IMG/VR virus record: IMGVR_UViG_3300037246_000694
Location: 1-22,005 of that record
Source of the DNA: a virus
Direction: 5' to 3' (one strand)
Length of the DNA stretch: 22,005 bases
The first letter of the stretch is position 1. Each line of letters starts with the position of its first letter. The position numbers and the translations under genes are program-made. The notes beneath the pieces are model-generated. The model was not told the DNA's origin. It saw only the letters and a list, made by a program, of their open reading frames with translations, and did no database searches. Shown piece after piece: positions 1 to 22,005 of this stretch.

Positions 1-150
1 AGCCATCTCACTTGTATCGGCACTACCTATCGCGCCGCCGCCCTCGCCGCCGCCCTTCGCGCCAGCAAGAGCGCCAAGCGCTCCACCTGAAGACATCCCC
101 TTCTTCGCTGCCAGCAGCTTTGCAGCCGCCATCCACCAAACAACGATCAT
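1..150 (-). CDS. Partial Ala/Gly/Lys-rich phage protein (probable virion protein)
   Basis: The first 50 codons are visible; the gene continues beyond the left edge. It starts at ATG 150, three bases after the stop of the preceding virion gene, with an AGGCGG-type ribosome site inside that gene's last codons. The N-terminus reads MIVVWWMAAAKLLAAKKG and then turns into a low-complexity Gly/Ala stretch. I do not recognise a domain. Position directly after the 235-residue internal-virion-like gene, in the same direction, suggests a late structural product such as an internal virion or tail component. This is inference from synteny only. Confidence 0.6.
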   Translation of the reverse strand, partial: MIVVWWMAAAKLLAAKKGMSSGGALGALAGAKGGGEGGGAIGSADTSEMA

Positions 151-153
151 GTT

Positions 154-861
154 CTATCCGCCTACAAGACTCATCTGGAAGGACTTCGACTTCGATTCCA
201 TTACCGGCGCACCGATCATCTGTCCGAACTCGGCGAGCTTCTGAGCATTGGCCTGTTGCGTGAACTGGAAGCGCTGAACCATATCGTCAATCTCACGCTG
301 CCTCTGCTGCTCTCGCTGCATACCGACATTCCGCAGAGCCGAGATGTTCTGGTAGTCCTGCCTCTGGACATCTCCCATCATTCCGGTTGCCTGCATCTGC
401 CTTCCGCGCTCGCTTTCGTAGGCGCCGCCGTAGAGCGTCGAGAGCCCACGCGACAGGTTCTCCTCAGCCACCGCGGCCCCGCGGCCCTGAGCTCCAGATC
501 CCGACCGGCCTGCGGCCTCCATTCGACTACCGAGCTGATTCACCGCTCCGTAGTAGTTCCGCTGTACCCCGCGCGCGTAGTCCTGAAGCCACGGCTGTTT
601 TTCTACGTCGAGGTAGTCGCCTTGGATCGTGGACTCAAGCTGCTCTCTTCCAGCTCGTCCTAGCGAGGTGCCCTGAGCTCGCTGCTCAGCCATCCCGAAC
701 GCCTGTTGCGAGGAAGGATCGAAGCCCGCCACCCGCCCAGGACCGTACTCGTAGGGTCCCTGATCGTAGAGCTCGCCCGCTCGCCCGTACATCTGCTTCA
801 GGTACTTCGCCTGACCCTTCCAAGGCTTCGATGAGGACGAACTCGTTCCGCCGCTACCCAT
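154..861 (-). CDS. Phage internal virion / tail-associated structural protein
   Basis: A 235-residue, Gln/Gly/Arg-rich protein. It opens with a Gly/Ser-rich segment, then a region around KYLKQMYGRAGELYDQGP and YGPGRVAGFDPSSQQAFG (residues ~20-55). This layout recurs in podovirus structural proteins next to the tail genes. The remainder is mostly predicted helix with many Gln and Arg residues and no membrane segment. Its start overlaps the end of the 163-residue gene upstream by 8 bases, implying coupled translation. The family name is from memory of similar proteins, and the exact virion role (core, ejection or tail) is not shown by the sequence. Confidence 0.7.
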   Translation of the reverse strand: MGSGGTSSSSSKPWKGQAKYLKQMYGRAGELYDQGPYEYGPGRVAGFDPSSQQAFGMAEQRAQGTSLGRAGREQLESTIQGDYLDVEKQPWLQDYARGVQRNYYGAVNQLGSRMEAAGRSGSGAQGRGAAVAEENLSRGLSTLYGGAYESERGRQMQATGMMGDVQRQDYQNISALRNVGMQREQQRQREIDDMVQRFQFTQQANAQKLAEFGQMIGAPVMESKSKSFQMSLVGG

Positions 862-1345
862 GCTTCAGTTCCTTCGCGTAGACGTACTCAATCGGCTCGT
901 AGTCGGGATACATTCGACCCCAACCCTTTCGCCCAACGATCTCGATCGCGTCGCAGCCCCATTGGGAGGCCCACTGCTCGATTTCCTTGATGAGATGAAT
1001 CCAGCGCTTCATCTGCTTCCCTCCGAGACCAAGCACTCGCGCAGCTCTCCATCCGTTCTTGTAGTCCTGAATGTCCGTCACCACGGCCCCGTAGAAGTCC
1101 CCCTCCCTTCCATCGGGTCCAAACTCCTCTGGGAAGTAGATCAGCCATAGCGTCATGTCCCCAGCGCGACAGAGATCGGCCACCTGATCCACGTCGAGCT
1201 TCTTCGTCCGTGCTGCCGCCTTCGCGAGATACGGCTTCGCGATGTGCCACACGTCGGATACTCCCTCGCTCGGTATACAACAGAGGACGCACCTATCCAA
1301 CGATGACGAGCGAGAAGACTTCTGTTCCGGCTGCACTGCTGTCAT
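854..1345 (-). CDS. GNAT-like virion protein (T7 gp13-type)
   Basis: 163 residues. The C-terminal half carries FYGAVVTDIQDYKNG, then LGLGGKQMKRWIHLIKEIEQWA and GCDAIEIVGRKGWGRMYPDYE. This resembles the acetyltransferase-like small proteins in podovirus tail modules that include T7 internal virion protein gp13. Whether any enzymatic activity remains is unknown. The ATG at 1345 has only a weak AGG upstream and overlaps the previous gene by 53 bases. A TTG at 1300 would remove that overlap and the odd Ser/Arg/Cys-rich N-terminus, so the start is uncertain. Placement between a conserved small virion protein and an internal-virion-like gene fits late morphogenesis. Confidence 0.65.
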   Translation of the reverse strand: MTAVQPEQKSSRSSSLDRCVLCCIPSEGVSDVWHIAKPYLAKAAARTKKLDVDQVADLCRAGDMTLWLIYFPEEFGPDGREGDFYGAVVTDIQDYKNGWRAARVLGLGGKQMKRWIHLIKEIEQWASQWGCDAIEIVGRKGWGRMYPDYEPIEYVYAKELKHG

Positions 1346-1637
1346 GGTTGATCGTTACCTTTCCGTAATCTCCTACTGCGAAGAGATCGGTAGTTCTCTG
1401 GAACGTGGCGGCTGCGGCATTCTGCGGGAAGAGGAGCACCTTGACTCCAGGCACCGCAGTCGAGTAGCTGATGTCCTGAGATGTCTCCCCTGCCTCTATC
1501 GTGATCGTGAAGTGGTTGTTCGTCTTTCCTTCCAAGATCCCACGCACCGAATCCGTGACCTTCCGAATGTGCTCGTCAGGTCTGCCAGCCCAGAAGCGCG
1601 GCGGAACCTCGTTCTTGTGTTCGGGAGTGTGACTCAT
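1293..1637 (-). CDS. Conserved small phage virion protein
   Basis: 114 residues. After a charged N-terminus it shows VRGILEGKTNNHFTITIEAG, then TAVPGVKVLLFPQNAAAATF and YGKVTINHDSSAAGTEVFSL. I recognise this general plan from many podovirus structural modules: one 'G-K-x-N' turn, a central 'P-x-x-A-x-A-A' stretch and a final beta strand with 'N-x-x-x-x-D'. No function is established that I can name; a beta-sandwich virion accessory is likely. It overlaps the 3' end of the larger tail gene upstream by 4-5 bases, so the two are probably coupled. Confidence 0.65.
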   Translation of the reverse strand: MSHTPEHKNEVPPRFWAGRPDEHIRKVTDSVRGILEGKTNNHFTITIEAGETSQDISYSTAVPGVKVLLFPQNAAAATFQRTTDLFAVGDYGKVTINHDSSAAGTEVFSLVIVG

Positions 1638-3175
1638 CGTCTTCCGCTCTTCTGATAGTAGACATCCATCCCCAACGCGCTCGCGAATCCACTCGGCAAG
1701 TTGACGCGGAAGACGTGATAGCGACCGTCCTTCCGGAGCGGCGCATCGCCATCCTCATCGATCTTCGTGGCGCTTGTGAATCTGTTCGCGTCGTTCGTCC
1801 TGCGGAGGCCCGCAACCTGAACGGTCGGATCGACAGCATCCACGAGTACGCGCGCGCGCGTGGCGAGCGCTCTGGAGCCGGGCACGAGCTCGCGTCTACC
1901 CGTTTCCAGAGTCGCTGCCAGCCCCGCACCACTGAAGTCCTGAAGCTGGAACGTGGTTGAGTACGCGCCTAGTTTCAGTGACCCAGGGTTCGCGATGCGT
2001 TGATCGAAGCTCGGGAGCCCGGCTCCGTCCACTCCGTCCGTATCGGGATCAGCAGTCGTATGCGGAGAGTCGATCGTCAAGCCCGCATTGACCGCTAGCG
2101 TGAGCCACTCTGCATCGAACTCCCCATGAGAGAAACGCTGCTCTCCCCAGTCGTAGACGAGGTACTTGTTCGGAGTCCCGTCCGTGTTCCCCGATCCCGG
2201 ATAAAGAATCCAGATACGCTGCGTGTCGGGATCGTGGACCGTAGAGACGCGATCGAAGAAGCTTGTATCGATGTCTGAGAGGAACGTGGCGTCAATGACA
2301 TCGCGTCCGATTGCCACACTCTCTGTGTAGTTGAATAGATAGAAGCCATCTTCTGAGAGGTAGAAGACTTGGCGACCGAAGGGGACTGCAATCGAGGGGA
2401 TGAGGAGTCCGCGGTTCGGCTCAACACGGTTCAAGCTGAAGACCACATCCCCGCCGACGTAATCCATCCTCCAGATCGACCGCTCTTGGAAGACAGCCCC
2501 TACCTCGGATCCAGATACGACCCTCTGGATCGCGCCCCCGTCACCGGCTAGAGGCTGCCTGCCAGACTGAACAGCCGTCGCAACTTCCGTCCCTGGGTCG
2601 GGCCAGTTGAAGGGATCGTTCACGGCAGACCAGTGAAGAGCGGTCTCGTCCTGTCCGTTCAGGGAGTCGAACGTATTGCCCAGAACAACGAATGTCCCGA
2701 TGATTCCGATGTGCTTCGCGCGAGGAGCAACTGTGTTGGTGAGATCGGGATTGCCGAGGCGTTTGAAGAGGCTCGACTGACCGATCGTGAAATACTGCGA
2801 GTCATCGTTCGGGTTGCAGGCGATGACGTGGTAGCGGCCCGCAGATCCGAAGATGGCGAACTCCCAGAAGCACTGCTCCGAGCAGTTGTAGGCCCCGCCT
2901 GAGCGCGTGACATCTGCGGTCGCATCTTCAAGCTTGTAGAGGATCGTCTCGGTCCCCGCGAAGTTGTACGGGTTCCCGGCAGGATCGATCCCTGCGATGG
3001 CTCCACGGGGCCTCTCGGCGAGTACGCCGAACCCAGAGATGTCCGCAAGGGCGAACACTCCGTCGTAGCCGCCGTGAATCGGCAGAGTGTTCTTGGCTAC
3101 GGAGAGACCGTCATTGACCAGAAGAGACAGGTCAGGCTTGTACTCCCCGAACATGATCCTCGCTGACTCTTCCAT
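1634..3175 (-). CDS. Tail hub / neck protein (P22 gp10-like beta-propeller type)
   Basis: About 513 residues. The N-terminal part reads FGEYKPDLSLLVNDGL, then LPIHGGYDGV and GNPYNFAGTETILYKL. Later come repeated strands such as PRAKHIGIIGTFVVLGN, ALHWSAVNDPFNWPD and FGRQVFYLSEDGFYLFN. Podoviruses carry proteins of this layout beside their head-tail adaptor genes, where they close the portal channel or form the tail hub. I assign it by layout and position, not by a decisive motif. A TTG at 3178 sits directly before the ATG chosen at 3175; AGGTGA four bases upstream favours the ATG. ATG 3154 (MFGEY) is another possible start. Confidence 0.7.
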   Translation of the reverse strand: MEESARIMFGEYKPDLSLLVNDGLSVAKNTLPIHGGYDGVFALADISGFGVLAERPRGAIAGIDPAGNPYNFAGTETILYKLEDATADVTRSGGAYNCSEQCFWEFAIFGSAGRYHVIACNPNDDSQYFTIGQSSLFKRLGNPDLTNTVAPRAKHIGIIGTFVVLGNTFDSLNGQDETALHWSAVNDPFNWPDPGTEVATAVQSGRQPLAGDGGAIQRVVSGSEVGAVFQERSIWRMDYVGGDVVFSLNRVEPNRGLLIPSIAVPFGRQVFYLSEDGFYLFNYTESVAIGRDVIDATFLSDIDTSFFDRVSTVHDPDTQRIWILYPGSGNTDGTPNKYLVYDWGEQRFSHGEFDAEWLTLAVNAGLTIDSPHTTADPDTDGVDGAGLPSFDQRIANPGSLKLGAYSTTFQLQDFSGAGLAATLETGRRELVPGSRALATRARVLVDAVDPTVQVAGLRRTNDANRFTSATKIDEDGDAPLRKDGRYHVFRVNLPSGFASALGMDVYYQKSGRR

Positions 3176-3178
3176 CAA

Positions 3179-3817
3179 TCACCTGACTGCCACTTCGGGC
3201 CGCATTCTCAAAGTTCCGTGGCCCGACCGTGCGCGCCACTCCTGCATACGAGTCTCTTCCTTGGCGTTTTCGTAGAACGCCATCCACGTTTGAATCCTCT
3301 CATCAGCCCCGAGATAGGGAGCTGATGTCGCCAGAGCTCCGTACAAGAGGCAATCGGGGTACTGCCTCAAGACAAGGTTCGTCCTGACCTTGGAGGAGAG
3401 ATGCTGAACGCCAGCCTTGTAGAACAGGTCGTACTCGATCGCTCCTGGGATACGTCCAATGTAGAGCCGTTCCCCGTGCAGGAACGCAACCCGCGGCTGA
3501 CCTCGCGTCTGATCTCTTGAGGGAGTCTTCTGGATCCCATCGATCACATCGTAGGATGCGACCTCGATCGAAGGCAGCGTGTCATCGTTCGTCCAGCGTA
3601 GGAATCCGCCCTCTGCGTAGTCATCGGGCAGCTGAATGTACTCATCGGTTGGCGTGGTCTCTCCGGACGCGATGGCGTCGCGCATCCGGAACTTGATGCT
3701 TCGCTGGAGATCGACCTCGGCGAGCCATACGAAGTCCTTGATCTGTTCCGACAGATCGTCTCGAGCGAGCCAGTCGCCAATCGTCTTGCAGAGATCGTCG
3801 TAGTCCGTGAACGCCAA
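3179..3817 (-). CDS. Head-to-tail adaptor protein
   Basis: 212 residues. The N-terminus DYDDLCKTIGDWLARDDLSEQIKDF followed by an acidic-basic helix is typical of phage adaptor proteins that dock below the portal; SU10-like and related podoviruses have such a protein in this slot. The middle carries YIQLPDDYAEGGFLRW, and the C-terminal third is helical (LLYGALATSAPYLGADERI). The start codon is TTG at 3817 with AGGTAGA just ahead, one base after the stop of the gene upstream. Lying between the capsid accessory genes and the hub gene agrees with the assignment. Confidence 0.72.
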   Translation of the reverse strand: MAFTDYDDLCKTIGDWLARDDLSEQIKDFVWLAEVDLQRSIKFRMRDAIASGETTPTDEYIQLPDDYAEGGFLRWTNDDTLPSIEVASYDVIDGIQKTPSRDQTRGQPRVAFLHGERLYIGRIPGAIEYDLFYKAGVQHLSSKVRTNLVLRQYPDCLLYGALATSAPYLGADERIQTWMAFYENAKEETRMQEWRARSGHGTLRMRPEVAVR

Positions 3818-3818
3818 T

Positions 3819-4220
3819 CTACCTGCCCTTCAGCGTGGGGTACTCGCGATGCGGCTTCTTGCCAATATGCCCAGAGCGAGTCCTCCAGAGTTGATACTCC
3901 CCAGAGTCGAGCATCTGGGTGAGCTTCTTCGCACCCTCCGTTTGGAAGACGTTGATCCCTTGCTGATGGAGACGCATGATTTCAACCATCGGAATACTCG
4001 CAACGAGACGGAAATCCTTGTTCGGAGTGGAGTCGCTGTTGTAGTCCGCTTGATTGGCCTTGAGGATCGGCTCGATATACTGCGTGGTCTCGATGGTGGC
4101 TGTTCCGTCGTTCGGATCGAAGTAGTGGACATCCACCATTTCGCCACCGCGAGCCATCTCGCGCAGTACGCCACGCTTCGGCTTGCGACCGTATCCTGCG
4201 TTTCCGCGAACGACCGACAT
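3819..4220 (-). CDS. Conserved phage protein of the head-tail module
   Basis: 133 residues starting at ATG 4220. Readable features are DFRLVASIPMVEIMRLHQQGINVF and a C-terminal basic stretch ending KKPHREYPTLKGR. The 'ASIPM-V-x-x-W/R-x-x-x-G-I-x-V' element recurs in small proteins encoded next to adaptor genes of podoviruses, but I know of no demonstrated function. It is rich in charged residues, has no membrane segment or cysteine pair, and is likely cytoplasmic or virion-associated. It lies 5 bases after the preceding gene, within the late operon. Confidence 0.6.
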   Translation of the reverse strand: MSVVRGNAGYGRKPKRGVLREMARGGEMVDVHYFDPNDGTATIETTQYIEPILKANQADYNSDSTPNKDFRLVASIPMVEIMRLHQQGINVFQTEGAKKLTQMLDSGEYQLWRTRSGHIGKKPHREYPTLKGR

Positions 4221-4225
4221 CTGCC

Positions 4226-4543
4226 CTACTGATTCGCCAGCGGCGTAACGTGTAGCTGGCCGACCGTGCCTGTCCCCATGTGCAGCATGTGGGTATTCCC
4301 GCCGACATTCAGAACCACGCCAGTCCCAGCTCCGATCCAGAGAGCCGTTGCGTGAGAAACCGTCCCGCCGGTAACTCCAGGACGAACGACAACGCCGTCT
4401 GTTATCGCATCTGACTCGAACGAGACGTAGGCGAACAGGGCCGTCCTGCCGTCCGTTGTCGGGAGCGCAACTTCCTGAGTCACCGTCAGATGCGTTGTGT
4501 CCTCGACGGAATCGCCGCCGATCGACATGGCTCCGAGACTCAT
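4226..4543 (-). CDS. Small beta-rich head accessory protein
   Basis: 105 residues, beginning MSLGAMSIGGDSVED. I chose ATG 4543 because AGGAGG lies six bases upstream; a longer frame up to 4606 has no such site and would overlap its neighbour. The protein alternates short hydrophobic strands with Gly/Thr turns (VEDTTHLTVTQEVALP, TGVVLNVGGNTHMLHM), as expected for a small beta-sandwich. It follows the 117-residue beta-rich protein and the major capsid gene, so a decoration or head-completion role is plausible but inferred. Confidence 0.6.
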   Translation of the reverse strand: MSLGAMSIGGDSVEDTTHLTVTQEVALPTTDGRTALFAYVSFESDAITDGVVVRPGVTGGTVSHATALWIGAGTGVVLNVGGNTHMLHMGTGTVGQLHVTPLANQ

Positions 4544-4553
4544 ACGAAACCTC

Positions 4554-4907
4554 CTATCGGCGAATGATGAGAAGACCGATCGCAGGGACCGTGCCAGCCG
4601 TATCACCGTTGGAGTTGACCTCGATCCGGTCGCCGATGTTCACACGAACCACCTTCTCGGCGATGGCTCTCGCAGGGACGTTCTGAGCCACAACGGGGAT
4701 CGTGAAGACCGCCGTTATCTCAGTCCCTTCGTTGATCGTCACGTCGAACGTATTCGCGACCGTCATGGTTCCGGAGTTCGTGTTGATGATGAGCTCGCGA
4801 AGCAGCCCATCGTCGGGAGCCAACTGGATCCCTCCAGAGTTGTCTGCCGTTTGCAGCGCAGCGAAAACCAGTATGTCCGAGCAGGCGATGTCATTCAGAG
4901 TTCGCAT
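4554..4907 (-). CDS. Beta-rich capsid-associated protein (possible decoration protein)
   Basis: 117 residues with a strong GGAGGAAATC ribosome site before ATG 4907. The body is rich in Thr, Val, Asn and Ile with alternating strands (LLRELIINTNSGTMTVANTF, GDRIEVNSNGDTAGTVPAIG) and ends LLIIRR. There is no signal peptide or helix-rich region. It is the first gene after the major capsid protein, separated from it by a stable hairpin, a common position for decoration or head-stabilising proteins. Family membership is not recognised. Confidence 0.6.
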   Translation of the reverse strand: MRTLNDIACSDILVFAALQTADNSGGIQLAPDDGLLRELIINTNSGTMTVANTFDVTINEGTEITAVFTIPVVAQNVPARAIAEKVVRVNIGDRIEVNSNGDTAGTVPAIGLLIIRR

Positions 4908-4955
4908 GATTTCCTCCAGCGTTCCGCGAGTGCCCTCGCTTCACTGTTCCTCTAT

Positions 4956-4981
4956 GCGGGAGGGACCGAAGCCCCTCCCGC
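4956..4981 (-). terminator. UUCG-capped hairpin after the major capsid gene
   Basis: On the minus strand an 11-bp stem (one G-U pair) closes a C-UUCG-G tetraloop. It lies about 20 bases after the capsid stop codon. No U-run follows, so it is more likely an RNA-stability element or weak attenuator between the capsid gene and the next gene than a full terminator. Confidence 0.5.
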
Positions 4982-5000
4982 GAGACCCATCAGATCGCTA

Positions 5001-6014
5001 CTAGGCGACCGTGAGATCGGCGATGAAGCCGTTGCCGTAGTTGTTCAGCGGCTTGTACGTCCACTCGGCGAGCAGCGTTCGATCCTCCGAATCGCCGATC
5101 TTCGCGAGTGCGTGCTGCCGGAAGGGCCGCAGGTACGCGACCTCGTGAAGCTCCGGCGTCAGCACGTAGGCGTGGTTCGCAACTTGGAAACGATTCGGGA
5201 TGATCCGGTGCTCGCCGAAGTCCGACACGTACACGTCCACCGCAGATACGAGTCGCTTGTCCTCGCCGCGGTCGAAGCGCGTGCTGTTGCCCGTGAAGGA
5301 CGAAATGGTGGTCTTATTGAAGGCCCCGACCATGACGGTCGAAGGATCTCCTCCGTTCAGCCACACGCCCGAGATCACGCCTTGCAGCATAGATTCGAGC
5401 AGCGGTCGCTTGGTGGAATCCACGGTGTAGAGATCGAAGAGGCCTGTCACATCGTCCCATCCACCGATCGTGGCACCCGCCGGGATGTTGATGTTCCCGT
5501 TGTCATCGCCAGGACCGGACTGGAAGATGTTCTCGTGGAAGGTGGACGGCAGCGACGGAGACACGCGAGCGACAGAGACGCTGCCAGCTCTCACGCTGGC
5601 GTGGTTCCCACCGACGATCGATGTCTCGATGTCTCGCTTGATCTCCTTGGCCCGCTTCGCGAGCTGATAGGAGAGTTCCGAGCTTCGACCCGCCTTGTTC
5701 ACGATCTCGACGGTTCCCGACACGGAGATCGTCTTCTGGTTGATCTGTGTCGGAGACAGCATCCGAATCGTGGGCTCCAGCGTTTCCGCATCTGCCGCGG
5801 CAGGAGCGAACGACTCGAATGTCGGGCTGTGTGCCGCTGCGTCGAGGGAATCGAGTTGCCACTCTTCGAGTTCTCGAGACGCGGTACCACGACCCGCCAT
5901 CATCAGGAAGGGTGTCTCCGTCGGAGTAATGTTGTAGATGAGCTCCGACAGCGACTCGCGCATACCGATGGTCGGCTCGTAGGTGTCCTGCGTTGCTAGG
6001 AATGCTGAGGCCAT
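5001..6014 (-). CDS. Major capsid protein (DUF5309 / SU10-like)
   Basis: 337 residues. The N-terminal region has GMRESLSELIYNITPTETPF (residues 17-36), the hallmark start of SU10-type HK97-fold capsid proteins. The C-terminal part has GEHRIIPNRF, YVLTPELHEVAYLRPFR and GDSEDRTLLAEWTYKPLN, again typical of this family. It assembles the icosahedral shell around the scaffold encoded just upstream. Its ATG overlaps the scaffold stop codon (TAATG), indicating translational coupling, with GGGGAG about 14 bases before the start. Length fits the family. Confidence 0.88.
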   Translation of the reverse strand: MASAFLATQDTYEPTIGMRESLSELIYNITPTETPFLMMAGRGTASRELEEWQLDSLDAAAHSPTFESFAPAAADAETLEPTIRMLSPTQINQKTISVSGTVEIVNKAGRSSELSYQLAKRAKEIKRDIETSIVGGNHASVRAGSVSVARVSPSLPSTFHENIFQSGPGDDNGNINIPAGATIGGWDDVTGLFDLYTVDSTKRPLLESMLQGVISGVWLNGGDPSTVMVGAFNKTTISSFTGNSTRFDRGEDKRLVSAVDVYVSDFGEHRIIPNRFQVANHAYVLTPELHEVAYLRPFRQHALAKIGDSEDRTLLAEWTYKPLNNYGNGFIADLTVA

Positions 6015-7087
6015 TACGTGATGTGCTCCCCGAAGAGCGACACTGCGTCCTTGATCTGTCCGGATTTCCGGAACTTGTCGAGGGCCGCATCGTGCTCTTT
6101 CTGTTGCGCCGCAACTGGCGCAGTCTCGTCGCGCGCAGAGGCTTTGACGTGTTTCGCCGGAAGCTTACGCAGACGCTTCAATAGTCGAGGCTTCTTGGCC
6201 TGCGACTTATCGTACTGGGCAGCCTTCCAGACGGTAATGATGGATCTTGCATCGATCAGGGAGTCCACCTGTTCCGGAGAGAAGCCGGAAGTCTTCAGGT
6301 ATCCCTGGATCTCTTCAAACGCCGCGCGTCCAACCTTCGCATCGCGCCAGTCGGGGCGTAGCTTGTAGGTAAGGGCGGTCTGTTCCTGCTCGATCCGCTC
6401 CTGAAGCTTCTTGTCTTCGCTCTCGTGTCGCTGCGCTTCAGCCTGAAGGCTTGCGATTGCAGCCTCGGCATCAGCGCGGTCGGCGTTCTGTGCTTCAGTC
6501 AGACGGATATACTCACTCGGGTCGGAGTCGCGAAGAGCATCCCATCCACCCGCAGGCGCACGGTGACGCTCAATCTTCCCGATCATGCGAGCAGTCAGGG
6601 TCTCTAGTTCAGAGAAGCGCTTTTTGGAGTCTTCGCGGAGTCCAGCGGTAACGCTGTCCACTTCCGCGCGCGCGGCGGCATCAAGGTCGGGGCCACTGCG
6701 GTACTGATTGACAGCCTCGGAGAGAGAGATGGTCTCTCCCTCAGCCCGTCCTGGAATCTGTAGATGGTCTAGGAGTTCCTGCGGATCAAACTCAAGACTC
6801 GCCGCCAGATCGTCCCAAGAGTCGATGTACTCGGCTTCGGTCTCTTCATCGGCGGGGGCCGCGGCGACTGTCTCTTCGCTCGTTTCTTCTGCGGCGGGAG
6901 TTTCTTCGCTCGCTTCTTCTTCCGAGCCTTCTTGTGTCTCGCTTGCTTCTTCGGCATCAGTCCCCTCGGAGGTTGACTGATCTTCCTTTTGGTCGGGCGG
7001 TTGAGTTCCGACAGCCTCTTCGTCCAGTATCAACTGAAATCGAGCTGCCACGTCCTGATCTACATGACCAAGGACAGACTCAGCCAA
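6014..7087 (-). CDS. Capsid scaffold protein
   Basis: 357 residues, strongly acidic at the N-terminus: residues ~30-90 are mostly Glu, Ala, Ser and Thr. Long helical and coiled-coil stretches follow (EAAIASLQAEAQRHESEDKK region) and then a basic patch near the C-terminus (KKPRLLKRLRKLPAKH). This composition, and the position directly before the capsid gene with overlapping stop and start codons, are those of a phage scaffolding protein that guides procapsid assembly and then leaves. The start is TTG 7087 with GGAG 11 bases upstream. There is no protease motif, so cleavage would need another factor. Confidence 0.8.
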   Translation of the reverse strand: MAESVLGHVDQDVAARFQLILDEEAVGTQPPDQKEDQSTSEGTDAEEASETQEGSEEEASEETPAAEETSEETVAAAPADEETEAEYIDSWDDLAASLEFDPQELLDHLQIPGRAEGETISLSEAVNQYRSGPDLDAAARAEVDSVTAGLREDSKKRFSELETLTARMIGKIERHRAPAGGWDALRDSDPSEYIRLTEAQNADRADAEAAIASLQAEAQRHESEDKKLQERIEQEQTALTYKLRPDWRDAKVGRAAFEEIQGYLKTSGFSPEQVDSLIDARSIITVWKAAQYDKSQAKKPRLLKRLRKLPAKHVKASARDETAPVAAQQKEHDAALDKFRKSGQIKDAVSLFGEHIT

Positions 7088-7101
7088 CGTACTGTGAACT
7101 C

Positions 7102-7428
7102 CTACCCGTACCCCTGTTTCACATCTTCTTCGTACACGCGACGCTGCTCGGCTTCTTCCGCAAGCGACTGCGCCGCCATCTTGCCCGTTTCCAGGATGTG
7201 ACGCAACTCCTGTTCAAAGAGAGTGATCGCCTCCAAGCGATAACGCGCGACCTCTCGAACCTGCGGCTTGTCCACCGGAGAGTGGATCAGATGGTTCGTG
7301 TAGACATCGCGAAGGTTCGTAAGCGCCTCTACGAGAAGAGGATTCTCCATCAGGCCCTTCGCCTCCGCGCTGCGACGAACCTCTAGCTCAAGCTTCCGCT
7401 GTGCCGACTCTTCCTCAGAAGATGCCAC
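7102..7428 (-). CDS. Small helical protein between portal and scaffold
   Basis: 108 residues, nearly all predicted helix: ESAQRKLELEVRRSAEAKGL, then NPLLVEALTNLRDVYTNHL and ALTLFEQ/RHILETGKMAAQSL segments. Proteins with this 'E-x-x-R-x-A-E-A-x-x-L-x-x-N-P-L' opening occur between portal and scaffold genes in many phages; their role is not known to me. It overlaps the upstream Ala-rich gene by 14 bases and precedes the scaffold by 14 bases, so it is co-transcribed with procapsid genes. Confidence 0.65.
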   Translation of the reverse strand: MASSEEESAQRKLELEVRRSAEAKGLMENPLLVEALTNLRDVYTNHLIHSPVDKPQVREVARYRLEAITLFEQELRHILETGKMAAQSLAEEAEQRRVYEEDVKQGYG

Positions 7429-7633
7429 TCGACGCCCCTTCGGACTTCTTCGACTTCTTCGGGGGCTTGACCTCTTCGGGCGGCGGGATCGGCGCAGCCG
7501 TGGATGCAGCCGCCGCAGCCGCCGCTGTCACCGCACCTTCGGCGAGGCACATCTGAATCACCTCGCTGATACGGTGCTGAGCATCGCCCTTCATGCACTT
7601 GTCCATGATCTCCTGCGCGAACTTCTTACTCAC
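7415..7633 (-). CDS. Ala-rich small phage protein
   Basis: 72 residues. The N-terminus MSKKFAQEIMDKCMKGDAQH and the following helix up to residue ~33 look like a small globular domain. A run of Ala (residues ~34-46) and a Pro/Lys linker (PPPEEVKPPKKSKKSE) follow. The start is GTG 7633, overlapping the end of the portal gene by 8 bases. Function is unknown; its place between portal and scaffold suggests a minor head protein. Confidence 0.55.
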   Translation of the reverse strand: MSKKFAQEIMDKCMKGDAQHRISEVIQMCLAEGAVTAAAAAAASTAAPIPPPEEVKPPKKSKKSEGASSGIF

Positions 7634-9761
7634 TTGCGCTCTCCTCTTCGCCCGACTCTCTGCCGTCGGCGTTGATCTCTGCCGCCTCGATCGTGGCCTC
7701 TTGCTGTCCGAGACGAACCCTCTCCTCCATCTCGATCCGCATCGTCTCCACCCGTTCCTTCATTTCGAGCTCTGCGTATCGGAACTCCGAGATGTGCTTT
7801 TCCTTCACCGTCGCCAGTTGGAACTCAGCCATCTTCTGTTGCTGCTCACCCTCTGCCTTCATCGACTCCAGCTGAAGCTTCAACTCCTCGGGAGAGGGAC
7901 CCTCTTCGGGCGGTTCCTTCCCCTCTGGGTTCGTGAAGAAGAGCTCTTCATTCCTGAACCCGCAGGCTTCGGTCAGCTTGACTGCGGAGTTGTGGAGGTT
8001 CTGCGGTGTGACGGTGTAGTTCATCCCACCGTTCGCTACGTGCTGAGCCTGAACCGTCATAACCTTCTCTAGATTCGAGATCCGCTCGATTGCCTGACCG
8101 GCCCCGAGACCCACCTCGATCTCCAGATCCATGTCCACATCCCAGCTCGACGGGTCAATGTGGATCCATTCACCGTTGACCTTGATCTGCTCAACCTTCG
8201 TATCGTTCTCGACCACGAGGCGCAGAATCTTCTTGAACATCTTCTTGAGCGCCTGAGCGTAGATCCGAGCGATCAGTTCGATCTTCTGCTGCTTCTCAGC
8301 CATCAGCTGCGCCAACCCTGTAGCCGTCGAGTTGATCGCCGAGGCGTCGAGCTCGCGCCCGTGAGCCATGATGCCCGTGCGATTCGCTCGAGTCTCCTCG
8401 AGCGCTTGGTAGATTTCAAACGCCTCGCGCGGGAGCGGCGGCAACTGGAGCGGCTCGATCTGTCCGGGCTGCCGTTGTCGGACCAGACCTCCGGGGCGAA
8501 CTGTGAGCAGATCATCGAACTCGACCTGTCCCTCAACGACTGCGAGGCGCGGGTTCACGCTCAAGTAGATGTGATCGAGGATCTGACGCAGGATCGTGGA
8601 GCGGATCTGCTGCAAGTCCATGACCAGATCCGCCAAGCCCTGACCGTAGAACTTGTGGGGCATGGGGAAGGGAGTGGCCGAGATGAAGGGATTCATGGTG
8701 ATCTCTTCATCGTCTAGGATCGTAGTGACGTGTTCTCCCACCACGAGAATCTTGCGGAGCTCGGAGTACCCATCCCCATCTTCATCCAGACGCACGTAGC
8801 AGTCCGTGATCCAGAGCTGCCGCGAGGCGGCATCCGTCCGCTCGGCGGTCGTGACGGGATAGGTCTCATCCTCAGAGAGACGCTCCGTTCTCCCTTGGCT
8901 GTACTCGGGGGTGTCATCGGAGGGCAGGATCGATACCACGGGGAAGGGGTATCCCATCGCCACTAGATCGCTGACCGTGACCTTCTTGCGCTGCGCGGTG
9001 AAGGGTGACTCATCGTCCAGCTTGATCGTTCGGCGCGCGATCATAAACTCTTCCGAGGGGATCCCGTCGATCTTGACGCCCTTCTTCACCCGCCAGATCC
9101 GAACGGTCACATCGTAGAGCTTCAGCGGGACTCCATCGATAACCGCTTCGCGCTCCTCAGAGGAGAGCGGCTCTACCTCTTCCTCATCATCTCCCTCCAT
9201 GACCGACATGAGCTCTTCTTCATCCAGGCCCGTGTAGCTCACGACCTCGGGGTATCGCTTCTCCTCGTAGTAGACCTTCATGAAGCCGTTCTTCTCAAGA
9301 AGACCCGACTTGAAGAAGTCGTAGAGGATGTCGAACCCTTCTAGCTTGTTCTCGAAAAGGTCGTTGATGTAGGACGTGGCGTGGTCGGCATCCCTCTGGC
9401 CTTCAGCGTTCTTGGCCTTGAAGCGAACGATGTGAGTGCCGCCCGTGAACATTCGCATGAGCGAAGGCATCGTCCACTCGATGACCTCGAACACGTCTTT
9501 CGAGACAACCTGAGATCGGTCCTTGATCTCGTTGCCCATCGGCCGACCCCAGTAGTACCGGATCGCCGTGCGCTGCTGTTCGGAGACTTGAGAGCCGAGA
9601 CCGCCTAGCGAGTCCTCGATCTCGCGCTGAATGATGCCCTTGATCTCATTGTGGGTGAGCTTGCGGCCCGGAATCCCAGCAACCCCAAAGTGTTCTGCAT
9701 TCGGGATCGGCGGGTCTTCGTCAAGCGGCGAAGATACGAAGGGCGGCGCAACTTGAGGCAT
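7626..9761 (-). CDS. Portal protein (P22/epsilon15-type podovirus)
   Basis: 711 residues, the size of the large podovirus portals. It forms the dodecameric ring at one capsid vertex through which DNA enters and leaves. Diagnostic segments are LSVNPRLAVVEGQVEFDDLL with PGGLVR (around residue 400) and ANRTGIMAHGRELDASAINS (around 455), both typical of this family. An acidic insertion (EGDDEEEVEPLSSEE, near residue 190) and a C-terminal coiled coil (residues ~620-700, Glu/Met/Arg-rich) probably correspond to the variable crown and barrel. It follows the terminase with one small gene between them. Confidence 0.88.
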   Translation of the reverse strand: MPQVAPPFVSSPLDEDPPIPNAEHFGVAGIPGRKLTHNEIKGIIQREIEDSLGGLGSQVSEQQRTAIRYYWGRPMGNEIKDRSQVVSKDVFEVIEWTMPSLMRMFTGGTHIVRFKAKNAEGQRDADHATSYINDLFENKLEGFDILYDFFKSGLLEKNGFMKVYYEEKRYPEVVSYTGLDEEELMSVMEGDDEEEVEPLSSEEREAVIDGVPLKLYDVTVRIWRVKKGVKIDGIPSEEFMIARRTIKLDDESPFTAQRKKVTVSDLVAMGYPFPVVSILPSDDTPEYSQGRTERLSEDETYPVTTAERTDAASRQLWITDCYVRLDEDGDGYSELRKILVVGEHVTTILDDEEITMNPFISATPFPMPHKFYGQGLADLVMDLQQIRSTILRQILDHIYLSVNPRLAVVEGQVEFDDLLTVRPGGLVRQRQPGQIEPLQLPPLPREAFEIYQALEETRANRTGIMAHGRELDASAINSTATGLAQLMAEKQQKIELIARIYAQALKKMFKKILRLVVENDTKVEQIKVNGEWIHIDPSSWDVDMDLEIEVGLGAGQAIERISNLEKVMTVQAQHVANGGMNYTVTPQNLHNSAVKLTEACGFRNEELFFTNPEGKEPPEEGPSPEELKLQLESMKAEGEQQQKMAEFQLATVKEKHISEFRYAELEMKERVETMRIEMEERVRLGQQEATIEAAEINADGRESGEEESASE

Positions 9762-9767
9762 GGTGCC

Positions 9768-9992
9768 CTAACGGCCCGTCGGCGGCTTCAGCCCAAGCCG
9801 CTCCAGCGCCTTCGGAAACGGGGGGACTTTTGGTGGAGTTCGATTGGCGAGTGCCCCCTGCCCCTCCACCAGAAGATCCACATTCCGCTCCAACTCCGCA
9901 ATCTTCGTGTCTGTTTCCTTTTCTCTACCCTTCGTGTGCTTCTCCAGATCGAGGAGTTGTCGGTATATCATCCCAACTGAAACCTGAGCCAT
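9768..9992 (-). CDS. Small coiled-coil protein between terminase and portal
   Basis: 74 residues: an N-terminal helix (MAQVSVGMIYRQLLDLEKH), a heptad-rich stretch (DTKIAELERNVDLLVEGQG) and a Pro-rich basic tail. AGAGG precedes ATG 9992. I do not recognise the family. Its slot between the large terminase and the portal suggests a packaging or head-assembly accessory, but nothing in the sequence proves it. Confidence 0.55.
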   Translation of the reverse strand: MAQVSVGMIYRQLLDLEKHTKGREKETDTKIAELERNVDLLVEGQGALANRTPPKVPPFPKALERLGLKPPTGR

Positions 9993-10012
9993 TCCGGACC
10001 TCTAGACCATTC

Positions 10013-11317
10013 TTAAACTACGTAGCTCGCATCGGGCTGTTTGAACTCTCCGACGCGCTCTGGACGGAAGCCGAAGCACAGAGTCGCCAGCGCCGAGGCG
10101 CCATGAGACGCCCAGTTGTGAAGCGGCTTGTCTCGGAAGATCGTCTCGCCGCCAGGACCGCGCTCCCCTTCAATCGCTTGCTTCGTGTACTCTCGGAGCG
10201 CCTGCACCCCTCGCTTGCACTTCGTCTCGTGAATCCACATTTGCCTGAGCATCAACCGCACCGTGGCATGTTGATCCGATATTGCCACCTTCGGATTGAC
10301 AATCGTGCGTACTCCCAGAGACCGCATCTGTTCCAGAACCGTGCGGCCCGACTCAAGGCTTGTCGCGAGAGCATCGTGAGGCAGGTAGGCGTCCCCGTAG
10401 GCGTAGGGCTTTTCACGCATCATTTTGACGTAATGATCGATCGGCTCGCCAGCAGCCTCGTAATAGTCAATCAGCCGAATCTCGCGCGCCACGATCTGAG
10501 CGAACCAGATTGCCGTCGAATCGTAATGTCCAAGATCCCAGCCCGTAATCACTTCCTTGTCCGGGATCCAGTTCACCAGATCGCTGATCCGTGACGGCTC
10601 CTGCTCCACCATCCACCGGAGCTGTTCGGCGTAGTAGGCGCCCACGAGAGCCGCCTCGAACGAGCAGAAATACTCCTGCTCGAATATCTCCCTGGGCATT
10701 CGCTCTTTCTCTTCCGCAAGCGCTTCCGCAGAGATCGCGCCGGTATCGTCCACGGTCAGCTTCTCGGCGAACCAAGTGTCGGGATGCTCCGTCGCGTACT
10801 TGAAGATGTCATAGCCGTGGTTTCTGCCACGAGGCGTATAGACAAAGATCGCCCAACCGCCATTCTCGGCGAGCATGGGCGAGATGAGTTCCCAAGCAGC
10901 AGGGTTCTGGAGCGCGTACTCGGACACGATCACGCCAACAGGGTTGGCACCCATCAGGCGGTCGATGTGATCGGTGCCAACGACCTGAAACTTCGACCCC
11001 CCGTGGAGCCACAGGGTCATGTCATCGTCGCGTTTGCGGTACCAAGTCGGCTCAGGGAAGGCGTCGAGGAAAGGGCGACCGCCCTTGTCCATGCCCTCCC
11101 AGATCACCTTGCGGCCCTGGGAGTAGGTCGGGAAGAGGTGCCAGTAGAGGCCCGTGCGGCGGAAGGCTTGGGGGGCGCAGAAGTTGAGCGCGGTGAGATC
11201 CTTGCCCGCGCGACGGTGCCAGACGCAGACGGCTCGCTTACAGCCGCCCTCCAGCGCAGCCCAGAGGTTCTGCTGGTAGGACCGTGGGTCCCACTTGTAG
11301 GGAAGTTCGATCTGCAA
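10013..11317 (-). CDS. Terminase large subunit
   Basis: 434 residues. It powers DNA packaging and cuts concatemers. The ATPase domain has a Walker A-type loop CVWHRRAGKD (residues 31-40), a Walker B-like VGVIVSE (127-133) with the catalytic Glu, and a coupling motif TPRGRNH (161-167). The nuclease domain begins at GWDLGHYDSTAIW with Asp 261, followed by YLPHDA (311-316). The usual third acidic site near the C-terminus, often H-D-x-x-S-H-x-A-D-A, reads HNWASHGASAL here. The start is TTG 11317 without a clear ribosome site; a small hairpin lies just upstream. Confidence 0.9.
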   Translation of the reverse strand: MQIELPYKWDPRSYQQNLWAALEGGCKRAVCVWHRRAGKDLTALNFCAPQAFRRTGLYWHLFPTYSQGRKVIWEGMDKGGRPFLDAFPEPTWYRKRDDDMTLWLHGGSKFQVVGTDHIDRLMGANPVGVIVSEYALQNPAAWELISPMLAENGGWAIFVYTPRGRNHGYDIFKYATEHPDTWFAEKLTVDDTGAISAEALAEEKERMPREIFEQEYFCSFEAALVGAYYAEQLRWMVEQEPSRISDLVNWIPDKEVITGWDLGHYDSTAIWFAQIVAREIRLIDYYEAAGEPIDHYVKMMREKPYAYGDAYLPHDALATSLESGRTVLEQMRSLGVRTIVNPKVAISDQHATVRLMLRQMWIHETKCKRGVQALREYTKQAIEGERGPGGETIFRDKPLHNWASHGASALATLCFGFRPERVGEFKQPDASYVV

Positions 11318-11338
11318 CGAGCATCGGGTCCAGCTCAG

Positions 11339-11355
11339 GGGGGCAGCCCGCCCCC
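11339..11355 (-). other. G/C hairpin just upstream of the large terminase gene
   Basis: Six C/G pairs (GGGGGC with GCCCCC) enclose a five-base loop in the 51-base gap before the terminase start. There is no U-run. It may affect translation of the TTG-initiated terminase; this is inference. Confidence 0.3.
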
Positions 11356-11368
11356 AGACGCGGAGATC

Positions 11369-11575
11369 CTACGCGAAACGCTTGGAGAAGTCTCCCGAAT
11401 TCTCCTGCTCGCCCGGAGGCGCCTCGGAGTGGAAGTTGTCTCGCGGGACCGACTCGTTCGCGGTGTACTGCTTCGGAGGCTTGTCCATCGTCTTCTCGAA
11501 AGGCTTGTCGCGCCCTCCCGTTGAAGACTCATCGTGCTCGACGGGGGTAATGCTGTAGCGGTGCGTGCCTCTCAT
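11369..11575 (-). CDS. Small hydrophilic phage protein
   Basis: 68 residues, rich in Ser, Glu, Lys, Asn and Pro and probably largely disordered (SSTGGRDKPFEKTMDKPPKQ). The ATG at 11575 overlaps the stop of the gene upstream (ATGA), which supports a real, coupled gene. No domain is recognised. It lies between the Lys/Cys-repeat region and the large terminase. Confidence 0.5.
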   Translation of the reverse strand: MRGTHRYSITPVEHDESSTGGRDKPFEKTMDKPPKQYTANESVPRDNFHSEAPPGEQENSGDFSKRFA

Positions 11576-11787
11576 TTCTTCATCCTCACAGGCCGCGAGA
11601 ACATGCCCCTGACGCTTGAGCCCTTCCCGTAGCCTTCCTTGTCTGGGTTGACCGGAGTGGATCGGTTCTGCTCTGCCTGCCGATCCGGCTTCGGATGGAG
11701 GGTCTCTTCCTTCCCGACGGAAGGGGAGTCCATCGCCTTCCCCATTCCCGTGTGACGCCTTGAAGGCCGAACCATGTAGTCAGCCAT
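11572..11787 (-). CDS. Small basic hydrophilic phage protein
   Basis: 71 residues, MADYMVRPSRRHTGMGKAMD at the N-terminus and VRGMFSRPVRMKK at the basic C-terminus. The composition suggests disorder. ATG 11787 follows directly on the TAG stop of the Lys/Cys-repeat frame and lies inside the last codons of the acidic-tail frame. The stop overlaps the next start (ATGA). Function is unknown. Confidence 0.5.
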   Translation of the reverse strand: MADYMVRPSRRHTGMGKAMDSPSVGKEETLHPKPDRQAEQNRSTPVNPDKEGYGKGSSVRGMFSRPVRMKK

Positions 11788-12094
11788 CTACTTCTTCCCC
11801 TTGCAGTTGCGCTTCTTCCCCTTGCAGTTCTTCTTGCCCTTGCAGTTCTTCTTGCCCTTGCAGTTCTTCTTCTTGCCCTTGCAGTTCTTCTTCTTCGGCA
11901 CTGTCTCTCACCTCTCGTGCAGCCAGATCCTTTTCCAAAGCCTCGTTAGAGTCATCAGCCCAGAACACGAGCTCTTCGATGGAGTCTACCTCCATTTGCG
12001 CGACAAGGGGGCAGTTGTCCGCAAGTGCGCGGATTGCGTAGCAAATGTGAGCAAACGCATGACGGATCTCAGGCTCGTTCTTGATGTCGATCAT
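11780..12094 (-). CDS. Small helical protein with acidic EELQGQ repeat tail
   Basis: About 104 residues. The first 75 form a plausible domain (MIDIKNEPEIRHAFAHICYA, IEELVFWADDSNEALEKDLA); the rest is a low-complexity acidic repeat of EE(E)LQGQ. I chose ATG 12094 because it overlaps the stop of the upstream reductase remnant as ATGA; an upstream GTG at 12115 lacks a ribosome site. The acidic tail is the second reading of the repeat that also encodes the Lys/Cys peptide, so the tail may be a by-product of that repeat. No family is recognised. Confidence 0.5.
   Translation of the reverse strand: MIDIKNEPEIRHAFAHICYAIRALADNCPLVAQMEVDSIEELVFWADDSNEALEKDLAAREVRDSAEEEELQGQEEELQGQEELQGQEELQGEEAQLQGEEVDG
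11788..11901 (-). CDS. 37-residue Lys/Cys/Asn repeat peptide
   Basis: This frame starts at GTG 11901 with AGAGGTGA about six bases upstream and ends TAG immediately before the ATG of the next gene. The product is five tandem copies of KK(K/R)NCKGK, starting MPKKKNCKGKKKNCKG, with five Cys and about 20 Lys among 37 residues. The same bases are read as EELQGQ repeats by the overlapping acidic-tail frame. The ribosome site and exact abutment to the next start argue for real translation. A nucleic-acid-binding or metal-binding role is possible from composition only. Confidence 0.5.
   Translation of the reverse strand: MPKKKNCKGKKKNCKGKKNCKGKKNCKGKKRNCKGKK
11791..11896. repeat. Tandem 18-21 bp repeat read in two frames
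   Basis: Five imperfect copies of a CTTGCAGTTCTTCTTGCC-type unit, 18 or 21 bases long because of one optional CTT triplet. All unit lengths are multiples of three, so both minus-strand frames stay open across the array. Confidence 0.8.
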
Positions 12095-12341
12095 ACTCCG
12101 CACATCCCCTCGCACTCGTTATTGAAGAGATCGAGTTGGTTCGCCTTGTCCCCCTCCAACTCTTCAAGTGACGGAAGCTCGCGCAGCGGCTTGAGCGCCT
12201 TCCAGACGTACTGCGGATTGTCCATGCCGCGTAGCGTGCCGGTCCCCGATGAGCGGATCAGTTCGTCCCAACGACACGCCTCTTCAAATAGCTCTGGGTG
12301 ATCCCTGCGCCTAGCGAGATGATGCGTAGGTCGAACTTCAT
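12091..12341 (-). pseudogene. Remnant of a PAPS-reductase-like gene, internal deletion and frame change
   Basis: From ATG 12341 one frame reads MKFDLRIISLGAG, which resembles the nucleotide-binding start of phage phosphoadenosine-phosphosulfate-reductase-like proteins. Directly after this, in a different frame (from ~12306), the sequence reads RDHPELFEEACRWDELIR, then QLDLFNNECEGMCGV and stop at 12091. That is the typical tail of the same family. The 150-200 residue core is missing and the junction is out of frame, so the product would be non-functional (27 residues if read straight). The stop overlaps the next start as ATGA, showing the operon was once continuous here. Confidence 0.7.
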
Positions 12342-12442
12342 CGCCAACAGCCCTCCGTGAGATCCAAGAGCAGCAGAACGATGAGTGCCGTCATCCACCA
12401 GAAGTCGATCGCGTCCTTGTGGCGCCTCCACCATTTCCTCAT
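12338..12442 (-). CDS. 34-residue membrane peptide
   Basis: The frame from ATG 12442 encodes MRKWWRRHKDAIDFWW followed by MTALIVLLLLDLTEGCWR: a strongly basic, Trp-rich N-terminus and one short hydrophobic segment (residues ~17-27). The start overlaps the stop of the probable small terminase gene (ATGA), with GGAGGGAG five bases upstream. The stop overlaps the start of the reductase remnant. The composition is that of a single-span inner-membrane peptide; a holin or regulator of lysis is possible but not shown. Confidence 0.5.
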   Translation of the reverse strand: MRKWWRRHKDAIDFWWMTALIVLLLLDLTEGCWR

Positions 12443-12837
12443 TCTCCCTCCGGCGTAACGTCGATCGTCTCTGCCAGATCCCGCGCGATCTGCGCGGCAG
12501 TGATCCTCGTCTCGCTCTGACCGCCGATGGTGAGCTCGTTGATGACGATGGTGAGACCGCCCGTCTTGTCCTCGGGCTCTCGGGTCTCAGACTTGCCGTG
12601 TCCAATCTCGATCAGGGTCTTGGCAGCGCCCGTCGCGACCGCCCACGGAGCCTTGTCCTTGCCGCGGCGCTTGACTGCGCGCGCGAGCACTGAGATTGCC
12701 GCCTTGTCGTGCTTGCGGGCAATCTCCTTGATGTCTACCTCGTGGCCCGCGTCGAGCTCACTCTCCAGCTCGTTGCGGGTCATGGGGACACCCTTGCCCT
12801 TGGCCTCGGTGTGCTTCAGACCGCTCTTGTGCCCCAT
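12439..12837 (-). CDS. Probable terminase small subunit
   Basis: 132 residues. The core reads VDIKEIARKHDKAAISVLAR, then APWAVATGAAKTLIEIGHGK and TGGLTIVINELTIGG. The sequence order (helix with repeated 'A-x-x-x-L-x-x-x-x', small-residue-rich helix, 'L-x-x-G-H-G-K') is common in terminase-small-subunit-like proteins that bind the packaging site. ATG 12837 is chosen for AAGGAG eight bases upstream; a longer frame to 12876 has no good site. It lies about 1.1 kb before the large subunit with several small genes between, unlike the usual adjacent pair. Confidence 0.6.
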   Translation of the reverse strand: MGHKSGLKHTEAKGKGVPMTRNELESELDAGHEVDIKEIARKHDKAAISVLARAVKRRGKDKAPWAVATGAAKTLIEIGHGKSETREPEDKTGGLTIVINELTIGGQSETRITAAQIARDLAETIDVTPEGE

Positions 12838-13313
12838 TCGGAAATCTCCTTGAAGACACTGGAGATCGTAATCCACATCTCGGTCTCTGGCTCAGGGACT
12901 TGCCCGAGCAACGCATCCAGCGCGTGAAAGGTATCCCCGCTATGCGAAACAGCCCATTCGCCCTTGATGTAGCCTCGCTCTGCCCCAACCCCAACGCAGC
13001 CCATTACATCCCTAGCGCGATTCGCGATGTGAAGCAGGATGACAGTTCGGCTGGGAACATCCTCGATCTCGTAGGCCATATAGTTCTTCCGGTAGAACAT
13101 CCTGCGAGAGACAGGGTAGAGACCTTCCGGGATACACGAGATGTAGGGCAGGTTCCCAGCCCAAGGCTTCTCGACGGTCTCGCACTCGAACATCTTGCGA
13201 GCCTCTATGTCATCTGGATCCTTTCGGAAGACCGAGAGCGTCCCGAAGGTCCCCATCTCGCGCGAGTAGGTGTCGCGTACGAGATAGAGATCGAATCTGA
13301 TCTTCGGGCTCAC
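12816..13313 (-). CDS. DUF5675 family protein
   Basis: 165 residues. The diagnostic part is MFECETVEKPW (41-51), then PYISCIPEGLYPV (57-68), VPSRTVILLHIANRA and a Gly-rich VMGCVGVGAERG. This matches my memory of DUF5675, a family common in phage genomes and in secretion-related loci. Its biochemical role is not established; placement near lysis-type and terminase genes is typical. There is no signal peptide. It overlaps the small terminase start by 22 bases and the gene upstream by 4. Confidence 0.75.
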   Translation of the reverse strand: MSPKIRFDLYLVRDTYSREMGTFGTLSVFRKDPDDIEARKMFECETVEKPWAGNLPYISCIPEGLYPVSRRMFYRKNYMAYEIEDVPSRTVILLHIANRARDVMGCVGVGAERGYIKGEWAVSHSGDTFHALDALLGQVPEPETEMWITISSVFKEISEWGTRAV

Positions 13314-13543
13314 TTGCCACCCTCCACGGCCCCGTCGGGCTTCCCCGTCTGAGTCGCTGTTTTCTTATCGTAGAGCTTCTTCACGTCTCCCATGAAGAGG
13401 GTCAGCTGCAAGAAGGCGTTCATCTCCTGCGGGTCTACGGGGATCATCTCCCCATCCCTCGCCTTGAGGATCTTCTCAAGCGTTTGCGGCTGTATCGCCC
13501 GCCCGTTGTAGAGAACGATGCTCTTGATGTTCACGATCGGCAC
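13310..13543 (-). CDS. Small phage protein of unknown function
   Basis: 77 residues from GTG 13543, with GGGAGG about eight bases upstream. The sequence MPIVNIKSIVLYNGRAIQPQ is followed by a helical middle and a Gly/Lys-rich tail. No family is recognised. It overlaps the 3' end of the zinc-ribbon gene by 68 bases in another frame; the good ribosome site supports it as real. The stop overlaps the start of the DUF5675 gene. Confidence 0.5.
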   Translation of the reverse strand: MPIVNIKSIVLYNGRAIQPQTLEKILKARDGEMIPVDPQEMNAFLQLTLFMGDVKKLYDKKTATQTGKPDGAVEGGK

Positions 13544-13715
13544 GCTTCGGCCCTCCCCAGACCTTGATGTCAGTCTTTCTCAGAATCTTCGTCGCACACT
13601 CTGAGCAACGAATGTAGTGGATGATCCGAGCAGAATAGAGCACGAACTCATTGGGACAGTCGCAACAGTGCCCGTATCCGATCGAAACCAGTTTCTTAGA
13701 AGCTGCATCAGCCAT
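13476..13715 (-). CDS. Zinc-ribbon-like small protein
   Basis: 79 residues. Two CxxC pairs (Cys17/Cys20 in HCCDC and Cys37/Cys40 in RCSEC), 16 residues apart, define a probable zinc ribbon. The rest is basic. ATG 13715 lies inside the last codons of the methyltransferase gene, with AAGGGGG upstream. Such small zinc proteins in phages are often transcription or DNA-processing accessories, but no specific role can be read. Its 3' part overlaps the next gene by 68 bases. Confidence 0.6.
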   Translation of the reverse strand: MADAASKKLVSIGYGHCCDCPNEFVLYSARIIHYIRCSECATKILRKTDIKVWGGPKRADREHQEHRSLQRAGDTAANA

Positions 13716-14706
13716 CTTCGGTACCCCCTTTCACTCTCCATCCGTAACGCAGCGCAAGAGAGCGGAATGCCCTCGCCGCCACGACCGGAACAACGCAGTT
13801 CCCGAGACACCGAAGTCGGTCCACCCGATAGGGAGTCCCATCAGATCCTCTACGAATCGCGGGTTCAGCACCACCGGATGAGATTCGCGCTCGCCATCCG
13901 TCTGTGTCAGTGGGGGCAGGGGGCCAGAGCTCGTAGTCTTCCGCACCGCGGCATCCGTCAGCGTCGTGCCCGCGTGACGATTCGCGGTCTCGTACCCCGC
14001 GGCCCCGCTCGCCACCGAATCCTTCCCCGTCGGGGTCGGCCACCGGACCTGTCTCGCTAGAGATTCCGTCGGAGCCTTCGCGGCGTCGGTTGCAATCGGC
14101 GTCTTCCACCGGACCGCCTCCATCCCGAGGCGCTTCTTTGGCAGCATCGACTCGTCGCAGGTCATGTCCTTCCAGTCGCGGCTGGTTGGAGTGCCCCAGG
14201 AGGAAGAACCGTTCCCGCTTGTGGGGCGCTCCAACTCCGGATGCAGATAGCAGGTCCCATTCCGCATCGAACCCGATCTCGGCCAAATCACCGAGGACTC
14301 GATCGAGCCCGCGAAGAGTGAGAGCTGGCACGTTTTCCAGGAAAACGACTGCGGGTTCCACCTCGCGAACCACTCGCGCCACTTCGTACCAGAGTCCGGA
14401 TCGGTTCCCCCGACGAAGACCTTCTCCCTTTCCAGCCAAGCTGATGTCTTGGCACGGGAAGCCCGCAGAGATGAGATCCACCGTGCCACGCCACGGTTCG
14501 CCGTCGAAGGACTCAAGATCATCCCAGATAGGTGCAGCACCCAAGGCTTCCTCTTCCATCCGTGCCACGAGGCAGGACGCCGCGAATGCGTCCCACTCAA
14601 CATGACAGACAGTTCGGTACCGGCTTCCCAGTGCGAGAGAAAGTCCAAGATCGATGCCACCGATTCCGGAGCAGAGCGATAGTCCGAAAATGGGAGGTAG
14701 AGCCAC
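13708..14706 (-). CDS. C5-cytosine DNA methyltransferase
   Basis: 332 residues from GTG 14706, which has GGAG four bases upstream and follows the preceding stop by one base; a TTG at 14778 would overlap that gene widely. It methylates cytosine using S-adenosylmethionine. Motif I is LCSGIGGIDL (11-20), the catalytic Cys is C85 in GFPCQDIS, motif VI is FLENV (123-127), motif VIII is PHKRERFF (161-168), and motif X is LGNCVVP near 301-307. All key residues are present. The target-recognition stretch (~170-270) is unusually rich in Asp, Gly, Arg and Glu. That stretch is also read in the next frame as another protein. Probable role: protecting phage DNA from host restriction. Confidence 0.87.
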   Translation of the reverse strand: MALPPIFGLSLCSGIGGIDLGLSLALGSRYRTVCHVEWDAFAASCLVARMEEEALGAAPIWDDLESFDGEPWRGTVDLISAGFPCQDISLAGKGEGLRRGNRSGLWYEVARVVREVEPAVVFLENVPALTLRGLDRVLGDLAEIGFDAEWDLLSASGVGAPHKRERFFLLGHSNQPRLEGHDLRRVDAAKEAPRDGGGPVEDADCNRRREGSDGISSETGPVADPDGEGFGGERGRGVRDRESSRGHDADGCRGAEDYELWPPAPTDTDGWRARISSGGAEPAIRRGSDGTPYRVDRLRCLGNCVVPVVAARAFRSLALRYGWRVKGGTEDG

Positions 14707-14735
14707 ACTACTCCGTGTTTTGTGAGTGCAGCCAT
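13731..14735 (-). CDS. Overlapping-frame protein with WPTPT and LNPRFVE motifs
   Basis: 334 residues in a different frame of the same strand, lying almost wholly over the methyltransferase. Its ATG (14735) has the better ribosome site, GGAGGTGAG, five bases upstream. The product carries WPRSGSMRNGTCYLHPELER, WGTPTSRDWKD, RWPTPTGKD and LNPRFVEDLMGLPIGWTDFG. I recall this motif set from many phage 'hypothetical' proteins that occur near cytosine methyltransferases. No activity is known to me. Either this is a genuine overprinted gene, or the motif set is a recurrent shadow of the methyltransferase C-terminus. Confidence 0.5.
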   Translation of the reverse strand: MAALTKHGVVWLYLPFSDYRSAPESVASILDFLSHWEAGTELSVMLSGTHSRRPASWHGWKRKPWVLHLSGMILSPSTANRGVARWISSLRASRAKTSAWLEREKVFVGGTDPDSGTKWREWFARWNPQSFSWKTCQLSLFAGSIESSVIWPRSGSMRNGTCYLHPELERPTSGNGSSSWGTPTSRDWKDMTCDESMLPKKRLGMEAVRWKTPIATDAAKAPTESLARQVRWPTPTGKDSVASGAAGYETANRHAGTTLTDAAVRKTTSSGPLPPLTQTDGERESHPVVLNPRFVEDLMGLPIGWTDFGVSGTALFRSWRRGHSALLRCVTDGE

Positions 14736-14944
14736 GCCTCACCTCCATTCTGTTTGGTCCATTCTTGCAAGCCGTCAATCGTCTTGTCCTTCTCCTCTAG
14801 CAGCTCCACGTGGTAGAGCACCGCACGAGCGCAGGCGTCGATGACCTTTTCCCACTCGTCTTTCGGGATTGAGAACGAGTCGATTCTCGGGTCGGATTCG
14901 CGACGTGCGAACGTGCGACGGATGTAGTCTCGGCGCTCCGTCAC
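14708..14944 (-). CDS. Small helical protein upstream of the methyltransferase
   Basis: 78 residues from GTG 14944, overlapping the stop of the gene before (GTGA). The centre (KDEWEKVIDACARAVLYHVE) is an amphipathic helix, followed by a charged coil and GLQEWTKQNGGEAWLHS. The N-terminus MTERRDYIRRTF resembles the MERR start of the next gene upstream; the two junctions share about 34 bases. The 3' end runs into the methyltransferase/overlapping frame starts. Function is unknown. Confidence 0.55.
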   Translation of the reverse strand: MTERRDYIRRTFARRESDPRIDSFSIPKDEWEKVIDACARAVLYHVELLEEKDKTIDGLQEWTKQNGGEAWLHSQNTE

Positions 14945-15171
14945 TCCCCCTCCCCCCGCAGGATGCGAATCTCTTTGCAGGGCCAGATGGCATCATCGCA
15001 CCCTTCACACTGTCGATACCTTGCTCCTTCCACTCGACTTTGAACGTGACGCGCTAGAATCTTCTCAATCCGCGCCTCTAGCTCCTCGATCTTCTGCTGC
15101 TGAAGCTCAATCCGCACGGCCTCGAACTTGTCTGTCTCTCGCCTGAACCAGACAGGATTGCGCCGCTCCAT
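14941..15171 (-). CDS. Small coiled-coil protein with C-terminal Cys cluster
   Basis: 76 residues from ATG 15171 (a GTG at 15174 is in frame just before it); the ATG overlaps the preceding stop as TGATG. A coiled coil (QQQKIEELEARIEKILARH) is followed by CEGCDDAIWPC, a possible metal site, and the tail IRILRGEGE. LEARIEK and RILRGE are shared with the larger protein upstream, so the two look like duplicates. No family is recognised. Confidence 0.55.
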   Translation of the reverse strand: MERRNPVWFRRETDKFEAVRIELQQQKIEELEARIEKILARHVQSRVEGARYRQCEGCDDAIWPCKEIRILRGEGE

Positions 15172-15408
15172 CACTCCTCCCCACGCAGGATGCGCGCCAT
15201 GTTCACAGCCTTTCTCATATAGATCGTGTCTTCCGTTTCTCTCGAATACGACTCAAGTGGTCGGACCCACTCCTTAATCGCCTTCTCGATCCGCGCCTCT
15301 AGCCTCGCCACCTGCATCATTGGCTGAGTATCCTCGCCCAGCCGCCTGCTGTAGGCGTTGGCGTTGTCTCCGATGTGCTTCGTTAGCTTCTCAATCCGCG
15401 CCTCTAGC
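15061..15408. repeat. Three dispersed 22-bp repeats in coiled-coil genes
   Basis: Copies at 15061-15082, 15282-15303 and 15387-15408 match CTTCTCRATCCGCGCCTCTAGC (written in two parts: CTTCTCRATC CGCGCCTCTAGC) with only one variable base. On the coding strand each encodes LEARIEK. Confidence 0.75.
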
Positions 15409-15512
15409 TTCTCGCGCGCGTGCCACAGCCTGTCGCAGCGCTCTTTCATGCTCTCGAGTTCGCGCTCAAGTCGTTCGATGATGGGGTCGGCGCCGCTGGT
15501 CATCATTCCCAT
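15171..15512 (-). CDS. Coiled-coil protein with LEARIEK repeats
   Basis: 113 residues from ATG 15512, which overlaps the stop of the membrane-protein gene (TGATG). A much longer open frame upstream to 15983 crosses the leader and lacks a credible start. Two heptad-like blocks, KLEARIEKLTKHIGD and RLEARIEKAIKEWVRP, lie in a nearly continuous charged helix; the tail is MARILRGEE. It is probably oligomeric and cytoplasmic. Similar blocks in the next gene indicate duplication. Function is unknown. Confidence 0.6.
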   Translation of the reverse strand: MGMMTSGADPIIERLERELESMKERCDRLWHAREKLEARIEKLTKHIGDNANAYSRRLGEDTQPMMQVARLEARIEKAIKEWVRPLESYSRETEDTIYMRKAVNMARILRGEE

Positions 15513-15718
15513 CAGATGTGAATCCACAGCCAGCGGACCGCGAGCGCTGCGAGCGTGAAGAGGACCCCAATCCACAGCAGATACGAGGCGAAGAGCGTCA
15601 CGCCGACCCACAGCGAGGCGGTCTCTATCCGCTTCTTCCGCAAGGCGTCGGCGTCCCTCTTCTTCTTGGCCTCGACCATCGGGGCGACGAGCTCGCGCAA
15701 AGGGGTTTTGGGATCCAT
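15512..15718 (-). CDS. Small membrane protein (possible holin)
   Basis: 68 residues. A charged N-terminal half (VAPMVEAKKKRDADALRKKR) is followed by about 35 hydrophobic residues (SLWVGVTLFASYLLWIGVLF and LAALAVRWLWIHI), enough for one long or two short membrane spans. It is the first gene after the leader, and lies just behind the GTCTAC-AG-GTAGAC palindrome. A holin-like or membrane-anchoring role is plausible, but lysis partners are not evident nearby. The ribosome site is weak (CGCGGG). Confidence 0.6.
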   Translation of the reverse strand: MDPKTPLRELVAPMVEAKKKRDADALRKKRIETASLWVGVTLFASYLLWIGVLFTLAALAVRWLWIHI

Positions 15719-15725
15719 CCCGCGA

Positions 15726-15739
15726 GTCTACAGGTAGAC
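15726..15739. promoter_or_regulatory. Perfect palindrome GTCTAC-AG-GTAGAC before the leftward genes
   Basis: A 6-2-6 inverted repeat 7 bases before the first leftward start codon. CTACAGGTAGAC recurs at 18187-18198 before the rightward small-gene cluster, and GTCTAC occurs in the -10 region of the leftward promoter. It could be a repressor operator or an RNA hairpin at the ribosome site. Confidence 0.45.
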
Positions 15740-15794
15740 ACGAGGCGCGAGCAAGACGAAATGAACAGAATTGGCTGAGGATGGGAAGGGAGGG

Positions 15795-15830
15795 GAGAAA
15801 ACCCCCCACCTCATGCGGGAGATGGGGGGT
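15795..15830 (-). terminator. Rho-independent-type terminator in the leftward leader
   Basis: On the minus strand a 12-bp stem with one mismatch (ACCCCCCATCTC with GAGGTGGGGGGT) around a CCGCAT-type loop is followed by TTTTC. It lies upstream of the whole leftward block, so it would act as an attenuator unless overcome. Confidence 0.6.
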
Positions 15831-15946
15831 CTCTTGCCAAGCGGGAGCAGTGGTGTCGATTCCGCTGGCAGCGGGTGAGGCCGGATGCCAGCTGCCTCGG
15901 GGGGTACCGTGAAAGGAGACCCCGACCCCACCCACTTCTTGCCAGT
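15795..15946 (-). promoter_or_regulatory. Leftward leader with candidate antiterminator
   Basis: Inferred transcript from ~15946. GGGGTCTC (complement of 15916-15923) is perfectly complementary to GAGACCCC (complement of 15826-15833), which includes the 5' arm of the terminator. Between them GCTGGCA and TGCCAGC form a 7-bp hairpin. The two folds cannot coexist. I could not match it to a known riboswitch class. Confidence 0.4.
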
Positions 15947-15953
15947 GGCCGAT

Positions 15954-15983
15954 AGTGTAGACGCAGAAATCAGTGCTTGACAA
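15954..15983 (-). promoter_or_regulatory. Leftward promoter candidate
   Basis: TTGTCA (complement of 15978-15983), an 18-base spacer and TACACT (complement of 15954-15959): five and four matches to the sigma-70 boxes. It precedes the attenuator leader and the whole leftward block. Confidence 0.45.
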
Positions 15984-16006
15984 GGGGTGGCGGTTCAGGA
16001 GAGAAT
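15977..16006 (+). promoter_or_regulatory. Rightward promoter candidate
   Basis: A perfect TTGACA at 15977-15982, an 18-base spacer and GAGAAT at 16001-16006. The -35 box overlaps that of the leftward promoter within TTGACAA/TTGTCAA. Confidence 0.45.
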
Positions 16007-16037
16007 CGCAGCTCAGATGAGGTTCTCCATCCGAGAC

Positions 16038-16116
16038 AGCGGGAGTGGTTTCACCGAGCCCAGGGGGGATCGGCGCGGCTACTCCCGCTCATCGGGGACT
16101 TGTCAGTGAGAGCGGG
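16038..16116 (+). other. Competing inverted repeats in the rightward leader
   Basis: AGCGGGAGT (16038-16046) pairs perfectly with ACTCCCGCT (16081-16089), which can instead pair over six bases with AGCGGG (16111-16116). No U-run follows either stem. The 437-base region 15719-16155 contains no supported gene. Confidence 0.4.
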
Positions 16117-16155
16117 GATGGCGACCCGCATTGACCGACCGCTTGGGCGTGAAGG

Positions 16156-16365
16156 ATGACGAGAGAGCAAGCAATCGCAGCAGGGAACCGCATGAGCAAG
16201 CGCGGCCTCGCTGAGCTCGAAATGCTCTTCGCTTCCGTGCAGCCCAAGACCATCGGGACGCATGTGGGGGGCGAAGAGTTGTCCAAGCCCACACCGTCGA
16301 GGGTCCGTGCCAGTCGCCCTCAGGCCGCGAAAAGCGGTAAGCCGATGAACCGGACTCAAGACTAG
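16156..16365 (+). CDS. Small basic protein of unknown function
   Basis: 69 residues if started at ATG 16156. Codon 13 is another ATG at 16192 (MSKRGLAELEMLF) with AGGGA six bases upstream, the better ribosome site, giving 57 residues. A short helix (GLAELEMLFASVQ) is followed by a basic, Pro/Ser/Lys-rich tail, KPTPSRVRASRPQAAKSGKP, probably disordered. It is the first gene of the rightward block. No family is recognised. Confidence 0.45.
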   Translation: MTREQAIAAGNRMSKRGLAELEMLFASVQPKTIGTHVGGEELSKPTPSRVRASRPQAAKSGKPMNRTQD

Positions 16366-16429
16366 GATCGGGTTCGCCCCCAGCCACAGTCAAGAGCTCG
16401 GCCTCTCACAGACAAGACATAGCGGGAAA

Positions 16430-16690
16430 ATGAAAACCGCCGCCCTCTTAGGGCTTGGGATTCTTGCACTCTCGGAATCGTTCCACGGGGAACACATGAA
16501 ACGACCGGAACACCTAGATGACTTCATCAGGGACCTCGCAGAGACCGACGGCGCCGAGATCAATCAGCACTACGCTTGGATCAAGGTGCTGGAAGACCGA
16601 GCCGCATCGGCGATCTTCATCTTCGACACACTCCCGAGGCTAGCTCTCATCCTGAGAGGAGAGGACATATGCAACGACGAGACTTCCTGA
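16430..16690 (+). CDS. Small protein of unknown function upstream of the Tat-signal gene
   Basis: 86 residues from ATG 16430, whose first 20 residues (MKTAALLGLGILALSESFHG) look like a short hydrophobic leader. An internal ATG at 16496 has GGGGA five bases upstream and would give a 64-residue soluble protein, MKRPEHLDDFIRDLAETDG; this may be the true start. The 3' end carries the GGAGAGG ribosome site of the next gene, overlapping it by 22 bases. The tail LALILRGED echoes the RILRGE tails of the leftward coiled-coil genes. Confidence 0.5.
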   Translation: MKTAALLGLGILALSESFHGEHMKRPEHLDDFIRDLAETDGAEINQHYAWIKVLEDRAASAIFIFDTLPRLALILRGEDICNDETS

Positions 16691-17022
16691 AGATCCTCAC
16701 CGCCATCGCAGCGGCGCCCGCAGCATTCGCACTCGCTCCGAAGAAGACCACCACGGCTCTCACATGGCAGCACGGCGCTGGAAAAGCCGCTGACGTAACC
16801 TTCAATACCATCCAAAAGGCTCAACTCGACCGCATCTCCCTGACGAACAACCCGCCGATCGCGGTCTACCACGAGTGGGAGTCCTTCAGTCTCGCCACCA
16901 TCAACATGAAGCCTGGATCGCTCCATGTCCTCGACCGCGGAGACCAGATCCACATGATTTCCCCAGTTGAAACGCCCTTCCTCACCGCGAAGTCGCTGAA
17001 AGAATGGAGATCGCAACGATGA
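16669..17022 (+). CDS. Small exported protein with twin-arginine signal
   Basis: 117 residues from ATG 16669, with GGAGAGG five bases upstream. The N-terminus MQRRDFLKILTAIAAAPAAF is a textbook twin-arginine signal: R-R-D-F-L-K at 3-8, then a hydrophobic Ala-rich span to ~23 with a possible AFA or ALA cleavage site. The mature part contains LDRISLTNNPPIAVYHEW and MISPVETPFLTAKSLKEW. The latter resembles the ITPTETPF region of the capsid protein here. A folded protein sent across the inner membrane would be a lysogenic-conversion type gene. No family is recognised. Confidence 0.65.
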   Translation: MQRRDFLKILTAIAAAPAAFALAPKKTTTALTWQHGAGKAADVTFNTIQKAQLDRISLTNNPPIAVYHEWESFSLATINMKPGSLHVLDRGDQIHMISPVETPFLTAKSLKEWRSQR

Positions 17023-17210
17023 GCCTGCCGAAGATCGATGGAGAGCTCGCAGCGGTAGAATTGATCGCGAAAACGCTCAATCAGTACAGTCTCGTCACAC
17101 AGCAGTCGATCATCAACGCCGCAGTCGCGTACTGCCGACTGCTAGACGGGAAGAGAATCGATCAAATCTACGAAGACGGGATGAAGGCGGGTGGGGACCC
17201 TGAAAAGTGA
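17019..17210 (+). CDS. Small helical protein downstream of the Tat-signal gene
   Basis: 63 residues. I chose ATG 17019 because it overlaps the previous stop (ATGA) and has GGAG nine bases upstream, rather than ATG 17004. The sequence is MSLPKIDGELAAVELIAKTL, then QQSIINAAVAYCRLLDGKRI and a Gly-rich end: two or three helices, slightly acidic. It may bind the preceding product, as they are coupled. No family is recognised. Confidence 0.55.
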   Translation: MSLPKIDGELAAVELIAKTLNQYSLVTQQSIINAAVAYCRLLDGKRIDQIYEDGMKAGGDPEK

Positions 17211-17484
17211 GAGCGTGTGAGGACGGGTCCTAACTAGCGCTACAAGCCGGGCGCGTGGGTCCCACGAAAGGGGGGTAGGGGGGGGTCTCACGCCCTGCCG
17301 AGGGGGACCCTAGCCCCTCTAGAGCTCCTCAGAGGCCCTAGAGCCCTCTCAGGTGGTCGCAAACACGCCTTTCCGTGCATCGTGACGTGCTGAGGCGCAA
17401 CGTGCTCCCCTACAGATACCTGCCATCCACCCTCTCAAGCTAGCCTAGTCTCCCTCTCCTCTCCCCTAAGCTAGTCTTTCGCCC
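17211..17484. other. Gene-free stretch before the regulator
   Basis: 274 bases without a supported gene. It holds two G-runs (G6 at 17270-17275 and G8 at 17278-17285), a CTCTAGAGC half-palindrome at 17317-17325 related to those at 18060 and 18111, and two AAGCTAG repeats (near 17437 and 17467) just before ATG 17485. The next gene has no ribosome site, so a start of transcription close to its ATG is possible. Confidence 0.5.
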
Positions 17485-17772
17485 ATGCCTACAGGCGGAC
17501 CTAAGGTCAGCAGTGGTCGCCCTGCCTATCCCCCTGAGATACGCCGCACCCATCCTGTCCGTACCATGTTCACGCAGGGGGAGAGGGCAGACATCCGAGC
17601 GATAGCGGCAGGTTGGGACGTGCCTGCCGCTACTGCGGTGTACGCCATTGTGGCGACCTTCTTGAGCGAGACGCGGGGGATGAGTTCAGACCTATGCCGA
17701 ACGGAGAAGGGTTTACAGATAGTGGCGAGTGCCAAGCTTCTCGCGTCTCAGCATCCCGCCGCACGGACCTGA
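17485..17772 (+). CDS. Small putative DNA-binding protein, possibly leaderless
   Basis: 95 residues. After a Gly/Pro-rich N-terminus it reads PVRTMFTQGERADIRAIAAG, then WDVPAATAVYAIVATFLSE. The strand followed by two helices ('V-R-x-x-F-x-x-x-E-x-A-x-I-R-A-I-A') is reminiscent of ribbon-helix-helix regulators, but I am not sure. No Shine-Dalgarno sequence precedes the ATG. Its stop lies 5 bases before the likely start of the helix-turn-helix gene, which overlaps it in another frame if that gene starts earlier, so the two probably form a regulatory pair. Confidence 0.5.
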   Translation: MPTGGPKVSSGRPAYPPEIRRTHPVRTMFTQGERADIRAIAAGWDVPAATAVYAIVATFLSETRGMSSDLCRTEKGLQIVASAKLLASQHPAART

Positions 17773-17777
17773 GCCCA

Positions 17778-18047
17778 TTGGCTCGTCTGTTGGGTGCGGG
17801 TGGCATCTCACGGATGGAGCTTGGCGCCCGTTCCGGCGTCCATCTCCACGCCATCTCCAAGCTGGTGAACGACTCCGAAGCGGTGTTCCGTCTACCTCTA
17901 TCTACCATTGTTCGGGTGGCGGTAGCGATGGGGTGCAGCGTTGTCGAGCTCCTCCCTTCCTTGGGCAAGCGTCCGCGGACGGGGCTTCTGTGGGAGCGTG
18001 GGGTGTTCCGGCGTAAGCGAGCTGAACCACTGGACGAGCGGCTCTAA
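17778..18047 (+). CDS. Xre-type helix-turn-helix regulator
   Basis: From TTG 17778 the product has 89 residues, starting MARLLGAGGISRMELGARSG. The helix-turn-helix is SRMELGARSGVHLHAISKLV (11-30), followed by LPLSTIVRVAVAMGCSVVEL, the usual fourth and fifth helices of Cro/CI-type domains. The C-terminal 25 residues are basic. The frame is open back to 17613, with ATG 17694 as an alternative start; the domain boundary favours 17778. Without a separate cleavage domain it resembles a Cro or small plasmid-type repressor. Nearby palindromes could be its operators. Confidence 0.65.
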   Translation: MARLLGAGGISRMELGARSGVHLHAISKLVNDSEAVFRLPLSTIVRVAVAMGCSVVELLPSLGKRPRTGLLWERGVFRRKRAEPLDERL

Positions 18048-18059
18048 GTAGCCTGGAAA

Positions 18060-18069
18060 GCTCTAGAGC
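18060..18069. promoter_or_regulatory. GCTCTAGAGC palindrome, copy 1
   Basis: A perfect 10-bp palindrome 13 bases after the helix-turn-helix gene. The second copy is 51 bases further on, about five helical turns. It is a candidate operator. Confidence 0.4.
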
Positions 18070-18110
18070 AAAGTTTGTTCGGCCACGAATCCATGAGCGA
18101 GCTCGAGATG

Positions 18111-18120
18111 GCTCTAGAGC
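18111..18120. promoter_or_regulatory. GCTCTAGAGC palindrome, copy 2
   Basis: Identical to copy 1, in the 266-base gap before the small-gene cluster; that gap has no supported gene. Confidence 0.4.
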
Positions 18121-18186
18121 CCAAATTCTCCCGATCAGGGATTCCGTGAGGGATGGACTCAAGTTTGTCGCGGGGGTGTCGATGGG

Positions 18187-18198
18187 CTACAGGTAGAC
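18187..18198. promoter_or_regulatory. CTACAGGTAGAC palindrome before the small-gene cluster
   Basis: Same core as the perfect palindrome at 15726-15739. A weak promoter-like TTGTCG lies 17 bases before TACAGG (18165-18193), so the site would overlap the -10 region. Confidence 0.4.
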
Positions 18199-18245
18199 AG
18201 GGTGGCAGTCGTCACGGCATGACGGGAGAGCCACAGACACCCACG

Positions 18246-18261
18246 AGGCGCGGAGGCGCCT
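18246..18261 (+). other. Hairpin upstream of start-associated element 1
   Basis: AGGCGC, loop GGAG, GCGCCT: a perfect 6-bp stem 22 bases before element 1. Confidence 0.35.
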
Positions 18262-18283
18262 GCCACCCTTCTACTCCATCCAA

Positions 18284-18313
18284 CAGACGGGCGAGAGCCC
18301 AAGGGGGTAACCG
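18284..18313 (+). promoter_or_regulatory. Start-associated RNA element 1 (loop GAGA)
   Basis: CAGACGGGC-GAGA-GCCCAA, then AGGGGG and ATG 18314. The stem is GGGC/GCCC with a GNRA loop. First of eight copies placed directly before start codons. Confidence 0.75.
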
Positions 18314-18658
18314 ATGATTGCAACGATTCAGATAGTGGTTGAGATGGGCTCCGAGGCGCATAACAAGCTCATGCCCACTATTCGCCTGCTCAACAAGATG
18401 GCAGAGGAGCGCACGGACGGTTTCGACCAATGGCAGTGGGAGCAGCATCCCACGATGGACGAGATGGTCAAGGCGAACCTCGCACGGATGGTTGAGGTGT
18501 GCGCGCACTGTGGCGCGACGCTTCCCATCTCACCTGCTCCGGAGCATACCTGCGAAGGCAGCGCCCCCGCGGAGTGTGGACACGACTTCGCCCGCTACGG
18601 CTCCAAGGGCATCATTGAGCAGTGCGTGTTGTGCTCAGAGTTGAGAGACATCAAATAG
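18314..18658 (+). CDS. Small protein with putative zinc-binding cysteines
   Basis: 114 residues starting right after start-associated element 1. The first half is helical (MGSEAHNKLMPTIRLLNKMA). The second half has CAHC (63-66), Cys80, ECGHDF with Cys88, and CVLC (104-107), consistent with one or two zinc sites. This kind of 'CxxC ... ECGHDF ... CxxC' arrangement is seen in small phage zinc-ribbon proteins. No catalytic residues are evident. It is the first gene of the small-protein cluster. Confidence 0.6.
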   Translation: MIATIQIVVEMGSEAHNKLMPTIRLLNKMAEERTDGFDQWQWEQHPTMDEMVKANLARMVEVCAHCGATLPISPAPEHTCEGSAPAECGHDFARYGSKGIIEQCVLCSELRDIK

Positions 18659-18663
18659 AACAG

Positions 18664-18693
18664 CAGACGGGCGCAAGCCCAATGGGAGAACGT
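18664..18693 (+). promoter_or_regulatory. Start-associated RNA element 2 (loop GCAA)
   Basis: CAGACGGGC-GCAA-GCCCAA, then GGGAG and ATG 18694. It decides the start of the next gene, since the frame is open further upstream. Confidence 0.75.
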
Positions 18694-19122
18694 ATGAAGA
18701 CCTACCACAATCACCTCGCAAGCAACATTCCGAACAATCGCCTGACGCGATGGCTCGTCCATCGTTTCACTGCTCACATGGCGAAGAGTGATTCAGCGTG
18801 GACGCTCCGGATGCGGTGGCGCAAGCCGAAGGTCGGCAGGTACGGCAGCCACGGACAGGTTGAGCGCGACAACGCTCGCACCTTCTCTCTCTACCTCGTC
18901 AAGCGCACCTGCGCTGTCAAGGCAGAAGAGGAGTACCGCATCTTGGCAACGCATCGCGCTGAGCAGTTCCGTGCGGAGTCTGCTCGGCGCGCGGAGTGGC
19001 GAGCGCAGGGAGAAGCTAGACGGGCGCACGACTCCGAGCAGAGGCTACGCGAAGAGTTCTCGAACGATGAGATGGCGCGACGCATCCGAACGGCTACCGG
19101 CTTCGATACGGAGGTTCACTAG
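18694..19122 (+). CDS. Basic helical protein of unknown function
   Basis: 142 residues, strongly basic. The N-terminal region (NNRLTRWLVHRFTAHMAKSD) and a middle rich in Arg and Lys (TLRMRWRKPKVGRYGSHG) precede a long charged helix (YRILATHRAEQFRAESARRA). The composition fits nucleic-acid binding or a coiled-coil adaptor, but no domain is recognised. The start is fixed by element 2; an open frame back to 18622 has no such signal. Confidence 0.6.
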   Translation: MKTYHNHLASNIPNNRLTRWLVHRFTAHMAKSDSAWTLRMRWRKPKVGRYGSHGQVERDNARTFSLYLVKRTCAVKAEEEYRILATHRAEQFRAESARRAEWRAQGEARRAHDSEQRLREEFSNDEMARRIRTATGFDTEVH

Positions 19123-19359
19123 ATGAAGATGGGACTTTCCTACCCCAACGACCCCAAGCCTGTACTGAAGGAAGGGGAGCTCTACATCGCCGACAACGGG
19201 CGCCTGATCTGCTTGCAGTGTGCAGGCGCTTCGGCGAAGTACACAGGGCACGACATCAGCGGACAGAAGGTCTTGCGGGTCACGCCCAATCATCGCGCGC
19301 ATTGGCGGGCGGACATGGGTGGAGAGATGCACTGCGAGGGCGGGTGCAGCTTGCACTAG
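19123..19359 (+). CDS. Small Cys-containing protein
   Basis: 78 residues, beginning directly after the stop of the preceding gene (TAGATG), with GGAGG ten bases upstream but no start-associated element. It carries LICLQCAGASAKYTG with a CxxC pair and MHCEGGCSLH at the end, a possible zinc site. The lack of its own element suggests it is read by coupling to the gene before it. No family is recognised. Confidence 0.6.
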   Translation: MKMGLSYPNDPKPVLKEGELYIADNGRLICLQCAGASAKYTGHDISGQKVLRVTPNHRAHWRADMGGEMHCEGGCSLH

Positions 19360-19365
19360 ATGGCT

Positions 19366-19389
19366 AGGGGGAGTCTCCGGACTCCCCTT
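19366..19389 (+). terminator. UCCG-capped intercistronic hairpin 1
   Basis: GGGGAGTC, loop TCCG, GACTCCCC, plus outer A-T and G-T pairs. No U-run follows. It lies between the Cys-containing gene and element 3. Confidence 0.45.
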
Positions 19390-19411
19390 AGAGATGTAGA
19401 GCAAGACTCAA

Positions 19412-19446
19412 CAGACGGGCGCGAAGCCCAATAGGAGAGCGAACGA
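19412..19446 (+). promoter_or_regulatory. Start-associated RNA element 3 (loop GCGAA)
   Basis: CAGACGGGC-GCGAA-GCCCAA, then AGGAGAG and ATG 19447. Confidence 0.75.
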
Positions 19447-19806
19447 ATGGCACACTTCTACATGAACGCGCAGGGCAATCGAGGCGAGGTGACTCGCATG
19501 GGCACCAAGAACTCCGGCATGTTCGCGCATGTCAGAGGATGGAGCTCCGGTATCCGCGTCGAAGCCTACCACGACGAAGAGGCAGGAGAGGACTGCTTCC
19601 GTGTCTACTCGACGGGCGGGAGCAACGACCACAACGAGTACCTGCTCGGAGTTCTCATCGACGGGCGGTGGGTCTCGGAAGAGGAGCGCGAGCGTCTCTG
19701 CAAGGTCACGCCGCAGGTTCCCGCGCTCGATGGCATGACTCCGATGGGATTCACGCAGGCATCCAAACGATTCGCCGCAAGAGCAAAGGCATTCGACAAG
19801 GACTAG
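19447..19806 (+). CDS. Small acidic protein of unknown function
   Basis: 119 residues, beginning MAHFYMNAQGNRGEVTRMG, then FAHVRGWSSGIRVEAYHDEE and CFRVYSTGGSNDHNEYLLGV, an alternating strand pattern, and a helical end (TQASKRFAARAKAFDKD). This resembles the compact beta-rich small proteins often encoded in phage early regions. The function is not known to me. Start-associated element 3 fixes the start; a UCCG-capped hairpin follows the stop. Confidence 0.6.
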   Translation: MAHFYMNAQGNRGEVTRMGTKNSGMFAHVRGWSSGIRVEAYHDEEAGEDCFRVYSTGGSNDHNEYLLGVLIDGRWVSEEERERLCKVTPQVPALDGMTPMGFTQASKRFAARAKAFDKD

Positions 19807-19817
19807 ACCCTCTCGTT

Positions 19818-19847
19818 CTATCGTCATCGCTCCGGCGGTGGCGATAG
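19818..19847 (+). terminator. UCCG-capped intercistronic hairpin 2
   Basis: A 13-bp stem with two wobble pairs, CTATCG...CGATAG on the outside, closing a C-TCCG-G loop. No U-run. It lies between the 119-residue gene and element 4. Confidence 0.45.
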
Positions 19848-19862
19848 CGCCAGAAGGTTCAA

Positions 19863-19891
19863 CAGACGGGCGCGAAGCCCAAGGGGGACAC
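19863..19891 (+). promoter_or_regulatory. Start-associated RNA element 4 (loop GCGAA)
   Basis: CAGACGGGC-GCGAA-GCCCAA, then GGGGGA and ATG 19892. The first 23 bases equal those of element 3. Confidence 0.75.
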
Positions 19892-20029
19892 ATGAGCAAG
19901 TACTTGGCCACAGTGGCGAAGGTCTTGGAGATGGCTCGGAAGGTGGACAAGAACGCAAGCTACGTCTGCACTCCTGACCCTGACATCGAAGACCGGCAGG
20001 GGCGCATCCCGCCCCGGCGCGAGGTGTAA
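19892..20029 (+). CDS. 45-residue peptide of unknown function
   Basis: MSKYLATVAKVLEMARKVDK forms an amphipathic helix, followed by NASYVCTPDPDIEDRQGRIP and a basic end. Element 4 and the Shine-Dalgarno sequence identify the start within a longer open frame. The gene ends 2 bases before the next start. Too short to place in a family. Confidence 0.55.
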   Translation: MSKYLATVAKVLEMARKVDKNASYVCTPDPDIEDRQGRIPPRREV

Positions 20030-20031
20030 GT

Positions 20032-20238
20032 ATGACGGAAGCAACCCGACGCAAGCGAAACGCCGAACGATTCGCCGCGACCCTACACGCGAACGTCGGC
20101 CCGATTGGTTGGATTATCGTCTCGGGCGGTTCGTGGTACGGCGCATACGGCGACCGCGAAGCCGCCCGAGCGCGCATCGGAAAACGCGACGGCTACGGCG
20201 ATAAGATTCGCGGCGTAGTGGTAGAGGTTAAGCCGTGA
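20032..20238 (+). CDS. Small basic protein of unknown function
   Basis: 68 residues, ATG 20032 with GAGGTG five to six bases upstream inside the end of the previous gene. MTEATRRKRNAERFAATLHA is a basic helix; GWIIVSGGSWYGAYGDREAA and KIRGVVVEVKP suggest a small alpha/beta fold. It has no element of its own, so it is likely coupled to the 45-residue peptide. The stop overlaps the next GTG start. Confidence 0.55.
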   Translation: MTEATRRKRNAERFAATLHANVGPIGWIIVSGGSWYGAYGDREAARARIGKRDGYGDKIRGVVVEVKP

Positions 20239-20396
20239 AGCCTTCCGACGATTGGAACGATTGCCCTGTGCCCTACGTGCGGCCTCGTCCAGTTGTTCCA
20301 GACGGGCTCCGCGATCCTGGCGCGCGCGTGCGTGAGTTCGCCCGGATGGAGCTCGAGCAAGCTCGAGTTCAAGAAGTCAGACGGGCGCGTCGATAA
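20235..20396 (+). CDS. 53-residue basic peptide, GTG start
   Basis: GTG 20235 overlaps the preceding stop as GTGA. The product starts MKPSDDWNDCPVPYVRPRPV (GTG read as Met) and ends in an Arg/Glu-rich helix (REFARMELEQARVQEVRRAR). The last codons run through a partial start-associated element (CAGACGGGCGCG at 20378-20389). The frame overlap with its neighbour is the main support; coding is plausible but not certain. Confidence 0.45.
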   Translation: MKPSDDWNDCPVPYVRPRPVVPDGLRDPGARVREFARMELEQARVQEVRRARR

Positions 20397-20404
20397 GAAG
20401 CCAC

Positions 20405-20431
20405 CAGACGGGCACAGCCCAAGGGAGAACA
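20405..20431 (+). promoter_or_regulatory. Start-associated RNA element 5 (loop ACA)
   Basis: CAGACGGGC-ACA-GCCCAA, then GGGAGAAC and ATG 20432. The only copy with a three-base loop. Confidence 0.7.
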
Positions 20432-20623
20432 ATGAAGTTCGCGATCAAGATCGATGTCACAGCGTCATTCGAGGTTGAGCAAGCACTTTCTGGGATTCTG
20501 CGTCAGTTGGCCGACTGCGTAGAGGAAGGTCACAGCATACCGTTCGAGATTGGGATGACGGGCGACGAGGTGGGTCCCGATGACCTCTCAGGCTACTCGG
20601 CTGCGATCGTCAGGGAGTACTAG
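20432..20623 (+). CDS. Small acidic protein of unknown function
   Basis: 63 residues: MKFAIKIDVTASFEVEQALS, then ILRQLADCVEEGHSIPFEIG and an acidic loop ending SGYSAAIVREY. The pattern strand-helix-strand suggests a tiny alpha/beta fold. The start is fixed by element 5. Its stop codon TAG forms the first three bases of element 6. No family is recognised. Confidence 0.6.
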   Translation: MKFAIKIDVTASFEVEQALSGILRQLADCVEEGHSIPFEIGMTGDEVGPDDLSGYSAAIVREY

Positions 20624-20650
20624 ACGGGCGCGAGCCCAAAGGAGACGAAA
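20621..20650 (+). promoter_or_regulatory. Start-associated RNA element 6 (loop GCGA)
   Basis: TAGACGGGC-GCGA-GCCCAA, then AGGAGACGAAA and GTG 20651. The TAG at its left edge is also the stop codon of the previous gene. Confidence 0.75.
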
Positions 20651-20833
20651 GTGTACGAAGATTTCGAGCTAGGACAAATCTGCGAGATCGCCAAGGCCTA
20701 CCGTCAGGCCCTCCGTTACTACAAGTCAGCAGGAGCGGAGCGGAGTGCGGAGAAGATGCGAAACCAGCTTGGGATCGTGCAACGCGATGAGCTCAAGTTG
20801 GTGAGTGGATCTGGATACAAGTTTCGGAGGTAG
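20651..20833 (+). CDS. Small helical protein, GTG start
   Basis: 60 residues from GTG 20651, directly after element 6 and AGGAG. The product MYEDFELGQICEIAKAYRQA continues with RYYKSAGAERSAEKMRNQLG, mostly helix, and ends in KLVSGSGYKFRR. The balance of charge and the helix pair recall small helical-hairpin regulators, but there is no firm match. The element argues strongly that this GTG is the true start. Confidence 0.55.
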   Translation: MYEDFELGQICEIAKAYRQALRYYKSAGAERSAEKMRNQLGIVQRDELKLVSGSGYKFRR

Positions 20834-20896
20834 TACAGGTCAAGACGAGCTGCGATCGTCCCGCACGTCGCATCCTCGAAAGCCACCCGCGGGAAT

Positions 20897-20927
20897 CAGA
20901 CGGGCGGGAAGCCCAAAGGGGGTTCAG
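20897..20927 (+). promoter_or_regulatory. Start-associated RNA element 7 (loop GGGAA)
   Basis: CAGACGGGC-GGGAA-GCCCAA, then AGGGGG and ATG 20928. Confidence 0.75.
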
Positions 20928-21116
20928 ATGATGCTAGACCACGAGATCGGCTTCATTCGCAAGCCGCGCTGCTTCTACTGCGCGGGCGATGCCGTGGTTG
21001 GGAACGGGACAGGCGCGGGCGATGCGAACCACGACCACCTTGGACCGGCGCTCTGCAACAGTCACCGGCATTCTGTTTCGCAGCTCCTGGAAAAGCTACG
21101 GCTTCTCCGCAAGTAG
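20928..21116 (+). CDS. Small putative zinc-binding protein
   Basis: 62 residues from ATG 20928, chosen for element 7 rather than the open frame back to 20805. It carries RKPRCFYCAGDAVVGNG (CxxC), then NHDHLGPALCNSHRH with a second Cys and several His. This resembles a zinc ribbon or a stripped HNH-like finger; no catalytic HNH core is complete. It ends LLEKLRLLRK. A role in nucleic-acid binding is possible. Confidence 0.58.
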   Translation: MMLDHEIGFIRKPRCFYCAGDAVVGNGTGAGDANHDHLGPALCNSHRHSVSQLLEKLRLLRK

Positions 21117-21118
21117 CG

Positions 21119-21164
21119 GAGACGGGCGCGGCCTTCGGATCAAGGGGACCGAGGCCGCGCCCAA
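21119..21164 (+). other. Extended form of the start-associated hairpin
   Basis: It keeps the flanks GACGGGC and GCCCAA but replaces the small loop by a long stem: GGGCGCGGCC pairs with GGCCGCGCCC (10 bp), then a one-base bulge, four more pairs and a loop with AAGGGG. No start codon follows directly; element 8 begins 13 bases later. Confidence 0.55.
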
Positions 21165-21177
21165 CCACTCCCTCAAC

Positions 21178-21197
21178 CAGACGGGCGGAATCCCAAG
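21178..21197 (+). promoter_or_regulatory. Start-associated RNA element 8 (loop GGAA, diverged stem)
   Basis: CAGACGGGC-GGAA-TCCCAAG directly before ATG 21198. The fourth stem pair is lost and no separate Shine-Dalgarno sequence follows. Confidence 0.65.
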
Positions 21198-21746
21198 ATG
21201 AAAAGACCTCCGAAGCCTCTGACACGTAACGAACTGGACGCGATGCTCAAGTATGCCAAGAGCTCGCGCGACCGTGCGCTCATCATCCTCTTGTGGAGAG
21301 GCGGGCTCCGTTCAGCTGAGGTTCGAGGCCTCGATGTCACGGACCTACAGAGATTGGAAGATGGCGGGCTCCGGATCCACATTCGCAGCGGCAAGGGTGG
21401 GGTGGCTCGCTTCGTCGCCTTGGATCCGAGATCCGCTGTATTCGTTCGACGCGCTTACGACCGAAGCATGTGGTCGGGACCCGTCATCAGGACCCAGACG
21501 GGCGCGCGCCTCTGCACCTCATCGATGCGGAAGATCATCGCCCGGATCGGCTTGGGCTGCGGCATCCCGCGCGCTCACCCACACGGGCTCCGACACTCCT
21601 GCGCCCGCGACATGCACGAAGAGGGGTTCAGCGTGCGAGAGATCCAAGTCGCATTCGGACACAAGAGCCTCCAAACCACCGCGATCTACTTGCAGTCCAT
21701 CGGCTGCCACGAGGTAGTGGAGAAGATGGCAGAAAGGAAATTCTGA
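21198..21746 (+). CDS. Single-domain tyrosine recombinase (integrase)
   Basis: 182 residues, about half the normal integrase length. It holds a complete catalytic domain: Arg38 in GLRSAEV, Lys66 in SGKGGVAR, His129 and Arg132 in HPHGLRHS, His155 in FGHKS and the nucleophile Tyr164 in TTAIYLQ. The N-terminal arm-binding and core-binding domains are absent; the ATG at 21198 is supported by element 8, so truncation at assembly is unlikely. It would cut and join DNA at an attachment site or resolve multimers. Without the core-binding domain it may need a partner protein. The neighbour downstream starts right after its stop. Confidence 0.82.
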   Translation: MKRPPKPLTRNELDAMLKYAKSSRDRALIILLWRGGLRSAEVRGLDVTDLQRLEDGGLRIHIRSGKGGVARFVALDPRSAVFVRRAYDRSMWSGPVIRTQTGARLCTSSMRKIIARIGLGCGIPRAHPHGLRHSCARDMHEEGFSVREIQVAFGHKSLQTTAIYLQSIGCHEVVEKMAERKF

Positions 21747-22005
21747 ATGGATCTAGAGAAGTCGATCAGAGTCACGGAAGGCGGGCGCGATGTGAAGATT
21801 CGACTCTTCGCGAAGCACCGAGCTGCCGCCATCAAGACCTACCTCTTCTCCGAGGACGAGCCCCCGCTGGGCTACATCCTGCTCTTCGCTCAGATCCGGC
21901 GGCGCCAGAAGGGCGGGAAGGCTCGCTTTCTAGACCTACACTATCGGCATACGGGCAACGAGGAGCACCCGCCGATGCAAGACTTGAAGGATTGGGTAGA
22001 CACGC
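21747..22005 (+). CDS. Partial protein of unknown function
   Basis: 86 codons are visible, running off the right edge. ATG 21747 follows the recombinase stop with no gap (TGAATG), so the two are probably coupled; AGGAAA lies about nine bases upstream. The product starts MDLEKSIRVTEGGRDVKIRL and includes LLFAQIRRRQKGGKARFLDL, basic and mixed strand/helix. No family is recognised; a recombinase partner would be an obvious but unproven guess. Confidence 0.5.
   Translation, partial: MDLEKSIRVTEGGRDVKIRLFAKHRAAAIKTYLFSEDEPPLGYILLFAQIRRRQKGGKARFLDLHYRHTGNEEHPPMQDLKDWVDT

Follow-up and report, generated by a model that had tools for sequence, protein, structure and literature searches.

The window, which is the whole 22,005-nucleotide stretch of DNA analysed here, comes from an SU10-like podovirus, of which it is a fragment that carries an integrase gene. 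Its phage group, temperate and podovirus-like, is little known. The structural genes of the window lie on the minus strand, while the elements described below are confined to a plus-strand module of small genes downstream of a Cro/C1-type HTH regulator (Table 1).

Eight elements at the starts of small genes

Within this module, eight elements of the form (C/T)AGACGGGC-loop-(G/T)CCCAA lie directly 5' of a Shine-Dalgarno (SD) sequence or start codon, all on the plus strand of a single 2.9-kb stretch, where none is expected by chance. All eight were found where an earlier, sequence-only note had placed them, each followed by an ORF. The exact form CAGACGGGC-N3..6-GCCC occurs six times in the window against 0.01 expected from shuffles, and the looser ACGGGC-N3..8-GCCC seven times against 0.39 expected. 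The stem and tail had been described as nearly fixed; the AA tail is indeed invariant and the GGGC/GCCC stem is present in seven copies, but the eighth has the 3' arm TCCC and therefore a stem of only three G-C pairs, with a predicted fold of -3.2 kcal/mol and a z-score of 0. The unpaired AGAC and AA flanks are invariant (48/48 positions), whereas the loops differ by 10 edits in 32 positions (within the window, p 4e-5); three of the eight loops fit GNRNA and three GNRA. Element 6 begins with TAGAC, and the preceding ORF ends on this TAG as its stop codon.

Table 1. Positions of the genes, elements and hairpins in the window
Feature	Positions	Strand	Description
Gene before the HTH gene	17485..17772	+	Small protein; common to L129/L254, L128/L255 and L262
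HTH regulator	17613..18047	+	Cro/C1-type, upstream of module; PF13443, E 2e-4
Small-gene module	18314..21746	+	11 ORFs, including the integrase gene; carries the elements
Element 1	18284..18302	+	CAGAC-GGGC-GAGA-GCCC-AA, SD AGGGGG, ATG 18314; hairpin GGGC/GCCC at 18289-18300
Element 2	18664..18682	+	CAGAC-GGGC-GCAA-GCCC-AA, SD GGGAG, ATG 18694
Element 3	19412..19431	+	CAGAC-GGGC-GCGAA-GCCC-AA, SD AGGAG, ATG 19447
Element 4	19863..19882	+	CAGAC-GGGC-GCGAA-GCCC-AA, SD GGGGG, ATG 19892
Unrelated hairpin	19999..20015	+	GGGGCG-CATCC-CGCCCC, just 5' of the SD of coupled gene 20032
Element 5	20405..20422	+	CAGAC-GGGC-ACA-GCCC-AA (triloop ACA), SD GGGAG, ATG 20432
Element 6	20621..20639	+	TAGAC-GGGC-GCGA-GCCC-AA, SD AAGGAG, GTG 20651
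Element 7	20897..20916	+	CAGAC-GGGC-GGGAA-GCCC-AA, SD GGGGG, ATG 20928
Long hairpin (predicted by folding)	21124..21162	+	Foot AGAC-GGGC...GCCC-AA, between gene 20928 and element 8
Element 8 (degenerate)	21178..21196	+	CAGAC-GGGC-GGAA-TCCC-AA, no clear SD, ATG 21198
Tyrosine integrase gene	21198..21746	+	Short; 43% identity to the L262 integrase

The module genes without an element (19123, 20032, 20235 and 21747) all overlap the upstream stop codon or start within 2 nt of it. The 5' half AGACGGGC also occurs inside coding sequence at 19018, 20300, 20379 and 21496, and again at 21120, at the foot of the long hairpin. Folding of 21112-21197, the region of this hairpin, gives -39.9 kcal/mol (z -3.2), and it is possible that the structure is an expanded element or a 3'-end hairpin. 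No intrinsic terminator (stem plus T run) was found in 17400-22005, no sigma-70-like promoter at the elements, and no match in the window to any Rfam covariance model at gathering score. Two palindromes, GCTCTAGAGC, at 18060 and 18111, are separate from the elements and look more operator-like.

Hairpins in related phages and at independent starts

Relatives were found by portal, terminase and HTH protein searches; there is no nucleotide relative of the window among 50,697 phage records, and protein searches with the products of 19447 and 21198 returned no close viral relatives. The HTH regulator of the window is common to L255, L254 and L262 (record G001), and synteny between the phages was anchored on it. 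These relatives show the same arrangement with other stems, namely GGGGC/GCCCC, GGTC/GACC, GGGTC/GACCC and GGGCG/CGCCC, and within G001 both of the last two occur. Covariation analysis of the raw elements with MAFFT and RNAalifold was unusable because differences in loop length misalign the arms, and the stem arms were therefore compared explicitly across phages. Stem changes that keep the pairing occur at pair 3 (G-C/T-A), pair 4 (C-G/T-A/G-C) and pair 5 (C-G/G-C). Of 19 stems, 18 are fully paired, a count inflated because the stems were listed partly since they fold; the 17 of 20 starts given below are free of this ascertainment bias.

In each of the four phages, the next gene after the conserved HTH gene has a hairpin before it, even though these genes are mostly unrelated. 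The orthologous integrase genes of the window and L262 both follow a hairpin, that of L262 being GGGCG-CAC-CGCCC at the position matching element 8. The consensus differs by phage, with AGACGGGC in the window and CAACCGGG...CCCACGGAG in G001, and in L255 the half-element AGACGGGC stands three times in tandem at 10632-10667. A fixed GNRA loop class, as the earlier note had proposed, does not hold in the relatives: GNRA and GNRNA loops dominate in the window and L255 but are absent from G001 (GAC, AGAT, TGCG, CAC) and L254 (GAC). In a covariance model, the window and L255 elements outscore the best background match (20.5 bits), except for two window copies, at 19410 (18.8) and 21176 (14.0); the model detects the G001 type poorly because the G001 stems differ. 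Elsewhere, scanning viral contigs with broad and strict patterns turned up scattered single matches only. The 39 matches to the element pattern in GTDB genomes are likewise single and look like chance, and a host search sampling two phyla, those to which an Acidobacteriaceae and a Planctomycetales genome belong, yielded a single distant prophage terminase, with no elements. Hairpins of the form CCCC-UNCG-GGGG before starts were seen in the distant phage L183/L266 only.

To count the association with start sites, the right-hand modules of all four phages (the window, L255, L254 and L262) were scored for hairpins of at least 4 bp that end 0-4 nt 5' of the SD. Such a hairpin is present at 17 of 20 independent starts, seven times the chance rate: 500 dinucleotide shuffles averaged 2.4 and never exceeded 7. 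At coupled starts the count is 4 of 11 (Fisher p 0.013). In 120 background viral contigs the rate is at chance (38 observed against 35.3 expected, 725 genes), which rules out start-abutting hairpins as a general phage habit; by the same criterion, phage 7-11, likewise at chance, has 0/47, and PaP4 has 3/18. Given the different stems of the relatives and the 17 of 20 starts against a background at chance, the proposal of selection on RNA structure is supported, and it stands after related phages were searched for compensated matches, as compensated stems are present there.

Reading of the hairpin family

As observed in its location, repetition, predicted pairing, covariation of stems between phages and association with independent starts, the hairpin looks like a reusable translation-start part, not a random repeat. 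On balance, it is probably a cis-acting translation-initiation hairpin that acts passively and is homogenised within each genome. A GC-clamped hairpin of 4-5 bp immediately 5' of the SD, on a polycistronic early or lysogeny transcript, would mark those cistrons that recruit ribosomes themselves rather than through coupling to the upstream gene, and would thereby act on translation or mRNA stability. Passive action seems most likely, in that a self-contained, defined fold bordering the initiation region on its upstream side could keep upstream RNA off the SD. Protection of a processed 5' end is a possible further effect. Within a genome, duplication of the ribosome-site cassette, or its gene conversion, would keep the copies alike. 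Folding lends weak support to the insulation idea, since the SD is predicted to be unpaired at 0.47 with the hairpin and at 0.40 with its 5' arm blocked (p 0.03), which is little gain, and in 130-nt context other folds are predicted to outcompete the hairpins of 20651 and 20928.

The invariant AGAC and AA flanks beside variable loops amount to a constraint on sequence beyond what a purely passive hairpin would require. This constancy within the window would suit a trans-acting factor, either a phage or host protein or a small RNA, that reads the hairpin with its flanks and switches all the small genes at once, in translation or in stability, in the way that regulators of the RegA or coat-protein type control single genes. 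With an element before each independent cistron, this would make an operon-wide regulon, and a consensus particular to each phage is expected if site and reader co-evolve. Yet the loops, where proteins usually make contact, are not conserved from phage to phage, and recent duplication would also explain the invariant flanks, though not the variability of the loops. The modules of all four phages have in common only the HTH regulator, plus its neighbour in three of the four (tblastn), and no small RNA-binding gene, so that the single shared phage RNA-binding protein suggested earlier finds no candidate there. A trans-acting reader is rather unlikely. In a specific form, which we regard as similarly unlikely, one host or phage factor would recognise the flanked hairpins before every independently translated gene of the lysogeny module, with a matched site sequence in each lineage, as an operon-wide translational switch; if true, the whole gene set would be turned up or down at translation, not transcription. 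The near-identity of the window copies before unrelated genes, together with the half-elements inside genes and in tandem in L255, could also reflect a ribosome-site cassette spread by duplication or recombination, in which the hairpin is an accident of GC-rich sequence and the elements double as homology for small-gene swapping. This is distinctly unlikely, being weakened by the compensated stems: relatives pair with different stem sequences, the orthologous integrase gene retains a hairpin with its stem changed, and the rate of hairpins at independent starts is far above chance. The elements may serve as recombination junctions, as the earlier note suggested.

Nut-like antitermination signals, in which boxB-type hairpins along the operon are bound by an N-like Arg-rich peptide, would accord with the GNRA and GNRNA loops of the window and L255 and with the Arg-rich N-terminus of ORF 20032 (MTEATRRKRNAERFAATLHAN), which we take to recall lambda N. 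That ORF has no homologue in the sister phages, whose loops are not boxB-like; boxA-like sequences (one mismatch allowed) all lie outside the module, there are no terminators at the elements to read through, and the hairpins are located at the SD rather than promoter-proximally. The antitermination role raised in the earlier note is accordingly very improbable. Highly doubtful, too, is a role as DNA operator or stoperator sites for a phage repressor, which the one-orientation intergenic repeats of a temperate phage with an adjoining HTH regulator gene might suggest. All copies are tied to an SD or start codon, not to a promoter, stems change while pairing is kept, and the palindromes at 18060 and 18111 look like better operator candidates; moreover, the distance between the arms is variable (loops of 3-5 nt), a property tolerable for an RNA hairpin but not for a DNA dimer site.

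For a translation-initiation hairpin, it matters that RNA pairing rather than primary sequence is kept between relatives, and small reporters could therefore put a role in translation initiation directly to the test. The element is also a candidate for an insulated ribosome-site cassette of natural origin, and the contrast between coupled and uncoupled genes offers a built-in internal control.

Comparison with known systems

Lambda boxB is the N-binding hairpin of the nut site, with a short stem and a GNRA-like pentaloop, which the GCGAA and GGGAA loops of the window partly match. The small-gene module of the window differs in having neither boxA nor an N homologue, in placing its hairpins at ribosome sites and in loops that are not conserved in relatives. 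The stoperators of cluster A mycobacteriophages are DNA repressor sites of fixed length. They too are many oriented, short intergenic repeats in a temperate phage, but elements of the window type have variable arm spacing and compensated stems; stoperators have also been contrasted with the start-associated sequences (SAS) of cluster K (PMC3203893).

In cluster K mycobacteriophages, repeats of the start-associated kind have been on record since 2011, without a mechanism (PMC3203893), and the present phage group is a second, independent system of SAS-like layout. The SAS is a 13-bp sequence, GGGATAGGAGCCC, that includes the SD, and 17-bp ESAS repeats lie further upstream (Pope et al. 2011, PMC3203893; PMC12699233). 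Its inverted-repeat consensus differs by subcluster, and the genes behind it are often unrelated (PMC3203893; PMC12699233). The resemblance drawn by the earlier note is real in position and genome half (PMC3203893): the window elements are likewise short, of one orientation, just before starts, in the non-structural half and mostly before uncoupled genes, with a consensus that differs between phages and often unrelated genes behind it. Unlike the SAS, the window hairpin abuts the SD from its 5' side, and the SAS consensus has no match in the window at up to 2 mismatches. Conversely, the cluster K phage Anaya has no 4-5 bp SD-abutting hairpins of the window type above chance (1 of 22 independent starts, 1.3 expected).

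Very stable, short intercistronic CUUCGG hairpins occur in T4 and other phages, and the one in the T4 gene 32 leader stabilises mRNA; in the phiEco32-like phage 7-11, a GTTCGG hairpin precedes the sigma gene (PMC8948821, with reference to Tuerk et al. 1988; Gorski et al. 1985). The window shares with these a stable short hairpin in intergenic RNA before a gene, in its case predicted by folding. The T4-type loop is UUCG, while the window has GAGA, GCAA, GCGAA, GCGA, GGGAA and ACA and no C(UUCG)G, and T4-type hairpins do not make up a homogenised family whose flanks are fixed and whose members stand at all independent starts. The best reading is of a hairpin family analogous to, yet distinct from, both the cluster K SAS and the T4-type intercistronic tetraloop hairpins.

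Start-associated hairpins in the window

All eight elements of the form CAGACGGGC-loop-GCCCAA that the earlier note had placed before start codons within 18284-21197 are present in this 22-kb viral-contig record, each followed by an ORF and all lying in the small-gene module on its plus strand. Six matches to the exact pattern are present in the window where 0.01 would be expected, and a slightly relaxed pattern has seven where 0.39 would be expected. Copy 5 has a triloop, copy 6 begins with TAGAC, whose TAG doubles as the stop of the preceding ORF, and the 3' arm of copy 8 reads TCCC, leaving only three pairs. The 5' half of the element, AGACGGGC, is found 14 times against 1.5 expected, far above chance for the stretch. 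Apart from the HTH regulator and integrase, the plus-strand module holds small unknown genes; no deposited phage is related to the window at the nucleotide level, and the window has no Rfam match.

For a count of hairpins at gene starts, starts in four modules were picked by ORF and Shine-Dalgarno (SD) site alone, and a hairpin was required to have at least 4 bp and to end within 4 nt of the SD. Such hairpins precede 17 of 20 independent starts, compared with a mean of 2.4 and a maximum of 7 in shuffled upstream sequences (500 runs), and 4 of 11 starts coupled to an upstream stop (Fisher p 0.013). In 120 viral contigs picked up through a chance pattern match, 725 genes preceded by an SD had 38 such hairpins versus 35.3 expected; the annotated phages Anaya (cluster K), 7-11 and PaP4 gave 1/22, 0/47 and 3/18. 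The hairpin habit therefore belongs to this particular phage group and is not general among phages.

Features of the window and compared records
Feature	Record	Position	Strand	Remarks
SU10-type portal, major capsid protein, adaptor	window		minus	
Terminase large subunit	window	10013-11317		read from homologues and conservation
HTH regulator	window	17613-18047	plus	
Perfect palindromes GCTCTAGAGC, two	window	18060-18069; 18110-18121		between HTH gene and module; one extended to GGCTCTAGAGCC; candidate repressor operators
Imperfect inverted repeat AGGGTGGCAGTCG...CGCCTGCCACCCT	window	18199-18269		just 5' of element 1
AGACGGGC without 3' arm, inside coding sequence	window	19018; 20300; 20379; 21496		20379 copy lies 27 nt 5' of element 5 and resembles a decayed element with an insertion
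Small gene	window	19447-19806	plus	N-terminal half matches phrog_5927 (45% identity), a small mycobacteriophage protein of unknown function
ORF, 68 aa	window	20032-20238	plus	Arg-rich N-terminus MTEATRRKRNAERFAATLHAN, reminiscent of lambda N peptides; weak SPOR-domain similarity; no homologue in sister phages
Strong second hairpin	window	21124-21162		directly 5' of start hairpin, in tandem; possibly a 3'-end structure of the preceding gene
Short tyrosine integrase	window	21198-21746	plus	182-185 aa with its L262 counterpart; scarcely beyond catalytic domain
Integrase	L262	7918-8475		as above
Strong second hairpin	L262	upstream of 13593		directly 5' of start hairpin, in tandem; possibly a 3'-end structure, as in window
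Strong second hairpins	L269	4361-4344; 3825-3807	minus	directly 5' of start hairpins, in tandem; possibly 3'-end structures, as in window
GGGC-GCAA-GCCC-AAAGGAGTCAAG, three	L269	4344; 3807; 2831	minus	before ATG
AGACGGGCTCGG, three within about 48 nt	L255	10632-10680		just 5' of start hairpin (10695); same half-element as in window
GCCCGTC-TCAA-GACGGGC	L255	11703-11729		overlaps GGGC-GAAA-GCCC, the start hairpin; this start could form one stem or the other but not both
CCCC-TCCG-GGGG and CCCC-TTCG-GGGG	L266 (L183 record)	3891; 2554	minus	more distant phage (terminase 48%); before SD and ATG; UNCG counterpart of the elements

Stems, loops and flanks among relatives

Portal, terminase and HTH searches gathered a small group of relatives: L255 (one record with L128 and L175), L254 (one record with L129 and L174), L127/L176, which hold structural genes only, and the near-identical L177, L178 and L181, of which the 45-kb one is G001 (L262-L264). 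The HTH gene is common to the window, L255, L254 and L262, and the same search found its neighbour in the window, L255 and L262. Gene content downstream is almost unrelated among the modules, except for the integrase shared by the window and L262 (43% identity), which carries a hairpin in both but with a different stem sequence. A hairpin precedes the first gene past the HTH gene in all four phages, including L254 (GGGGC-GAC-GCCCC), whose contig stops shortly past the HTH gene. The L255 module has five SD-abutting hairpins (GGTC-ATTA-GACC, GGGC-AACA-GCCC, GGGC-GAAA-GCCC twice, GGGC-GAGA-GCCC), and G001 also has five (GGGTC-GAC-GACCC twice, GGGTC-TGCG-GACCC, GGGCG-AGAT-CGCCC, GGGCG-CAC-CGCCC), most in the context ACC[stem]ACGGAG.

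Across 19 elements, the outer two pairs are invariant, pair 3 is G-C or T-A, pair 4 is C-G, T-A or G-C, and pair 5 is C-G or G-C. Stems are fully Watson-Crick in 18 of the 19, but as most of these had been found through their ability to pair, the argument relies on the count made from gene starts and on G001, a single genome that contains both stem types within similar conserved flanks. These two observations support the earlier proposal of selection on RNA structure; a permutation test on the arms of the six 5-bp stems gave p 0.017. The proposed GNRA/GNRNA loop class is not supported for the group: it fits six closed loops among the eight window copies, three of five in L255 and none in L254 or G001. 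In the window, about ten edits fall within the 32 loop positions, whereas the unpaired AGAC and AA adjoining the stem are invariant in all eight copies (p 4e-5). The flanks thus either serve as a recognised sequence or have been made uniform by copying, and the loops are not what the phage group as a whole preserves. Another scan for ACGGGC-GNRA-GCCCA-SD returned further start-associated cases (L269, L275, L278, L282/L283, L285), none recovered by terminase or HTH searches; because the pattern already required GNRA and an SD, these cases show that the layout recurs but are no evidence of selection on the loop.

Possible functions and known systems

The favoured reading, for which the direct support is positional and evolutionary, is that the element would act in cis in translation initiation of uncoupled cistrons. 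In a folding test the hairpin raises predicted SD accessibility only weakly (0.47 unpaired vs 0.40 with its 5' arm blocked, p 0.03), so that insulation is suggested rather than demonstrated. It is possible that a trans-acting factor reads the elements, as the conserved flanks and genome-specific consensus would allow, although the modules have no recognisable RNA-binding gene in common. Antitermination, which the earlier note had raised together with a likeness to boxB, is unlikely and finds no support, given that neither boxA nor terminators were found. A DNA operator is also unlikely, as arm spacing varies and stems are compensated. The mechanism, whether cis-acting initiation or otherwise, can be tested cheaply.

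Start-associated sequences of cluster K mycobacteriophages (SAS/ESAS) resemble the elements in genome position, orientation, association with uncoupled genes and genome-specific consensus (PMC3203893; PMC12699233). As had been proposed, the position is shared and a sequence match is absent; the cluster K phage Anaya also lacks the SD-abutting habit (1/22). The nearest structural precedent is the T4-type CUUCGG hairpin, one of which is reported before the sigma gene of the phiEco32-like phage 7-11 (PMC8948821). The family is neither SAS nor T4-type and lies between the two, with SAS-like genome logic and a structure like that of the T4 hairpins.
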